NCBI RefSeq assembly: GCF_013009555.1
Contig: NZ_CP046176.1
Location: 372,001-436,000, forward strand
Length of the DNA: 64,000 bases
Direction: 5' to 3'
DNA from: Phocaeicola dorei
Lineage (GTDB): Bacteria; Bacteroidota; Bacteroidia; Bacteroidales; Bacteroidaceae
Shown here one piece after another: positions 1 through 64,000 of this stretch (positions are counted from its first letter, which is position 1; each line of letters starts with the position of its first letter). A program made the position numbers and the translations under genes. Under the pieces are notes generated by a model. That model did not search any database. It was not told the origin of the DNA and saw nothing but the letters and a program-made list of their open reading frames with translations.

Positions 1-1216
1 CCAACAAGCGTGAAAGCTGGCGGGCTGTCTGCAATTCACTGACATTGATCTCGTGGGTTTGTAATACTTCGTATGGTGGCAGAGGGGAATATTTGATACC
101 TGATTCTTCCGCCCTCCGGCGCATTTCGGTTCCGGGAAGCAGTTTGAGTGACTCCAGTTGGATTTCTCCTGCAGCATATTCGGCCAGGGTACGGACATCT
201 TCAAATATTTCATGAAGATGATAAAGAGGCAGTCCGGCAATAAGGTCGGCATGGGTTTCCATGTTGGGTAAAGCGCACAGGAATCTCAGACCATCCAGTG
301 CATCGGATAGTTTGCCCATCCGGCGGCTTTTCTCAAGTACAGGTTCGCGCAGGCTTTGGATGCCGGCTTCCAGATGAAGCAGTCCTTTGGGCAGCAGGCT
401 GAGTTCTTCTTTTAACTCTTCTGACAACAGGGCGGGATGTATTTCCAGATGGAAGCGGATATCGGGATGGAATTCCAGAAAGAGTCGGAGTAGTTCTTTG
501 GCTCTTCGAGGGTTGTAATTAAAAGTACGGTCTAATACACGTACATTTTTGATGCCATGTGCATGGATGAGTTGTAGCCTTCTGCGGATGCTTTCGATGG
601 AAAGGGTGCGTACCGGTTTTTCACCGCCGCTGACACAGAAGGCGCAGGTGTTGAAACATCCGCGTGTTGTTTCCAGTTGGACAAAGGGTTTACTCCAGTT
701 AAAAAAACGGCTTTGTTCAGGAGGGACGAGTCCGGCGAAATTCAGTACGCGTGCTATGCCGTTGTCTTTATATTCTTTGTAAGGAGTGAGGTAACAGAGT
801 CCGGGCACGGTGTGCCATTGTTCCGGATGGTTCCAGCAGGTTAACCATTGTGGAAAGACTTCTTCTCCTTCTCCTCTGAAAACGCAATCCACAAATGGAT
901 TTTTGCGGAGGAATTCTTCATTGTTTCCCAGAAATTCCGGACCGCCCAGCACCAGGCAGGTTTTGGGGAGCAATGCTTTTACTCTGGAAGCGACATGTAT
1001 CAGTTGCTCATGGTTGAAAAGCCAGGTGGTTGCGGCAAGGATGTCGGGTTGATGGTGGTAGATCTCGTCGACAATCATTCCTGCATTTTCGTTGATGGTG
1101 GCAGATACGATTTCCCATTCTATAGAAGGGTCTGTCATGATTTGTGCATGTAGGGCTGGCAGTGCCAATGAGGAATGGGCATATGAACTGTTCAGGTCTA
1201 TCCAGAGAATCTTCAT
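1..1216 (-). CDS. B12-binding radical SAM protein (DUF4080 type), 3' end outside window
   Basis: The first 405 codons are visible; the gene runs off the left edge, so its C-terminus is missing. The N-terminal part (about residues 1-130) looks like a cobalamin-binding Rossmann domain, with LVLGGPEF and the FRGEGEE segment typical of B12-binding radical SAM enzymes. The radical SAM cluster motif CX3CX2C is present as CFNTCAFC near residue 185, followed by LDRTFNYNP and HLEIHPALL, as in the DUF4080 family. Such proteins use a 4Fe-4S cluster and S-adenosylmethionine; the substrate is unknown for this family. The start ATG at 1216 gives the conserved opening MKILWIDLNSSYAHSSLALP. It is separated by only 15 bp from the acetyltransferase stop upstream, so it may be cotranscribed with it. 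Confidence 0.85.
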   Translation of the reverse strand, partial: MKILWIDLNSSYAHSSLALPALHAQIMTDPSIEWEIVSATINENAGMIVDEIYHHQPDILAATTWLFNHEQLIHVASRVKALLPKTCLVLGGPEFLGNNEEFLRKNPFVDCVFRGEGEEVFPQWLTCWNHPEQWHTVPGLCYLTPYKEYKDNGIARVLNFAGLVPPEQSRFFNWSKPFVQLETTRGCFNTCAFCVSGGEKPVRTLSIESIRRRLQLIHAHGIKNVRVLDRTFNYNPRRAKELLRLFLEFHPDIRFHLEIHPALLSEELKEELSLLPKGLLHLEAGIQSLREPVLEKSRRMGKLSDALDGLRFLCALPNMETHADLIAGLPLYHLHEIFEDVRTLAEYAAGEIQLESLKLLPGTEMRRRAEESGIKYSPLPPYEVLQTHEINVSELQTARQLSRLL

Positions 1217-1231
1217 ATTTCTTTTTCTTGT

Positions 1232-1753
1232 TTATTCGGTCGGCAAAGATAACTCTTTTTCGGTCAATGTCCGCTGGTAGGCGATGCGGGATGTGCCGTT
1301 GTGGGTATAAATGATGCCACAACGCCGGAAACCGTACTTTTTCAGGATATTCTGCATCACAAGGTTGTCGTGGTGGGTATCTACCCGGATATTGTTGCAA
1401 TGCTCGAAACACCATTTGAAGCAGGCGTCAGCTATTCCCTTCTGTTTGCCGTTGGTAGCCATGCGGTGAATGACGTAATATGGTTCGTTGTTCAGCCAGT
1501 TGCCGTCATCAATGCGGGCATACGTAGGGTCCTCTCCGGGAATAAAACAGAATGTGCCTATTATTTCTCCGTTTTCATTTTCGCAAACATAGTTGGTGCC
1601 GTTGGTTATTTCTCGCAGAATCAATTCAGCGGAAGGATAACCGTTTATCCATTGATTGGGGTTGCCATGTTCTTTCATGAACTGACGGGCATAATGGAAT
1701 ATTTCTATAATTGCATCTAAATCTTTGGGTAATGAATGTCTGATTGTTATCAT
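1232..1753 (-). CDS. GNAT family N-acetyltransferase
   Basis: A 173-residue protein with the GNAT fold: an N-terminal MITIRHSLPKDLDAIIEIF strand-helix, an acceptor-binding region, and a motif A segment (IHRMATNGKQKGIADACF) where acetyl-CoA would bind. The C-terminal LKKYGFRRCGIIY is the usual motif B. It would acetylate a small amine, but the sequence does not reveal which. It lies 17 bp downstream of another GNAT gene on the same strand and upstream of the radical SAM gene, suggesting a short minus-strand operon. Length is normal for the family. Specific substrate is unassigned. Confidence 0.85.
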   Translation of the reverse strand: MITIRHSLPKDLDAIIEIFHYARQFMKEHGNPNQWINGYPSAELILREITNGTNYVCENENGEIIGTFCFIPGEDPTYARIDDGNWLNNEPYYVIHRMATNGKQKGIADACFKWCFEHCNNIRVDTHHDNLVMQNILKKYGFRRCGIIYTHNGTSRIAYQRTLTEKELSLPTE

Positions 1754-1770
1754 ATTGAAATAGGAATGGG

Positions 1771-2202
1771 TTATTCTAAATTCATTCTGTACACATTGGT
1801 CTGCTTTTGTTCGAAGCCTAATTTTTGATATAGCTTGTTGGCTGCTATCCGTGTGGGGTTTGAAGTAAGCATAATAAGAGGTATGCCTTGTTCCTTCACA
1901 AACCGGACAGCGTGGGTGACCAGCTGTTTGCTGAATCCTTGTCCCCGGTATTTTTCATCCATTACGACATCTTCAATCCACGCTTTGCCGCCTGTGGGGC
2001 TGTGATAGATGCCTACAGTCAGCATTCCCGCAATTTCCTGATCTGCCAGTAAGAAAAACAGATGGGTGTTCTCTTGGGATATGATCTCTTTGAGGGTTGT
2101 CTCGGTCAGTTTTACCGGGCGGTTTGTGAGCTGCTCCAGCAGTTTTTGTACTGCATTGGTGTAGGCTGGGATAAAGTCTTTTAGTTCTACTATTTCTGTC
2201 AT
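1771..2202 (-). CDS. GNAT family N-acetyltransferase
   Basis: A 143-residue single-domain GNAT enzyme. The acetyl-CoA pyrophosphate loop is clear as YRGQGFSKQLV (the Q/RxxGxG/A motif), preceded by the strand AWIEDVVMDEKY and followed by IMLTSNPTRIAANKLYQKLGFEQ, which matches motif B. The protein is cytosolic by lack of any signal or membrane segment. It is first in a minus-strand group of two acetyltransferases plus a radical SAM gene. It is not closely similar to the neighbouring GNAT at 1232-1753, so this is not a recent tandem duplication. Substrate unknown. Confidence 0.87.
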   Translation of the reverse strand: MTEIVELKDFIPAYTNAVQKLLEQLTNRPVKLTETTLKEIISQENTHLFFLLADQEIAGMLTVGIYHSPTGGKAWIEDVVMDEKYRGQGFSKQLVTHAVRFVKEQGIPLIMLTSNPTRIAANKLYQKLGFEQKQTNVYRMNLE

Positions 2203-2306
2203 TTTTATAGCTGAAATTAGAATCGGCTGTAAATATAGTGATTATTCTCTAGATAACTGATTATTTTTTTATATCTTGCTTACGTTTTAATAATAGATAT
2301 GATATT

Positions 2307-2792
2307 ATGATTAGACGAGTGGAACTTCAGGATGCCAAAGCCATCACGACAATATACAATGAATATGTCGAGCACAGTGTGGCTACATTTGAAACGGAAC
2401 CTTTGAGAGAGGAAGATATGCGTAGCCGTATTGCCGGAATTGCCGTCCGCTTTCCCTATTTTGTGTATGAGGAAGAAGGGAAAGTAGTGGGTTATTGTTA
2501 TGCCCATCTGTGGAAGGAGAGGACTGCTTACAGGTATACGTTGGAAACAACGGTCTATTTAGCTCCTGGATACGAGGGGAAGGGCATAGGCAGGGAATTA
2601 ATGGAAAGATTGATTGAAGAATGTCGTAGGGATGGGTACCGTGCACTGATAGCCTGTGTCACAGAGGGCAATGCTGCCAGTGATGCTTTGCATTTGAGGC
2701 TGGGATTTAAAAAAGTTTCCCATTTTAAGAAGGTAGGATTGAAATTTGGACGATGGTTGGATGTAGTGGATTATGAGTTGCTGTTGTCTTGA
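2307..2792 (+). CDS. GNAT acetyltransferase, phosphinothricin acetyltransferase-like
   Basis: A 161-residue GNAT protein of the PAT/Bar-like subfamily. It opens with MIRRVELQDAKAITTIYNEYV, contains FETEPLREEDM and WKERTAYRYTLETTVYL, and has the acetyl-CoA loop YEGKGIGREL, followed by LRLGFKKVSHFKKVGLKFG, all characteristic of this subgroup. Members acetylate amino groups of amino-acid-like compounds; many annotated as phosphinothricin acetyltransferases act on methionine sulfone or unknown metabolites, so resistance should not be assumed. It is divergently oriented from the two minus-strand GNAT genes. Confidence 0.87.
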   Translation: MIRRVELQDAKAITTIYNEYVEHSVATFETEPLREEDMRSRIAGIAVRFPYFVYEEEGKVVGYCYAHLWKERTAYRYTLETTVYLAPGYEGKGIGRELMERLIEECRRDGYRALIACVTEGNAASDALHLRLGFKKVSHFKKVGLKFGRWLDVVDYELLLS

Positions 2793-2865
2793 ATCCGCTG
2801 TCCGGAATGAACTTTTTAGGACTGTATGGAGTTATAAGCTTGTACCTAAATTAAAATAACCAACT

Positions 2866-3222
2866 ATGACTCAAGTAAACATTAAGAGGGTTTATGATGA
2901 ACCTTCTGAACAAGACGGCTATCGTGTTTTGGTAGATCGTCTGTGGCCCCGTGGCATGAAGAGGGAATATTTGAAATACGATTATTGGGCAAAAGAGGTC
3001 ACTCCATCCAATGATTTAAGGAAATGGTTTCATGCGGATGTAGAAAAAAGATGGGGGGCTTTTGCGGATATGTATCAAAAAGAATTGAAAGAATCGGATG
3101 CCGCTAAAGCGTTCATTGATAAGATAAAAGCTTATTCGAAGGTAACATTACTTTACGCTTCAAAAGAACAAGAACGAAATCATGCCAACGTATTAAAACA
3201 TTATTTAGACACACATTTGTAG
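2866..3222 (+). CDS. DUF488 family protein (YeaO-like)
   Basis: A 118-residue cytosolic protein with the DUF488 signature RVLVDRLWPRGMKRE near residues 20-34, then the WAKEVTPSNDLRKWFHAD segment and the C-terminal TLLYASKEQERNHANVLKHYL strand. These features match the small DUF488/YeaO family, whose biochemical role is not established. The gene stands alone, 73 bp after the acetyltransferase, and ends just before the promoter of the carboxylase operon. Length is typical for the family. Confidence 0.85.
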   Translation: MTQVNIKRVYDEPSEQDGYRVLVDRLWPRGMKREYLKYDYWAKEVTPSNDLRKWFHADVEKRWGAFADMYQKELKESDAAKAFIDKIKAYSKVTLLYASKEQERNHANVLKHYLDTHL

Positions 3223-3398
3223 TTTTTGTGCAAAAAACAAGTATCTTTGCAGGCAATTATGGCTCCCGCTTCTAAAAAATAGGGAGTTTTCGTTAAATAA
3301 TCAATACTAATGAGAGATGCCACCCATGTAAGGTGTGTTCATGTATAATGAATGCATCTGTAATTTTGTGTGACATTTCGGGTAAAAAGAGAAAGATT
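3216..3398 (+). promoter_or_regulatory. Promoter and leader of the biotin carboxylase operon
   Basis: TATCTTTG at 3242-3249 fits the Bacteroidota -7 element TAnnTTTG, with TTTG at 3216-3219 as a possible -33 (spacing 22, slightly long). The transcript would have a leader of about 140 nt before the ATG at 3399. Within it AGATGC (3314-3319) can pair with GCATCT (about 3354-3359), so the leader may fold. No known riboswitch is recognised. Confidence 0.5.
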
Positions 3399-4910
3399 AT
3401 GATACAAAAGGTTCTAATTGCCAACCGTGGCGAGATAGCCGTGCGCGTTATGCGCTCTTGTAAAGAGATGGGTATCCGCACTGTGGCTGTTTTTTCGGAA
3501 GCCGACCGTACGGCGCGTCATGTGATGTATGCAGACGAAGCCTGCCTGATAGGGCCTGCCGCTTCCAAAGAAAGTTATCTGAATATAGATAATATCATTA
3601 AAGCTGCAAGGCAACATCATGCCGATGCCATTCATCCCGGTTATGGTTTTTTGTCCGAGAATGCTGATTTTGCCCGCCGATGCAAAGAGGAGGGGATCAT
3701 CTTTATCGGCCCTTCCGCCGAGACGATGGAAGCGATGGGTGACAAGATTGCCGCCCGTAAGCGTATGATTGCCGCAGGCGTTCCCGTGGTCCCCGGTACG
3801 GAACAACCGTTGCAAAGTGCCGAAGAGGCGGTACGTATCTGTAATGCAATAGGCTATCCTGTCATGCTGAAGGCTTCTATGGGAGGCGGCGGTAAAGGGA
3901 TGAGGCTGATACACAGTGAAGACGAAGTGGTGGAGGCATATAACACCGCCCGTTCCGAGTCCATGTCTTCTTTCGGGGATGATACGGTTTATCTGGAAAA
4001 ATTTGTGGAGGAACCCCATCATATAGAATTTCAAATTCTGGGTGACAATCATGGCAATGTAATCCATCTGTTTGACCGCGAGTGTTCTGTCCAGCGTCGC
4101 AACCAGAAGATTGTAGAGGAGAGCCCGTCTCCGTTCCTTACTCCGGAACTCCGCCAGGAGATGGGGGAAAAGGCAGTGGCTGCCGCCAGGGCGGTGAACT
4201 ATTCGGGAGCCGGAACTATCGAGTTTCTGGTGGACAAGAACCGCGATTTCTATTTTCTGGAGATGAACACCCGTTTGCAGGTGGAGCATCCCATCACCGA
4301 AGAAGTGGTGGGCGTGGATCTGGTAAAAGAACAAATCCGTATAGCCAATAACGAGGTGCTGCACCTGAAGCAAGAAGAACTTTTCCAGCGCGGTCATGCC
4401 ATCGAATGTCGTATCTGTGCGGAAGACACGGAGAACAACTTCATGCCTTCGCCGGGTATCATCAAACAGCTGACGGAGCCTAACGGCATCGGCGTACGCA
4501 TTGACAGCTACGTTTACGAAGGTTACGAGATTCCCATCTATTACGACCCGATGATAGGCAAGCTGATTGTATGGGCTACGACCCGCCAATATGCCATAGA
4601 ACGTATGCGCCGGGTACTTTACGAGTACAAGATTACGGGGCTGAAGACCAACCTCAGTTATCTGAAACGCATCATGCATACCCCCGACTTTGTAAAGGGT
4701 GAGTATAATACCTTGTTCATAGAGAAGAACTCGCGTATGCTGCTCCGTGGCAACGGTAATAATGAGGAGATTGAGAATATCGCCATGATCGCCTCTTATA
4801 TTGACTATCTGATGAATCTGGAAGAGAACAAGAGTCCCCAGCTGTCTGATGCCCGTCCCATCAGCCGCTGGCGTGAGTTCGGCTTGCAGAAAGGAGTATT
4901 GAGAATCTGA
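3399..4910 (+). CDS. accC: Biotin carboxylase subunit of an acyl-CoA carboxylase
   Basis: A 503-residue ATP-grasp biotin carboxylase that carboxylates the biotin carried by the next gene product using ATP and bicarbonate. Visible motifs are IANRGEIAVRVMRSC at the N-terminus, HPGYGFLSEN (79-88), the glycine-rich ATP lid MGGGGKGMRL (161-170) and EMNTRLQVEHPITEE near 285-300. An upstream in-frame start at 3333 would add 22 unrelated residues; ATG 3399 gives the canonical MIQKVLIANRGE. It is followed by a biotin carrier and a carboxyltransferase, so the complex is probably a propionyl-CoA or methylmalonyl-CoA type enzyme rather than the fatty-acid-synthesis acetyl-CoA carboxylase; this assignment is inferred from context. 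The tail of about 50 residues is somewhat longer than in E. coli AccC. Confidence 0.9.
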   Translation: MIQKVLIANRGEIAVRVMRSCKEMGIRTVAVFSEADRTARHVMYADEACLIGPAASKESYLNIDNIIKAARQHHADAIHPGYGFLSENADFARRCKEEGIIFIGPSAETMEAMGDKIAARKRMIAAGVPVVPGTEQPLQSAEEAVRICNAIGYPVMLKASMGGGGKGMRLIHSEDEVVEAYNTARSESMSSFGDDTVYLEKFVEEPHHIEFQILGDNHGNVIHLFDRECSVQRRNQKIVEESPSPFLTPELRQEMGEKAVAAARAVNYSGAGTIEFLVDKNRDFYFLEMNTRLQVEHPITEEVVGVDLVKEQIRIANNEVLHLKQEELFQRGHAIECRICAEDTENNFMPSPGIIKQLTEPNGIGVRIDSYVYEGYEIPIYYDPMIGKLIVWATTRQYAIERMRRVLYEYKITGLKTNLSYLKRIMHTPDFVKGEYNTLFIEKNSRMLLRGNGNNEEIENIAMIASYIDYLMNLEENKSPQLSDARPISRWREFGLQKGVLRI

Positions 4911-4934
4911 TTCTTCATTTAATTAAGCAAAAGT

Positions 4935-5450
4935 ATGGAAATACATATTGGAGACCGCGTAGCCGATGTGACGTTGGTGAGCAAGGAAGGAAACAAGGTA
5001 CAGTTTATGATTGACGGAAAACCGTATGATGTGGATATCGTTATGGCCGAGAACGGAAGCTGTTCTATCCTGCACGATGGCAATTCCTTCAATGCCGAAC
5101 TGATCCGTGGGGAGGGTGGAAAGAGTTATGATGTGAATATGTTCTACCGTTCCTATCATGTGGACATAGTGGACACCCAGACCAAGTATCTGCGTATGAA
5201 AAAGGGCGGCGAGGAGAGACAGGATGACAAGATTGTAGCTCCCATGCCCGGAAAGGTTGTAAAAATTCCCGTCCGGAAAGGAGACCGTCTGTCATCCGGG
5301 GATATTGTGGTAGTGCTGGAGGCCATGAAGATGCAGAGCAACTACAAAGTGACCTCGGACTGCACGGTAAGGGATATCCTGGTCAATGAAGGGGATTCCG
5401 TCAATGCTAACCAGGTATTAATAGTATTGGATATAATAAAAGAAGATTGA
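4935..5450 (+). CDS. Biotin carboxyl carrier protein
   Basis: A 171-residue carrier. The C-terminal biotinyl domain (about residues 98-169) has the EAMKM biotinylation motif, whose lysine is the attachment site, preceded by APMPGKVVKIPVRKGD and followed by GDSVNANQVLIVLD. The N-terminal 90 residues form a separate beta-rich domain (VTLVSKEGNKVQFMIDGKPYDVDIV) like that of decarboxylase/propionyl-CoA carboxylase carriers rather than AccB. The gene starts 24 bp after the biotin carboxylase gene and its stop is only 2 bp before the ATG of the carboxyltransferase, consistent with tight cotranslation. Confidence 0.9.
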   Translation: MEIHIGDRVADVTLVSKEGNKVQFMIDGKPYDVDIVMAENGSCSILHDGNSFNAELIRGEGGKSYDVNMFYRSYHVDIVDTQTKYLRMKKGGEERQDDKIVAPMPGKVVKIPVRKGDRLSSGDIVVVLEAMKMQSNYKVTSDCTVRDILVNEGDSVNANQVLIVLDIIKED

Positions 5451-5452
5451 TC

Positions 5453-6985
5453 ATGACAAGAGAAGAAATATACAGCCGGTTTAAAGAGCTGGACAAACGC
5501 GCGTCGCTGGGCGGCGGTGTGGACAAGATCGAGAAACAACACGCCCAAGGGAAGATGACCGCTCGCGAGCGTATCGGAATGTTGCTGGACAAAGGTACGT
5601 TCAATGAACTGGACAAGCTGGTGAACCACCGTTGTACCAACTTCGGCATGGAGAAGAAGCAGATTGCCGGAGATGGTATGGTCACCGGTTACGGAAAGAT
5701 AGACGGCCGTCCGGTGTTTGTCTATGCATATGATTTTACCGCACATGGCGGCTCGCTGAGCGAGACCAATGCTGCCAAAATCGTGAAGGTGCAACAACTG
5801 GCTTTGAAGACGGGAGCTCCCGTTATCGCTTTGAACGATTCGGGAGGCGCACGCATCCAAGAAGGGGTGAACAGCCTTGCCGGATATGCCTCTATTTTCT
5901 ATCAGAACACTATCGCCTCAGGTGTTATCCCGCAGATTTCCGCCATCTTGGGTCCTTGTGCCGGAGGAGCCTGCTACTCACCAGCACTAACCGATTTTAT
6001 CTTTATGGTAAAAGAGAAGAGCCACATGTTCATCACCGGCCCGGATGTGGTGAAGACTGTGACTAACGAGGAGGTGGGCAAGGAAGAACTGGGCGGTGCC
6101 TATACCCACAGCAGCAAAAGCGGTGTGACCCATTTTATGTGCGACAATGAGGAGGAAACGCTGATGAGTATCCGCGAATTGCTGAGTTTCCTGCCTTCCA
6201 ACAATATGGAGGATGCGCCGTTGGTTCCCTGCAACGATGACATCCATCGTCAGGTGGAGGCGTTGCAGACTGTCATTCCCGAAGATCCGAATATGCCTTA
6301 TGATATAAAGGATATCATCGAACCGGTGCTGGATAACCAGTATTTCTTCGAGGTGATGCCTCACTTTGCTAAAAATGTGGTGGTGGGGTTCGGTCGCCTG
6401 GGAGGTCGTTCCGTAGGTATTGTTGCCAATCAGCCCGCCTGGCTGGCTGGCGTCCTTGACATTGACGCCAGTGACAAGGCTGCCCGTTTTATCCGTTTCT
6501 GCGACTGCTTTAACATTCCTCTGATCACTTTCGAGGATGTTCCCGGCTTCCTGCCCGGAACAATACAGGAACACAACGGCATCATCCGCCACGGTGCGAA
6601 GATAGTTTATGCATACGCCGAAGCTACAGTGCCCAAGGTAACTTTAATTACCCGTAAAGCTTACGGAGGTGCCTACATTGTCATGTCCAGCAAACCGACG
6701 GGAGCCGATGTGAACCTGGCTTATCCACAGGCGGAAATAGCCGTTATGGGAGCTGCGGGAGCTGTAAATATCCTCTATCGGAAATCCACTCCTGAAGAAA
6801 AACAAGAAATAATCAAAGATTACGAAGATAAATTCTCTAACCCTTATTGTGCGGCAGAACGCGGCTTGATTGATGAAGTGATTATGCCCCGTGACACCCG
6901 CTATAAACTCATTCAGGCTTTGGAAATGTGTCACAACAAAAACCAAAGCAATCCGCCTAAAAAGCACGGCAATATGCCTTTATGA
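5453..6985 (+). CDS. mmdA: Acyl-CoA carboxyltransferase (propionyl-CoA carboxylase beta / methylmalonyl-CoA decarboxylase alpha family)
   Basis: A 510-residue crotonase-fold carboxyltransferase that moves the carboxyl group between biotin and an acyl-CoA. The N-half shows the CoA-binding signature DSGGARIQEGVNSLAGY and LGPCAGGACYSPALTDF; the C-half shows FEDVPGFLPGTIQE and ITRKAYGGAYIVMSSK. A TTG two codons upstream is possible but ATG 5453 is preferred. With biotin carboxylase and carrier in the same operon and no membrane decarboxylase subunit nearby, a soluble carboxylase of the succinate-propionate route is the best guess. Family members are variously named MmdA or PccB, and the direction of the reaction cannot be read from sequence. 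Confidence 0.9.
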   Translation: MTREEIYSRFKELDKRASLGGGVDKIEKQHAQGKMTARERIGMLLDKGTFNELDKLVNHRCTNFGMEKKQIAGDGMVTGYGKIDGRPVFVYAYDFTAHGGSLSETNAAKIVKVQQLALKTGAPVIALNDSGGARIQEGVNSLAGYASIFYQNTIASGVIPQISAILGPCAGGACYSPALTDFIFMVKEKSHMFITGPDVVKTVTNEEVGKEELGGAYTHSSKSGVTHFMCDNEEETLMSIRELLSFLPSNNMEDAPLVPCNDDIHRQVEALQTVIPEDPNMPYDIKDIIEPVLDNQYFFEVMPHFAKNVVVGFGRLGGRSVGIVANQPAWLAGVLDIDASDKAARFIRFCDCFNIPLITFEDVPGFLPGTIQEHNGIIRHGAKIVYAYAEATVPKVTLITRKAYGGAYIVMSSKPTGADVNLAYPQAEIAVMGAAGAVNILYRKSTPEEKQEIIKDYEDKFSNPYCAAERGLIDEVIMPRDTRYKLIQALEMCHNKNQSNPPKKHGNMPL

Positions 6986-7001
6986 TAAAAATCAAGATTC
7001 T

Positions 7002-7090
7002 GCCACAGATTATTCAGATTGACACCAGCCCAATATTAAACAGTTGGTTCTCAATGGAAATAACCGGTGAAAATCTGCGTAGCCTGTGGC
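7002..7090. repeat. Intergenic inverted repeat (GCCACAGATT type)
   Basis: GCCACAGATTATTCAGATT at 7002 is matched in reverse near the other end by AAATCTGCGTAGCCTGTGGC (ending 7090), with several mismatches. The arms flank about 50 bp between the convergent carboxylase and peptidase genes. It resembles the dispersed palindromic intergenic repeats of Bacteroides and may serve as a bidirectional terminator; the repeat family is recalled, not searched. Confidence 0.5.
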
Positions 7091-7117
7091 GGAAAAGCTT
7101 TTTACCTCGTCTCTTTG

Positions 7118-8428
7118 CTATTCTTTATTCAGCCATGCATTGATCTGTGTCTTGATTTCTTCTTGTGTGTCGGTGTCAAAGCTGCCGATACGGGTGGTAT
7201 GGCTGCCGCCGGGTAACACATAAACTTTTATGTTTTTCTTGTTCTTCAGCCAAGTAACGCCCGAAGCTGTCCAAGGATCATTGCCGCCATAAATATAGAT
7301 CATTTCGGGATCATTCTCTTTCAGGAATTTTACTACCTTATTATATAGTGTCTTGTCAAATTTGAGATTTGACAGTTCGGGCGGTAACATTACCTTATGA
7401 AGATAGTTACGGCTACTCTTTATCGTCAGATACTTTTTGAAAGGTTTGATGTCATATCCGTAATACCCCAGTTCTTTGGCTGCTTGCACATTGAAAGAAG
7501 GGTAGGGAGATTGTTCGGAGAAATAATCCGGCTCACAAATAGCCATGAAATGCTTGAATAGAGTGTGATCATCGGCATCTGTTTCCGGAATTTTATTTAC
7601 AGGAGTTCCCCATTGCCATAGGGCAAATGAGTATTCCAATACATTGAAGTCGTATACTTCGGCTATAGGAATGCGGAAGGTATATCCTTTATCTGAGCAA
7701 TATTTTTCGAACATCGGCAACAGCTGGTTTTTGCGTTTAAGTACTTCCAGTTGAAAGTTTTCAACTCGTTTCCGGTTTTCGGGAGTCGAAACTTTATTGG
7801 CAATGAACGGTTCGTGACGGCCGTCCTCCAATGATTTGTTGAGGGGGGCTACGTAAGGTACGGAGATATCCACATCATCGGGAAAGTAAGTGCGATAGAA
7901 CATCGTAGTCTGTCCGCCTTTGCTGATTCCAGTAGCTATCCATTTCTGATCGTATAGTTGTTTCAAAGTCGTGGTTACATGATGCAAATCATACAGTGAA
8001 TTTTCAACCGTGAGATAATCCCAGTTGCAGGGCTTCGGCATGGACTCACCAAAGTAACGGTATTCCACGAATACCAGATTGGCGTTGAATAATTTGGATA
8101 ACTCTTCTTGATAACGCGGATGGGTGGCATAATGGGCGGCATAGCCTTCGGTAACCAGTACAGTGGGGCGGTCAAAACCTACATGCGAGAGAATAACCCT
8201 TTGCTTAAAATTCCCTGCTTCGGGGTGATGCGGATCCAATAGTTGATTAATGAAGAATACATATTTCTCCGGATAGGCATCACTTTGCATTGGTTTAATG
8301 TCACTGATGTCCGGAAGATTTTGAAGTCTTTTCTGTAATTCAGTGGGAGGAGCTGCGGCCTGGGTCATTTGTAAAGGCAACAAGACGGCCAGTATTGCCC
8401 ATAACATAAAAGAGTGTGTGTGTTTCAT
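7118..8428 (-). CDS. Secreted S28/S37-like serine aminopeptidase
   Basis: A 436-residue protein with an N-terminal signal peptide (hydrophobic LWAILAVLLPLQM, cleavage near TQAAA). The mature part is an alpha/beta hydrolase: VEYRYFGES at 121-129, the nucleophile elbow GISKGG with serine near 169, an acid in YGGNDPWTASG and a histidine in LPGGSHTTRIG. This arrangement is seen in the S28 prolyl carboxypeptidase / S37 tripeptidyl aminopeptidase group, which release short or proline-containing peptides. It would act in the periplasm. It is a single gene, convergent with the carboxylase operon. Exact specificity is inferred only from the family. Confidence 0.82.
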   Translation of the reverse strand: MKHTHSFMLWAILAVLLPLQMTQAAAPPTELQKRLQNLPDISDIKPMQSDAYPEKYVFFINQLLDPHHPEAGNFKQRVILSHVGFDRPTVLVTEGYAAHYATHPRYQEELSKLFNANLVFVEYRYFGESMPKPCNWDYLTVENSLYDLHHVTTTLKQLYDQKWIATGISKGGQTTMFYRTYFPDDVDISVPYVAPLNKSLEDGRHEPFIANKVSTPENRKRVENFQLEVLKRKNQLLPMFEKYCSDKGYTFRIPIAEVYDFNVLEYSFALWQWGTPVNKIPETDADDHTLFKHFMAICEPDYFSEQSPYPSFNVQAAKELGYYGYDIKPFKKYLTIKSSRNYLHKVMLPPELSNLKFDKTLYNKVVKFLKENDPEMIYIYGGNDPWTASGVTWLKNKKNIKVYVLPGGSHTTRIGSFDTDTQEEIKTQINAWLNKE

Positions 8429-8500
8429 TGTTTATAAATGGTTTAATAACTAATTGGCAACAAAAATAGCATTTTATTTCGATATTGTCGGGTAATCTTT

Positions 8501-8508
8501 TATCTTTG
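8501..8508 (+). promoter_or_regulatory. Promoter -7 element for the methyltransferase-like/pduO pair
   Basis: TATCTTTG matches TAnnTTTG and lies 25 bp before the ATG at 8533. No good TTTG at the expected -33 spacing was seen. Confidence 0.45.
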
Positions 8509-8532
8509 TGTTACTTAATAAAGCCGAGAAAT

Positions 8533-9156
8533 ATGTTTTTTCTTCATCGTATATGGAATTGGTGCAGTCGCTTCCGTCACCGTTGTGGTTACGGAGTACA
8601 CTCTCCGTCTGATTTTTTTCTGATTACTTCTGTCGTTTATGAAAAATATCACTATTATGCTTATCGGGTATTGAAGGAAAGAGGATTTCCTGCTTATTTG
8701 CCACATTATCGAAGAAAAGTGAACCGTTTACTATTCCGGTTGGTTAATTATTTCAGACCAAAGTCATTGATTGAAGTGGGAATTGGTAATGGGGCATCCA
8801 TAGGATATATGCGGGCTGCGTGTCATACCATGAATTCCGTCACCTTGAAAGGCAGGGATTGGACAAAGACTTCTCGACAACTGGAGGAGAAACTGTCGGA
8901 GGTGCATACATTAGATTGTCTGCATATAGGGCATACTCCTTTTTATAAAGAAGTTTTTGAACTGGTACTTCCTTATGCCGGACCTCGTAGTTGTTTTATT
9001 GTCGGAGGAATTCATGAATCGAGGGAAAAACGGAAATGGTGGGAGCAAATTGTAACCAGTGAGTCGACGGGTATCACTTTTGATTTGTATGACATAGGAT
9101 TGGTCTTTTTTGATAAAGCAAGATATAAACAGCATTATATTGTAAATTTTTTATAA
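8533..9156 (+). CDS. Predicted class I SAM-dependent methyltransferase-like protein
   Basis: A 207-residue protein. The segment [15 protein letters not shown] (about residues 77-91) looks like motif I of class I methyltransferases, with [17 protein letters not shown] as a possible later strand. The first 30 residues are rich in aromatic and basic residues ([27 protein letters not shown]), a pattern I recall from a small conserved Bacteroidales family. A TTG start at 8485 would add 16 residues that overlap the promoter, so ATG 8533 is chosen. It sits 8 bp before pduO and is likely cotranscribed. Catalytic activity is not certain because later methyltransferase motifs are weak. Confidence 0.65.
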
Positions 9157-9164
9157 CCAGAACC

Positions 9165-9728
9165 ATGAAGAAAAGCATGATATACACCAAAACAGGTGAT
9201 AAGGGAACCACATCATTGGTAGGTGGTACTCGGGTGCCGAAAACACATATACGGCTTGAAGCCTATGGCACAGTGGATGAGTTGAACTCGTATTTGGGAT
9301 TGTTGCAAACGTATTTGACGGATGAGGAGGATAAGCAAATCATTTTTCGTGTACAAAATAAATTATTCTCTGTCGGTTCGTATCTGGCAACGGATCAGAC
9401 ACAAATCGATTTGCGTATGGAAAGTCGTATAGAGGATGAAGACATCCGGATGTTGGAGCAGGCAATTGACGTAATTGACAATGAGCTTCCTCCTTTGAAT
9501 GCTTTTATTCTGCCGGGAGGTGACCGTGGAGCAGCCGTTGGACATATTTGCCGGACGGTGTGTCGCCGTGCCGAGCGACGTATTCTTGCATTGGCTGAAG
9601 AATGTGACATAGATGCCCGTGTAACAGCATTTGTCAACCGTTTATCTGATTATTTATTCATTTTGACCCGAAAGTTAAATCATTTAACTAAAACAGATGA
9701 AATTTTTTGGGATAAAAGTTGCAAATGA
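9165..9728 (+). CDS. pduO: Cob(I)alamin adenosyltransferase, PduO type
   Basis: A 187-residue enzyme that transfers the adenosyl group of ATP to cob(I)alamin (or cob(I)yrinic acid diamide) to make coenzyme B12. Diagnostic features are the N-terminal ATP loop [16 protein letters not shown] (residues 6-21), [14 protein letters not shown], the RRAERRI arginines and the C-terminal [10 protein letters not shown] helix. Length is normal. Adenosylcobalamin feeds methylmalonyl-CoA mutase, which fits the nearby propionyl/methylmalonyl-type carboxylase operon, although the two are not in one operon. Confidence 0.92.
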
Positions 9729-9748
9729 AATAATTTATTATACTTTTG
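9719..9748 (+). promoter_or_regulatory. Promoter of the DUF2795 gene
   Basis: TTG at 9719-9721 and TACTTTTG at 9741-9748 are separated by 19 bp, a good match to the Bacteroidota promoter. The -33 part overlaps the end of the pduO coding region. The ATG is at 9800. Confidence 0.6.
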
Positions 9749-9799
9749 CGGCTAATTAGAGAACAAAAGAAAAGTATTTACTTAAAAAATAAGAAAACT

Positions 9800-10021
9800 A
9801 TGTACTGGACATTAGAATTGGCCTCGAAGTTAGAGGATGCTCCCTGGCCTGCTACAAAGGATGAGTTGATTGACTATGCAATGCGTTCGGGCGCTCCGTT
9901 GGAAGTAATCGAAAACTTGCAGGAGATGGAAGATGAAGGCGAAATCTATGAAAGTATAGAAGATATTTGGCCGGATTATCCGAGCAAAGAGGATTTCTTT
10001 TTCAACGAAGAGGAGTATTAA
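9800..10021 (+). CDS. DUF2795 domain protein; integration target of the downstream element
   Basis: A 73-residue acidic protein starting MYWTLELASKLEDAPWPATK, matching the DUF2795 pattern (PATKDELIDYAMRSGAPLEVIENLQEM). Function is unknown. In-frame upstream starts from 9746 would add 18 residues that overlap the promoter, so ATG 9800 is used. The last nine codons encode FFFNEEEY and stop. The same peptide plus stop, with different synonymous codons, is found 11 kb away at 20981-21007, which shows that an element integrated here and supplied a replacement 3' end while leaving the protein intact. Confidence 0.85.
   Translation: MYWTLELASKLEDAPWPATKDELIDYAMRSGAPLEVIENLQEMEDEGEIYESIEDIWPDYPSKEDFFFNEEEY
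9995..10021 (+). other. Left attachment site (attL) in the 3' end of the DUF2795 gene
   Basis: Codons for FFFNEEEY plus TAA. Against the right copy 21 of 27 bases agree, and the longest common run covers AACGAAG at 10004-10010, the likely crossover core. The synonymous differences suggest that the present 3' end was brought by the element. Confidence 0.65.
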
Positions 10022-10065
10022 TGCAGAAATCGGTAAAAGGACTTGAAAATCAAGCTGAAAATCAA

Positions 10066-10100
10066 TAAAATGGGCGATTCAAAAATCGTCCATTTTTCGT
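10066..10100 (+). terminator. Terminator after the DUF2795 gene (element-supplied)
   Basis: A hairpin TGGGCGATT/AATCGTCCA with a short loop, followed by TTTTTCGTTTT. It lies inside the element and replaces the terminator displaced to 21020-21052. Confidence 0.65.
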
Positions 10101-10150
10101 TTTAAGGCGTTTTAATGCCAAATATGTTTCCCAAAAATTACATTATTTTT
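10098..10150 (+). repeat. Left copy of a 53-bp direct repeat near the element ends
   Basis: Agrees at about 43 of 53 positions with 20900-20952 in the same orientation; shared blocks include CGTTTTA, GCGTTT, TGCCAAATA and CCAAAAA. The copies would flank the joined attP core on both sides after excision, so they may be integrase arm-binding sites. Confidence 0.65.
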
Positions 10151-10183
10151 GCTCCATATTCCTAAATTTAAAATAGTAAGTAT

Positions 10184-11524
10184 ATGGGACGAGTTAAGTC
10201 ATTAAGTAATTCAGGCAGCTTTGTATTGCGAAAAGACAATCAAAATGCTAAAGGTGAGTATCAGGTTTATATTCAATATTCATTGGATAGGAAAATAGCC
10301 AAAGATAAAACAGATGTATGGGTAAAGGAAAAGGAGTGGAACGATAAGGCGCAGAAGGTTCGTTCCGTCCATCCTCAAAGTGTCCGATTGAATAAGATAC
10401 TTGATAAGAAGAAAAATGATATTGATGCTCTGATATTGGATTTTCCTTCTGAGAAACGTTTAACAATTGATGTGTTGCGCTCAATGGTTAGAGGTGAATA
10501 TAATGTGAATGAGGAGAAAAACCAGGATTTTGTGCAGTTGGCTGTTGATAATTTGGAGGCATTATATAAAACAGAAAAGATAGGTATAAGTGTTCGTGAT
10601 AATGGTTTAAATGGTTTGAAACTGTTTCGTACTTTTCTTTTGGAAGAGTTAGGCGAGGATAGTATTAGTGTTGCTGATATGACGGAAGATATAGTAGATT
10701 CTTATATTATATGGCGAAAAAATAAACGTAATAATATAAATGCCACTATCAATAAGACATTAACCCCGTTGATGAAGGCTGCAAAACTTGCGGCTAGAAA
10801 AGGGTTGATGGAAGCTTCTGTTGCTGATGCAATTTCAGAAAAGTATTTGCCGATTAAAACGAAATTATCGGATGAAGATGCGGAAGATGAAGATGTCCGC
10901 TACTTGACTAAAGAACAGTTGAGTAAGTTTGTTGCGTTGTATAATGTAGTGAAATATCCACGCACAAGGGAATATATGGATATGTTCTTATTTGCCTTTC
11001 ATGCTTGCGGTTTACGCTTCTCCGATATACTCACCCTTCAATGGATGCACGTTGATTTGGAAAAGCATAAGTTGAAGAAAAAATTATATAAAGGAAAAGT
11101 GCCACATGAAATTGCTTTGAATGATGCGGCATTAAAAATCTTGGAGCAATGGAAAATGAAAAATAGAAGTAACCGTTTTGTCTTTGCTTTGCTGCCTGAT
11201 GATTTTAATTTGGCTGATGAAGAAGAGCTTAATCGAATGCGGATTAATAAAAACACTCCTATAAAGGTGTCGTTAAAAGCATTAGGGCATAAAATCGGTG
11301 GTTTGTCATTCAACTTGACGATGCACGTTGCAAGACATACATTTGCAGTGTTCGCTTTGAATAATGGGGTTGATGTGCATAAGGTTAGTTGTTTGTTGGC
11401 TCATAGTAGTGTGATGGTAACAGAAAAAGTGTATGCGAAATTCTTACCCGAAACATTACAAAAAGAGGTGGAAACAAAGCTGAACTTTGATTTCACCCCT
11501 GATTATAATACTGCTGTTGATTAA
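10184..11524 (+). CDS. Tyrosine recombinase (site-specific integrase)
   Basis: A 446-residue integrase. Residues about 1-110 form the N-terminal arm-binding region, about 115-210 a phage-integrase SAM-like core-binding domain, and the C-terminal 220 residues the catalytic domain. The catalytic set is visible: arginine in FHACGLRFSDIL, HVARH (HxxR), the histidine of LLAHSS and the nucleophile tyrosine in EKVYAKF. It begins 180 bp from the attL core and points into the element, as usual for an integrase beside its own att site. Its stop codon overlaps that of the opposing HTH gene in a shared TTAA. It should catalyse insertion into the DUF2795 3' end. Confidence 0.95.
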   Translation: MGRVKSLSNSGSFVLRKDNQNAKGEYQVYIQYSLDRKIAKDKTDVWVKEKEWNDKAQKVRSVHPQSVRLNKILDKKKNDIDALILDFPSEKRLTIDVLRSMVRGEYNVNEEKNQDFVQLAVDNLEALYKTEKIGISVRDNGLNGLKLFRTFLLEELGEDSISVADMTEDIVDSYIIWRKNKRNNINATINKTLTPLMKAAKLAARKGLMEASVADAISEKYLPIKTKLSDEDAEDEDVRYLTKEQLSKFVALYNVVKYPRTREYMDMFLFAFHACGLRFSDILTLQWMHVDLEKHKLKKKLYKGKVPHEIALNDAALKILEQWKMKNRSNRFVFALLPDDFNLADEEELNRMRINKNTPIKVSLKALGHKIGGLSFNLTMHVARHTFAVFALNNGVDVHKVSCLLAHSSVMVTEKVYAKFLPETLQKEVETKLNFDFTPDYNTAVD

Positions 11525-11811
11525 TTGTAAGCATAGGCTTCATAATGATTGTGGGATAAAAATTGGAGTATATCTTTTCGGGTATACCAAAATTTATCCC
11601 CTTCTTTATGGAATCCTAATTTTCTCTCGTCTCGGTACTTTCGTATTAACTTGTCTTGTACCCCAAGTAATTCTCTGATTTCACTATTTGTGTAAATTTC
11701 TTTTTCTGTAAATTTTGATTTTTCAGATAGCTCTTTTACTTGTCTGCTTAGAACTTCTATATTTAAAAATAATTTGTTCATTGTTTCATTATCAATTAAT
11801 TCGTAACTCAT
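11521..11811 (-). CDS. Helix-turn-helix protein, excisionase-like
   Basis: A 96-residue protein. Residues 1-35 (NKLFLNIEVLSRQVKELSEKS) look like a short coiled coil; residues 38-90 (YTNSEIRELLGVQDKLIRKYRDERKLGFHKEGDKFWYTRKDILQFL) are a MerR-like winged HTH of the excisionase group common in Bacteroides elements. It is convergent with the integrase and the two stop codons share TTAA at 11521-11524, so expression of each could affect the other. The probable role is directionality control of integration or regulation of the element; this is inferred from family and position. Confidence 0.8.
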   Translation of the reverse strand: MSYELIDNETMNKLFLNIEVLSRQVKELSEKSKFTEKEIYTNSEIRELLGVQDKLIRKYRDERKLGFHKEGDKFWYTRKDILQFLSHNHYEAYAYN

Positions 11812-12069
11812 GGTTTTAATATATTATTCTCCACTCAGGTCTTAGAGTTATAGACAAGGTGGTTATTATTATGTAATGATATGGGAATACCGTTACATTG
11901 CAAATATACGACTTGGAATAGTCATTTACCACTTTTTAGAGACACAACCCCTATTTTTTAATATATTTAACGTAGTCCTACTGCCGTAACCCCTCACTCA
12001 GGGTGGAGGAAGCCCTCCCTATGGGGGATATTTTGCATGTGGTTTGCTTTGTGGAGTCCCAAATTTTTG
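11812..12069. other. Intergenic region with a promoter for the HTH gene
   Basis: On the minus strand TATATTTG lies at 11901-11908, a good -7 element for the HTH gene. Around 12002-12040 GGTGGAGG and CCCTCCCT could form a short hairpin, perhaps terminating the primase-like gene. Nothing else is recognised. Confidence 0.4.
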
Positions 12070-13401
12070 CTATATTTTTTGTGATTTCACCCAATTATAG
12101 AGACTACTTTTGCCGATTTTGATTCCCTGATTTTTTAGCGATTCCAAATTCTCTTTAACCGATAAATTCGTATCGTATAATTGTTTGAGTTGTAAGTCCA
12201 ATAACATTTTAGTGGCTATGTTTCGGGCTGCTTGTTTGTTTACTCCGTATTTTTCGCAATACTTGGGATTGACAACAAACTGCCTTTCTTCTTTTTTCGG
12301 CTTAATACTTCGTTTAGTGTCATTCCAAGCGTCTTTGGCAATTTGGTACAGAATCTTATTGGTTATAACTTTGTCTTGGTTATCCACGTAGTATCTACGT
12401 TCACATACAAGACAATACAACAGATGTTCCATTGTAATTTCAGGTAACATAATCTTGCGAAGCAGACAACCGTCATATAGTAACTTCCTTCTGTGTCCTG
12501 ATTTTAATTTAACTGCATGGCTTTTATAGACAATTGTCCCGTCACCTTTGGTTAGTGGTTCTTTGTACCAATATCGGGCAATCTTTACATAATTGTCGGG
12601 CAGTAATATATAAGGTGTATCTGAATCTGTTTCAGGTAATGGGGTGGCTTCAATAAATGGGTATATTTCGGCATACTTACGTATGAAAATTTCTTCATTC
12701 CTTTTGTAGCTCATACCCCAAAAGTCCTTCATAAATTCAGTATTGCCAATCGGACTTTTCAAGTCAGTTTGTATGTTGTTCTTCCTCTCTTTTTTTAATA
12801 TACTATCTGAGTTGGAAAGATAATTTTCATCAAATCCAAAATCCGTAAAACAAAATATATTATCATTATAATAATATACAACATTATCATTGCCATTACC
12901 TGCGAATTGCTGCGAAGCATTCAAACATGTTTTGTCCTTTAAATCAAAACCTTCAATCTCTTTTTGGATATTATAAACAATAGTATTAGCTATGCCCCTA
13001 TAATATTCATTGCTTCTTATTGGTTCGTTAAAAACATAAATCAGTCTAAATCTATTATTTATATTATCAATATTACTATAAGTAGTATAAATGATGGTCG
13101 GCTTATGTTCATCTTTTAATGATAAATAGAAGTCGTTCATAGATAGAAACGTATCGTCAATATCCAATATTACGCAATCAGCAAAGTCAAAATTGGCAAT
13201 CGTTTTTTCTCGTAGTCCAAATGTTTTACTTGTTGTTTTAAAGTTTTGACAAATGCAATACCCTTCGCAAATAAGGTTTATAAGTTTCTCTATCGTTATT
13301 GTGTGGCGTTGGTAAGTTAGTATTTTTCAATTATCAGGTTTGTTCTCAAATTTCTGCACACTAACGCCAAGTGTGATTTTCTTTTTGTTGTTTTTAAACA
13401 T
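12070..13401 (-). pseudogene. Primase-like replication gene interrupted by an in-frame TGA
   Basis: Reading from ATG 13401, codons 1-24 encode MFKNNKKKITLGVSVQKFEN and four more residues, then TGA at 13327-13329, and the same frame continues openly for 418 codons to the stop at 12070. Conserved-looking sequence spans the stop: ITLGVSVQKF before it and YQRHTITIEKLINLICEGYC after it. LDIDDTFLSM near residue 79 fits the DxD metal motif of archaeo-eukaryotic primases, as in primases of Bacteroides elements. No ATG lies between the stop and the DIDD motif; a TTG at 13167 would give 365 residues. The C-terminus (ESLKNQGIKIGKSSLYNWVK) looks like a HTH. Likely inactive, unless readthrough or a non-ATG start rescues it. 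Confidence 0.65.
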
Positions 13402-13472
13402 TTTATTATGTGCGTAATAGCTTTTTATCTATACGCTGACTTGAAAGGATTCCTATTCAAGTTTTTTCAATG

Positions 13473-13480
13473 CAAATATA
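13473..13480 (-). promoter_or_regulatory. Promoter -7 element for the primase-like gene
   Basis: Minus-strand TATATTTG, about 72 bp before the ATG at 13401. The rest of 13402-13689 is AT-rich and shows no gene. Confidence 0.5.
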
Positions 13481-13689
13481 CAACTTAGAACATATTACTA
13501 CCACTTTTTTAGTTATAATTGACAAAAAAGTCTTTTTGAGTTAAAGAAAAATACGCAAGTACGGTATATAGAATATGTTTTCTTTTTTAGATTATGTAAT
13601 TCATCTTATATGTCTTATAATTAATAACTTATTGCTTATTTATGTGGACTTAATAGTGTGGATTTATAGGTGTGATAACAGTTAGCTAT

Positions 13690-13932
13690 CTATTTTTTAC
13701 CCCTATTCCCTGATTTTGACAAAAGTATTCCTTTCCTAATGATACATTTGCTGTTTTGGTATGGATTTTTATAAGAAAGTCCATAATTTCTTAACGAGCC
13801 GTAAGTTATTCCAAGTTCTTCGGGTGAAAAGTATTCAAATATATTGGCTATACTGCCAAAATAGTGATGAGTGTCATTCTCTTTTATGTAAAGATGAATA
13901 ACTGTTCGTTCTTTTTTCTCTTTTTCAGTCAT
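13690..13932 (-). CDS. Small conserved hypothetical protein
   Basis: An 80-residue protein beginning MTEKEKKERTVIHLYIKEND. It has a strand-rich start, then HHYFGSIANIFEYFSPEELG and a C-terminal basic part CIIRKGILLSKSGNRGKK. I recall similar small proteins from Bacteroides mobile elements but know no function. An upstream in-frame start at 13992 would add 20 residues lacking this charged character, and a minus-strand -7 element TATTTTTG at 13952-13959 lies before the shorter start, so ATG 13932 is preferred. It could be a small DNA-binding or regulatory protein; that is a guess. Confidence 0.6.
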   Translation of the reverse strand: MTEKEKKERTVIHLYIKENDTHHYFGSIANIFEYFSPEELGITYGSLRNYGLSYKNPYQNSKCIIRKGILLSKSGNRGKK

Positions 13933-14019
13933 AATTACAATAGTTTTATTGCAAAAATAGGAATTATATGGCATAAAATGAATAAATGTCATATTTTTAA
14001 CTATTTCTAGCGCAAATAA

Positions 14020-14051
14020 ATTGCATGTATTAAGTATATGTCATATATTTG
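14020..14051 (+). promoter_or_regulatory. Promoter for the 14076-15481 genes
   Basis: ATTG at 14020-14023 and TATATTTG at 14044-14051 with 20 bp between them fit the Bacteroidota promoter well. It is divergent from the promoter of the 80-residue gene. Confidence 0.65.
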
Positions 14052-14075
14052 CATTGTAATTAAAACAAAGACGAT

Positions 14076-14381
14076 ATGAAACGGTATAATAAACAACAAG
14101 TGATGAAAGACGCTCACAGACTTTATAACAATGATTTTCAGCGTAGAGGACGTTCTTGGTCGGAGTGCCTAAAGGCGGCTTGGAGTTGGGAACGGGATGC
14201 TGTTCGCACACGTGAAGAAAAAGCCGTAAAACTCGATGCGATGATTGCAGCAAGTTGGGCAACGCATAATGCACGTAAAAATGAGAGTGTTCATAAAAAT
14301 GAGTTTGAGGGCTTATCTGCTGATGCGGTTTCCTGGGCAATGGGATATAATCGTGGCAATGGTTTCTACTGTGGTGACTAA
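14076..14381 (+). CDS. Hypothetical protein of the element
   Basis: A 101-residue protein, charged and helical at the N-terminus (MKRYNKQQVMKDAHRLYNND, then RSWSECLKAAWSWERDAVRTREEK) and ending in SWAMGYNRGNGFYCGD. No membrane segment or signal. The helical K/R-rich start resembles small proteins found near single-strand annealing or replication genes of Bacteroides phages and elements, but no function is known. It lies directly behind a good promoter and 35 bp before the DUF2693 gene, so the two probably form an operon. Confidence 0.65.
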   Translation: MKRYNKQQVMKDAHRLYNNDFQRRGRSWSECLKAAWSWERDAVRTREEKAVKLDAMIAASWATHNARKNESVHKNEFEGLSADAVSWAMGYNRGNGFYCGD

Positions 14382-14416
14382 TTAAATAGAATATTAACTA
14401 ATAAAACAATAAAGAT

Positions 14417-14749
14417 ATGCAAGCAATTATTTTAAGTTCCAATACTGCAATTAGAGCAGAAGTTATTACTCTTCGTACTAATGCACGTAAAATTGATGGG
14501 ATTTCCAAAGCTGTTTTAGTTGAACAACTGAAAGAAAAATTGAAAAGTGGAAAAATTGTCAAATTCGCCTATTTGAAAAGTAATGGTGAAGTTCGTATTG
14601 CATTTGGCACAACCAATCACGATTTCGTAAAGGATAAGGTTTATGGGTGGGGCGCAAGTCGTGAAAATTATGCTACTACTGCTTATTTCGACTTAGAAAA
14701 ATGTGGTTGGCGTTCGTTTCGTTGGGAGAACTTAATTGCTGTATTCTAA
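14417..14749 (+). CDS. SH3-like barrel protein, DUF2693
   Basis: A 110-residue protein that matches my recollection of DUF2693, predicted to be an SH3-type beta-barrel: KSGKIVKFAYLKSNGEVRIAFGTTN is the central signature and WRSFRWENLIAVF closes the domain. Such genes are frequent in Bacteroides plasmids and phages, with no proven role. It is in the same orientation between a small hypothetical gene and the serine recombinase and is probably cotranscribed with both. Confidence 0.75.
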   Translation: MQAIILSSNTAIRAEVITLRTNARKIDGISKAVLVEQLKEKLKSGKIVKFAYLKSNGEVRIAFGTTNHDFVKDKVYGWGASRENYATTAYFDLEKCGWRSFRWENLIAVF

Positions 14750-14812
14750 TAGTCACTTACAGTTGTTGAATGGTCGTTTAGCAACTGTAAGTAATTAGCT
14801 AAAGATAGAAGT

Positions 14813-15481
14813 ATGGGTAACTATGTGGCATATTTGAGACAATCTACCACCAAGCAGGAAAGAAGTGGTTTAGGCATCGAAGCACAAAGGGATATTATTA
14901 GTTCTTTTGTAAAAGAAGGTGTAATATTGGCTGAATACGTAGAAACTGAAAGTGGTAGAAAGTCAGACCGTCCCAAGTTGCATGAAGCATTGGCTCTGTG
15001 CCGAAAAACAAATTCTATCCTTATTGTGGCGAAACTTGACCGATTAAGTCGTAATGTAGCTTTCACTTCAAAGTTATTGGAAAGTGACGTTGAAATTATA
15101 TTCTGTGACTTTCCGCAAGCAAATAGGCTGATATTACATATTATTTCATCTATTGCAGAGTACGAAGCCAATCTGATAAGCCAACGTACCCGACAATCAT
15201 TGAAAGCCAAGAAGGAACGGGGTGTAAAACTTGGCAAATCGGAAAATTTAATGGACAAGCATAATGAAGCAATTGCCCATAGTAATCAGACCAATCGAAT
15301 AAAAGCACAAAATAATGCTAATAATATGCGTGCGGTTGCATTGTTGCGGTCAATGATAAAAGAAGGACTGACAATTTCGCAAATGACAAAGCAATTAAAT
15401 GAACAAGGTTTTGTTTCTTCAAAAGGTTGTAAATTTCAGATTGTTCAAGTTCAAAGACTAATTCAAAGATATGTGGCATAA
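14813..15481 (+). CDS. Small serine recombinase (resolvase/invertase family)
   Basis: A 222-residue serine recombinase. The catalytic serine is in YLRQST (Ser11); VAKLDRLSRN holds the conserved arginines, and EYEANLISQRTRQSLKAKKERG is the long E-helix and linker. Residues about 170-220 (ALLRSMIKEGLTISQMTKQLNEQGF) form the C-terminal HTH for site binding. It could resolve dimers of the element or invert DNA; no obvious pair of recombination sites was found beside it. An unusual structured RNA region follows directly, then the zinc-ribbon genes. The element thus has both a tyrosine and a serine recombinase. Confidence 0.9.
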   Translation: MGNYVAYLRQSTTKQERSGLGIEAQRDIISSFVKEGVILAEYVETESGRKSDRPKLHEALALCRKTNSILIVAKLDRLSRNVAFTSKLLESDVEIIFCDFPQANRLILHIISSIAEYEANLISQRTRQSLKAKKERGVKLGKSENLMDKHNEAIAHSNQTNRIKAQNNANNMRAVALLRSMIKEGLTISQMTKQLNEQGFVSSKGCKFQIVQVQRLIQRYVA

Positions 15482-15505
15482 TGATTTAATATAACTCTAA
15501 AGCAT

Positions 15506-15811
15506 TACCTTTGCAAAATAAACAGCTCACAGAACGTTGCTAAGTTCGCTTTTTATATTTATATTTGCATTGTCATTGCGATGCTATGGCAGACATAATA
15601 ATTTGTAGGAAGCGTTTTAGCTTTATTCCATACTAAGAAATCTCGACAATTGATTAGTATAATTGGGATAATTAAAAGCGTTCTCCTTTGGTTGTCGTAT
15701 ATGTACTCCACATATATAAGCCAAAGGCGTTGAGCTGTTTTTTATCCATTATACGGGCAGTCGAGAGCCTCTTAGTAGGGTAAACTAATCAGGCTCAACG
15801 CTTTCTTTTTT
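15506..15811 (+). ncRNA. Candidate structured RNA or leader upstream of zinc-ribbon genes
   Basis: A 373-bp gap holds TACCTTTG (15506-15513), a -7 element, then many paired segments: AACAGCTCA (15521-15529) with TGAGCTGTT (15731-15739); TACTAA (15631-15636) with TTAGTA (15654-15659); CCTTTGG (15685-15691) with CCAAAGG (15721-15727) enclosing TATATGT/ACATATA. GCGTTGAGC (15727-15735) can also pair with GCTCAACGC (15793-15801), just before a T-rich run, and GAGCCT (15765-15770) with AGGCTC (15791-15796). These last pairings exclude each other, as in an attenuator or riboswitch. No Rfam family is recognised. Confidence 0.5.
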
Positions 15812-15854
15812 GTAAATTTCCCTTTGAGCTTGTGGGGGATATTCTAAATTCCGT

Positions 15855-16424
15855 ATGGCACTTATTAAATGTAGTGAATGTGGTAATATGATTTCTGACA
15901 AATCAGAAAATTGTATCTATTGTGGCTCACCTATATCAATTTCATTAAAAACATTAATACCTTGCCCCGAATGTGGGACATTAATAGAAGAAACGGCTGA
16001 AAAATGCACAAAATGTGGTTTTCCCTTTATTCCTAAAAAGCAGTTGGAATGTCCTGAATGTGGTAAGGAAATAAATGAAGGAGTAGAAGAATGTCCTGAA
16101 TGCGGTTTTCCTTTTATTTCTTCCAAAGAACCAATTAGATGTCCTGAATGTGGTAAGGAAATAAGTGAACAGTCTAAAAATTGCCCTGAATGTGGCTATC
16201 CATTAGAAACAAATGAAAACCAAGAATCACTCTTAATTAATTGTAAAGCGTGTGGTAAAGCAATATCAAAAGAGGCTGAGATTTGTCCGCATTGCGGTCA
16301 AAAATCAGATGAAAAAATAGAAGAAGAATATAGTAATAATCGTATTGATGTTGTAGTTGGCTTTCTTCAATTTGCAGCAGGATTAGTTGCACTATACTTT
16401 ATGTTTAAAAGTTGTTCAAATTAA
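15855..16424 (+). CDS. Five-zinc-ribbon protein with C-terminal membrane anchor
   Basis: A 189-residue protein with five CxxC...CxxC zinc ribbons: C6/9-20/23, C37/40-51/54, C66/69-80/83, C96/99-110/113 and C130/133-144/147. Ribbons three and four are exactly 90 nt apart and nearly identical in DNA (16051 and 16141), so they arose by recent duplication. Residues about 166-184 form one membrane helix, giving a cytoplasmic ribbon array tethered to the membrane. It heads a run of three genes with almost the same opening (MALIKC, MSLIKC, MALVNC). Zinc ribbons of this type bind nucleic acid or protein; no function is known here. Confidence 0.8.
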   Translation: MALIKCSECGNMISDKSENCIYCGSPISISLKTLIPCPECGTLIEETAEKCTKCGFPFIPKKQLECPECGKEINEGVEECPECGFPFISSKEPIRCPECGKEISEQSKNCPECGYPLETNENQESLLINCKACGKAISKEAEICPHCGQKSDEKIEEEYSNNRIDVVVGFLQFAAGLVALYFMFKSCSN

Positions 16425-16437
16425 TAATAAAAATATC

Positions 16438-16932
16438 ATGAGTTTAATTAAATGCCCGAATTGTAAAGCAACAGTGTCGGATAAGGCAACTGTTTGTCCT
16501 AAATGTGGTAAAACCACACAGTACTCAACAAAGAGTGCCAAAATAGCAATATGGATATTCGTAATATTCTTTGGTCTTAGTGGTGTTTGCATTGTTTATG
16601 ATAAATTTTTTAAATTTTCTACTGTTAGTTTGACTACTAAAAATGCACAATATCACAGCTTTATATGTAAAGCCGATGCAGAGGGAGACCATAAAATAAC
16701 ACTATATGATAATACATTTTATTATGAAGTAAAGATGCACTATGCAGATGAATGGCTCCGAGTAGCCAAAGGTACTTATGAAGTAAAAGAATTTATTTCT
16801 AATAAAAAGAAAAAAATAGGTGTATTTGTTAGAGTGGAACAAAAACCTGACCTTTCATTTTTAGTTATTGATTTGTCTGAAATGAATTTATATTGGGCAG
16901 AGCAATATATCGGGAAAGTTGAAATTGAATGA
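16438..16932 (+). CDS. Zinc-ribbon membrane protein
   Basis: A 164-residue protein with one N-terminal zinc ribbon (C6/C9 and C20/C23), a membrane helix at about 35-54 (IAIWIFVIFFGLSGVCIVY) and a mainly beta outer domain of about 105 residues (HKITLYDNTFYYEVKMHY, then GTYEVKEFISNKKKKIGVF). It probably has the ribbon in the cytoplasm and the C-domain in the periplasm. A start at 16387 would overlap the previous gene; ATG 16438 gives the ribbon start shared by its neighbours. It lies 13 bp after one zinc-ribbon gene and 13 bp before the next. Confidence 0.75.
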   Translation: MSLIKCPNCKATVSDKATVCPKCGKTTQYSTKSAKIAIWIFVIFFGLSGVCIVYDKFFKFSTVSLTTKNAQYHSFICKADAEGDHKITLYDNTFYYEVKMHYADEWLRVAKGTYEVKEFISNKKKKIGVFVRVEQKPDLSFLVIDLSEMNLYWAEQYIGKVEIE

Positions 16933-16945
16933 TGATTAATTGATT

Positions 16946-18154
16946 ATGGCATTAGTTAATTGTAAACAATGTGGACATTCTGTTTCGGATAAATCACGAA
17001 AATGTCCAAAATGTGGTTGCCTTAACCCCTCAACGACTATTGAAGTCTTCAAATCACCATCAATGATGGATGAAGATAAATACATGAAGAACGAGGATTT
17101 TCGACAAGTTTCTGATGTAACAAATGTATTTTCATTTGTTAAAAAGAAATGGGTAATAGTTCTTGTCCCTATTGTACTGATTTCACTAATTATGTTCGTT
17201 TTGCTCAGGAGTGTAGGAAATAATGTAGATAAACATTTGGAAGAAAATAGGCAAGATTTACATACAAGTGAACAAGTAATTAATGATGAACAGAACAGTT
17301 CTTTTAAATATGAAATTCTCCAAAAGAATACAGAGGAGTTACCGCGAGAATTAACGGAAACAGACATTAAAGAGGCATTTCTACGGCATTGGCAGCACTA
17401 TAAAGGAGATAGGGAACTTGTTTCAATAGAAGGATGTAGTGAAGGATATAAGGTTTTCATGGGTGACTTGGATGGTGATGGTATAAATGACGCGGTGGTG
17501 AATGCTTATGTCACTCCAAGTTCGGAAGAGGTAGCCAATGACAAGACGGAAAATAAATCATATATTTTTTGTTTCCTGAATGATGGCGAGCATTGCAAAC
17601 TTGTTGCTGCTACAAAATTATATGCAATGTTCTTTGTCGATAACATAGAAAATGAGGAAATACACGCCCATCGTATCGAATATATGAAAAGGGTGAATGA
17701 TGGGCAAAAAACAGCTATAAAAGATAGTCATATTTTCAGATTTGATGGTGATAAGTTAGTCGATTTAGGTGGAACTAAAAGGCTTGTTGATGAACAAGAA
17801 AATCCTCAAATAGAGCGAAAAAGCGAAAATATAGGATTGTCGGAAGGATATTTTTATCGCTATGAGGGTGACATGAAAGGCTTTCCCATAAAGGTGGATT
17901 TTGGTGTTTTGTCAAATGGGGTGATAAATGGTGAATACCAAAATGTGAAATATGGTACAGTATTAGAGTTAACGGGACGACTGACATCTGATAAATCATT
18001 ACAGTTAGTTGGCGAGAATCAAAATGAGAAAATTGTATTTGAACTTTCTTTTTCTTCTCCCGAACATTTAGAAGGATATGGAAAAATGGGTGACAATTCA
18101 TTAGAGGTCAAACTAAAACAGATTTCAAGTGAAGTGATAAACGATAGTCATTAA
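16946..18154 (+). CDS. Zinc-ribbon membrane protein with large outer domain
   Basis: A 402-residue protein: zinc ribbon at C6/C9 and C20/C23, membrane helix at about 69-87 (WVIVLVPIVLISLIMFVLL), then about 310 outer residues. The outer part begins with a helical stretch ending ITD-like in LTETDIKEAFLRHWQHY and has DLDGDGINDAVV at 174-185, a calcium-binding or FG-GAP-like loop typical of surface and periplasmic proteins. The final 120 residues are strand-rich (GEYQNVKYGTVLELTGRL). ATG 16946 is preferred over TTG 16940. With the two preceding genes and the secreted protein after it, it could form a membrane-spanning sensor complex; that is inference. Confidence 0.75.
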   Translation: MALVNCKQCGHSVSDKSRKCPKCGCLNPSTTIEVFKSPSMMDEDKYMKNEDFRQVSDVTNVFSFVKKKWVIVLVPIVLISLIMFVLLRSVGNNVDKHLEENRQDLHTSEQVINDEQNSSFKYEILQKNTEELPRELTETDIKEAFLRHWQHYKGDRELVSIEGCSEGYKVFMGDLDGDGINDAVVNAYVTPSSEEVANDKTENKSYIFCFLNDGEHCKLVAATKLYAMFFVDNIENEEIHAHRIEYMKRVNDGQKTAIKDSHIFRFDGDKLVDLGGTKRLVDEQENPQIERKSENIGLSEGYFYRYEGDMKGFPIKVDFGVLSNGVINGEYQNVKYGTVLELTGRLTSDKSLQLVGENQNEKIVFELSFSSPEHLEGYGKMGDNSLEVKLKQISSEVINDSH

Positions 18155-18174
18155 TAAACATTTAAAATAGGAAT

Positions 18175-19050
18175 ATGAAAAATATTTTAATCACGCTTTT
18201 TCTACTAAATATCAATATCAGTGTGTTTGCTCAAAGAACTAATGCCCACGGACAATATATGGTAAAAACAGCTACGTGGAAATCGTATGGTGGACAGAGT
18301 TCATTTAAAATGGATTTAGGATATTATCTAAATGGAAATCTAAAAGAAGTTACAAAAAATTACGAACTTAACGGTAAGAAATACAGAGACACATATTCTA
18401 TCTCCTATAATTCCAAAGGAGAAAGAATACTGAAATTCGTTCGATATGTGAATGGAAAACAAAATTTTAGTGCAAAAGCCTTGTATAATTTCAATGAAAA
18501 TAATCTGATTTCTAATATCAATTGGTATGCACCATCTAAAAATAGATTAGTGCAAACATTTCAAATGTCCTACAATGAAAATAGGGAGCTTGTAAAGTTA
18601 ATAAAAACGACAAGTGAAAATATGGATGAAGATTGGAGTAGCACGACAATTACAACAATCAATTGGGATAACAACAATATAGTTTCAGATAAAACGATTG
18701 ATGTGGGTGAAGAATATGGTGGTGAAGCAAACTTTGTCTATTATCCTGAATCAGAGGTAAGAAATAATACAAATCTGAATTTCAACTTTCTTATATTTTA
18801 TAGTTATGGCAGGGATTACATGTCAGATATTGTATTTGGAACTGAATGGTGTGGAAAGAATACCAATCTTATATTGAAAGGAGATAAAGATGAATTGGAT
18901 AGGTATAAACATCTTCAACCTGAATTTCGTGGACATTACGAATACGAGAAGAATGGGGATTTAATCACAAAACTTAGATATATAGCTCCAAGAGTAGGAA
19001 AAGAACATAACTATGTTTATGGAACACTGACTTTGGAATATGTGCATTAA
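18175..19050 (+). CDS. Secreted hypothetical protein
   Basis: A 291-residue protein with a clear signal peptide (NILITLFLLNINISVFAQ, cleavage after AQ near residue 20). The mature part is rich in short strands with repeated aromatic motifs (LGYYLNGNLKEVTKNYEL, YSISYNSKGERILKFVRY, KALYNFNENNLISNINWY), somewhat like the antitoxin/YD-type repeat sheets of Bacteroidetes secreted proteins. No catalytic motif is seen. It starts 20 bp after the third zinc-ribbon gene and ends before a strong terminator, so it is probably the last gene of that operon. Periplasmic or outer-membrane location is likely. Confidence 0.65.
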   Translation: MKNILITLFLLNINISVFAQRTNAHGQYMVKTATWKSYGGQSSFKMDLGYYLNGNLKEVTKNYELNGKKYRDTYSISYNSKGERILKFVRYVNGKQNFSAKALYNFNENNLISNINWYAPSKNRLVQTFQMSYNENRELVKLIKTTSENMDEDWSSTTITTINWDNNNIVSDKTIDVGEEYGGEANFVYYPESEVRNNTNLNFNFLIFYSYGRDYMSDIVFGTEWCGKNTNLILKGDKDELDRYKHLQPEFRGHYEYEKNGDLITKLRYIAPRVGKEHNYVYGTLTLEYVH

Positions 19051-19253
19051 TTATCAATGCTCTAATATGAATTTTATAAATGGATAAATACTTATAAATA
19101 ATATATGACCGAGAAATGTAATTTACCTTCTGCAAGTCATATATAAAAGTGTGATTTTAAATAAAATATGCGTAATATAAAGAGAAATGAGATATTTATA
19201 AATAAGATGATTCTTTAAGTAGAGGTATGGTGATACCTCATTTTGTTCCTTTT

Positions 19254-19287
19254 AGGAGTAACCTTGTTTTAGGGTTACTCCTTTTTT
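19254..19287 (+). terminator. Rho-independent terminator of the zinc-ribbon operon
   Basis: AGGAGTAACC (19254-19263) pairs with GGTTACTCCT (19273-19282), followed by a T run. A second hairpin, GAGGTAT (19222-19228) with ATACCTC (19233-19239), precedes it. Nothing coding is seen in 19051-19383. Confidence 0.8.
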
Positions 19288-19383
19288 GTTATGCTCCTTT
19301 TTTTGAGTTAAAGAATCTTATAGCAAAATAAATGTAATATCAAAATTAATTGGTGGTATATTGTATTATTTTAACTTTTTATA

Positions 19384-19666
19384 TTTGGGGTATATACATA
19401 ATTTTGCTTATATTTGCATTGCTTTTCAAATGAGGGTGGGTACTTCACTTGTAGAGTATGGCTATTACTCTTCACATAGCCACAGAGCGGAAGAGCGACA
19501 TTAACCCAAGTGTTCGGTTCTGGATTTATCTATTAATATGTATTCTTTATCATGCTTGGTGAAATGGCATGGTAGGATGATGTGAGTAGCCAATGACGTA
19601 TAATGTCATTGGGATAGGGCGTTTTGTCTCTATTAAACTAAGTGTTAAATTTATTAAGAGTTTGAA
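19384..19666 (+). promoter_or_regulatory. Promoter and structured leader of the RepA-like ATPase gene
   Basis: TTTG (19384-19387), 21 bp, TATATTTG (19409-19416) is a textbook Bacteroidota promoter. The following leader of about 240 nt contains CACTTG (19446-19451) paired with CAAGTG (19507-19512) around an inner hairpin TGGCTAT (19459-19465)/ATAGCCA (19476-19482), and a separate perfect hairpin CCAATGAC (19590-19597)/GTCATTGG (19605-19612). Such a leader suggests copy-number or translational control of the ATPase. Confidence 0.6.
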
Positions 19667-20671
19667 ATGAACAACAATATGTTATGCGGATGCTTGACCG
19701 CTAATCAGGCAATGGAGAAGGCTTTGGCTTTACCGCCTATAAAGGCTTTGTATGAAACATTTTGGTATGAGAATGAACTCTGTATCTTCTTTGCAGAAGC
19801 TAACGTTGGTAAGTCCTTGTATGCTATGCAGATGGCAGAACATATAGCCCAAGAGCGTAAGGTGATGTACTTGGATTATGAGCTGTCTTTGAGCCAATTC
19901 CGTTCACGTTACACCAATGATGAAACGGGAGTGCCTTACCAGTTCTCTGATAATCTCTTTCGTCCAAGTCTGAGGATAGAACAGGTTTCGGATGATAGAG
20001 AGGTAGAAGAACGGTTGTTCAAGAAGATAGAAGAAGGTGTGAGGATGGGTATTAAAACTTACGTAGTGGATAATATAACTTATTTGTGTGGTAAACTTGA
20101 CCAAGGGATTGAAGCGACACGGATAATGAAACGATTGTCCGCAATGAAGCATACATACGGGCTGAGTTTGTTGGTAATAGCCCATACGAAGAAGCGAAAC
20201 TCCAAAAAGGAAATTGAAGCGGATGATTTGGCGGGGTCCAAACGGCTGATGAACTTCTGTGATAGCAGTTTTGCTTTGGGAAAATCACGTGAGGATAGTA
20301 AAACCATCTACTTGAAACAAATAAAAGTCCGTCAAGGAGAGAACAAACATGGCAAGGATAATGTAATTCTGTATCGGATAGTTAAAGATGATAACTTCCC
20401 ACGGTTTGTAGAAGAAGGTTGTTCGGAAGAGGAGAAACTATTGAAGCCGTCCAAGAGTGAGGACAAGGGTATTTTAAAGGCTAAGATGAAGATACTGCAC
20501 GAGGAAGGTCTGAGCAATAGGGCGATTGCTAAAGAGTTGGGGATAGCCGAGGGTACGGTACGGAATTGGCTGAAAGAATTGGAAGAGGTTGTCAATGTAT
20601 CTACTGAACCATCTTCAATGGTACAAGAGGAATCGGAAGCCGAATATGTGGAATATGAGGAAGTAGCATAA
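19667..20671 (+). CDS. RepA-like hexameric ATPase/helicase with C-terminal HTH
   Basis: A 334-residue RecA-fold ATPase. Walker A is AEANVGKS (43-50), Walker B TYVVDN (131-136), and a sensor-like LLVIAHTKKR follows at 168-177, the layout of RepA/DnaB-type replicative helicases of plasmids and elements. Residues 281-304 (GLSNRAIAKELGIAEGTVRNWLKE) form a HTH, which could contact DNA, and the last 30 residues are acidic. It has its own promoter and structured leader. Directly after its stop lies a six-copy TGCGTAA array, a good candidate for its binding site. It probably drives replication of the excised element. Confidence 0.85.
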   Translation: MNNNMLCGCLTANQAMEKALALPPIKALYETFWYENELCIFFAEANVGKSLYAMQMAEHIAQERKVMYLDYELSLSQFRSRYTNDETGVPYQFSDNLFRPSLRIEQVSDDREVEERLFKKIEEGVRMGIKTYVVDNITYLCGKLDQGIEATRIMKRLSAMKHTYGLSLLVIAHTKKRNSKKEIEADDLAGSKRLMNFCDSSFALGKSREDSKTIYLKQIKVRQGENKHGKDNVILYRIVKDDNFPRFVEEGCSEEEKLLKPSKSEDKGILKAKMKILHEEGLSNRAIAKELGIAEGTVRNWLKELEEVVNVSTEPSSMVQEESEAEYVEYEEVA

Positions 20672-20674
20672 GGG

Positions 20675-20746
20675 TGCGTAAGATTTGGTGCGTAAAAAGG
20701 TGCGTAACTGTGATTGCGTAAATAAAGTGCGTAAATGTTTGCGCAA
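20675..20746 (+). repeat. Iteron-like array, six copies of TGCGTAA
   Basis: TGCGTAA begins at 20675, 20689, 20701, 20715 and 20728, and TGCGCAA at 20740; spacings are 14, 12, 14, 13 and 12 bp. The array starts 3 bp after the stop codon of the RepA-like gene. Short direct repeats of this kind beside a replication gene are the hallmark of iteron origins. The remainder of 20747-20899 contains TATCTTTG near 20762 but no gene. Confidence 0.75.
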
Positions 20747-20899
20747 AAGTTAATTCACCGTATCTTTGCAGCGTCTCTCCTTGATGTTCTGTTATGGAAT
20801 GCTAGAGGGGGAGATTGTTTGATTAAAATAATATAAATCGTATATTTATGGCTGATTATCGATATTGTGGTCTATTTTACGTATTCGGGCATGAAATGG

Positions 20900-20952
20900 C
20901 GTTTTACAGCGTTTCAGTGCCAAATAGGTTTTCCAAAAACTACATCTTTTTA
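20900..20952 (+). repeat. Right copy of the 53-bp direct repeat near the element ends
   Basis: Partner of 10098-10150, same orientation, about 80% identical by hand alignment. It ends 37 bp before the attR core. Confidence 0.65.
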
Positions 20953-20980
20953 TGTAATTAGCTGATATTCATACTTCAAA

Positions 20981-21007
20981 TTTTTCTTTAACGAAGAAGA
21001 ATATTAG
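20981..21007 (+). other. Right attachment site (attR), displaced 3' end of the DUF2795 gene
   Basis: TTT TTC TTT AAC GAA GAA GAA TAT TAG still encodes FFFNEEEY and stop, but with codons unlike those of attL. Because the integrase lies at the other end and a gene terminator follows, this is probably the original chromosomal 3' end. Confidence 0.65.
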
Positions 21008-21019
21008 AAAGAGAACATA

Positions 21020-21052
21020 GCGGACAGAATAAAAAATTCTGTCCGTTTTTTG
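21020..21052 (+). terminator. Terminator, probably the original one of the DUF2795 gene
   Basis: CGGACAGAAT and ATTCTGTCCG pair around AAAAA and are followed by TTTTTTG. It lies 13 bp after the displaced stop codon at attR. Confidence 0.75.
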
Positions 21053-21137
21053 TTTGATATTTCTTCTTGGAAGGGGGTATTGGAAAGCGTAATGTAACTT
21101 TCCTGAGAGATTGAACATTATACATGGAAAAAGTGTT

Positions 21138-21145
21138 TATCTTTG
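21138..21145 (+). promoter_or_regulatory. Promoter -7 element for the porin-family gene
   Basis: TATCTTTG, 25 bp before the ATG at 21171. Confidence 0.5.
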
Positions 21146-21170
21146 TGGCGTAAACTAAAAATAGACAAAC

Positions 21171-21779
21171 ATGAAAAAGATTATTAGTGTATTAATGGTA
21201 GCTGTATGTTTGATGATGGCTGCTCCTGCTCAGGCTCAGTTGCACTTTGGAGTAAAAGGTGGCTTGAACCTGTCAAAGGTTAGTTTCTCGAAATCAGATT
21301 TAAAAGGAGATAATAAAACCGGTTGGTTCATTGGTCCGATGGCTGAATTCACCCTGCCCATTATTGGGATTGGTGCGGATGTTGCGGCTTTGTATTCACA
21401 GACAGAACTGGCTGCAAAGGGATATTCCACCGATGCAAAACTGAAAACGATTGAGATTCCGGTAAATTTGAAATGGTCTTTCGGACTTGGAAGTATGTTG
21501 GGTGCTTATATTGCTGCCGGGCCTCAGTTCGGTTTCAATATTGGTAATAAGAAAGGATTTATGAATTATGATCTGAAGAAGAACAACACCAGCTTCAATG
21601 TGGGGGCAGGTGTGAAACTGATCCGCCATTTACAGCTTGGCGTGAATTATAATTTTGCTTTGGGGCATACTGCCACTCTTTATGCTGACCCTAATATAAT
21701 CCTTGATGGTAAACCACTTACTCAGGATGTGAAGATAAAGAACAACACTTGGCAAGTTTCTTTGGCATACTTGTTCTAG
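21171..21779 (+). CDS. Outer-membrane beta-barrel (porin family) protein
   Basis: A 202-residue protein with a signal peptide (ISVLMVAVCLMMAAPAQAQ, cleavage after AQAQ) and an eight-strand-like barrel: alternating amphipathic strands such as HFGVKGGLNLSKVSF, VNLKWSFGLGSMLGAYIAAGPQ and VGAGVKLIRHLQLGVNYNFALG, ending in SLAYLF with a terminal phenylalanine as outer-membrane barrels do. It belongs to the small PorT/outer membrane protein beta-barrel group. It is monocistronic with its own promoter and a strong terminator. Ligand unknown. Confidence 0.85.
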   Translation: MKKIISVLMVAVCLMMAAPAQAQLHFGVKGGLNLSKVSFSKSDLKGDNKTGWFIGPMAEFTLPIIGIGADVAALYSQTELAAKGYSTDAKLKTIEIPVNLKWSFGLGSMLGAYIAAGPQFGFNIGNKKGFMNYDLKKNNTSFNVGAGVKLIRHLQLGVNYNFALGHTATLYADPNIILDGKPLTQDVKIKNNTWQVSLAYLF

Positions 21780-21801
21780 ACAACCTTATTTAATAAAAGA
21801 T

Positions 21802-21839
21802 AAAAAGGAGGCATTCAGTAAAGAATGCCTCCTTTTTTG
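21802..21839 (+). terminator. Strong terminator after the porin-family gene
   Basis: AAGGAGGCATTC pairs perfectly with GAATGCCTCCTT across a 6-nt loop, then a T run. The priA ATG is only 13 bp later, so priA must be transcribed from within or through this region. Confidence 0.85.
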
Positions 21840-21851
21840 TAATTTTGCACC

Positions 21852-24314
21852 ATGAAAAAATTCGTAGATGTCATAGTTCCATTACCTATTGCCAACCAAT
21901 ACACTTATTCCCTTCCTCAGGAGATGGAAGAGATGGTACAGATTGGTTGTCGGGTGATTGTTCCGTTTGGAAAGAAAAAGTTCTATACGGCAATAGTGAC
22001 AAATGTACATTATGCGGCCCCGGAGGGGTATGAAACGAAGGATATAGCTGAAGTGCTAGATTCATCTCCGGTACTGTTACCGAAACAATATGAGTTCTGG
22101 CAATGGCTGGCGGAATATTATCTTTGTACATTAGGAGATGTGTACAAGGCGGCTATCCCTTCGGGTATGAAACTGGAAAGCGAAACGTTGGTGGAATATA
22201 ATCCCGATTTTGAGACCACCGCACCGTTACCGGAGAAAGAGCAGAAAATTCTAGATTTGTTGAGTCGGGATACAGAACAGTGTGTAACCCAGTTGGAAAA
22301 AAACAGCGGACTGAAAAATGTGTTGACTGTCATCAAGTCTTTGTTGGACAAAGAAGCCATCTTTGTCAAGGAGGAACTGAAACGTAATTACAAACCGCGT
22401 ACTGAGGCGAGGGTGAGATTGGTGAACGGAGAAGCGGATGAGGCTTACTTACAACGGCTGTTCAATGAATTGTCACGTGCTCCTAAACAATTGATGATAT
22501 TAATGAAGTATGTGGAATTGTCCGGTTGGGTAACCAAAGGGTATGCTTTAAAGGAAGTAACAAAGAAAGAGCTGCTTGAAAAGTCAGGAGGTTCTGTTGC
22601 CGTTTTTAACGGATTGGTCGAAAAGAAAGTCTTTGAGGTCTATCATCAGGAGATAGGACGTTTGGATAAAGGAATTTTGGATACCGGTGATATTAATCCG
22701 CTGAATATTGCGCAGCAACAGGCCTATAGCAACATTCTTCAATGCTTCAGAGAGAAAAATGTGTGTCTTCTGCATGGTGTTACATCCAGTGGCAAGACGG
22801 AAATTTATATCCACCTCATTCAGGAGGTGCTGAAAACAGGAAAGCAAGTCTTATATTTGCTTCCGGAAATTGCACTGACCACTCAGATAACTGAGCGTTT
22901 GAAAAGGGTGTTCGGACATCGGCTGGGTATTTATCATTCCAAGTTTCCGGACGCTGAGCGGGTGGAGATATGGCAGAAACAGTTGGGAGAGAAGAGCTAT
23001 GACGTGATTCTCGGAGTCCGTTCCTCTATTTTTCTGCCTTTTCGTAATTTGGGGCTGGTCATCATAGATGAGGAACACGAGAATACGTATAAACAGCAAG
23101 ACCCCGCCCCACGTTACCATGCCCGTAGTTCAGCCATCATGCTGGCTTCTATGTTCAAGGCGAAAGTGCTGTTGGGAACGGCTACTCCTGGTGTGGAAAC
23201 TTACTTTAATGCTACCTCGGGAAAGTATGGCTTGGTAGAATTGAAAGAAAGATATAAAGATATCCGGCTTCCTCATATAGAACTGGTTGACATTAAGGAA
23301 CTGGCGCATCAAAAGCGGATGCAGGGGCCTTTCTCACCGGTGCTGGTCAAGCAGATAAAAGAGGCATTGGAGCGTAAGGAGCAGGTTATCCTGTTTCAGA
23401 ACCGTCGCGGTTTCGCTCCAATGATAGAATGTCATACCTGCGGCTGGGTTCCTAAATGCAAGAACTGTGATGTGAGTCTGACGTATCATAAGGGGCTGAA
23501 CCAGCTGACTTGCCATTACTGCGGATATACCTATCAAGTTCCCCGTTCCTGCCCGGCGTGCGGTGGAGTGGAATTGATGCATCGCGGTTTCGGTACAGAG
23601 CGTATAGAAGATGATATAAAACTGATATTCCCCGAGGCGAAAGTCGCCCGGATGGACTTGGATACCACCCGTACCCGTACCGCATACGAGAAAATTATCA
23701 CGAATTTTGAACTGGGCAAGACGGACATTCTGATTGGTACTCAGATGGTATCCAAAGGATTGGACTTTGATCATGTCAGTGTGGTGGGGATTCTGAATGC
23801 GGATACGATGTTGAACTTCCCGGACTTCCGGAGCTATGAGCGTGCTTTCCAACTGATGGCCCAAGTGGCAGGACGTGCCGGGCGTAAAAATAAGCAAGGA
23901 CTGGTCATCCTTCAGACCAAATCGCCGGATTTGCCTGTTATTCATCAAGTGATACATAATGATTATGAACAATTATACTACGATCAATTGGCAGAACGGC
24001 AGATGTTTAAGTATCCGCCTTACTATCGTTTGATTTATGTATATTTGAAACATCGCAAAGAAGACGTTCTGGATCTGGCGGCGGATACCATGGCAGCACA
24101 GCTCCGTTCCGGATTGGGCGACAGGGTATTGGGCCCGGACAAACCGCCGGTGGCCCGTATCCAGACCTTATTTATAAAGAAAATGATTGTGAAAGTGGAG
24201 CAGAATGCTTCTATAAAGAAAGTGCGTGATTATCTGCTTGCCGTGCAACGTGCCATATTGGAAGATGAACGTTTCCGTTCGTTGTTAGTATATTATGATG
24301 TAGATCCACAGTAA
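21852..24314 (+). CDS. priA: Primosomal protein N' (replication restart helicase PriA)
   Basis: An 820-residue superfamily 2 helicase that reloads the replisome at stalled forks. N-terminal DNA-binding domain MKKFVDVIVPLPIANQYTYS; Walker A in LLHGVTSSGKTEIY; DEEH box in LVIIDEEHENTYKQ; a zinc-binding insertion with eight cysteines (CHTCGW, CKNC, CHYCGY, CPACGG); and helicase motif V/VI region IGTQMVSKGLDFDHV and QVAGRAGR. All PriA elements are present and the length is typical. It begins shortly after a terminator and is followed by a PHP-family gene. Confidence 0.97.
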   Translation: MKKFVDVIVPLPIANQYTYSLPQEMEEMVQIGCRVIVPFGKKKFYTAIVTNVHYAAPEGYETKDIAEVLDSSPVLLPKQYEFWQWLAEYYLCTLGDVYKAAIPSGMKLESETLVEYNPDFETTAPLPEKEQKILDLLSRDTEQCVTQLEKNSGLKNVLTVIKSLLDKEAIFVKEELKRNYKPRTEARVRLVNGEADEAYLQRLFNELSRAPKQLMILMKYVELSGWVTKGYALKEVTKKELLEKSGGSVAVFNGLVEKKVFEVYHQEIGRLDKGILDTGDINPLNIAQQQAYSNILQCFREKNVCLLHGVTSSGKTEIYIHLIQEVLKTGKQVLYLLPEIALTTQITERLKRVFGHRLGIYHSKFPDAERVEIWQKQLGEKSYDVILGVRSSIFLPFRNLGLVIIDEEHENTYKQQDPAPRYHARSSAIMLASMFKAKVLLGTATPGVETYFNATSGKYGLVELKERYKDIRLPHIELVDIKELAHQKRMQGPFSPVLVKQIKEALERKEQVILFQNRRGFAPMIECHTCGWVPKCKNCDVSLTYHKGLNQLTCHYCGYTYQVPRSCPACGGVELMHRGFGTERIEDDIKLIFPEAKVARMDLDTTRTRTAYEKIITNFELGKTDILIGTQMVSKGLDFDHVSVVGILNADTMLNFPDFRSYERAFQLMAQVAGRAGRKNKQGLVILQTKSPDLPVIHQVIHNDYEQLYYDQLAERQMFKYPPYYRLIYVYLKHRKEDVLDLAADTMAAQLRSGLGDRVLGPDKPPVARIQTLFIKKMIVKVEQNASIKKVRDYLLAVQRAILEDERFRSLLVYYDVDPQ

Positions 24315-24361
24315 CTGGTCCATGCACTGGATGATAATAGAAAAGATAAACGAAAATAAAG

Positions 24362-25072
24362 ATGAAGATAGAATTAGACGTACATACCCATACCATTGCC
24401 AGCGGGCATGCATTCAGTACTTTACAAGAAATGGCGCAAGCTGCCGCCGGTAAGGGATTGAAAGTTTTAGGGATAACGGAACATTCGCCCGGTATTCCCG
24501 GTACTTGCCATCCTATTTATTTTAGAAACTTGCATGTGGTTCCCCGCCGGATGTATGGGGTGGAGCTGTTGCTGGGGGCTGAGATTAATATTCTGGATGG
24601 TAAAGGAAACCTCGATTTGGACGAGGACTATATGAAGATGCTTGATATCCGTATCGCGGGTATCCACTCTTTGTGTTATGAATATGGAACGATAGAAGAA
24701 AACACTCATGGAATGGTGCAGGCTATCAGTAATCCTTTTATTCATATTATCAGTCACCCCGGAGACGGTACGGCAGCGTTGCATTTTGAACCGATGGTAT
24801 TGGCAGCCAAAGAACACCATACTTTATTGGAAATAAATAACAGTTCTTTAAAGCCCACCCGTAACAAGCCCGATGCCCGTGAGAACAACCTCACCATTCT
24901 CCGTTTATGCAAGAAATATGAAGTTCCGGTCATCTTGGGAAGTGACGCGCATATTTCGTTTGATATAGCCCGTTACGATAATTTGTATGAATTGTTGCAG
25001 CTTACCGGGTTTCCTGAAGAGCTGATCATGAACCGTGATGTGAAATCATTTAAAGAATATCTCCATTTGTAG
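24362..25072 (+). CDS. PHP-domain phosphatase, YcdX-like
   Basis: A 236-residue PHP domain protein. Metal ligands are visible in LDVHTHTIASGHA (HxH), GITEHSPG, LLLGAEINI, IISHPGDG and ILGSDAHIS (DxH), the order found in YcdX, a trinuclear zinc phosphatase. The physiological substrate is not known. It lies between priA and a LMW phosphatase gene, separated by 7 bp from the latter, so those two may be cotranscribed. Confidence 0.88.
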   Translation: MKIELDVHTHTIASGHAFSTLQEMAQAAAGKGLKVLGITEHSPGIPGTCHPIYFRNLHVVPRRMYGVELLLGAEINILDGKGNLDLDEDYMKMLDIRIAGIHSLCYEYGTIEENTHGMVQAISNPFIHIISHPGDGTAALHFEPMVLAAKEHHTLLEINNSSLKPTRNKPDARENNLTILRLCKKYEVPVILGSDAHISFDIARYDNLYELLQLTGFPEELIMNRDVKSFKEYLHL

Positions 25073-25079
25073 ATTATAT

Positions 25080-25550
25080 ATGAAAAGAATACTTTTTGTC
25101 TGCCTTGGTAATATTTGCAGGTCTTCTTCGGCAGAAGAAGTGATGCGTACTCTCATAAAGAAAGAAGGACTGGAACACGAGATAGAGGTGGATTCTGCCG
25201 GAATCCTGAGTTATCATAGAGGGGAATTGCCCGACAGCCGTATGCGGATGCATGCTTCCCGTCGCGGTTACAATCTGACCCATCGTTCCCGTCCTGTCTG
25301 TACGGAGGATTTCTATCATTTTGATATGATCATTGGTATGGACGACCGTAATATAGAGGACTTGATGGAACGTGCCCCCGACCTGGAAACGGAAAAGAAA
25401 ATCCATCGCATGACGGATTATTGTCGCGTCAAGGTGGCAGACTATGTTCCCGACCCTTACTATGGCGGTGCGCAAGGGTTCGAGAACGTGCTTGATATAT
25501 TGGAAGATGCTTGTGCTGGATTACTTACTTCTTTAGTTCCGGATAACTGA
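25080..25550 (+). CDS. Low-molecular-weight protein tyrosine phosphatase
   Basis: A 156-residue phosphatase with the catalytic P-loop FVCLGNICRSS (CX5R, Cys8 nucleophile and Arg14) at the N-terminus and the general acid in VPDPYYGG near residue 122. Single domain, cytosolic. In bacteria such enzymes often control tyrosine kinases of capsule export, but no such genes are adjacent. Its last 26 bp overlap the 3' end of the opposing HD-domain gene. Confidence 0.92.
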   Translation: MKRILFVCLGNICRSSSAEEVMRTLIKKEGLEHEIEVDSAGILSYHRGELPDSRMRMHASRRGYNLTHRSRPVCTEDFYHFDMIIGMDDRNIEDLMERAPDLETEKKIHRMTDYCRVKVADYVPDPYYGGAQGFENVLDILEDACAGLLTSLVPDN

Positions 25551-27582
25551 TACGAGTATGATACATCGTTTTCAGCTTTTCTTTAAACAGCGCTTTAACT
25601 GTTGCTATATCCTTGAACGTAATAGGGCATTCTTTGAAATACCCTTCAGATACCTGTGTGTCAATAATCTTATCTACCAGTGTGCTGATGCTTTCTTCCG
25701 TGTACTCCGGCAGGCTGCGTGAAGCCGCTTCTACAGAGTCTGCCATCATCAGGACGGCCTGTTCTTTGGTGAACGGGTTCGGACCGGGGTAGCGGAACTT
25801 TTCCTGGTCCACTTCTTCGTCAGGATGTTCGTTTTTATATGAAATGTAGAAATACTTCGTCAGTCCCCGTCCATGATGGGTACTAATGAAGTCTTTGATC
25901 ACTTTGGGCAGATTATGCTTCTCCGCCAGTTTCAGTCCGTCGGTAATATGACTGATGATAACCTGGGCGCTTTGTTCATAACTTAAACTCTTGTGTGGGT
26001 TGACTCCCGACTGGTTTTCTGTGAAAAAAGCCGGATTCACCATTTTACCGATATCATGATATAATGCTCCTGTACGTACCAGCTGGCTTTTACCTCCAAT
26101 CTTGTTTGCCGCCGCCGCAGCCAGGTTTGCCATCTGCAATGAGTGTTGGAAAGTGCCCGGAGCTACTTCGGACATTTCCCGAAGCAAGCTATTGTTGATA
26201 TTTGACAATTCCACCAAAGTCACATCTGAAGTAAAACCGAATATTTTCTCTAAAAGGAATAGTAACGGATAGGCGAACAGCAGTAAAATACCGTTGATCA
26301 TAAAATAGATGTACATGCGCGTATTCAGCTTGGTCAAATCATCTTCATGAATCAGCTCGAAAGCAAAATATAATAAAGCGTAACTGATAAATACAACCAA
26401 AGCCGTCCGTAACAATTGCGACCGTTGGGACAATTCTCTCAAACTATAGATCGCCACCATTCCTGCCACTACCTGTAACAATATAAACTCATGTGGAAAA
26501 CGTAAAGTGATGGAGCAAAGCAAAATGATAGTGACATGTGCCATGAATGCCGTTCTTGAGTCAAGGAAAACACGGACTATAATCGGAATCATGGCAAATG
26601 GAACCACGTAAATACTTGACAAGTTCTGTTCCACCATAATGGAAGACAGGACGGGGAAGAATACAATCAGCGCAAATAGCAAGGTGAGTGTTCCTTTTCG
26701 TTCATAATAATCTGCCCGGAACAACTCCAGATAGGCCATGAAGCAGAACAGGAAGATTCCTACATATAATATTTGTCCGGCCAATGTCAGTCTTTTCTCT
26801 TGTACCGAGTCGCTGCGTTTTTCCCATTCCTTGCGTAAGGATTCCAATATATTGTAAGTTTGCTCATCAACAATTTCTCCACGGTCAATAATCTTTTGTC
26901 CGTTCAGCACAAAGCCGTTTGCCCATGAAATATTAGAGAGCAGATCTTTTTGCGCGGCTTCGGACTTTTCTTCATCATAAACCAGATTAGGTGTAATGTA
27001 ATCATTCAGATTACATTGTTGTAATATCTTCTTTTTGTAGTGGGCGGTATCCGCATTCAGCAAATATTCATAGGCTTCCTTCACGGTGTACAATTGGTCG
27101 ATAAAACGGCTCGTAGCTACATTCTTGTCTACCAGCCGTATGGCAATGATGCTGTCTTCCTCCATACGCTTCAAGTCATTTCCGGCAATGATTCCGTCCT
27201 CATACAGTGCCTTTAATGTGCGTTCAATATAACGCACATAGTCCGTGCCCGGCAGTGAATGGCGTAAGGTCTTGTTGTAATCCTCCCTTAATTTGGAAAG
27301 GACATTTTTTTCGGCTTCCTTGTCTATTTGGAAATAAGGTTGATAGTCTGCCAGGATGCTGTCCTGTTCCTTTTGTACTTGCAGATCGTTTTTGTAAATC
27401 GGAAAATCAAAAGATGCCTGTAACAGTCCGTATTTCCAAGGCTTGTTTATATCAAATTGATAGTTGAACTTTCCTTCATTGGGCAAAAAGTAGACTATTA
27501 CCGATACTGTGGCAATGAAAATAAGGCTTTTATAAATCAAATTTTTATATGAAAACCGTTTGCTGGTCTTGAAACTTCTCAT
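25525..27582 (-). CDS. 7TM-HD family membrane phosphodiesterase (HDIG domain)
   Basis: A 685-residue protein: an N-terminal membrane helix ([18 protein letters not shown]), a large outer domain to about residue 270, seven closely spaced membrane helices (about 275-465), and a cytoplasmic HD domain with [13 protein letters not shown], the HDIG metal site, and further histidines in ISHITDG and STHHGRG. This is the 7TMR-HD architecture; the Listeria member PgpH hydrolyses cyclic di-AMP, and the same activity is plausible here. The gene is divergent from gltX and convergent with the LMW phosphatase. Confidence 0.9.
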
Positions 27583-27631
27583 AATCGTATATTTTTGCGC
27601 GCAAAATACGAAAAAATCGGGAAATTTAGAT

Positions 27632-27639
27632 TAATTTTG
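27632..27639 (+). promoter_or_regulatory. Promoter -7 element for gltX
   Basis: TAATTTTG, 25 bp before the gltX ATG, in the divergent region shared with the 7TM-HD gene. Confidence 0.5.
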
Positions 27640-27663
27640 CAGCGTATTTTATATAAAACAACA

Positions 27664-29181
27664 ATGTCAGAAAGAAAAGTAAGAGTTCGTTTTGCTCCGA
27701 GCCCGACGGGAGCGTTGCATATCGGCGGTGTGCGCACAGCCTTGTATAACTATCTGTTTGCTCGCCAGCATGGTGGAGATTTAATTTTCCGTATAGAAGA
27801 TACCGACTCAAATCGCTTTGTTCCGGGTGCGGAAGAATATATCATTGAGTCGTTTAAGTGGTTGGGGATAAACTTTGATGAAGGAGTCAGCTTTGGTGGT
27901 AACTACGGTCCCTACCGTCAGTCTGAACGTCGTGATATTTATAAGAAATATGTACAGGTGTTGCTTGACAGCGATAAGGCGTATATTGCTTTCGATACTC
28001 CGGCAGAGTTGGATGCCAAACGTCAGGAAATCTCTAATTTCCAGTACGATGCTTCTACCCGTATGTCTATGCGTAACTCTTTGACTCTGCCAAAAGAAGA
28101 AGTGGATGCACTGATTGCCGATGGGAAGCAATATGTGGTACGTTTCAAGATTGAACCGAATGAAGATGTACACGTACATGATATTATCCGTGGCGAGGTA
28201 GTGATCAATTCTTCCATTTTAGATGATAAAGTTTTATATAAATCGGCGGATGAACTGCCTACTTATCATTTGGCAAACATTGTGGACGACCATTTGATGG
28301 AAGTTTCCCATGTAATCCGTGGTGAGGAATGGTTGCCTTCCGCTCCGTTGCATGTCCTGCTGTACCGGGCTTTCGGCTGGGCGGATACCATGCCCGAGTT
28401 CGCACATCTTCCCTTGTTGTTGAAACCGGATGGTAACGGTAAACTGAGCAAGCGTGATGGTGACCGTCTTGGCTTCCCTGTTTTCCCGTTGGAATGGCAC
28501 GACCCCAAAACCGGTGAGGTGTCTTCCGGTTATCGTGAGTCGGGTTACCTGCCCGAAGCTGTTATCAATTTCCTTGCCCTGTTGGGATGGAATCCGGGCA
28601 ATGACCAGGAACTGATGTCTTTGGATGAACTGGTGAAGCTTTTCGACCTGCACCGTTGCAGCAAAGCCGGAGCGAAATTCGACTTTGAAAAAGGAAAATG
28701 GTTTAACCATGAATATATATTGAAGAAAAGCAATGAGGAAGTAGCCGGGCTTTTCATGCCGATCTTGAAAGAGCACGGCATTGAAGTTCCTATGGATAAA
28801 GTAGTGACCGTGGTAGGTTTGATGAAAGATCGTGTAAGTTTTATCAAGGATTTGTGGGAAACTTGCAAATTCTTCTTCGTCGCTCCTACGGAATATGATG
28901 AGAAGACCCGTAAAAAACGTTGGAAAGAGGACTCTCCCGAACGTATGCTGGAGTTGGCGGACGTGTTGGCGGCTTTGGACGACTTCTCGCTGGAGAACCA
29001 GGAAGCTGTGGTCATGAAATGGATAGAAGATAAAGGTTATCACTTGGGTAATATAATGAATGCTTTCCGTTTAACCTTGGTAGGTGAGGGTAAAGGCCCG
29101 CATATGTTTGATATTTCAGCCGTTTTAGGGAAAGAAGAAACATTGCGACGCATTCGTCGGGCTGTGGAAGTGCTCAAGTAA
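27664..29181 (+). CDS. gltX: Glutamate--tRNA ligase
   Basis: A 505-residue class I aminoacyl-tRNA synthetase that charges tRNA-Glu. The HIGH-type motif is [20 protein letters not shown] and the KMSKS-type motif is [24 protein letters not shown] is also characteristic. ATG 27664 gives [14 protein letters not shown]; upstream in-frame starts from 27595 would place the N-terminus inside the promoter. The anticodon-binding C-terminus is complete. It is followed after 12 bp by waaA, suggesting an operon. Whether it also charges tRNA-Gln cannot be told. Confidence 0.97.
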
Positions 29182-29193
29182 TAGCCGGTAGTT

Positions 29194-30414
29194 ATGATTT
29201 ATAACTTAGTCATCTATATTTATCTATTCGGGGTGAAGGTTGTCGGCCTGTTCAGTGCCAAGCCTGCCAAAATGGTAAAAGGACACCGGGAGGTATTTGA
29301 TATCTTGCGTAACAAGATAGACAAAAACGCCCGTTATATTTGGTTTCATGCAGCTTCATTGGGTGAGTTCGAACAGGGACGCCCTTTGATAGAACGTATC
29401 CGTAAGGAGCATCCCGAATATAAAATATTGCAGACATTCTTTTCTCCCTCAGGGTATGAAGTGAGAAAGAACTACCAGGGGGCAGACCTTGTCTGCTATC
29501 TGCCTTTCGACACTCCGCGTAATGTCCGTCGGTTTGTAGAATTGGCTAACCCCTGTATGGTGTTTTTTATCAAGTATGAATTTTGGCAGAATTACTTGAA
29601 TGAGTTGCATAGGAGAGGTATTCCCACCTATAGCGTATCTTCCATTTTCCGTCCCAATCAGATTTTTTTCCGTTGGTATGGGAAGAGATATAGTGAGGTG
29701 CTGAGGACTTTTGCTCATTTGTTTGTACAGAATGAAGTTTCCAAAAAATTACTGGCAACAATTGGTGTGACCGATGTGACAGTTGTGGGCGATACTCGTT
29801 TTGACCGCGTGCTGGATATCTGCCATCAAGCCAAGCAGCTTCCGCTGGTGGAGAAGTTCAAAGGTGGCTCGTTGACTTTTGTTGCAGGCAGCTCATGGGG
29901 ACCGGATGAGGATATTTTTATCAAGTATTTCAATGAGCATCCTGAGATGAAACTGGTTATTGCTCCTCATGTGGTGAGCGACAGTCATTTGAAAGAGATT
30001 TTAGATAAGGTGAAACGTCCGTGCATCCGCTATACCGAGGCTACGGAAGAAAATGTGACACAGGCCGATTGTTTGATTATCGACTGTTACGGATTGCTGT
30101 CCTCCATTTACCGATATGGTGAGATTTCGTATATTGGGGGTGGTTTCGGAGTTGGAATTCATAATGTGCTGGAAGCGGCTGTATATGGTATTCCTGTGAT
30201 ATTCGGACCTAACAACAAGAAATTTCGCGAGGCGCAACATTTGTTGGAGCAGAAAGGCGGTTTTGAAGTGACTGGCTATGATGATTTTAAACGGCTGATG
30301 GACAAATTTTTGTCGGATAAGGCTTGCTTGCAACAAGCCGGGAAAGCTGCCGGAAATTATGTGAACCATAATGCCGGAGCATTAGAAAAGATAATGAAAG
30401 ATATCACTCTCTGA
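29194..30414 (+). CDS. waaA: 3-deoxy-D-manno-octulosonic acid transferase (Kdo transferase)
   Basis: A 406-residue glycosyltransferase that adds Kdo to lipid A precursor at the inner membrane. It begins with a membrane-anchoring helix (YNLVIYIYLFGVKVVGLF), then IWFHAASLGEFEQGRPLIERI with the catalytic glutamate region, KYEFWQNYL, and the C-terminal nucleotide-sugar site ISYIGGGFGVGIHNVLEAAVYGIPVIFGP. All are WaaA/KdtA hallmarks. It is downstream of gltX and closed by a terminator. It works in the same pathway as lpxK at 54801-55901. Confidence 0.95.
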   Translation: MIYNLVIYIYLFGVKVVGLFSAKPAKMVKGHREVFDILRNKIDKNARYIWFHAASLGEFEQGRPLIERIRKEHPEYKILQTFFSPSGYEVRKNYQGADLVCYLPFDTPRNVRRFVELANPCMVFFIKYEFWQNYLNELHRRGIPTYSVSSIFRPNQIFFRWYGKRYSEVLRTFAHLFVQNEVSKKLLATIGVTDVTVVGDTRFDRVLDICHQAKQLPLVEKFKGGSLTFVAGSSWGPDEDIFIKYFNEHPEMKLVIAPHVVSDSHLKEILDKVKRPCIRYTEATEENVTQADCLIIDCYGLLSSIYRYGEISYIGGGFGVGIHNVLEAAVYGIPVIFGPNNKKFREAQHLLEQKGGFEVTGYDDFKRLMDKFLSDKACLQQAGKAAGNYVNHNAGALEKIMKDITL

Positions 30415-30440
30415 TTGTTTCAAGGTGATTTGAGTATATG

Positions 30441-30480
30441 CAGGTTATAGAAAGATTTGGCTCTATAACCTGTTTTTTTC
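30441..30480 (+). terminator. Terminator of the gltX-waaA operon
   Basis: CAGGTTATAG pairs with CTATAACCTG, followed by seven T residues. Confidence 0.85.
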
Positions 30481-30978
30481 CCTTCAAATCCTTCATTGTA
30501 AGGTAATATATTGTTACTCAGTTGTTTATGATGAACCATTTTTACTTTATTTCCTTCATCCGGATATAAATCCTTCAGCCTGCTGAAATGAGGGCTTATC
30601 CGGCTTTTGGGTCAGCAGAAATTTAGTGGGGATTTATTTCATGCAATTGTTTGTGATACCCCCCTGTACGAGCGTTCGTAATTTTATGGATGGTTTGTAT
30701 GACAGGCAAAAGTAAAGATTGGGATTGGATATATGCCCTCACTTTAGCATTTCGACTTGTTGCTATATAACATACATGTAGTCAGATGTATATCTTCCTG
30801 CCAATATGTTGTTTCGCTTTTTTATAAGAAGGCAGTCTGGGGACTTTTCCTCCCTGCTTAAGGAATGCGTAGCTTTGTAATCAGATTCATCCTTAAAAGC
30901 TCTTGTCTATATTTCTAAACCTTTCCCGCCGTATGGTTAAAGGTTTTTTTCCTGTTTGTTCTATCTCCGTAAGCCTTT
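30481..30978. other. Intergenic stretch without recognised genes
   Basis: No ORF, RNA gene or repeat is recognised. It forms the first part of a 1.2-kb noncoding region before the AraC-type gene and could hold decayed sequence. Confidence 0.4.
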
Positions 30979-31049
30979 GGAGTTAACTCCATAGCCTTGG
31001 GAGATAACTCCAAAGCTTATGGAGATAGCTCCAAAGGCTATGGAGATAG
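30979..31049. repeat. 21-bp tandem repeat built on a GGAG..CTCC palindrome
   Basis: Units start at 30979, 31000, 31021 and 31042: GGAGTTAACTCC, GGAGATAACTCC, GGAGATAGCTCC and a partial GGAGATAG, each followed by an AAAGCCTAT-like spacer. The period is exactly 21 bp, two helical turns, which suits cooperative protein binding on one face. The 31050-31322 stretch after it shows nothing recognisable. Confidence 0.8.
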
Positions 31050-31322
31050 AATACATCCGTATAAAAAGGTTTAATCAGGAGATAGAAAAGGTTTATGCAA
31101 CAGGGTTCGATCTATTGTCATTTCCATAATAATTCCAAATGCTCCCGGACTTTTATAGTAGAACTTTTTAAAAAAACTGGTTGGCGGTTTTCTCTTTGAT
31201 GAAATAAAAAAAGTTAAAAGGATGAACTTTTCTTCTTTTAAAGCTAACATGAACTCTTTATAAGAGGAAATCTTCTGTTTTTCAGTTTGTTATGCTTCGC
31301 TTTTACATGAACCGATTTATAT

Positions 31323-31526
31323 ATCTCTTGATAAGAGATATATATTTTCTGTGCAAAAATAAGCAAAGTTTTGAGAACTAATACATTTTTGGCAAAAAAA
31401 ATAGGAATTTATATAAAAAAATAGTTCTCTCACTTATTTATATTCTTCTTTATTCCGTTTCAACAGCTCTGTAATATGTTGATATAATGTGTGTTAATGC
31501 TTTTTGTAGATCTCTTATCAAGAGAT
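31323..31526. promoter_or_regulatory. Candidate invertible promoter segment bounded by inverted 17-bp sites
   Basis: ATCTCTTGATAAGAGAT (31323-31339) and its exact reverse complement ATCTCTTATCAAGAGAT (31510-31526) enclose 170 bp. Each site is a dyad with an asymmetric 3-bp centre, like crossover sites of site-specific invertases. Inside, the minus strand carries TATTTTTG (31354-31361), a -7 element now pointing away from the AraC/S-layer genes. The right site extends to a 16-bp perfect hairpin (31501-31516 with 31520-31535), which could also stop transcription. Confidence 0.55.
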
Positions 31527-31617
31527 CTACAAAAAATGTCGTTTTTAAGACCTTTTTATATATAGAATATACCTGGTCTTTGAAGCGGTATAACTAAATG
31601 AAAACAACATAAAGCAG

Positions 31618-32106
31618 ATGGAATATCTATTTCTGAGACGTAAACGCACGACCGCTACTTCCGAGCGGCAGAAAACTTTGCTTTTCAAGGCCGCCGAGCG
31701 GCAATGGAAAGAGGAGTTTGCCGGAAAGGGAACAGACATTCGCAAGGTGGATTGCAATATATATAAAGGTATATTGTACCAGCTTGAGATACGTCAGGTA
31801 TTCCTTGACACCTCGCTTTCTCTGAAAAAACTGAGTGAACTGCTTGAAACGAACCAGACCTACCTGAGTAATGTAGTGAATAAGTATTTTGGTTGCAACT
31901 TGAAGGAACTTGTGAACAGCTATCGCGTGGAATATGCCAAAGAACTTCTTGATTCCGGTCGTTGCACATTGAATGACTTGCCCTGTAGTTGTGGTTTCGC
32001 CTCTAAAAGTGCTTTCTACTCGGCTTTCAGTCGTATTGTGGGCATATCACCTTTATCTTATCAGTCCAGGGAAAGGAGGAAACGGTATTTACAGGTGATA
32101 AACTAG
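31618..32106 (+). CDS. AraC-type HTH regulator (short)
   Basis: A 162-residue protein whose C-terminal 95 residues are an AraC/XylS DNA-binding domain: LKKLSELLETNQTYLSNVVNKYFG is the first HTH and LNDLPCSCGFASKSAFYSAFSRIVGISPLSYQ the second, with the usual closing motif. The N-terminal 55 residues are basic and show no membrane or ligand domain, so it lacks the sensor part of hybrid two-component proteins. It lies 76 bp before the S-layer-like gene, same strand, and directly after the candidate invertible segment; it is a likely regulator of that gene. The translation start is not certain. Confidence 0.75.
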   Translation: MEYLFLRRKRTTATSERQKTLLFKAAERQWKEEFAGKGTDIRKVDCNIYKGILYQLEIRQVFLDTSLSLKKLSELLETNQTYLSNVVNKYFGCNLKELVNSYRVEYAKELLDSGRCTLNDLPCSCGFASKSAFYSAFSRIVGISPLSYQSRERRKRYLQVIN

Positions 32107-32182
32107 CTAAGCTATTAATAATGAAGTTAATATGTATAACCAATTTTAGTTTTTAAATTTATAAATTTAAAGTTTTTCTATT

Positions 32183-35011
32183 ATGAACAAAAAGTTTTTA
32201 AGTGCAATCCTGTTCGGAGCCTTAATGGTTTCGTCAACAGGAACATTTGTGTCTTGTAAGGACTATGATGATGACATTGACCGCATCGACAAGGAATTGA
32301 GCGAAGTCAAGGAAACCATTGCAAGTCTTGACTCGGCAATTAAGGCAGGTAAATTCGTTCAGTCATGTAATGAGGTTACCGGTGGATATGAACTGGTTTT
32401 CACTGACGGTTCCAAAATTACTATCAAGAATGGTACTAATGGAGCAGATGGTACTACTGTTATCCCTGAATTCCGTGTGGAAGGCAATTACTGGCAGGTT
32501 AGCACAGACAAAGGTGCTACTTGGGTGGATGTGAAAGATACCGAAGGTAACAAAGTTCCGGCCAGAGGTCAGGATGGTGAAGCCGCTGGTTCAAACGTGT
32601 CTTGGGTGACAGTGGACGGTGTGGAATACATCAAGATCGGTGACAAAGTTACTGATTTGAAGCAGAACAATGAATTTCCTAACATTGCTGTAGATGCTGA
32701 AAGCAAGACTGTAATTGTGACTATCGACGGACAGAACTATACTTTGCTGCAGGAAGGTTCTGCATTCAAAGGGTTGCAGACTGTGGTTTACAGAAAACAG
32801 GCTGTTGATGATTATAGTGATGTTTGTAAGGCTTATGATATCTATTGGCAGGAAAATGAAGGAAGTTTTAACCCGGATAAGGATGTTTTGTTTGCATCTG
32901 TTCCTGCTTATGCTTCATTCAAGGTATATCCGGGTGATTTCTCATTGAATAATGCGAAATTCTCCTTTGTTGATACGTATCAGGTTCGTAGTGTTGCTCC
33001 TGCTTTGACCTATATGGAAGGTTCTGCAAAATTAGAAAACGGTATTTTGAGCCTTGCTATTTTACCGAATGAAGGTATTGGAAATAATACCTATGCAACC
33101 TCATTGGATGTAACTATGTATGGTCAATATACATCAGCTTCCGATTATTTCACGGTAAGTAGAACACATGCATCTGTAAAGAGCATTGTAAATGCTTTTA
33201 CCTCTACTAATATGAAAGAAGATGAATACCCTGCAATAATCAATGCAGATGGTGCTTCTTATGATGGTAAATCTTATGGATGCTTTGACTATCAAGGTGT
33301 TTATAATGTAAATGATTCTATTGACGCTTACATTTCCGGAGCAGCAAAAGTATGGTTGAAGTCAACCAATATTTCATATACCAGAGTGTTCAGATTGTTG
33401 GATCAGAATGAGGATTATACATTTAATGGACAACCTATTAAAACTCGTCAGGGTATCTTTGATTTTAAAGATAATGTTTTGTCTGTAAAATCGACTAACC
33501 AGGCATCTGCTATTGATGAATATGCTGCAATAGAAGTGACTACTACAGTTAAACCACAGGAAGAAGGTGTTAAAGAATACGAGGTGAGAAATGTAGTATT
33601 CATCAAGGCTGTTCGTCCTGCTGTTAATCCTGTATTCGGAACCGTTGCTTTGAAACCGTTGGATGCTAAGGAAAACTTTGCATTTGCATACAATAGCTCA
33701 AAAGCTCGGATCATTACTTTGGATGTTCGTAACTTTGAGGCTGCTATTGAAGGTCGTGATGTTATTTCTAATAAAAATCAGGAATATTGCACATTCATTA
33801 CATTGAACAAGCCTGTATATGATGCTGGTGGCAAGTTGTTAAGTTATCAATCAATATCTGATAACTGTAATCAATATTATCAAAATAACAATTTATCGAC
33901 TAATATTCCTGCAAAAGTTACAGACTTGGCTAAAAATCTTGAAACGGTTAAAAATGAAGCTGTCTTGTATTATAAGAACGGTGGAAACAATGCTGACAAA
34001 GACTCTTTGTTCTTGATTTTGACACCGGGTGCTGACTTTGTACAGTTCAAGAATATGTCCTTGTTGGCTGGAGCTTCTTCTTATTATCCTGGTTGGGGAG
34101 CTACCGAGAAAATGACTAACGGAGTGAACACACCGTATGGTGTTTACAACAGCTTCGTAAACAAACTGTTCAAGGTTTCTGTAGATAACTTCTCTGTAAC
34201 CTATAACTTTGATTGTCCTATCAAGGATGAATACAAGAGTCGTACTATTATCGGTACATGGACAAAAACTGGCGGTGCTTATAGCAAGTTCATCATGGAA
34301 TCTCAAGAATTCGACAAGATGTACAATGTTGTTCCTGAAGATGCGACAGTTGAGTTTGAATTGGATTATAAGAAGCAGAATGCTTATGTTCAGGAAATGA
34401 TGAAAGAAAATAACATTGAATGGACTAGCACTAATCAGATTGCCTTTACTCCGCGTGTAGATTTGGCTAAGGTTGGAACTTTGAAAGTTGATATCTATGA
34501 TGCTACAGCTGGTTCTGCTAAGCGTGTATTGTTTGCAACTGAAGACTGGAAGGTGGAACAACCTATCTTAGAATTCTCTGCAATAGTAGACTTGAAGTAT
34601 AATAATCCGGCATTGGCTACAAACGATCAGATTAAGATTATCGATTTGATTAATGCTTTAGGTGCAGCAGACAAGAAGAAATGGACTGAACTGACATTGA
34701 AAGATGCTGTTAAAAATGTATTGGTAAAATACAATGCCGCTACGATTGCTGCTGAAGAAACCATAGCTGAAACATTGTATAGAAAAGATGCTGCTGGTAA
34801 TGCTGTTGCTGAAGCTACAGGATTGGAAATTTCTTTGGATGAGAATGAAAAAGACTTTACTTATGATGCAGCTACTGCAACTCTTACTTGGAAGGGAACT
34901 CCGACAGGTACAGTATATACTCATGATGTAAACTTGAACATTACTTATACTCATAACTGGGGTGTTGTAACCAAGACATTCAAGGTAACTGTAACAAGAA
35001 AAGTACAGTAA
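32183..35011 (+). CDS. Large surface lipoprotein, S-layer-like (PL29-lyase N-terminal domain type)
   Basis: A 942-residue protein with a lipoprotein signal (ILFGALMVSSTGTFVSC) whose lipidated cysteine is followed by KDYDDD, the acidic surface-export signal of Bacteroidota. A short coiled coil (IDRIDKELSEVKETIASLDSAI) and the segment YELVFTDGSKITIKNGTNGADG follow, as in the domain named after PL29 lyases. The remainder is long beta-rich sequence with no catalytic motif. The N-terminus closely resembles, from memory, the S-layer protein family of B. thetaiotaomicron, whose expression is phase-variable. It ends at a terminator and is preceded by an AraC-type gene. Confidence 0.8.
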   Translation: MNKKFLSAILFGALMVSSTGTFVSCKDYDDDIDRIDKELSEVKETIASLDSAIKAGKFVQSCNEVTGGYELVFTDGSKITIKNGTNGADGTTVIPEFRVEGNYWQVSTDKGATWVDVKDTEGNKVPARGQDGEAAGSNVSWVTVDGVEYIKIGDKVTDLKQNNEFPNIAVDAESKTVIVTIDGQNYTLLQEGSAFKGLQTVVYRKQAVDDYSDVCKAYDIYWQENEGSFNPDKDVLFASVPAYASFKVYPGDFSLNNAKFSFVDTYQVRSVAPALTYMEGSAKLENGILSLAILPNEGIGNNTYATSLDVTMYGQYTSASDYFTVSRTHASVKSIVNAFTSTNMKEDEYPAIINADGASYDGKSYGCFDYQGVYNVNDSIDAYISGAAKVWLKSTNISYTRVFRLLDQNEDYTFNGQPIKTRQGIFDFKDNVLSVKSTNQASAIDEYAAIEVTTTVKPQEEGVKEYEVRNVVFIKAVRPAVNPVFGTVALKPLDAKENFAFAYNSSKARIITLDVRNFEAAIEGRDVISNKNQEYCTFITLNKPVYDAGGKLLSYQSISDNCNQYYQNNNLSTNIPAKVTDLAKNLETVKNEAVLYYKNGGNNADKDSLFLILTPGADFVQFKNMSLLAGASSYYPGWGATEKMTNGVNTPYGVYNSFVNKLFKVSVDNFSVTYNFDCPIKDEYKSRTIIGTWTKTGGAYSKFIMESQEFDKMYNVVPEDATVEFELDYKKQNAYVQEMMKENNIEWTSTNQIAFTPRVDLAKVGTLKVDIYDATAGSAKRVLFATEDWKVEQPILEFSAIVDLKYNNPALATNDQIKIIDLINALGAADKKKWTELTLKDAVKNVLVKYNAATIAAEETIAETLYRKDAAGNAVAEATGLEISLDENEKDFTYDAATATLTWKGTPTGTVYTHDVNLNITYTHNWGVVTKTFKVTVTRKVQ

Positions 35012-35078
35012 ACATTCGGGCTAAGATAGGAAGTATAGTTTAAATTTGATATGCTTTCTTCTTGATAACCTCAAGCGA

Positions 35079-35124
35079 GGAGGGGATATGAATCTGATAA
35101 CAGAGGAATATCCTCTCCTTTTTT
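35079..35124 (+). terminator. Terminator of the S-layer-like gene
   Basis: GGAGGGGATAT (35079-35089) pairs with ATATCCTCTCC (35108-35118), then TTTTTT. Confidence 0.8.
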
Positions 35125-35149
35125 ATTATAAAAATAGATTCTTGATATA

Positions 35150-35806
35150 ATGACGAAATTAGTTCGATGCGGTATAAACTTTTATGCGGATGTGGATCAT
35201 CAGAAGGCGGTAAATGATAGGGATTCCTTGCAGAACACTAAATTAATGGAACATTATACTCACCTTCTTGGCCAATTACAATATGAAGGAGCTGGTATCT
35301 GGAGCCGTTTTAATATTATGTTCGGAATAAATGTTTCTTTATTCGGATTGGAAACCGTCTTGTTTAACTCTGTATGCCAGACTTCTGAATACCTGACATT
35401 TATTATTGCATTTGGAGGATTGTCATTCTCAATATGGTCTATTTACGTAATGCAGAGATTATGGAGTTATCATGAGCACTGGAAGAATATGTTATGTGAA
35501 GCGGAAAAGACTTTTCCGGATGAGTATGTGAAACTTTTTACAAAGATTCCTTCTAATTTGAAAAGAGAGAAAAAATCTTGGGAGTTATGGCTGAAATCAT
35601 ACACTCAACCTTTTTTTGCCATATTGTCTCTTATTTGGTTGCTTATTATAGTGTTAAACCATGCTATTTATACTGATATGCTGAATAAGGAAAATATTAT
35701 TCATCACGTGGGTGTGGTGAAAATACAACAGAATGAAAATTTAAAAAATAATGAAGATGAAAAAGATGATGGATTCGACTACTGCGATTATTACTACAAC
35801 AGATAA
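35150..35806 (+). CDS. Membrane protein of unknown function
   Basis: A 218-residue protein with an N-terminal soluble part of about 55 residues, two membrane helices close together (FNIMFGINVSLFGLETVLF and LTFIIAFGGLSFSIWSIYVM), a charged loop with WSYHEHWKNMLCEAEKTFP, and a third helix (FAILSLIWLLIIVLNHAIY). The layout faintly recalls RipA-like small membrane proteins, but the match is weak. The C-terminal tail is acidic and its last 38 bp overlap the next gene, so translation of the two is probably coupled. It is the first gene of a three-gene cassette. Confidence 0.7.
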   Translation: MTKLVRCGINFYADVDHQKAVNDRDSLQNTKLMEHYTHLLGQLQYEGAGIWSRFNIMFGINVSLFGLETVLFNSVCQTSEYLTFIIAFGGLSFSIWSIYVMQRLWSYHEHWKNMLCEAEKTFPDEYVKLFTKIPSNLKREKKSWELWLKSYTQPFFAILSLIWLLIIVLNHAIYTDMLNKENIIHHVGVVKIQQNENLKNNEDEKDDGFDYCDYYYNR

Positions 35807-36647
35807 TAGAGTATTGTTGCAAAAAAGAGATGAGAATCCGGATATAGAGTACTCCGGATGTTATTCTCTTGTTTCTGGCTACCTTGAGGAGGAGGAAACC
35901 CCTCTAGACGGTATTATCAGAGAACTGAAGGAAGAATTTGAACACAAGAAATCCTCAAAGGTACATTTTAGTTCTATAACCTATCTGGGGTCTGAGTATA
36001 GAGCAGACTATGATAGATGGGAATATATTCATCATACTTATTTGATGGACGATGCAGCGGATATCCGTATTTTGGAAGGTGAATCTTTTGTCTTGCTGGA
36101 TATGGATGAGTGTTTGAGATTGGAGAATCTTGCTCCTCATCATAAATTGTTTTTATTAAAATATCGTGCCGGATTATGTAAAATTGACGTGCGTGAGCAA
36201 TCGAAAAAAATGTTTGATGAAATAACTGTCAGGGATTTGATAAAAGTGGAATCCGTAGGGAATGTGAAAAATTATAGCTTGCTGGAGGCGGGAACTGGTT
36301 TTGTAATTGGCGAGGATACTACTTTGAGTGCTTCAATTCCAGCGGTGGAAGCCGCTAAATATATAGGATTCTTGCAATTCGTCCCAAAGGTTCTCAGAGG
36401 TAATCATTATCATTTTAGAAAGGTGGAATATATGCTTATTTTACAGGGGCGTATGCAGGCTACTTTTCAGAAATATGATGATAGTGAGGCTGTAATAGAA
36501 GAGATTTGGGAAAAGGGGGATTTGGTAAGGACTTTACCGGGGTGCGTCCATACATTAACAGCTTTAGGAGAGTCGAATGTGTTGACTGTTGAGTTTTCTC
36601 CACAGCCTTATGTTGCGAGGGATGTGTTGATGAATGATAAAAAATAG
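35769..36647 (+). CDS. Nudix hydrolase-cupin fusion protein
   Basis: About 292 residues in two domains. The N-half has a complete Nudix box at 37-58 (GYLEEEETPLDGIIRELKEEF, G-x5-E-x7-REL-x-EE) and should cleave a nucleoside diphosphate linked to another group. The C-half (about 195-285) is a cupin: FVPKVLRGNHYHFRKVEYML supplies the HxHx3-4E-like metal or sugar site and GDLVRTLPGCVHTLTAL the second motif, as in WxcM/FdtA-like sugar-nucleotide proteins. Possible starts are ATG 35751, 35766 and 35769; the first would overlap more of the previous gene. It overlaps the following dehydratase-like gene by 14 bp. Confidence 0.82.
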   Translation: MDSTTAIITTTDNRVLLQKRDENPDIEYSGCYSLVSGYLEEEETPLDGIIRELKEEFEHKKSSKVHFSSITYLGSEYRADYDRWEYIHHTYLMDDAADIRILEGESFVLLDMDECLRLENLAPHHKLFLLKYRAGLCKIDVREQSKKMFDEITVRDLIKVESVGNVKNYSLLEAGTGFVIGEDTTLSASIPAVEAAKYIGFLQFVPKVLRGNHYHFRKVEYMLILQGRMQATFQKYDDSEAVIEEIWEKGDLVRTLPGCVHTLTALGESNVLTVEFSPQPYVARDVLMNDKK

Positions 36648-37497
36648 CTTGAGTATGGGAACCATTGCAGTAACGGGGGCTACCGGTTATTTGGCTGAGA
36701 AATTGATAGAACGGTTGATTACCCAAGGACATACTATTCATGCGATAGCCAGGAATGAAGGAAAACTGATTGCTCTGAGGGAGAAATTTAAAGGCGTTCA
36801 AATCTTTCCATGCCCCATTGAAGATTATCTTTTATTGAAAAAGGCATTGAATGGTTGTGATGGGATATTTCATTTGGCTGCGTTTAAAGATGTCATTTTG
36901 GCAAAAGAACATCCTCTGAAAGCTGTTCAGACTAATATTCTTGGTACGTTGAATCTTCTTAAAATAACTGTTGAGGAGCAGAACATAAAATTTATTCTGG
37001 CAACAAGCACTGATAAAGCTGTTCAAGTTTCAGGAACGTATGGGGCTACTAAATTGCTTATGGAGAATCTTTTTGAGGATTTTGAACAAATAAACGGATC
37101 GAATTGCGCTTATAGGATCGTTCGTTATGGAAATGTATTACATTCTACAGGATCTGTTTTGGTAAAATGGAAGTATGCATTAGAAAATAGGAAGGAGCTT
37201 ATATTGACAGATCCTGAAGCTACCCGGTTTTTTATTACGTGGGAACAGGCAATAGATGTTATTTTTTCCTGTTTAAATGATGCTCAAAGTGCGGAACCGT
37301 TTTATCCGCCTAATATGAAATCGATAAGCTTAGGAATTTTATTGGAACTTGCAATAAGAAAGTATGCTAAAACTATTCCTGACATCAGAGTTATCGGTTT
37401 ACAAAAAGGGGAAAATAAGCACGAGTGTATCACGGCAGACTTAAGCAGTGAATATGCTGAAAGATGGAATAATGAGGAATTATTAAACCTTATCTAG
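36634..37497 (+). CDS. NAD(P)-dependent sugar-nucleotide dehydratase/epimerase (PseB/CapD-like)
   Basis: A 287-residue extended short-chain dehydrogenase. The dinucleotide loop is VTGATGYLAEKL, the middle strand has HLAAFKDVILAKEHP, and the active site is ATSTDKAVQVSGTYGATKLLMENLF with TDK and YxxxK, as in UDP-GlcNAc 4,6-dehydratases of surface-glycan pathways. FFITWEQAIDVIF is also typical of that group. It overlaps the Nudix-cupin gene by 14 bp; a second start at 36655 (MGTIAVTG) is equally possible. No glycosyltransferases are adjacent, so its sugar product is unknown. Confidence 0.8.
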   Translation: MIKNSLSMGTIAVTGATGYLAEKLIERLITQGHTIHAIARNEGKLIALREKFKGVQIFPCPIEDYLLLKKALNGCDGIFHLAAFKDVILAKEHPLKAVQTNILGTLNLLKITVEEQNIKFILATSTDKAVQVSGTYGATKLLMENLFEDFEQINGSNCAYRIVRYGNVLHSTGSVLVKWKYALENRKELILTDPEATRFFITWEQAIDVIFSCLNDAQSAEPFYPPNMKSISLGILLELAIRKYAKTIPDIRVIGLQKGENKHECITADLSSEYAERWNNEELLNLI

Positions 37498-37648
37498 AAA
37501 AGGGGAATGAAAGATATAAATTATTGTTATGATGAGGATATGTTGCTACTATGAATGATAAATAGTTAAATCTTTCTTTTAAGACGGGGAATTGCAGTAT
37601 ATTGATTACTTTTATCCTGTATCATAACTTATTAAACCTCGGATAGAT

Positions 37649-38013
37649 ATGGGAACAGAAGGCATATAGGATAAATACATCAACCCTTATACCGATTTCG
37701 GCTTCAAGCTGCTTTTCGGCACGGCAATGAACAAGGAACTTTTCGAGGCTGCCGAGATAGCTAAGTTCAATCCTAAGGAATTAGGCGAGTATTGGGAAAG
37801 TTTGAAGAATTTCCGCGACTGGTACAGCGTGATGTCCACCCAGTTGAAAAAAGGGCGTGAGGAAGGTCTTAAAGAGGGCCTTGAAAAAGGTCTTGGGCAA
37901 GGTCGTAAGGAAGAATGCTTCAAGAATGCAAAAAAATGAAACAGGCCGGTATTGCATTTGATGTAATTGCACAGGTTACCGGTCTGTCTATAGGGGAAAT
38001 AGCGTCTTTGTAA
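37649..38013 (+). pseudogene. Remnant of an Rpn-family PD-(D/E)XK nuclease/transposase gene
   Basis: The start ATG GGA ACA and DKYINPYTDFGFKLLFGTAMNKELF match the N-terminus of Rpn-family proteins, and EAAEIAKFNPKELGEYWESLKNFRDWY with a GREEGLKEGLEKGLGQGRKEE repeat matches their C-terminus. The two are fused directly, so the central region of roughly 200 residues, including the nuclease core, is missing. There is also an in-frame TAG at codon 7 and a frameshift at an A-run near 37930, after which MKQAGIAFDVIAQVTGLSIG continues in another frame to TAA at 38013. Clearly non-functional. Confidence 0.85.
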
Positions 38014-38018
38014 GTCGT

Positions 38019-39083
38019 TTACAGCACCAGTCCGTCCAGCATCTCGATATAAAGCCTTATCGCTTCCTCAATTTCCGAAACCATGATATATTCATCAGCC
38101 GTGTGTGAACGGGAGGACTTTCCCGGACCGATTTTGACAGACGGGAACTTCATCAACGCCTGATCGGACAAAGTAGGAGAACCGAAAGGTACACGTCCTA
38201 GTTTTACCGCGCGTTTCACAAAGGGATGCTCGGCACTGATATGAGATGAGTTCAAGCGGAAAGAACGAGCTTTCGCCTCGCTTTTTAAATGGGCACTTAT
38301 TTCTTTGAATAGTTCTTCGTTAGAGTAACATTCATTACTGCGGATATCCACAACGAAAGTACAAGTATCGGGGATGACATTATGCTGCGTGCCGGCATTT
38401 ATTTGTGTCACGCTCATTTTGACAGGCCCCAGCAGGGAAGATTCCTTTGGGAATTTATAATCACGGAACCACTGAATGTCTTCCAGTACCTTGTAGATAG
38501 CATTCACTCCTTCATTGCGTGCGGCATGTCCGGCTTTGCCGTATGCGGTAACATCCAGCACCATCAATCCCTTTTCGGCAATAGCAGGCTGCATTTCTGT
38601 CGGTTCACCCACTATGCCTAAGGTGATGGGAGGTAGTTGGGGCAATACGCTTTCTATTCCGTTTTTTCCGGAAACTTCTTCTTCACATGAGGCAAGAAAG
38701 ATCAGATTGTATGCCTGCTCGGTTGTAGAGAGATGGCGGTACGCCTGAAATAAGGATACTACACTGGCGCCGGCGTCATTACTTCCCAAACCGTAAATCT
38801 TTCCGTTTTCGGCTTTCGGAGTGAAAGGATGTTTCCGCCATCCGTTTACCGGTTTTACGGTATCGATGTGGGAATTTAGTAAAATAGTCGGTTTGTTGAG
38901 GTCGAACATCGGACTGATACACCAAATGTTGTTGCCCGAACGACCGGTCATGATACCTGTTTCTTCAATATAGTTCTGCAGAAAGTCAGCGGCAGCTTCT
39001 TCTTCCCGGCTCAATGAGGGGATACCGATTAACGAATTCAGCAATGTGGTTGCTTCGGAAGTGTAATATTCTATATCAATCAT
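38019..39083 (-). CDS. argE: M20 family deacetylase, ArgE-like
   Basis: A 354-residue di-zinc hydrolase. Metal-binding motifs appear in order: ILLNSHIDTVKP, GLGSNDAGASV, ASCEEEVSG (catalytic glutamate), GEPTEMQPAIAEKG and SSRSHTADEY. The dimerisation insert lies between. It fits the acetylornithine deacetylase group; in Bacteroides the arginine pathway uses N-succinyl intermediates, so the acyl group removed may be succinyl or acetyl. Minus-strand promoter TATCTTTG at 39110-39117. It ends 6 bp from the Rpn remnant. Confidence 0.85.
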   Translation of the reverse strand: MIDIEYYTSEATTLLNSLIGIPSLSREEEAAADFLQNYIEETGIMTGRSGNNIWCISPMFDLNKPTILLNSHIDTVKPVNGWRKHPFTPKAENGKIYGLGSNDAGASVVSLFQAYRHLSTTEQAYNLIFLASCEEEVSGKNGIESVLPQLPPITLGIVGEPTEMQPAIAEKGLMVLDVTAYGKAGHAARNEGVNAIYKVLEDIQWFRDYKFPKESSLLGPVKMSVTQINAGTQHNVIPDTCTFVVDIRSNECYSNEELFKEISAHLKSEAKARSFRLNSSHISAEHPFVKRAVKLGRVPFGSPTLSDQALMKFPSVKIGPGKSSRSHTADEYIMVSEIEEAIRLYIEMLDGLVL

Positions 39084-39109
39084 CTTGATTTTAATAATTT
39101 AATGTGTTG

Positions 39110-39269
39110 CAAAGATACTATTTTTGCGTGGTAAACGGTGATGAAAAAAGTAGGTAATTAAGTTAGATATGCAACTAAATCTTTCGGCTGATTTCTTCTA
39201 ACTCTTTGACTGGTTGGGAAAATTAATGCCTGTTTATAGAGGATAATTCCAAATTAAACGATAACTTTG
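39110..39269. promoter_or_regulatory. Divergent promoters for argE and the acyl-CoA ligase gene
   Basis: Minus-strand TATCTTTG at 39110-39117 serves argE. Plus-strand TAACTTTG at 39262-39269 lies 28 bp before the ligase ATG. Confidence 0.5.
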
Positions 39270-39296
39270 CCGATGAATTAAAAATAAATCTTTGGA

Positions 39297-41102
39297 ATGA
39301 GTAGTTCTTTCTTATCTGTCCTGATACAACGTCAGGCAGGGAAATATGGTGATCGTGTAGCGTTGCGTTACCGCGATTATAAAACAGAAACATGGATTCC
39401 GGTTTCTTGGAACCAGTTTGCCGCAACTGTAAAAACAGTTTCGAATGCATTGATAGAATTAGGTATAGGCATACAGGAAAATATAGCAGTTTTTTCTCAA
39501 AATAAACCGGAATGCCTGTATGTGGACTTTGGAGCTTTTGGGATACGGGCTGTTACTGTACCATTTTATGCTACCAGTTCCGAGGCGCAGGTACATTATA
39601 TGGTAGGTGATGCCGAAATACGTTATATTTTTGTAGGTGAACAGTTGCAATATGATGTGGCGTTCCGGGTTATGCTACTGGGAAGCCAACTGAAACAGAT
39701 TATAATTTTCGACAGGGAGGTAAAGCGTGATGAGCGGGACCAGACTTCCATTTATTTTGATGACTTTCTGAAATTGGGTGAGGCGCATCCGCATCAAGCT
39801 GAGGTAGACAAGCGTACTTCAGAGTCGGGTAATGGTGATCTTGCCAATATTCTTTATACCAGTGGAACAACCGGAGACAGCAAGGGGGTGATGTTGCATC
39901 ATTCTTGCTATGAGGCGGCCATTCCGGCACATGATGAACGTTTCCCTCAATTGGGTGATCAGGATGTGATTATGAATTTCCTTCCTTTTACTCATGTGTT
40001 TGAGCGTGCATGGACTTGCTGGTGCCTTTCGATGGGGTGTACTTTGTCTATCAACTTGCGTCCTGCTGATATCCAGAAAACAATAAAGGAAATCCGTCCT
40101 ACGGCTATGTGTAGTGTTCCCCGTTTTTGGGAGAAAGTGTATGCCGGCGTGCAAGAAAAAATCAATGAGACAACCGGATTGAAAAAGAAGTTGATGCTGG
40201 ATGCTATTAAAGTGGGACGTGAACATAATTTGGATTATGTGTACAAAGGGCTGACTCCTCCGCCTGTATTGCACATGAAATATAAATTTTATGAGAAAAC
40301 GATCTATAGCTTGTTGAAAAAGACTATTGGCATTGAAAACGGGCGTTTCTTCCCTACTGCCGGTGCGGCTATTCCACCGGCTGTACAGGAGTTTGTTTTG
40401 TCGGTGGGAATTAATATGGTAGCCGGTTATGGATTGACGGAATCTACTGCAACGGTTGCTTGTGAGAATGATAATGACCATGTGGTTGGTTCGGTGGGGC
40501 GTATCATGCCCCATGTGCAGGTCAGAATAGGGGAGAATAACGAAATAATGTTACGTGGTGAAGGAATCACTCATGGCTATTATAAAAAGGAAGCTGCTAC
40601 GAAGGCGGCGTTTACTGAAGACGGATGGTTCCATACCGGTGATGCGGGTTATATAAAAGATGAGCATTTGTTCCTTACAGAGCGTATCAAGGACTTGTTT
40701 AAAACTTCAAACGGAAAGTATATCGCTCCTCAAGCCATTGAAGCCAAATTGGTGGTAGACCGTTATATCGATCAGATTTCTATTATTGCCGATGAACGTA
40801 AATTTGTTTCTGCTTTGATTATTCCTGAATATAAACTGGTGAAAGAGTATGCCGCAAAAAAAGGTATTCGCTATGAAAGTATGGAGGAACTGTTGCAGAA
40901 ACCGGAAATTATCGATTTGTTTAAAGAGCGAATTGATACACTGCAGCAGCAGTTTGCACATTATGAACAGATCAAGAGGTTTACTTTGTTGCCCCATCCT
41001 TTCAGTATGGAGCGTGGTGAGCTGACCAATACGTTGAAAATAAAACGTAATGTGCTGAACAAGAACTATGCTGCCGAAATAGAAAAGATGTATGAAGAAT
41101 AA
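39297..41102 (+). CDS. Long-chain fatty-acid--CoA ligase (AMP-binding)
   Basis: A 601-residue ANL-family enzyme that activates fatty acids through an acyl-AMP intermediate. The P-loop-like signature is ILYTSGTTGDSKGVML (about 178-193), the adenine motif is GYGLTESTATV, and WFHTGDAGYIKDEHLFL with RIKDLFKTSNGKYIAPQ gives the hinge and C-terminal domain. MKREELTNTLK-like GELTNTLKIKRNVL near the end holds the catalytic lysine region. It has no signal peptide and is cytosolic or membrane-associated. It is followed by prfB on the same strand with a separate promoter. Confidence 0.92.
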   Translation: MSSSFLSVLIQRQAGKYGDRVALRYRDYKTETWIPVSWNQFAATVKTVSNALIELGIGIQENIAVFSQNKPECLYVDFGAFGIRAVTVPFYATSSEAQVHYMVGDAEIRYIFVGEQLQYDVAFRVMLLGSQLKQIIIFDREVKRDERDQTSIYFDDFLKLGEAHPHQAEVDKRTSESGNGDLANILYTSGTTGDSKGVMLHHSCYEAAIPAHDERFPQLGDQDVIMNFLPFTHVFERAWTCWCLSMGCTLSINLRPADIQKTIKEIRPTAMCSVPRFWEKVYAGVQEKINETTGLKKKLMLDAIKVGREHNLDYVYKGLTPPPVLHMKYKFYEKTIYSLLKKTIGIENGRFFPTAGAAIPPAVQEFVLSVGINMVAGYGLTESTATVACENDNDHVVGSVGRIMPHVQVRIGENNEIMLRGEGITHGYYKKEAATKAAFTEDGWFHTGDAGYIKDEHLFLTERIKDLFKTSNGKYIAPQAIEAKLVVDRYIDQISIIADERKFVSALIIPEYKLVKEYAAKKGIRYESMEELLQKPEIIDLFKERIDTLQQQFAHYEQIKRFTLLPHPFSMERGELTNTLKIKRNVLNKNYAAEIEKMYEE

Positions 41103-41125
41103 TGGGAAAATGAATAGATTTCCAC

Positions 41126-41133
41126 TATCTTTG
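41126..41133 (+). promoter_or_regulatory. Promoter -7 element for prfB
   Basis: TATCTTTG, 26 bp before the prfB ATG. Confidence 0.5.
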
Positions 41134-41159
41134 CATCCTGAAATGCAAAAATTCTCAAG

Positions 41160-42275
41160 ATGATAACAATAGAGCAACTGAAAGACGTAAAAGAACGTAC
41201 TGCGGCACTTGAAAGATATCTGGACATAGAAAATAAACTGGTTCAGGTGGAAGAAGAACAACTGCGTACGCAGGCGCCCGGTTTTTGGGATGATGCCAAG
41301 AAAGCAGAAGCACAAATGAGGAAGGTCAAAGATCTGCAAAAATGGATCGACGGTTACCGTGAGGTAAAGACGATGGCAGATGAACTGGAATTGGCTTTTG
41401 ACTTTTGTAAAGACGATTTGGTTACCGAAGAAGAAGTGGATGCAGCATATCAAAAGGCTGTCACTGCGGTGGAGGCATTGGAACTGAAGAATATGCTTCG
41501 CCAGGAGGCTGACCAAATGGATTGTGTATTGAAAATTAATTGTGGTGCTGGTGGTACTGAAAGTCAGGATTGGGCTTCCATGCTGATGCGTATGTATATG
41601 CGTTGGGCGGAGACCAATGGCTATAAAGTGAGCGTGGCTAATCTTCAGGATGGGGATGAGGCCGGAATCAAGACGGTGACAATGAATATTGAGGGCAGTT
41701 TTTCGTATGGTTATCTGAAAGGTGAGAATGGAGTTCACCGCTTGGTGCGCGTGTCTCCTTATAATGCTCAGGGGAAACGGATGACTTCTTTTGCTTCTGT
41801 GTTTGTAACGCCGTTGGTGGATGATAGTATTGAAGTGACAATTGAACCTGCCCGTATGTCTTGGGATACTTTCCGTTCGGGGGGGGCTGGCGGACAGAAT
41901 GTGAACAAGGTGGAGTCAGGAGTACGTCTGCGTTATCAATATAAAGATCCATATACCGGTGAGGAAGAGGAAATCTTGATTGAGAATACTGAAACCCGTG
42001 ACCAGCCGAAGAATAAGGAAAATGCGATGCGCCAGTTGCGCTCAATTTTATATGATAAGGAATTGCAGCACCGCATGGAAGAACAGGCCAAGGTGGAGGC
42101 AGGCAAGAAGAAGATTGAATGGGGATCACAAATACGCAGTTATGTCTTTGATGACCGTCGTGTGAAGGATCATCGTACTAATTTTCAAACTTCGGATGTG
42201 AACGGAGTGATGGATGGAAAGATTGATGGCTTTATCAAGGCATACTTGATGGAGTTTTCCGGTTCGGAGAATTAG
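41160..42275 (+). CDS. prfB: Peptide chain release factor 2
   Basis: A 371-residue class I release factor that recognises UGA and UAA. The GGQ loop is SGGAGGQNVNKVESGVRLRY and the domain 4 end is DDRRVKDHRTNFQTSDVNGVMDG. The frame is continuous from ATG 41160: at the place where many bacteria have CUU UGA C, this gene has CTG GAC in RYLDIENKL, so there is no programmed +1 frameshift and no RF2 autoregulation of that kind. Length is normal. It is followed by a 43-residue membrane protein gene. Confidence 0.96.
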   Translation: MITIEQLKDVKERTAALERYLDIENKLVQVEEEQLRTQAPGFWDDAKKAEAQMRKVKDLQKWIDGYREVKTMADELELAFDFCKDDLVTEEEVDAAYQKAVTAVEALELKNMLRQEADQMDCVLKINCGAGGTESQDWASMLMRMYMRWAETNGYKVSVANLQDGDEAGIKTVTMNIEGSFSYGYLKGENGVHRLVRVSPYNAQGKRMTSFASVFVTPLVDDSIEVTIEPARMSWDTFRSGGAGGQNVNKVESGVRLRYQYKDPYTGEEEEILIENTETRDQPKNKENAMRQLRSILYDKELQHRMEEQAKVEAGKKKIEWGSQIRSYVFDDRRVKDHRTNFQTSDVNGVMDGKIDGFIKAYLMEFSGSEN

Positions 42276-42367
42276 TAATTTCTTCGTAATTTATTTGTTT
42301 TCTTCTAGAAACTTTGTACTTTTGGGATATTCAAAGGAGATGGTTTAATCTTAAAAATGAAATACTT

Positions 42368-42499
42368 ATGGGAAAGAATAAGAAAGCTGCTTATAGTAAG
42401 CGGGAAGAAGAGAAAGCAAATAGGATTGTAAAAGGTCTGTTCATCGGATTAATCGTATTAGCCCTTGTTATTATGGTAGGCTATGCCATGTATGGATAA
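42368..42499 (+). CDS. Small single-pass membrane protein, 43 residues
   Basis: A 43-residue protein starting MGKNKKAAYSKREEEKAN, then one helix GLFIGLIVLALVIMVGYAMY to the end. The basic N-terminus should face the cytoplasm. A TACTTTTG -7 element at 42317-42324, with TTTG at 42295-42298, lies upstream, and a terminator follows, so it is an independent small gene. Upstream in-frame starts from 42314 fall inside the promoter. Function unknown. Confidence 0.65.
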   Translation: MGKNKKAAYSKREEEKANRIVKGLFIGLIVLALVIMVGYAMYG

Positions 42500-42522
42500 A
42501 AACAGAAGAAGAAGAAATAGTG

Positions 42523-42559
42523 AAGTCCTGCTGAGGTTATTCTTTGCGGGGCTTTTTTA
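42523..42559 (+). terminator. Terminator of the 43-residue protein gene
   Basis: AAGTCCTGC pairs with GCGGGGCTT (with G-U pairs), followed by TTTTTT. Confidence 0.7.
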
Positions 42560-42573
42560 TATATTAAAACGCT

Positions 42574-43044
42574 ATGGGACAAGAAATAGAACGAAAATTT
42601 TTAGTAAAGGATGACAGTTATAAACTAGAGGCTTATGCGCATAGTCATATTGTGCAAGGTTATATCTGTAGTGCTCGTGGAAGAACTGTCCGGGTGCGTA
42701 TTCGGGATAATAAAGGGTATCTTACTATCAAAGGGGCTTCCAATGACTCCGGTACAAGTCGTTATGAGTGGGAGAAGGAGATCAGTTTGCAAGAGGCCGA
42801 AGAGTTGATGAAACTGTGTGAGCCTGGGGTGATTGATAAAATCCGGTATTTGGTGAAAAGTGGAGAGCATATCTTTGAAGTGGATGAGTTTTATGGTGAG
42901 AATGAGGGCTTGACTGTAGCGGAAGTGGAATTGAATAGCGAGGACGAATTGTTCAAAAAGCCCCATTTCATCGAAAAAGAGGTAACGGGAGATATTCGTT
43001 ATTATAATTCTTTTTTGATGAAGAATCCTTATACTCGCTGGTAG
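42574..43044 (+). CDS. CYTH domain protein
   Basis: A 156-residue protein with the CYTH signature MGQEIERKFLV (ExExK at residues 4-8), paired basic residues in RTVRVRIRDNKGYLTIKG, RYEWEKEIS, and acidic EVDEFYGENEGLTVAEVELNS. The fold is a tunnel that binds triphosphate and metal; members hydrolyse inorganic triphosphate or thiamine triphosphate, or make cAMP. The activity here cannot be fixed from sequence. It is a single gene between a terminator and the TonB receptor promoter. Confidence 0.9.
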   Translation: MGQEIERKFLVKDDSYKLEAYAHSHIVQGYICSARGRTVRVRIRDNKGYLTIKGASNDSGTSRYEWEKEISLQEAEELMKLCEPGVIDKIRYLVKSGEHIFEVDEFYGENEGLTVAEVELNSEDELFKKPHFIEKEVTGDIRYYNSFLMKNPYTRW

Positions 43045-43098
43045 ATAATATATAGGCTTCTTTAACGTCTGAAAATAAACTACTTGCTATCGTTTACC

Positions 43099-43106
43099 TA
43101 CCTTTG
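43099..43106 (+). promoter_or_regulatory. Promoter -7 element for the TonB-dependent receptor
   Basis: TACCTTTG, 27 bp before the ATG at 43134. Confidence 0.5.
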
Positions 43107-43133
43107 TAACAAACACAAACTCATTATTGATAT

Positions 43134-45608
43134 ATGAAACACAACATTTTATGGGGCATTATCTTGCTTGTAGCAAGTTTGTCATTTACGGCGAAGGCGC
43201 AAAAGGTTGTCCAAGGCCAGTTCTCAGTCAAGGGAATCTTATTAGATTCTTTGTCTAATGAAGGGGAACCGTATTCTACAATCCGTATTTCATTGAAGAA
43301 TAATCCTGCAAAGCCGGTGAAATTGGCTGTGACAGGAGCGGACGGCAGGTTTGACGAACGGCTTGCCGTGCCGGGGACTTATCTCATTCATTTTACTTCT
43401 GTAGGAAAGTCTCCTGTACAGAAGGAATTCTCGATATCGACCAATCGTAAGAATGTTGATTTGGGTAAGATTTTGATAGCAGAAGCGACTGAAATGTTGA
43501 AAGGAGTGGAGGTGGTAGCGCAGAAACCTTTGGTAAAGGCAGAAATAGACAAAGTGACGTATAGTATAGAGGATGATCCGGATTCTAAAACCAATACGAC
43601 TCTTGAAATGCTCCGTAAAGTTCCGCTGGTGACTGTAGATGGAGAGGATAAAATTCAAGTAAACGGTAGCAGTAAGTTTAAAGTGCATGTTAATGGCAAG
43701 CCGAATAACATGATGAGCAATAATCCTACCGAGGTATTGCGGAGTATGCCGGCCAATTCCATTAAATCTATAGAGGTTATCACCGAGCCTGGGGCTAAAT
43801 ATGACGCGGAAGGGGTGGCGGGCATCTTGAATATTATCACTATAGGAGCTGGAATGGAAGGATATACGGTGACATTGAATGGTGGTGCAAGCAATACGCG
43901 TGTGTATGGTGGCGGTTATGGTACGGTTCAGTCGGGCAAGTTCACTGTTACCGGTAATTATTCTTATAACTACCAGGGATCTCAAAAGGGATTTGAAGAT
44001 TCATATCGTGAGGATTTCACATCTCAGGAAAATAAATTTTTGGAGTCGCATCGAAGAAGCAAGAGCTATGGCAATTTTCAATTTGGCAGTCTGGAAGGAA
44101 GTTATGAGATTGACACTTTGAATCTGATCAGTTTTTCTATGAATCTGATGACTGGCAATTTTACGAATAAGAGGATTGGAAATACACATATGACTAATTA
44201 TGCCGGTAATCCGGTTTACGGTTACGGTTCTTTAGGAAATAATGAATCGGGCTTTGGCGAAGTGGGGGGCAATATGGATTATCAGCATTCGTTCAAAAAG
44301 AAAGGGGAACTTCTTACTTTTTCTTATCGTTTTAGCCATTCACCCAATAACAGTGAGGCGAATACGGATTATGAGGATACGTTGAATGTTCCTTATCTTT
44401 TGCAAAACCAATATTTTAAAAATGATGCCAGCACACAAGAGCATACGGCTCAATTGGACTATACCAATCCGATAAATTCGATACACAGCATTGAAACTGG
44501 TATAAAGTATATTTTTCGTAGAAGTAAAAGTGATGGTAAATATTATCTGGCCGATAAAACCGGAGAATATAAGTATGATCAGGATATGAGCACGCAATAT
44601 GATCATAAGCAGGATATTCTGGCTGCTTATTTGGGCTATCAGATGAAGTACAAAAAACTCGGTGGAAAGGCGGGAATTCGCTATGAGCATACATTTATGG
44701 ATGCGGATTATAAAAATAAGGATGAGAAGTTTGATGCTCAGTTTGATGATTTGGTTCCATCCTTGATGTTCTCTTACCAATTGGCTCCTACTCAAAGTTT
44801 GAGGGCATCTTATAATATGCGTATCAGTCGGCCGGGTATTTGGTTTTTGAATCCGTTTACTGACACCAGCAACCCCACTGCGATCAGTTACGGTAATCCT
44901 GATTTGGAAAGTGAAAAGGCCCATTCGCTTAGTGTTACTTTCGGTAGTTTCTCGCAGAAATTTAATGTAAATGTCAGTGCTAATTATTCTTTTGTCAATA
45001 ATGGTATAGAGCAATACTCTTTTATAAAAGATGGTGTGATGAATTCTACCTATGATAATATAGGAAAAAGTAAGAATATTAATTTGTCTTTGTTCCTGAA
45101 CTGGAATATGTCTCCTAAAACCCGCTTTAATATCAATGGACGGGGAGCTTATGTGGATTATAGAAGTTCAGGGCTTGATTTAAAGAATCATGGCTGGGAA
45201 GGAAATCTCTTCGGAAGCTTTCAGCAGACTCTGCCTTGGGACCTGCGTCTGAGTCTGAATGGAGGGGGTGGTACTCCGCATATCTCTTTGCAAGGTAAAA
45301 GTTCCTCTTTCTATTATTATGCGATAGGGTTCAGTCGTTCTTTCTTGAAGGAAAAGAGGCTGACTATTTCTCTTAACTCGTCCAATTTATTTAATAAATA
45401 TATTACTTTTAAGAATAATATCAATACTTCTACTTTCTGCTCTTCTACTTCTACCAGAATTCCGATGCGTTATTATGGATTTAATATTAGTTGGCGCTTT
45501 GGGGAGTTGAAGGCTCAGGTAAAAAAAGCAGCGCGAAGCATTAATAATGATGATTTGAAAAGTGGAGGAGGTAATGCTGGGACCGGTGGAGGGATACCGG
45601 CTAATTAA
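43134..45608 (+). CDS. TonB-dependent outer-membrane receptor (OMP_b-brl family)
   Basis: An 824-residue outer-membrane protein. Signal peptide HNILWGIILLVASLSFTAKAQ; a carboxypeptidase-regulatory-like beta domain (GQFSVKGILLDSLSNEGEPY to about 110); a plug domain with VEVVAQKPLVKAEIDKVTYS and VEVITEPGAKYDAEGVAGILNIIT; and a long barrel of amphipathic strands to the C-terminus, which ends in a GGGNAGTGGG-rich tail. No SusD partner gene is adjacent, so this is not a typical polysaccharide locus. Substrate unknown. Terminator at 45644-45685. Confidence 0.88.
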   Translation: MKHNILWGIILLVASLSFTAKAQKVVQGQFSVKGILLDSLSNEGEPYSTIRISLKNNPAKPVKLAVTGADGRFDERLAVPGTYLIHFTSVGKSPVQKEFSISTNRKNVDLGKILIAEATEMLKGVEVVAQKPLVKAEIDKVTYSIEDDPDSKTNTTLEMLRKVPLVTVDGEDKIQVNGSSKFKVHVNGKPNNMMSNNPTEVLRSMPANSIKSIEVITEPGAKYDAEGVAGILNIITIGAGMEGYTVTLNGGASNTRVYGGGYGTVQSGKFTVTGNYSYNYQGSQKGFEDSYREDFTSQENKFLESHRRSKSYGNFQFGSLEGSYEIDTLNLISFSMNLMTGNFTNKRIGNTHMTNYAGNPVYGYGSLGNNESGFGEVGGNMDYQHSFKKKGELLTFSYRFSHSPNNSEANTDYEDTLNVPYLLQNQYFKNDASTQEHTAQLDYTNPINSIHSIETGIKYIFRRSKSDGKYYLADKTGEYKYDQDMSTQYDHKQDILAAYLGYQMKYKKLGGKAGIRYEHTFMDADYKNKDEKFDAQFDDLVPSLMFSYQLAPTQSLRASYNMRISRPGIWFLNPFTDTSNPTAISYGNPDLESEKAHSLSVTFGSFSQKFNVNVSANYSFVNNGIEQYSFIKDGVMNSTYDNIGKSKNINLSLFLNWNMSPKTRFNINGRGAYVDYRSSGLDLKNHGWEGNLFGSFQQTLPWDLRLSLNGGGGTPHISLQGKSSSFYYYAIGFSRSFLKEKRLTISLNSSNLFNKYITFKNNINTSTFCSSTSTRIPMRYYGFNISWRFGELKAQVKKAARSINNDDLKSGGGNAGTGGGIPAN

Positions 45609-45643
45609 AAGTTAAAACGAAACCACCTGTTAACTGTTAATTT

Positions 45644-45685
45644 AGGGGGTAAAAACTGTTATTTGATAGTTTATACCCCCTTTGT
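45644..45685 (+). terminator. Terminator of the TonB receptor gene
   Basis: AGGGGGTA pairs with TACCCCCT, with extra pairing of AAAACT and AGTTT inside, then TTTG. Confidence 0.65.
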
Positions 45686-45725
45686 TGTTAGTTTTTCTGT
45701 CATGACTTTTATAAGAAGTCGTTAA

Positions 45726-46625
45726 GAAGCTGTTTTGATTTCATTCGATAAATCTGTTAAGCATGATTTGGATGAATGCAATCTGTACCATAGCTTCTGC
45801 GGTTTCAGCAAGGAATTCGTAATCGATGGTCAGCCTTCTGAAGTTTTCCAGCCATGAGAAAGAGCGTTCCACAATCCAGCGTTTGGGCAGTACCTGAAAT
45901 TTGGATGGACATTCGTCCGGTCTGAGTACGACCTCCAATATCCATCCGAATTTCTTCTTGACCCAATCAGCCAAATCTCCCCTGTAGCCTCCGTCCGCCA
46001 GGATTTTCACCAAACGCGGAAATTTATAAGCGAGTTTTTCTATGGCTTGTGGGGCGCCCTTGCTGTCATGCAGGTTGGCCTCATGGATTGCGACGGCTAA
46101 CGGAAGGCCAAGCGTATCGACAATGATGTGCTCTTTCCGTCCTTTGATTTTCTTGTTCCCGTCTATACCACGGTCTGAATCAACATGATGGGAAGTCTTT
46201 ACGCTTCTGGAATCCATGATGCCAAGACTGGGACTTTCCTGCCGTCCTGCCTGTTTACGGATGAAAGCGTGCAAGGTATCCATCACTTCTTCAAACACGC
46301 CTTCAAGCTTCCATTTACGGAAGTAGTAATAGACGGTTTGCCAAGGGGCGAAGTCAGAAGGAAGCATACGCCACTGGCAGCCGGTCTTGTTGATATAAAG
46401 GATGGCATTCATTATCTCTTTAAGCGAATGTTTTCGGTTCCTCGCTTGCGGCTCTAAAATATTTTTTATAACTTGCCACTGTTTTTCAGTCAGGTCGGTT
46501 GGATACTGTGTCATAACTTTATTGTTTGGTACCTTTAAAGATATAACATTTTTCCAATTGACCGGCTGATTCTGAATTGTATGTAGCCCTATAACATTAT
46601 TCTTAAATCAATTCAAAACAGTTTC
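45726..46625. mobile_element. IS5-family insertion sequence, 900 bp, complete
   Basis: Terminal inverted repeats: GAAGCTGTTTTGA at the left end (45726) and GAAACTGTTTTGA read inward from the right end (46625), 12 of 13 matching. Both ends are flanked by TAA (45723-45725 and 46626-46628), a probable 3-bp target duplication. One intact transposase gene fills it. It sits between the TonB receptor terminator and an ECF sigma gene. Confidence 0.85.
45741..46514 (-). CDS. IS5-family transposase
   Basis: A 257-residue DDE transposase. The N-terminal helix domain (LTEKQWQVIKNILEP, then MNAILYINKTGCQWRMLPSDFAPWQTVYYYFRKW) is typical of the IS5 group; catalytic residues lie in GIMDSRSVKTSHH (first D), ILADGGYRGDLADW (second D) and RWIVERSFSWLENFRRL (E with the YREK-like region). 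It is intact with no frameshift, so the IS is probably active. It reads away from the sigma factor gene. Confidence 0.93.
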   Translation of the reverse strand: MTQYPTDLTEKQWQVIKNILEPQARNRKHSLKEIMNAILYINKTGCQWRMLPSDFAPWQTVYYYFRKWKLEGVFEEVMDTLHAFIRKQAGRQESPSLGIMDSRSVKTSHHVDSDRGIDGNKKIKGRKEHIIVDTLGLPLAVAIHEANLHDSKGAPQAIEKLAYKFPRLVKILADGGYRGDLADWVKKKFGWILEVVLRPDECPSKFQVLPKRWIVERSFSWLENFRRLTIDYEFLAETAEAMVQIAFIQIMLNRFIE

Positions 46626-46679
46626 TAATATTGCAACAGAAAACAAAAACAGAAAATAACAACTTAAAAATAGATTAAT

Positions 46680-47183
46680 ATGAAGACAGTCGACTTTACA
46701 CAGCATTTACTAAGTATACAAACCGAATTATTTCGCTTTGCATTTAAATTGACAGCTGACAGAGAAGAGGCTAATGATTTGTTGCAGGAAACTTCACTTA
46801 AAGCTTTGGACAACGAAGAGAAGTTTACTCCAGATACGAATTTTAAAGGATGGATGTACACCATCATGCGTAATATATTTATAAATAATTATCGTAAAAC
46901 AGTGCGTGATCAGACTTTCGTCGATCAGACGGATAACTTGTTTCATTTGAATCTTCCACAGGAATCAGGATTCGATTCTACAGAAGGTGCTTATGATTTG
47001 AAAGAGATACATCGTATCGTGAATGCGTTGCCTAAAGATTACCGCGTGCCGTTTGCTATGTATGTATCAGGATTTAAATATAGGGAAATTGCCGAGAAAC
47101 TGGGACTTCCGTTGGGAACAGTGAAAAGCCGTATCTTTTTCACTCGTCAGAGGTTGCAGAATGATCTGAAAGATTTCCGTTAA
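46680..47183 (+). CDS. ECF-type RNA polymerase sigma factor
   Basis: A 167-residue sigma-70 family factor of the extracytoplasmic-function class. Region 2 runs about 10-75 (LFRFAFKLTADREEANDLLQETSLKAL, then NFKGWMYTIMRNIFINNYRK) and region 4 about 108-163 (IHRIVNALPKDYRVPFAMYVSGFKYREIAEKLGLPLGTVKSRI, a HTH). No anti-sigma gene is adjacent; the next gene downstream is VanZ on the other strand. The IS element ends 54 bp before its ATG, so its promoter region is partly IS-derived. Confidence 0.93.
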   Translation: MKTVDFTQHLLSIQTELFRFAFKLTADREEANDLLQETSLKALDNEEKFTPDTNFKGWMYTIMRNIFINNYRKTVRDQTFVDQTDNLFHLNLPQESGFDSTEGAYDLKEIHRIVNALPKDYRVPFAMYVSGFKYREIAEKLGLPLGTVKSRIFFTRQRLQNDLKDFR

Positions 47184-47225
47184 GTTGACTCTCTATCTTT
47201 ATTATATAACTTTGACTTTTATCAT

Positions 47226-47265
47226 CACGCCGACTGTTCGCGAAGAATCGTCGGCGTTTCTTTTT
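47226..47265. terminator. Bidirectional terminator between the sigma factor and VanZ genes
   Basis: ACGCCGAC (47227-47234) pairs with GTCGGCGT (47250-47257) and is followed by a T-rich run. Confidence 0.8.
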
Positions 47266-47650
47266 AGGATTTACGCCATATAAGGGGGCGAAGTAAGTAA
47301 TATCCTATTAAGGCAGCTAGTCCAACTCCAATGCTGTTTGCCAGAAAATCCAGCCAGTCACCGCTGCGGGTATCTGTGCAATAAGCTTGCATCAGTTCGA
47401 TACACCCGCTCATAGCTACAGGAGCTATGATGCCTCCCCATATTACATGATTCCAATTGACAGTCTTATGATTCCTCAGATATTCTATCCATAAAATGAG
47501 ACAGAGTCCCCCATACATGCATATATGCACTACTTTGTCTATGTAGGGGATTTCTTCCATATCTGTTTTGGGAGGAGTGAAAAAGGAAAGATAAAAGATG
47601 ATAGCTACAATGATCAAGGATACCGGATATTTTCTAAAATAATATAGCAT
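47264..47650 (-). CDS. VanZ family membrane protein
   Basis: A 128-residue protein with four membrane helices: YPVSLIIVAIIFYLSFF, VVHICMYGGLCLILWIEYL, VIWGGIIAPVAMSGCIELM and FLANSIGVGLAALIGYYLL. The motifs DKVVHICMYGGL, ELMQAYCTDTRSGDWLDFLANSIG are the VanZ signature. VanZ relatives give low-level glycopeptide tolerance in some species, but most have no known role, so resistance is not implied. It has a divergent promoter shared with the transporter gene. Confidence 0.85.
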   Translation of the reverse strand: MLYYFRKYPVSLIIVAIIFYLSFFTPPKTDMEEIPYIDKVVHICMYGGLCLILWIEYLRNHKTVNWNHVIWGGIIAPVAMSGCIELMQAYCTDTRSGDWLDFLANSIGVGLAALIGYYLLRPLIWRKS

Positions 47651-47670
47651 ACTTTAATTTTTTTGTGATT

Positions 47671-47703
47671 CATCGCAAAAGTACGATTAATTTTATACTT
47701 TTG
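47671..47703. promoter_or_regulatory. Divergent promoters for VanZ and the NSS transporter
   Basis: Minus-strand TACTTTTG (within 47675-47683) points to VanZ; plus-strand TACTTTTG (47696-47703) points to the transporter. Confidence 0.5.
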
Positions 47704-47745
47704 CAGGCTAATTAGTGTTGATTTATAATAATTTGATAGTTTTTT

Positions 47746-49110
47746 ATGCAAAAAAGCGAAAGAGTAAATTTCGGAAGTAAGATTGGGGCTGTTCTGGCGG
47801 CGGCAGGTTCGGCTGTAGGACTTGGTAATATATGGAGGTTTCCCTATGAGACGGGAAATCATGGAGGTGCGGCATTTATTTTGGTATACTTGGCGTGTGT
47901 TCTTATGTTGGGAATGCCTATTATGATTGCCGAATTCACAGTAGGTCGTCATTCAAAAGCAAGTACGGGACGTGCTTATAAGGTTTTGGCTCCCGGAACT
48001 CATTGGAAGTGGTTGGGATATTTGGGAGTTTTGGCCGGTTTTCTTATTCTAGGATATTATTCGGTAGTGGCAGGATGGACTTTGGAGTATATATTGGAAG
48101 CGGGAGTTAATGGTTTTGCAGATAAGAAGCCGGAAGATTTTGTGGTTGCTTTCCAGAGTTTTTCGAAGGATCCTGTTCGTCCACTTATTTGGCTGGTCAT
48201 CTTTTTATTGGTTACCCATTTTGTTATAGTAAAGGGAGTGAAAGATGGAATAGAAAAATCTTCGAAGGTGCTGATGCCTGTTTTGTTTATACTGATAGTA
48301 GTTTTGGTAGGGTGTTCATTGTCGCTTCCCAATGCGGAAAAAGGTTTGGAGTTTCTGCTGAAGCCTGATTTTAGTAAAGTGAACGGAGATGTTTTCTTAG
48401 GGGCTATGGGGCAGGCGTTCTTTTCCTTAAGTTTGGGAATGGGATGTCTTTCAACCTATGCTTCTTATTTTGGGAAAGAAACCAAACTGGGAAATACGGC
48501 TCTGAGTGTCGGTGTGATTGATACTTTTGTGGCTGTCTTAGCCGGATTGATTATTTTTCCGGCAGCCTTTTCTGTAGGTATCCAGCCGGATGCGGGACCA
48601 TCATTAATTTTTATTACATTGCCTAATGTTTTTCAACAAGCTTTTAGCGGTGTGCCGATATTAGCTTATATTTTCTCGGTGATGTTCTATGTCTTGCTGG
48701 CTTTGGCTGCATTGACTTCTACTATTTCTTTACATGAAGTGGTGACGGCTTTTCTGCACGAGGAATTCAATTTAACTCGTGGCCGTGCTGCTAGATTGGT
48801 CACCTTCGGGTGTATTATAATTGGGGTCATTTCTTCCTTGTCATTGGGGGTTATGCAGAAATATACGCTGTTTGATAAGGGATTCTTTGACTTGCTTGAT
48901 TTTGTCACTGCAAAAATAATGCTTCCTTTGGGTGGTTTGCTGGTATGTATTTTTGTAGGATGGTATTTGAAACGTTCCGTTTCTTATGAGGAATTGACCA
49001 ATGGAGGAAAGCTGAAAGCAGGTCTTTTCAATCTGTATATCTTTTTGTTGAGATACGTGGCACCTGTGGCTATCATTTTGATTTTTATCAATGAATTAGG
49101 GCTAATTTAG
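47746..49110 (+). CDS. Sodium-dependent neurotransmitter symporter (NSS) family transporter
   Basis: A 454-residue inner-membrane protein with about 11-12 helices. The hallmark of helix 1 is present: GAVLAAAGSAVGLGNIWRFPYETGNHGG, where the unwound part binds sodium and substrate, followed by GMPIMIAEFTVGRHS. LeuT-type members take up amino acids with sodium; the substrate here is not predicted. It lies 7 bp before the HhH protein gene and is probably cotranscribed with it. Confidence 0.92.
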   Translation: MQKSERVNFGSKIGAVLAAAGSAVGLGNIWRFPYETGNHGGAAFILVYLACVLMLGMPIMIAEFTVGRHSKASTGRAYKVLAPGTHWKWLGYLGVLAGFLILGYYSVVAGWTLEYILEAGVNGFADKKPEDFVVAFQSFSKDPVRPLIWLVIFLLVTHFVIVKGVKDGIEKSSKVLMPVLFILIVVLVGCSLSLPNAEKGLEFLLKPDFSKVNGDVFLGAMGQAFFSLSLGMGCLSTYASYFGKETKLGNTALSVGVIDTFVAVLAGLIIFPAAFSVGIQPDAGPSLIFITLPNVFQQAFSGVPILAYIFSVMFYVLLALAALTSTISLHEVVTAFLHEEFNLTRGRAARLVTFGCIIIGVISSLSLGVMQKYTLFDKGFFDLLDFVTAKIMLPLGGLLVCIFVGWYLKRSVSYEELTNGGKLKAGLFNLYIFLLRYVAPVAIILIFINELGLI

Positions 49111-49117
49111 AATTGTA

Positions 49118-50020
49118 ATGTGGAAAGACTTTTTCTATTTCTCGAAAAGCGAACGCAGAGCTATACTTTTTTTGTTGACTTTGCTTTTCATATTTATGTG
49201 TATATGGGTTCTTTTTCCAGTAAAGGAAGAGTCTTTGGAACAGGATCAAGAGGGAATAGAAGAAATAAAAAACTTTCTGGCCGGAGTACATGAAATGGAG
49301 GAGAAGGAATCTCTGCAATATTCCTATGATAAGCCTAAGAGAATAGAGGTGGTATTGGCTGCCTTTGATCCAAATTCAGCTGATTCCATCGAATTTTTGC
49401 AATGTGGATTGCCTCCTTTTATTGCACATACTATTTTGCAATACCGGAGAGCCGGCGGTAAATTCAGGACAGCGGATGATTTCTCTCGTGTTTATGGCTT
49501 GTCGTCCGAGAAATTTAATATCTTAAAACCCTATATCCAGATTTCAGAGGCTTTTCGGCGGAAACAGGATACATTGCACTTTATCAAAAAGGTGGAGAAA
49601 GATACGTTGGCAGCTTATAAATATCCGGAAGGAACTTTAGTCGATTTGAGTGAAGCGGACACTACCGAGTTGAAAAAGATTCCGGGAATAGGCAGTGGCA
49701 TTGCACGCATGATTGTGGCTTACCGGAAACGTTTGGGAGGTTTTTATGACACGGTTCAGTTAAAGGAAGTGAACTATGTAGATGAGGATATGTTGAAGTG
49801 GTTTAAACTCGGAAATACACCAATTCATCGGATAAATGCCAATAAGGCTGGGCTTGACAAACTTCGCTCTCATCCTTATATGAATTTTTATCAGGCAAAG
49901 GTGATTATAGAATATAGGAGGAAAAAGGGAAAATTAAAAAGTCTTTCCCAGTTATCCTTGTATGAGGAATTCACTGAGAAAGACTTGGAACGTTTGTCGC
50001 ACTATCTTGCTTTCGATTAA
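49118..50020 (+). CDS. Membrane-anchored helix-hairpin-helix protein (ComEA-like)
   Basis: A 300-residue protein: one membrane helix near the N-terminus (AILFLLTLLFIFMCIWVLF), a charged linker, then three HhH regions: FDPNSADSIEFLQCGLPPFIAHTILQYRRAGGKF, VDLSEADTTELKKIPGIGSGIARMIVAYRKRLGGF, and INANKAGLDKLRSHPYMNFYQAKVIIEYRRKKG. Such repeats bind DNA in ComEA competence proteins, but the three-repeat form is widespread in Bacteroidota without a proven competence role. Its stop shares TTAA with the opposing alkaline phosphatase gene. Confidence 0.88.
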   Translation: MWKDFFYFSKSERRAILFLLTLLFIFMCIWVLFPVKEESLEQDQEGIEEIKNFLAGVHEMEEKESLQYSYDKPKRIEVVLAAFDPNSADSIEFLQCGLPPFIAHTILQYRRAGGKFRTADDFSRVYGLSSEKFNILKPYIQISEAFRRKQDTLHFIKKVEKDTLAAYKYPEGTLVDLSEADTTELKKIPGIGSGIARMIVAYRKRLGGFYDTVQLKEVNYVDEDMLKWFKLGNTPIHRINANKAGLDKLRSHPYMNFYQAKVIIEYRRKKGKLKSLSQLSLYEEFTEKDLERLSHYLAFD

Positions 50021-51435
50021 TTGTTGGGATAACCAGCAGCTTCTGCTATTTTTACCGGAATTTCGGTATTGTCAATGCGACCTTGGAATAGTTGGGCGCC
50101 GGCTCCGATAGCGAATACGGGTACATAACCTCCAGAGTGCCCACCACTGGTCCAACCTACCAGAGCGATGTCATCCAGAATTCTCTTGGCCTCAGCTGCC
50201 AAAGGTTCGTCTTGTTGATATTCACTTTTGGTTAAATCTATCTCTTTACCGCTAAATGATTCATCATATACTTTCTTCAGGGATGCTTCTTGCTTTTCAT
50301 TCAGTTGAATACTATCCCAAAATCCGAAATTATCCTTCAATGATTGCTTGATAACTTCCCAAGGTACTTGATTCTTGTATTTTTTTCTTAATTCGTTTAC
50401 AATTTTAGTATATCCGCTTTCACTTACTTTTTGTGATTTTAAAGCTTGCAGGTTCAAAGTATACGGACCTTTTCCTAAAACGATTCCTCCGGTTTCGTGG
50501 TCGGCTGTTACTACAATCAGGGTTTCATCAGGATGTTGTTCGTAGAATTCGTAAGCAACTTTTATGGCATTATCCATATCCATCACTTCGTGGAATGCAG
50601 TAGCGGCGTCGTTGCTGTGGCAAGCCCAGTCTATTTTACCTCCTTCAACCATAAGGAAAAACCCTTTTGATAGATCTTTAGATAGGAAATTGATTCCGGC
50701 ACGGGTGATTTCAGTTAAAGTCATATCGCCTTTTTTTCGATCGATAGCATAGGGGATAGCACTATTGTCTGTTGCTGTCGCAGGTTGTAAGAGAATCAGT
50801 TTATCCGATTTTTTTGCTTTTTTCTGATAGTCTTTGTAGCCACGGGCTATGGTATATCCGGCTTTGTCCACTAGTGTATACAAACTTTCTGAATTTGAAC
50901 CGGCGGCTTTTTTGTTGGTGGGATCTAAAAAGTCTGATCCTGCATAGAAATCGAAGTTGGCATCAATCAAATCCAGACCCACGTTGTAATAGCTGCTTCT
51001 TTGTCCTTGGTGTGCGTAAAAAGCAGCCGGTGTGGCATGGTCTACGCTGACACTGGTACTGATACCTACACGGCAACCTTTATTTTTTGCCCAAGAAGCA
51101 ATACTGTTAACTTTGGTTTCCAGATCCTTTTTCACACCTAATGCGCCATTTTTTGTTTTGTTTCCCGTAGCAAGTGCTGTTCCTGCAGCGGCTGAATCTG
51201 TCACTCCGTTGGTTGCCGAGAAAGTAGTGGCTATGGTTGCATAAGGAAATTGGGTGAATAATAACGGAGTCACACCAATTTTGCCTTCCAACTCTCCACG
51301 ATACATCTCTGTTCCTAAAACTTGGTTAACACCCATTCCATCTCCGATGAAATAAAATACATACTTTGCTTGCTGTGCCTGTACAAAAAGAATGGACAGG
51401 AATACAAATACGGTAATAAATGATAGTTTTTTCAT
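50017..51435 (-). CDS. phoA: Alkaline phosphatase
   Basis: A 472-residue periplasmic phosphomonoesterase with a signal peptide (LSFITVFVFLSILFVQAQ). Active-site features are YFIGDGMGVNQ (metal aspartate), GVTDSAAAGTALATGNKTKNG (nucleophile serine), SVSVDHATPAAF, MVEGGKIDWACHSND and VTADHETGG, with a final WTSGGHSGG. The whole catalytic core is present. Minus-strand promoter TATATTTG at 51475-51482. Probably induced by phosphate limitation, but no pho-box consensus is known to me for this group. Confidence 0.94.
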   Translation of the reverse strand: MKKLSFITVFVFLSILFVQAQQAKYVFYFIGDGMGVNQVLGTEMYRGELEGKIGVTPLLFTQFPYATIATTFSATNGVTDSAAAGTALATGNKTKNGALGVKKDLETKVNSIASWAKNKGCRVGISTSVSVDHATPAAFYAHQGQRSSYYNVGLDLIDANFDFYAGSDFLDPTNKKAAGSNSESLYTLVDKAGYTIARGYKDYQKKAKKSDKLILLQPATATDNSAIPYAIDRKKGDMTLTEITRAGINFLSKDLSKGFFLMVEGGKIDWACHSNDAATAFHEVMDMDNAIKVAYEFYEQHPDETLIVVTADHETGGIVLGKGPYTLNLQALKSQKVSESGYTKIVNELRKKYKNQVPWEVIKQSLKDNFGFWDSIQLNEKQEASLKKVYDESFSGKEIDLTKSEYQQDEPLAAEAKRILDDIALVGWTSGGHSGGYVPVFAIGAGAQLFQGRIDNTEIPVKIAEAAGYPNN

Positions 51436-51744
51436 ATTAATTGAGTTAATGACATTTTTCTTTTTTTAGTCTAGCAAATATAGGGAAAAAAGACTTTTTA
51501 TCGGTATTTCTTTTTTGAATAATTGAGATTTAATGACCAAATACTTTTTTTGCAATAAGTTTGTAAATGAAATGTTCTTGAGGTGTAATATAAAAAATCT
51601 GTTTGGGAGTAGGGAAATCCGTTTTTTGTACTATGTATCTGTTTGCTTTCGACATGAATATTGCATACAGATAATTGCTTTAATATTAGTGATTATTAAT
51701 TATAAATCTTATATTTGTCTAATCTAGAGTCAGTAAGGTAAAGT
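51436..51744. promoter_or_regulatory. Divergent promoter region between alkaline phosphatase and a hypothetical gene
   Basis: Minus-strand TATATTTG at 51475-51482 serves the phosphatase and plus-strand TATATTTG at 51710-51717 the gene at 51745. The rest is AT-rich; a 64-codon ORF at 51533 is considered spurious. Confidence 0.5.
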
Positions 51745-52245
51745 ATGGGAGAATTTATAAACGTATTAGTGTCAAAAGGGAAAAGCAATTTGATACCGGA
51801 AAAAGACAACCTGTATGGACAGTTTGTCGGTGAATGGGATTTTGAATGGGTTGATAACCAAGGTACAACAGGCGAAAGACATGTTCAGGGAGAGTGGATA
51901 TTCGCTTGGGTACTGGAAGGGACTGCAATTCAAGATGTGTTTATTTGTCCTTCGCGTAAGGCGCGGATTAAAGATTATCAACCGGATGCAGCTTATGCGA
52001 CTACGGTACGTATGTATAATCCTAATACAGAAGCATGGGATATTTTATATACGGAATTAGGAGGGGCTACACAACTGGAAGGAAAAAGAGAAGGAAACAG
52101 GATTGTTCAGACGGAAATTAATGAGAAGAATATACAGTGGGTGTTTTCGGAAATTACAGCGACCTCATTCCGTTGGCAACGTATGGTAAAGTGTCCGGAT
52201 GATACTTGGGAAACTGAAGCTGAACTTTTTGCAGTTCGTCGATGA
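51745..52245 (+). CDS. Hypothetical protein, DUF1579-like fold
   Basis: A 166-residue cytosolic protein with no signal. The pattern LYGQFVGEWDFEWVDNQGTTGERHVQGEWIFAWVLEGTAIQDVF, then TVRMYNPNTEAWDILYTE and FRWQRMVKCPDDTWETEAELFAVRR, matches the lipocalin-like barrel of DUF1579-type proteins, which start with a weight of W, G and E residues around the first strands. Function unknown. It has its own promoter. Identification of the fold rests on pattern memory. Confidence 0.7.
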   Translation: MGEFINVLVSKGKSNLIPEKDNLYGQFVGEWDFEWVDNQGTTGERHVQGEWIFAWVLEGTAIQDVFICPSRKARIKDYQPDAAYATTVRMYNPNTEAWDILYTELGGATQLEGKREGNRIVQTEINEKNIQWVFSEITATSFRWQRMVKCPDDTWETEAELFAVRR

Positions 52246-52352
52246 TTAAGATTTATATGCATATTATATAAGTTTGAGATATCGCAGTCTAAAATAGACT
52301 TGTTGTAGTAGAAGCTCAGAGGTGATTTGACGAGTTTATAAAAAAAGAATGT

Positions 52353-52735
52353 GTGAATGATAAACAATCTCAGAACCGTTTTCTTGCATTTGGCGGAGAA
52401 ACTGTATTCAAACTAAATCCTGCCAGCTATACGCAGGAAAAGATGTGGGGCAGGTATATGGAATCTTTGCGTAAGAATCTTTCTGCTTATACTCTTGATG
52501 ATGCTCCCGAAGATGTTCGGGAACTCTACAAAGATGAATTCATCCAGCTTTATGCTTCAAGTATAAGGTGTTTTTTTAATATGCATCAAATTGGGATTTA
52601 TATCGGGAAGGAGTAGTTTTGCTCCAAGACTTAATCAAATATGGAGGCAGGTCAGAAGTGGAGAAAGTTATAATCGAGCTGAAAGCTCGTATACCTCGTC
52701 ATCCAGTCTATATTGCCGTATTTTGTGTTTTGTGA
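52353..52735 (+). pseudogene. Decayed gene fragment of unknown family
   Basis: An 87-codon ORF (FLAFGGETVFKLNPASYTQEKM to IGIYIGKE, stop at 52614-52616) is followed in a different frame by coding-like sequence LLQDLIKYGGRSEVEKVIIELKARIPRHPVY ending at TGA 52733-52735. The second part has the YGG...EVEKVI..LKAR.PR pattern seen at the C-terminus of some SWIM zinc-finger or related proteins. The pieces suggest one gene broken by a frameshift and an internal loss. No promoter is clear. Confidence 0.45.
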
Positions 52736-52739
52736 GAAA

Positions 52740-52778
52740 ATAAAAAATCCTGATTTCCGAAATCAGGATTTTACTGTC
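52740..52778 (-). terminator. Terminator of tRNA-Phe
   Basis: AATCCTGATTT and AAATCAGGATT pair around a 3-nt loop; on the minus strand a T run follows, 15-20 bp after the tRNA 3' end. Confidence 0.75.
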
Positions 52779-52793
52779 TTTTTTTCTTCAAGG

Positions 52794-52866
52794 TGGTGCC
52801 ACCAGGAATCGAACCGGGGACACAAGGATTTTCAGTCCTTTGCTCTACCAACTGAGCTATGGCACC
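52794..52866 (-). tRNA. tRNA-Phe (GAA)
   Basis: Read on the minus strand, 73 nt fold as a cloverleaf. The acceptor stem is GGTGCCA/TGGCACC, the D-arm AGCTCAGTTGGTAGAGC, the anticodon arm AGGACTGAAAATCCT with GAA anticodon, and the T-loop TTCGATT. The CCA end is not encoded (CCT follows the discriminator A). No element integration is seen in it. Confidence 0.97.
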
Positions 52867-52983
52867 ATTATTTCTTGTTTGCGGTTGCAAAGGTAGTGAA
52901 ACTTTTTTAAACTGCAAACTATTTCTAAAAAAAAACACTGATAAAAACATAAGGTGTTTATTATCAGTGTTGTTTAATTAAAA

Positions 52984-54024
52984 TTATTTTTCTTTTAGTG
53001 GATTCCAACCTTGCGCTTTCAGCTCAAATTCTTGTCCGTCACGGGTAATCAGGGCACATCCCAGCTCCGGTTTGGTGATGTGACCAATCACTTTTATACC
53101 CTCTATAGCCGAAACTCGTTCATGCTCTGTTAAAGGTACAGTAAATAATAGCTCATAGTCCTCACCACCATTTAAAGCACATGTTGTCACATTCATATTC
53201 AGCTCTTCCGCCATTACAGCCGTTTGGTAATCAATGGGAATTCTTTCCTCGTAAACGCGACAGCCGGTATCGCTTTGTGAGCATATATGCAGCAGTTCCG
53301 AAGAAAGGCCGTCGGAAATATCCATCATAGCGGTGGGCTTGATTCCCGCTTTTGCCAGTTTCTCAATGATATCCTTACGTGCTTCAGGCTTTAACTGACG
53401 TTCCAAAATATATTCTTTTCCGGAAAAATCCGGATTTGCTTCTTTTTCTCCTTGGAAAACAGCCTTTTCACGCTCTAGAAGTTGAAGTCCCATATAAGCT
53501 CCTCCCAAGTCACCGCTGACACAAATCAAGTCTGTATCTTGTGCGCCGTTGCGATAAACCACTTTGTCCTTGTCCGCTTCACCTATGCAAGTAATACTGA
53601 TGGCGAGCCCGGTTACGGATGAAGTTGTATCTCCACCCACAATATCTACATGGTGTAGTTCACAAGCCAGTTTTAGCCCATCATAGAATTGTTCTAAATC
53701 TTCAATACAAAAGCGTTTGGACAGTGCGATAGAAACTGTGATTTGTTTTGGAGCACCATTCATAGCATAAATGTCCGAGAAGTTTACGATGGCCGATTTA
53801 TATCCCAAATGTTTCAATGGGGTATAAACCAAATCAAAATGTACCCCTTCCATCAGTAAGTCTGTGGTCACCAATACCTCTTTATCTTTAAACTCCAATA
53901 CGGCTGCATCGTCTCCCACACCATATTGGGTTTCCGGATTTTTTAACTCAATATCCTTCGTCAGATGTTTAATGAGGCCGAACTCACCTAAGGTCGCTAT
54001 TTCTGTTCTGTTTATTTCCTGCAT
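52984..54024 (-). CDS. thiL: Thiamine-monophosphate kinase
   Basis: A 346-residue ATP-dependent kinase that makes thiamine diphosphate from the monophosphate. Signature parts are GVGDDAAVLEF (metal site), TTDLLMEGVHFDL, AIVNFSDIYAMNGAPKQITVSIAL, DIVGGDTTSS, SGDLGGAYMGLQLLE and MDISDGLSSEL. The length is normal. It is the last gene of the sppA-lpxK-PNP-thiL operon, 4 bp after the phosphorylase gene. Confidence 0.95.
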   Translation of the reverse strand: MQEINRTEIATLGEFGLIKHLTKDIELKNPETQYGVGDDAAVLEFKDKEVLVTTDLLMEGVHFDLVYTPLKHLGYKSAIVNFSDIYAMNGAPKQITVSIALSKRFCIEDLEQFYDGLKLACELHHVDIVGGDTTSSVTGLAISITCIGEADKDKVVYRNGAQDTDLICVSGDLGGAYMGLQLLEREKAVFQGEKEANPDFSGKEYILERQLKPEARKDIIEKLAKAGIKPTAMMDISDGLSSELLHICSQSDTGCRVYEERIPIDYQTAVMAEELNMNVTTCALNGGEDYELLFTVPLTEHERVSAIEGIKVIGHITKPELGCALITRDGQEFELKAQGWNPLKEK

Positions 54025-54028
54025 ATCC

Positions 54029-54838
54029 TTAAATTCGATTAATCATTTCACGCATAATGGTAGTCATGCGCGGTTGCGCTTCATCTGCCGCTTTCTGAAC
54101 CTCTTCGTGTGAAACTTCCACAATTTTTCCCTCCACGCCTAGGTCGGTGATAACCGATACTCCAAACACTTTGATGCCACAATGGTTTGCTACAATAACT
54201 TCAGGAACGGTAGACATACCTACGGCGTCAGCTCCAAGAATGTGGAACATCTTGTATTCTGCCGGAGTTTCGAAGGTAGGTCCCTGTGTACCGATATATA
54301 CTCCTTGTTGTACTTTGATACCTTTTTCTTTAGCGATCTCCAGTGCTTTGTCTATCAGTTCTTTGGAGTAGGCTTCACTCATATCCGGGAAACGGGGGCC
54401 GTATTCAATGTTCTTGCCGTGCAACGGATGTTCGGGAAAAAAGTTGATATGATCTCTGATAATCATCAGGTCACCAATTTCAAAGTCTGCATTCGTACCT
54501 CCAGCTGCATTGGATACGAACAATGTTTTGATACCTAATTCACGCATCACTCGTACAGGGAAGGTAACTTCTTTCATGGAGTATCCTTCATAGAAGTGGA
54601 AACGTCCTTGCATGGCCATGATGTCTTTATTACCCAATTTGCCGAAAATCAATTTACCGCTATGTCCCTCTACGGTTGAAACAGGGAAATTAGGGATATC
54701 TTTGTAATTGATCTCGTATTTATCGGTAATTTCGTGTACTAGGCTTCCTAAGCCGGTACCTAATATGATAGCAGTTTCGGGACTGGTATGCATCTTTTCT
54801 CTAAGAAAATCTGCTGTTTCTTGAATTTTTTCTAACAT
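54029..54838 (-). CDS. Purine-nucleoside phosphorylase
   Basis: A 269-residue trimeric-type phosphorylase that splits purine nucleosides with phosphate. GTGLGSLVHEI (phosphate loop), VEGHSGKLIFGKLG, GRFHFYEGYSMKEVTFPVRVM, LFVSNAAGGTN and GADAVGMSTVPEVIVANHCG are family hallmarks. The first 38 bp overlap the 3' end of lpxK, so translation is coupled. It serves purine salvage; the lipid A and protease neighbours are unrelated in function. Confidence 0.95.
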   Translation of the reverse strand: MLEKIQETADFLREKMHTSPETAIILGTGLGSLVHEITDKYEINYKDIPNFPVSTVEGHSGKLIFGKLGNKDIMAMQGRFHFYEGYSMKEVTFPVRVMRELGIKTLFVSNAAGGTNADFEIGDLMIIRDHINFFPEHPLHGKNIEYGPRFPDMSEAYSKELIDKALEIAKEKGIKVQQGVYIGTQGPTFETPAEYKMFHILGADAVGMSTVPEVIVANHCGIKVFGVSVITDLGVEGKIVEVSHEEVQKAADEAQPRMTTIMREMINRI

Positions 54839-55901
54839 AGTTGGTTATATTTGAATTAAACAGTTCTTGTTGGTCTTGTAAGAAGATTACCTCAATGGGC
54901 AGCATATATATATAAGGTTTTAGTGTCTTGTCCATCAGTGGATGGGCTGCTAATCGTACTGAGTCTTTTTCAGTGGTGATAATCATGCGTTTACCTTCCG
55001 GAAGTTTCATGAAACGTTTCTTTATCAGTTCCATATCTCTTGCTGTAAAGTTATGGTGGTCACTGAAAGCCAGTGACTCAATGTGCTCATTGTATGGTGA
55101 TAAATCTTGAATGAGTTTTGCTGGTGAGGCTATGCCTGTCACCAATAGGATATGCTTATCTTTTTCTATCTCTTTTAATGGAACTGCATTCCCTACTGTA
55201 AACAACGGATGCAGCTTGCCGTATGCTAATGTCGTGAAGTAGAGCTGCTGATAGGGGTAAAGTTCCATTTGCTTGCTCAAGACTCTCAAATCCATCGGGG
55301 TGATGTCCTTAGGGCATTTAGTGACAATGACAATATGTGCCCGGCTTTTTCCATTTTCAGGTTCGCGCATTCGTCCGGCAGGCAGCAAGGCGTCTTCGCA
55401 AATCAGTCGATGGTAATCTACTAATAAGATGTTCATTCCGGGTTTTACATATCGGTGCTGGAAAGCATCATCCAAAATAATCACTTCTGTTCCGGGGGCA
55501 ATGTGACTATTGCATAACTGCTCTATGCCATGACAACGGTTTCGGTCTACTGCCATATAGATGTCCGGAAACTTCTGTTTCATTTGGAAAGGTTCGTCAC
55601 CTATCATCTGTATGGACGTATCCGGCCCAGCAAGTACAAAACCTTTGGATTTGCGTTTGTAGCCGTGGCTCAGTACGGCCACTTTGTAATCTTTCTGCAA
55701 TAATCTTATCAAGTATTCTGTATGGGGGGTCTTTCCGGTTCCGCCCACGGTGATGTTGCCTACCGAGATGATTGGGACATCAAACTTACGTTCTTTGTAT
55801 ATTCCCCAGTCAAACAATTTATTACGCAGCCATACGCCGGTCCCATAAAGCCATGAAACCGGATATAGCCACTTGTTTATCTTGATAAGATTACCTTCCA
55901 T
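54801..55901 (-). CDS. lpxK: Tetraacyldisaccharide 4'-kinase
   Basis: A 366-residue inner-membrane-associated kinase that phosphorylates the lipid A disaccharide at the 4' position. A Walker A is visible as VGNITVGGTGKTPHTEYLI, then LSHGYKRKSKGF, IGDEPFQMKQKFP, VIILDDAFQHRYVKPG and DALLPAGRMREP. ATG 55901 (MEGNLIKINKWLYP) is preferred over an in-frame start at 55928, which would overlap sppA. It lies 7 bp after sppA and overlaps the phosphorylase gene by 38 bp. Confidence 0.95.
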   Translation of the reverse strand: MEGNLIKINKWLYPVSWLYGTGVWLRNKLFDWGIYKERKFDVPIISVGNITVGGTGKTPHTEYLIRLLQKDYKVAVLSHGYKRKSKGFVLAGPDTSIQMIGDEPFQMKQKFPDIYMAVDRNRCHGIEQLCNSHIAPGTEVIILDDAFQHRYVKPGMNILLVDYHRLICEDALLPAGRMREPENGKSRAHIVIVTKCPKDITPMDLRVLSKQMELYPYQQLYFTTLAYGKLHPLFTVGNAVPLKEIEKDKHILLVTGIASPAKLIQDLSPYNEHIESLAFSDHHNFTARDMELIKKRFMKLPEGKRMIITTEKDSVRLAAHPLMDKTLKPYIYMLPIEVIFLQDQQELFNSNITNYVRKNSRNSRFS

Positions 55902-55908
55902 GCGCAAA

Positions 55909-57690
55909 TTATTGGATATTAGGGTCAAACGGCATACGTGCCTGTATGCAGTTGGCGTTTTTTATGTTCTCCAGCGCCTTGAAGCTGTTATAATAGCTTC
56001 CCAAATATTCTTTGATTTCGCTGTTTACATAATGTTTTTTCTGATTGCCCAGCAAACTTGCGAAAATATTTTCTTTTTCGGGATAGCCGATAATACTGTA
56101 ATTTTCTATGCCGGCTTGGGTGGCGGCGGCATTTAATGCCTTGTCTATACCTCCCAGTTCATCTACCAAACCGAGATCTTTGGCCATAGCACCGGTCCAT
56201 ACACGGCCTTCAGCTACTTTTTCAATAGCCTCTGTAGACATTTTTCTACCTTCGGCGCAACGGCTTACGAATAGCTTGTATCCTCGGTTGACATAATTCT
56301 GCATCAATTCTTGTTCTGATGCGTTTAATGGACGGGTAAGAATAGGACCTAGGCTGGCACCCAGATCTGCCATTTTATTAGTTTTCACTACATCAAAATT
56401 CAATCCTAAAGTTTCAGTAAACAGTTTCTCACCTGAATACATCATGCCGAATATGCCGATAGAACCAGTCAGCGTAGTCGGGTCAGCGAAAATGCGGTCT
56501 GCAGCGCAGGAAATGTAATAGCCTCCTGATGCAGCATAATCTCCCATAGAAACGATTACCGGTTTTTTCTCTTTCAGTCTTACTACTTCACGCCATATTT
56601 GATCTGAACCGTATGCGCTGCCACCCGGTGAGTTGACGCGTAATACAACAGCTTTTACATCATCGTTATCACGTAATTTGCGCAGGCCTTTACACATCTT
56701 TTGTACATCAATACAATCTTCTGTGGAACTGCCGGGAGCATCCAGAATCTCACCGTATGCATAATATACGGCTATTACATTTCCACTTTTGTCTTTGGGC
56801 ACATTTTTCTTGACGTTTATCATATCTTCTATGAAAAGACTGTTCAGCTTGTCGTCTTCGTCACGACCGCTTAATTGTTTCAGATAGGAAATAACTTCAT
56901 CTTTATACATCAAGGTGTCTGCTAGTCCGCATTGAACATATTCTTCTGCCTGACAAAAATCCATATATCGGTCTGCATAAGCATTCAGAGTATCTGTCGG
57001 GATGTGTCGTGAATCGGATACATCTGCCTGAATACGATTCCAGACAGATTCCAGACATTCGGTCATCTGTTCGCGGTTGGCCGGACTCATTTCTGTAGCG
57101 ATAAACGGTTCCACGGCTGATTTGTAAGTACCCACTCTGAATACTTGTATTTCCAGTCCTAGTTTGGAAACCAGATTTTTGAAGAAAACAGGTTGCATGC
57201 CTGCTCCGTGCCATCCGATACTTCCTTGCGGATTGATAATTATTTTATCGGCCACGCTGGAAAGATAATACATCTTCTGTGCATATTGGTCTGCATAAGC
57301 AACGATGAATTTACCGCTTTCTTTGAAATCCAGTAATGCATTGCGTATTTCCTCTAAGGAAGCGTATGATGCTTCCAGATAAGAAGGTTGGATATAAATA
57401 CCCTTGATTTTGTCATTGTCTTTTGCTTTCTTGATAGAAGCTAGAATGTCATCCAAACCGTATGCCTCAAATTCTTCCCCCAAAAGTTGTTGGAGTGGGT
57501 TTTCCTGTACGCGTTCGGATAGACTGCCTTTAAAGTCGAGTACGAAGATAGAGTTGTCTTTCACCACCGTTTCAGTATCCGATGATGCGACTATGCCAAC
57601 CAGAGTGATAATCCCTAGTATAGTGAACACTACGCCTGCCAGAATGACGCCGATAACGCTGGCAAACGTAAATTTTAGAAAATCTTTCAT
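55909..57690 (-). CDS. sppA: Signal peptide peptidase SppA, 67K type
   Basis: A 593-residue tandem-domain serine peptidase. Membrane anchor FASVIGVILAGVVFTILGIITLVGIV; the N-terminal repeat supplies the lysine in RVGTYKSAVEPF, and the C-terminal repeat the nucleophile serine in MGDYAASGGYYISCAADRIFA, as in E. coli SppA. LRVNSPGGSAYGSDQI is also typical. It degrades cleaved signal peptides at the periplasmic face. It is the first gene of a four-gene minus-strand operon, with a minus-strand TATTTTTG element just upstream near 57727-57734. Confidence 0.95.
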   Translation of the reverse strand: MKDFLKFTFASVIGVILAGVVFTILGIITLVGIVASSDTETVVKDNSIFVLDFKGSLSERVQENPLQQLLGEEFEAYGLDDILASIKKAKDNDKIKGIYIQPSYLEASYASLEEIRNALLDFKESGKFIVAYADQYAQKMYYLSSVADKIIINPQGSIGWHGAGMQPVFFKNLVSKLGLEIQVFRVGTYKSAVEPFIATEMSPANREQMTECLESVWNRIQADVSDSRHIPTDTLNAYADRYMDFCQAEEYVQCGLADTLMYKDEVISYLKQLSGRDEDDKLNSLFIEDMINVKKNVPKDKSGNVIAVYYAYGEILDAPGSSTEDCIDVQKMCKGLRKLRDNDDVKAVVLRVNSPGGSAYGSDQIWREVVRLKEKKPVIVSMGDYAASGGYYISCAADRIFADPTTLTGSIGIFGMMYSGEKLFTETLGLNFDVVKTNKMADLGASLGPILTRPLNASEQELMQNYVNRGYKLFVSRCAEGRKMSTEAIEKVAEGRVWTGAMAKDLGLVDELGGIDKALNAAATQAGIENYSIIGYPEKENIFASLLGNQKKHYVNSEIKEYLGSYYNSFKALENIKNANCIQARMPFDPNIQ

Positions 57691-57824
57691 TGAATGTGTT
57701 GTTTTTAATGTTAATAATTAGCTAACAAAAATAGGTTATTGCATTGAAAAAAGCAAAAAAAGTGAACATCTTTTGCTGCCTGTTTGTTCTTCATTTATAA
57801 TAACCTATAAATACGTTGTATTAT

Positions 57825-58430
57825 ATGACAAAAAGTTTTAAAGAGGCTCTGAAAGCCCGTCGTACATTTTATCAGATCGAAAACAAATCGACATTGTCTG
57901 ATAAAGAAATAAGAGATTTAATTCGTTTTGCTGTAGAATTTGTCCCCTCAGCTTTCAATTCTCAAACCACCCGTGTTGCGTTATTAACAGGTAAGGCGCA
58001 TGAAAAGTTGTGGAACATTGTAAAAAATGTCTTGCGTGAGCGGGTTCCGGCTGAGGTATTTGGCAAGACCGAAGAAAAGATTGATGGCTGTTTTGCTTGT
58101 GGATATGGTACTATTCTATATTTTGAAGATATGGCTATCGTTCGCTCTTTGCAGGAAAGTTTCCCCACTTATAAAGATAATTTCCCTATCTGGGCAGAGC
58201 AGACCGATGCTATGCATCAGTTGGCAGTCTGGACCATGCTGGAAGATGCAGGAATGGGGGCGTCTTTGCAACATTATAATCCGCTGATTGATGATGAAGT
58301 ACGTAAAGCTTGGAATTTGCCTGGTGATTGGAAATTGGTAGCGCAGATGCCATTCGGTGTGCCTGTTGCACAACCGGGCTCTAAGGAAGTGATGTCATTG
58401 GATGAGCGTGTTTTTGAATTTACTGATTAA
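57825..58430 (+). CDS. Nitroreductase family flavoprotein
   Basis: A 201-residue FMN-dependent oxidoreductase of the fungal/Frm2-like subgroup: KSFKEALKARRTFYQIENKS at the start (FMN phosphate site), FAVEFVPSAFNSQTTRVALL in the middle, and QTDAMHQLAVWTMLEDAGMGASLQHYNPLIDDEVRKAWNLP at the C-terminal half. MPFGVPVAQPGSKE closes it. ATG 57825 is preferred over TTG 57816. Substrates may be nitro compounds or quinones; not determined. Confidence 0.9.
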   Translation: MTKSFKEALKARRTFYQIENKSTLSDKEIRDLIRFAVEFVPSAFNSQTTRVALLTGKAHEKLWNIVKNVLRERVPAEVFGKTEEKIDGCFACGYGTILYFEDMAIVRSLQESFPTYKDNFPIWAEQTDAMHQLAVWTMLEDAGMGASLQHYNPLIDDEVRKAWNLPGDWKLVAQMPFGVPVAQPGSKEVMSLDERVFEFTD

Positions 58431-58502
58431 AATTCATGTCTCATCTTTTGGCTTATTAGGGGAAAATAATCATCTTTGTGTGCAATAAAATAAAGATGTG
58501 CT

Positions 58503-61343
58503 ATGAAAAAATTATTATCCCTTCCCCCTAATCTGGTGGAATGTTTTCATGATATAGAGAAAGCAGACCGGACAGAGTGGTTTTGTACTTCCGATCCTAT
58601 AGGCAGTAAGCTGGGATCAGGTGGGGGGACTGCATGGCTGTTGGAGGCTTGTCATCAGAAAGTGACTCCTGACAGCGATTTTCTTACTTGGTTGGGAAAA
58701 GAAAAACGTATTTTACTTCATGCAGGCGGGCAGAGTCGTCGTTTGCCCGGATATGCGCCATCCGGCAAAATTCTTACCCCCATTCCTGTATTCCGGTGGG
58801 CCAGAGGACAACGGCTGTCACAAAATCTGCTTTCCCTCCAGCTCCCTTTATATGAACAAATCATGGAGAAAGCTCCGTCTTCTCTTCATACATTGATTGC
58901 AAGTGGGGATGTTTATATCCGTGCGGGCCAACCGCTTCAGACTATTCCTGATGCGGATGTGGTGTGTTACGGTTTATGGGTAGATCCTAATCTGGCAAAG
59001 AACCATGGTGTTTTTGTTTCTTCACGAGTCACTCCCGATAAGCTTGATTTCATGCTTCAAAAACCTTCGGTGGAGGAATTGGGGAAATTAATGCAAACCC
59101 ATCTTTTTCTGATGGATATCGGAATTTGGCTGTTAAGTGACCGTGCGGTTAGTCTGTTGGTAAAACGATCTTATAAGGAAGGAAAACTCTCTTATTATGA
59201 CATGTATTCTGATTTCGGACTTACATTGGGAGAGCATCCGCGTATGATGGACGATGAGCTTAACAAGCTGAGTGTGGCTATTCTGCCGTTGCCTGGAGGG
59301 GAGTTTTATCATTACGGAACCAGTCGTGAACTTATTTCTTCTACATTGGCTGTACAAAATCTGGTAAACGACCAGCGGGAGATTATGCACAAGAAGGTAA
59401 AACCGCATCCGGCCATGTTTGTTCAGAATGCTGAGGTAGGTTATCAACTTACCTCACAAAATTCGGAAATATGGATAGAGAACAGTTGTGTAGGAGCAGG
59501 ATGGAATATCCATCACCAGACTATCATAACAGGTGTTCCCGTTAATAATTGGAACTTGGAGGTTCCGTCTGGTGTGTGTATTGATGTGGTTCCTTTTGGA
59601 GAATCGGGCTATGTAGCGCGTCCATACGGCTTCAATGATACTTTCAAGGGATCTTTGGCCAAGGAAGAAACATATTATCAAGGAATGTCTGTAGGTGAGT
59701 GGTGTGCTGTGCGCGGCATTTCGGTGGAAGAAATAGAAAACGGTCACGACTTGCAGGCCGCGCGTTTGTTTCCGGTTTGCTCATCTGTAGAGGAATTGGG
59801 AGCAGTTATGCGCTGGATGGTTTCTGAACCGGTATTACAGCAAGGAAAAGAAATATGGCAACGCTGTCGTAAATTGTCTGCTGATGATATATCCGCTTAT
59901 TCTAATCTTTACCGTCTGGCAGAACAGCGTGAAGCTTTCCGGATAAAGAATTGGCCGGCATTGGCGCATAATTATGAACGAAGTGTCTTTTATCAGCTCA
60001 ATTTGGAGAATGCTGCCGGAGAATTTGCCCGGTATGACCTGTCGTTGCCTGAGCCTTTATCAGAATCGGCTCCGTTGATGACACGTATCAGTGACAATAT
60101 GTTCCGTGCCCGGGTGCAGCAGCTTAAGGGGCTGGCTTATCGGGAATATGAAAATGAGGCTTTTCGTTTGATGCGCGACGGACTTACTGCTTCGGCTTTA
60201 GCCAAGAGGCAGCAACCGCATTTGTCAGTGTACTCTGATCAGATTGTCTGGGGGCGCAGTCCGGTCCGTATTGATCTGGCCGGCGGGTGGACGGATACTC
60301 CACCTTATTGCTTGAATGAAGGGGGGAATGTGGTGAATATTGCTATTGAGTTGAACGGGCAGCCTCCTTTACAAGTTTACGTGAAACCTTGTCGGGAATA
60401 TAAAATAATCCTTCGTTCTATAGACTTAGGCGCTATGGAAGTGGTTACAACTTATGGGGAGGTAAGAGGTTTCATGCAAGTGGGCTCCCCATTCTCTATA
60501 CCTAAAGCGGCATTGGTGCTGGCAGGTTTCCAGCCGGGCTTTTCCACCGAATCGTATGTTTCACTGGAAGAGCAGTTGAAGGCGTTTGGTTCCGGAATGG
60601 AAATTACTCTGCTTTCTGCGATTCCTGCGGGCTCCGGTCTGGGTACAAGTTCTATTCTTGCATCGACTGTGCTGGGGGCAATCTCTGATTTTTGCGGGCT
60701 GAACTGGGATAAGAACGAGATATGTAACCGTACGCTTATTCTGGAACAGTTGCTGACTACCGGCGGGGGGTGGCAAGATCAATACGGAGGTGTGCTTCGT
60801 GGTGTGAAATTATTGCAGACCCATGCAGGTATGGATCAGAGTCCATTAGTGCGCTGGTTGCCCGATTATTTGTTTACAGGTGGCGAATATCAGAAGTGCC
60901 ATTTGCTTTATTACACGGGAATTACCCGTACAGCCAAAGGAATTTTAGCTGAAATCGTGCGTAGCATGTTCCTCAACTCCACAGAGCATTTGTCTATACT
61001 TGGCGGTATGAAGGGGCATGCTCTTGACTTGTACGAAGCCATTCAGCGTGGGAATTTCGATGAAATGGGGCGTTTGGTTGGTAAAAGCTGGAAGCTGAAC
61101 CAAGCGTTGGATCCCGGCACTAATCCCGAGGCAGTTGAGGCTATCATTCGCCGGATTGATGATTATTGCCTGGGATATAAATTGCCAGGTGCGGGGGGAG
61201 GAGGCTATCTTTATATGGTGGCTAAAGATCCTGAGGCTGCTATACGTATTCGAAGTATTCTTGCTCAGAACCCACCCAACAGTTGTGCCCGTTTCGTTGA
61301 TATGGCTTTGTCCGACAAAGGCTTGCAAATTAGCCGAAGCTAG
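58503..61343 (+). CDS. fkp: Bifunctional fucokinase / L-fucose-1-phosphate guanylyltransferase
   Basis: A 946-residue fused enzyme of the fucose salvage route, close in length to B. fragilis Fkp. The N-terminal half (about 1-430) is the guanylyltransferase, with KRILLHAGGQSRRLPGYAPSGKILTPIPVF as the nucleotide loop. The C-terminal half (about 580-946) is a GHMP kinase: WGRSPVRIDLAGGWTDTPPY, the ATP loop LLSAIPAGSGLGTSSILAS, and LPGAGGGGYLYMV. It makes GDP-L-fucose from host fucose for capsule and glycoproteins. Its 3' end overlaps the broken glycerate kinase gene by 14 bp on the opposite strand. Confidence 0.97.
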   Translation: MKKLLSLPPNLVECFHDIEKADRTEWFCTSDPIGSKLGSGGGTAWLLEACHQKVTPDSDFLTWLGKEKRILLHAGGQSRRLPGYAPSGKILTPIPVFRWARGQRLSQNLLSLQLPLYEQIMEKAPSSLHTLIASGDVYIRAGQPLQTIPDADVVCYGLWVDPNLAKNHGVFVSSRVTPDKLDFMLQKPSVEELGKLMQTHLFLMDIGIWLLSDRAVSLLVKRSYKEGKLSYYDMYSDFGLTLGEHPRMMDDELNKLSVAILPLPGGEFYHYGTSRELISSTLAVQNLVNDQREIMHKKVKPHPAMFVQNAEVGYQLTSQNSEIWIENSCVGAGWNIHHQTIITGVPVNNWNLEVPSGVCIDVVPFGESGYVARPYGFNDTFKGSLAKEETYYQGMSVGEWCAVRGISVEEIENGHDLQAARLFPVCSSVEELGAVMRWMVSEPVLQQGKEIWQRCRKLSADDISAYSNLYRLAEQREAFRIKNWPALAHNYERSVFYQLNLENAAGEFARYDLSLPEPLSESAPLMTRISDNMFRARVQQLKGLAYREYENEAFRLMRDGLTASALAKRQQPHLSVYSDQIVWGRSPVRIDLAGGWTDTPPYCLNEGGNVVNIAIELNGQPPLQVYVKPCREYKIILRSIDLGAMEVVTTYGEVRGFMQVGSPFSIPKAALVLAGFQPGFSTESYVSLEEQLKAFGSGMEITLLSAIPAGSGLGTSSILASTVLGAISDFCGLNWDKNEICNRTLILEQLLTTGGGWQDQYGGVLRGVKLLQTHAGMDQSPLVRWLPDYLFTGGEYQKCHLLYYTGITRTAKGILAEIVRSMFLNSTEHLSILGGMKGHALDLYEAIQRGNFDEMGRLVGKSWKLNQALDPGTNPEAVEAIIRRIDDYCLGYKLPGAGGGGYLYMVAKDPEAAIRIRSILAQNPPNSCARFVDMALSDKGLQISRS

Positions 61344-61960
61344 TTATAACTGAATAGAGTTGGGAAACCAGCCGGGTGATATTTTCTTTAGCAAACTCCG
61401 GTTCCATTGCCTTCTCCAGGGTGATGGGGCCGGGGGCTATAGAGAATATACCTTTGAATCCCGCTTTGTTTAATTCCGGCAGGTTTTCTATACTGCCTGC
61501 CAGTACAATAACGGGGATATGTTCTTTTTGTGCTTCCTTTAGTATCCTGTATGGAACTTTTCCCATAGCTGTCTGTCGGTCTGCTTTTCCCTCGCCCGTA
61601 ATAATGAGGTCTGCTCCTTTTATTTTCTCGGAGAAGTCGATGGCTTTCAATAATAATTCTGTTCCCGGTTTTAGCTCTGCGTTAAAAAAAGCCAGCAGTC
61701 CGCCACCCATGCCTCTGGCTGCACCTGCACCGGGGTAGTTCGTGATATCTTTTCCTGTCGTTTTCTTTATAACTTCGGCTAATGATTGCATGCCTTCATC
61801 CAGCCTTTGCACCATTTTAGGATCGGTTCCTTTTTGTTGTGAAAGATATATGCCGCTCCGTCAGGACCGTAAAAAGGGTTGGTTACATCACATGCTACCA
61901 CGAAGTGTGTTTCTTTTAGTGCGGGGTGAATACCGGATGTGTCTATGCTGCTTTTTCCTT
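61330..61960 (-). pseudogene. Glycerate kinase, 5'-truncated and frameshifted
   Basis: The intact part from ATG 61815 (161 codons: YPGAGAARGMGGGLLAFFNAELKPGTELLLKAIDF, GADLIITGEGKADRQTAMGK) is the C-terminal half of a GlxK-type glycerate kinase. Upstream, in another frame, SIDTSGIHPALKETHFVVACDVTNPFYGPDGAAYIF continues the same protein; one base is missing near 61840, in the TTTCACAAC region. Beyond about 61958 an in-frame TAG is met and no homology is seen, so the N-terminal half of about 190 residues is lost. The family is normally about 370-380 residues. Non-functional. Confidence 0.8.
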
Positions 61961-62282
61961 CCTAAAGTTTTTCAAGAGTGGTAGCATTGGCATCTGTTTT
62001 TGCTAACTCAGTTGTGTGTGCTGCGTACCTCGTCCTGTGTTTTCCGTAGCTGTCTTCCCTTCCCTGTCCTGGCTTACGGTGTTTGGTTGCCCCTCCGGAC
62101 TCGCGCCTTCCCCTTCTTTAGTTCCAGCTCTTCCGTTTTTGTTTACGCGCGTGCGAATATTATAATGTGTCTGTCTTTTTCCTCTCGTGTCCTCCGTTAT
62201 AAAAACCTTCTTTGTAACACATCTGTGATTCAGCGTATTACAAAAAAGTTTCAGGGAATCCGGATAATTTGTCTTGTGAAAG
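61961..62282. other. Intergenic stretch between the glycerate kinase remnant and the rRNA promoters
   Basis: No ORF or RNA gene is supported. It may contain decayed sequence from the lost 5' part of the glycerate kinase gene. Confidence 0.4.
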
Positions 62283-62314
62283 TTTGCCTGTTAGCGTTAA
62301 AAGGTCTACTTTTG
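62283..62314 (+). promoter_or_regulatory. rrs: Upstream rRNA operon promoter P1
   Basis: TTTG (62283-62286), 20 bp, TACTTTTG (62307-62314): an exact Bacteroidota promoter layout. Confidence 0.7.
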
Positions 62315-62525
62315 CACCCGCAATCGAGAGAGATGCGGCACTTCAGACAGTGTTACTGACTTGGTGAAACAAACGTGGGAGATTTCCTTGATAGTGATCT
62401 GCACCTGGTATCTTACCTTAGCGGGGCTAAGGGAGCGAGAACGGATAAGACCTCGGGAGGATGGATGGTCCGCCTTTTATGGAAGTTTCGAAAAAAAACT
62501 TTTTCAAAAAAAACTTTCGAAAACA

Positions 62526-62557
62526 TTTGGTGGTTACGATAAAATCTCTTACCTTTG
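62526..62557 (+). promoter_or_regulatory. rrs: Downstream rRNA operon promoter P2 and leader
   Basis: TTTG (62526-62529), 20 bp, TACCTTTG (62550-62557). The leader then has GTTCTTTGAAAG near 62596-62607, which looks like a boxA antitermination site, and a hairpin GTGCACCATAT/ATATGGTGTAC at 62640-62666. Confidence 0.75.
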
Positions 62558-62756
62558 CATCCGCTTTCGGAAACGATGGCAAACAGGAATAAGAGTTCTT
62601 TGAAAGATTTAAGATAAACAAACAAGTAGTACAAGCCGGTGCACCATATATATAATATGGTGTACGGAAAAACAAGAACCGTCAATATTTTTATTGTATT
62701 GATAGATTTGGAGTCCTTGAGCGTAAAGTCAACTTAAGTGTTGAAAGAATATTTTT

Positions 62757-64000
<1,244 letters not shown>

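Follow-up and report, generated by a model that had tools for sequence, protein, structure and literature searches.

A probable phase-variable invertible promoter ahead of an AraC-type gene and a large lipoprotein gene in Phocaeicola dorei, and its dispersed relatives

Is the 170-bp segment that lies between inverted repeats upstream of a regulatory gene and a large lipoprotein gene a promoter that can be flipped, and if so, in which state was it sequenced? The window (the whole stretch of 64,000 nucleotides that was analysed) lies at bases 372001-436000 of one contig of 5.63 Mb. The two putative recombination sites, ATCTCTT-GAT-AAGAGAT on the left (31323..31339, plus strand) and ATCTCTT-ATC-AAGAGAT on the right (31510..31526, plus strand), are 17 bp long and exact reverse complements of each other, each a dyad with an asymmetric 3-bp centre, just as the first-pass annotation described them. 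Dyad arms reach 12 bp at the left site (31318-31344) and 16 bp at the right (31501-31535). The 170 bp that they enclose, the presumed invertible segment (31340..31509, without strand), contain CAAAAATA on the plus strand at 31354-31361, which reads TATTTTTG on the minus strand and there matches the -7 consensus TAnnTTTG reported for Bacteroides (PMC4747536). This element is directed away from the genes, as had been claimed, and the window copy faces away from the AraC gene in what the annotation had rightly called the OFF orientation. Downstream follow an AraC-type HTH gene of 162 aa (31618..32106, plus strand; Pfam HTH_18 and HTH_AraC, with no sensor domain found by Pfam) and a large lipoprotein-like gene of 942 aa (32183..35011, plus strand; DUF4988, with a signal peptide common to five paralogs), both as the annotation had them. 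No match to the lipoprotein was found in the PDB by sequence up to E 1. The three ORFs 3' of it gave matches of the 8xMP, NUDIX, and sugar-epimerase types. The earlier statement that no invertase is adjacent also stands: the ORFs scanned on either side of the sites are other things, and no PF00589 match lies closer than about 20 kb. Upstream of the switch, the intergenic DNA at 30972-31066 holds a cluster of overlapping GGAG..CTCC inverted repeats.

The anatomy of an invertible promoter, an inverted-repeat pair around a promoter, is present at this locus. Judged from sequence, the segment is most likely a phase-variable invertible promoter (we would put the probability at roughly 0.87). The proposed order of events is as follows: a tyrosine site-specific recombinase would act in trans on both sites, strands would be exchanged within the TT-NNN-AA centre of each, and the segment would invert. 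As sequenced, with TAnnTTTG facing away, the AraC-lipoprotein pair would be OFF; after inversion, the element would point across the right site toward the AraC gene, which is probably co-transcribed with the lipoprotein gene. A single enzyme, for which the candidate is a clade of short (~312 aa) recombinases found beside the 18.9-kb locus, would serve a dispersed set, made up of five lipoprotein loci together with a fimbrial operon. Each pair's private 3-bp centre would keep its two ends compatible with each other and may restrict exchange with other loci.

This set was found by searching the 5.63-Mb genome for CTCTTNNNAAGAG-N(162-192)-CTCTTNNNAAGAG, which returned 11 pairs, as compared to 0 in a reversed control. 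Six of the 11 have the outer arms of the window's sites (ATCTCTT..AAGAGAT; class A, control again 0) and are located at 18.9, 206.9, 278.6, 403.3 (the window), 5,439.6, and 5,591.4 kb. At five of these six, an AraC-type gene and a large lipoprotein gene with a near-identical signal peptide follow; the sixth stands ahead of a fimbrial operon (DUF3575, DUF3868, fimbrillin, and Mfa2 genes), and calling it OFF presumes that this operon is its target, because minus-strand ORFs lie on its other side. An AraC-alignment scan of species genomes located 32 loci, 31 of them in P. vulgatus, P. sartorii, P. massiliensis, P. faecalis, and two unclassified genomes, and the remaining one a distant Aquimarina locus. 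With the Aquimarina locus left out, an exact site pair was observed upstream in 24/31; among the others, L055 has a pair with one arm altered, L033 and L053 have one site only, L043 and L059 are cut off by a contig edge, and L058 and L061 are without any site. The strict class-A pair was present in 6 of 61 Phocaeicola genomes, with 6, 8, 9, 3, 1, and 5 pairs. Lack of conservation of the sites had been named in advance as a finding that would count against inversion; the P. vulgatus ortholog carries identical sites, centres, and orientation. Viral contigs scanned for the ON junction, the promoter end, and the pair gave 0 matches. Our literature search found no description of the class-A set; supplementary inverton catalogues, which lay outside that search, may already list the segments. 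Differently oriented regions have been reported in P. dorei, in a paper whose text, in the part available, leaves the loci unnamed (PMC10939037).

Orientation is uniform across the set. TAnnTTTG occurs at the same position, directed away from the gene, in all 30 class-A loci read (six own and 24 in relatives; five genomes), and no TAnnTTTG was found in the 110 bases to the right of the right site in these 30. By this reading every class-A locus seen is OFF, and no ON-oriented locus was found among the 30 or among the relatives' orthologs. In the phase-variable S-layer system of Bacteroides thetaiotaomicron, BT1927 is reported to be expressed in about 1 in 1,000 cells (PMC12548429); a similarly rare ON state could yield an all-OFF sample, as could the absence of inversion. 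That a gene-facing element means ON is supported by the site-less AraC-lipoprotein loci L058 and L061, in which TATATTTG faces the gene about 100 bp before 10001. Their fixed promoters make these two loci natural locked-ON candidates. Dyad symmetry was tried as a marker of the preferred state and dropped, since the split was too mixed (of the 30 loci, 19 are more symmetric in their present orientation, 3 are less so, and 8 show no difference).

An enzyme for the set can be proposed from its neighbourhood in relatives. The window's genome has 40 PF00589 matches. Its invertase-clade recombinases other than the candidate described here each have a nearby inverted-repeat pair (L103, 719-1031; L105, 624-945; L106, 1802-2011; L107, 1820-2026; L109, 663-935), and the pairs by L105 and L109 read GTTACTT-NNN-AAGTAAC. 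The candidate is an intact short tyrosine recombinase that ends about 0.5 kb (P. vulgatus) or 0.3 kb (P. sartorii) before a class-A pair; the P. vulgatus ortholog has the domains of a tyrosine recombinase, PF13102 and PF00589 (SAM-like, Phage_integrase). A tree of 36 recombinases, which took one match from each of 28 relatives out of the 45 in which a recombinase was matched (17/45 were left out), put the candidate in a clade with support 96/96, together with sequences from genomes G055, G027, G041, G010, and G018 and the N-terminal piece from the window's own genome. All six strict class-A genomes fall in this clade. Two other members come close to the strict pattern: G055 has a site pair one base off it, and G041 (79% complete, about 470 contigs) has a contig-edge half-site with the same promoter element and no complete pair. 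G027 and G010 hold further recombinase matches of 61-63% identity outside the tree sample, so that identity alone is no marker of the clade. The AraC gene was present in 7/7 clade relatives (as a contig-edge fragment in G041) and in 0/9 other Phocaeicola genomes tried. This co-occurrence of the recombinase clade with class-A sites in closely related Phocaeicola species is suggestive of a candidate enzyme.

The ortholog of the candidate in the window's genome is frame-disrupted, so the set may be frozen OFF there or served by another recombinase. Databases commonly contain intact copies: the best 120 of 7,401 matches in a protein search with the N-terminal piece include an intact cluster, 312 aa long, of 1,792 sequences; shorter or chimeric-looking sequences occur among the 11 clusters inspected from the same matches. 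The disruption may be either an allele or a sequencing error. A former invertible promoter, dead in this strain because its recombinase is broken, would also account for all six own pairs being OFF, and we hold this outcome to be possible, if rather unlikely. Against it, the possibility of sequencing error weakens the case for a broken gene, the pairs and their centres are intact at all six own loci, and other invertase-clade recombinases are present in the genome. There is also a reported precedent in P. vulgatus, where a polysaccharide promoter still inverts in a strain whose adjacent recombinase is defective (PMC13114119).

The three-base centres bear on the choice between inversion and simple protein binding. 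Left and right centres are reverse-complementary in 30/30 class-A loci, as compared to a mean of 11.6 matched loci and a maximum of 20 when partners were shuffled in 20,000 trials. The centres vary between loci, with eight different left centres among the 30, and the 30 are not independent events because many share ancestry (19/30 have AGT or ACT). At one locus, where each of the two flanks is about 95% alike, the centres read AGT/ACT in the window's genome and P. vulgatus and GGT/ACC in P. sartorii; here the centres at both ends have been altered together. Strand exchange followed by repair of a mismatched centre would explain this joint change, for which a protein-binding site would have no need. 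The dyads could instead bind a regulator (the neighbouring AraC protein, for instance) that loops or shuts a fixed promoter without any inversion. Such an arrangement would suit the single orientation of all 30 loci, the dyad form of the sites, and the AraC-type gene that follows in the lipoprotein loci. Nothing in it calls for variable centres that are reverse-complementary in every locus or altered at both ends at once, however, and it leaves aside both the sixth pair, which stands before a fimbrial operon instead of an AraC gene, and the co-occurrence of the sites with a recombinase clade; we consider it improbable. Transcription terminators or attenuators are more improbable still: both dyads can fold into perfect hairpins (arms of 12 and 16 bp), but at the right site the stem has the T run on its 5' side and the A run on its 3' side, the reverse of what an intrinsic terminator would require in the direction of the gene, and terminators do not need matched reverse-complement centres.

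Possible traces of recombination are seen in relatives. When L033 was compared with L034, flanks on both sides aligned at 95.6-97.6% through one remaining site, and the inter-site segment was missing. P. faecalis has two further single-site AraC loci, L053/L186 and L187; the outer flanks of L187 and of the two-site locus L052 agree at 97% on each side (60 bases per side). As an alternative to recombination, single-site alleles of the L033 type could have arisen by slippage between short repeats. In the metagenome-assembled genome G055, a record of NODE contigs, contig C49 stops 7 bp into the right site and shares an overlap of exactly 55 bp with contig C118, and those 7 bp are exactly the stretch common to the OFF and ON arrangements there. 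A word size of 55 is usual in SPAdes. The break would fit an assembly branch arising from mixed orientations, with the caveat that the left end of the segment is unbroken. Contigs C46 and C143 of G027 were considered as two orientations of one locus and rejected by flank mapping: their flanks lie at 747 and 1,769 kb in P. vulgatus (about 1.0 Mb apart) and at 4,568 and 180 kb in G000, and they are therefore two loci. The end of L172 and the start of L184, on these two contigs, carry the same 55-bp switch end, whose centre is GGT/ACC.

The other five pairs in the window's genome form a second class (class B, TGGGGTTCTCTTNNNAAGAGAACCCCA), with arms TGGGGTTCTCTT..AAGAGAACCCCA and one site that deviates in the outer arm. 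Class B resembles class A in its CTCTT-NNN-AAGAG core, in having TAnnTTTG inside, in its similar length, and in its matched centres (5/5 pairs); it differs in its outer arms and in that both orientations occur, a point in favour of inversion in class A as well. In the window's genome, L027 was called ON and L029-L031 OFF by script, and L028, for which the script gave no orientation, was judged ON by eye. Between L027 (9847-10036) and L150 of G027 (1501-1689), the flanks are collinear at 82% and 86% and the inner segment is reversed at 88%. The centres of L150 and L027 read ATG/CAT and CAT/ATG, respectively, which simple inversion fails to explain. The genes downstream of class-B loci look polysaccharide-like by eye; no Pfam match was found in the two first ORFs scanned. 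A recombinase of about 400 aa beside one class-B inverton differs from the short candidate in having an arm-binding domain.

The first-pass annotation drew an analogy with the S-layer family of B. thetaiotaomicron, in which BT1927-BT1926 and its paralogs are described as a phase-variable S-layer locus (PMC12548429, PMC12118408, PMC12578637). The analogy survives in switch architecture: as those reports describe it, BT1927 likewise has a large surface lipoprotein, a promoter between dyad inverted repeats, several copies per genome, and a mostly OFF state. It does not extend to the repeats or the neighbours. The BT1927-type repeat is given as CCGTTACCTABVRAGTAAC and lies beside integrases (PMC12118408), whereas the window sites read ATCTCTTNNNAAGAGAT, the AraC gene comes first, and no integrase is adjacent. 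The BT1926 barrel partner adjoins BT1927, and no OmpA-type barrel was found by Pfam among the next three ORFs in the window, where a barrel without a Pfam match could be missed. Judged by its repeats and neighbouring genes, the window locus is not of the BT1927 type, and S-layer is an unproven label, by analogy, for its lipoprotein. The Mpi, Tsr0667, and Tsr19 master-invertase regulons reported in B. fragilis, in which one recombinase serves several distant promoters (PMC4747536), are similar in plan; they differ in repeats and enzymes, and distant control in Phocaeicola is suggested by co-occurrence only. By analogy, the class-A switch would work as the BT1927 switches and these regulons do.

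What the switch controls appears to be partly fixed and partly exchanged. Aligned across the five own paralogs, the AraC-type genes of class-A loci are 63-85% identical to that of the window; the five lipoproteins are near-identical over their first ~32 residues, and the whole proteins are only 15-23% identical to the window's. Four loci were compared between the window's genome and P. vulgatus. At two of these orthologous loci, the lipoproteins are 94% and 99% identical. At the other two (L023/L035 and L024/L041), the upstream promoter and AraC DNA is 96-100% identical and the lipoproteins are 31% and 45% identical, with the similarity tailing off in about the first 600 bases of the lipoprotein gene; thus the promoter, AraC gene, and signal peptide look fixed and the body of the protein looks exchanged, an apparent cassette exchange in 2/4 comparable loci. 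A fifth locus, L038 of P. vulgatus ATCC 8482 (10540-14100), was left out; there the lipoprotein ORF next to the intact candidate invertase has been shortened to 275 aa. The ORFs that follow it are transposase-like and resemble an insertion.

We tentatively suggest, at somewhat less than even odds, a dispersed surface-coat regulon in which one short tyrosine recombinase would serve one to nine sites per genome, each with a private 3-bp barcode and a swapped lipoprotein cassette. Strand exchange would, under this proposal, keep the centres of each pair identical and so limit scrambling between loci. To the first reading of the locus the analysis adds the six-copy set and a candidate invertase clade whose own copy is frame-disrupted. 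The fixed-promoter and single-site alleles are natural controls, and the role of the 3-bp centre is a simple, testable prediction. Phocaeicola species are common human gut bacteria, and in B. thetaiotaomicron phase-variable S-layer lipoproteins are reported to alter resistance to phage and complement (PMC12548429); with the class-A set, Phocaeicola would have a comparable means of switching its coat, along with a candidate enzyme.
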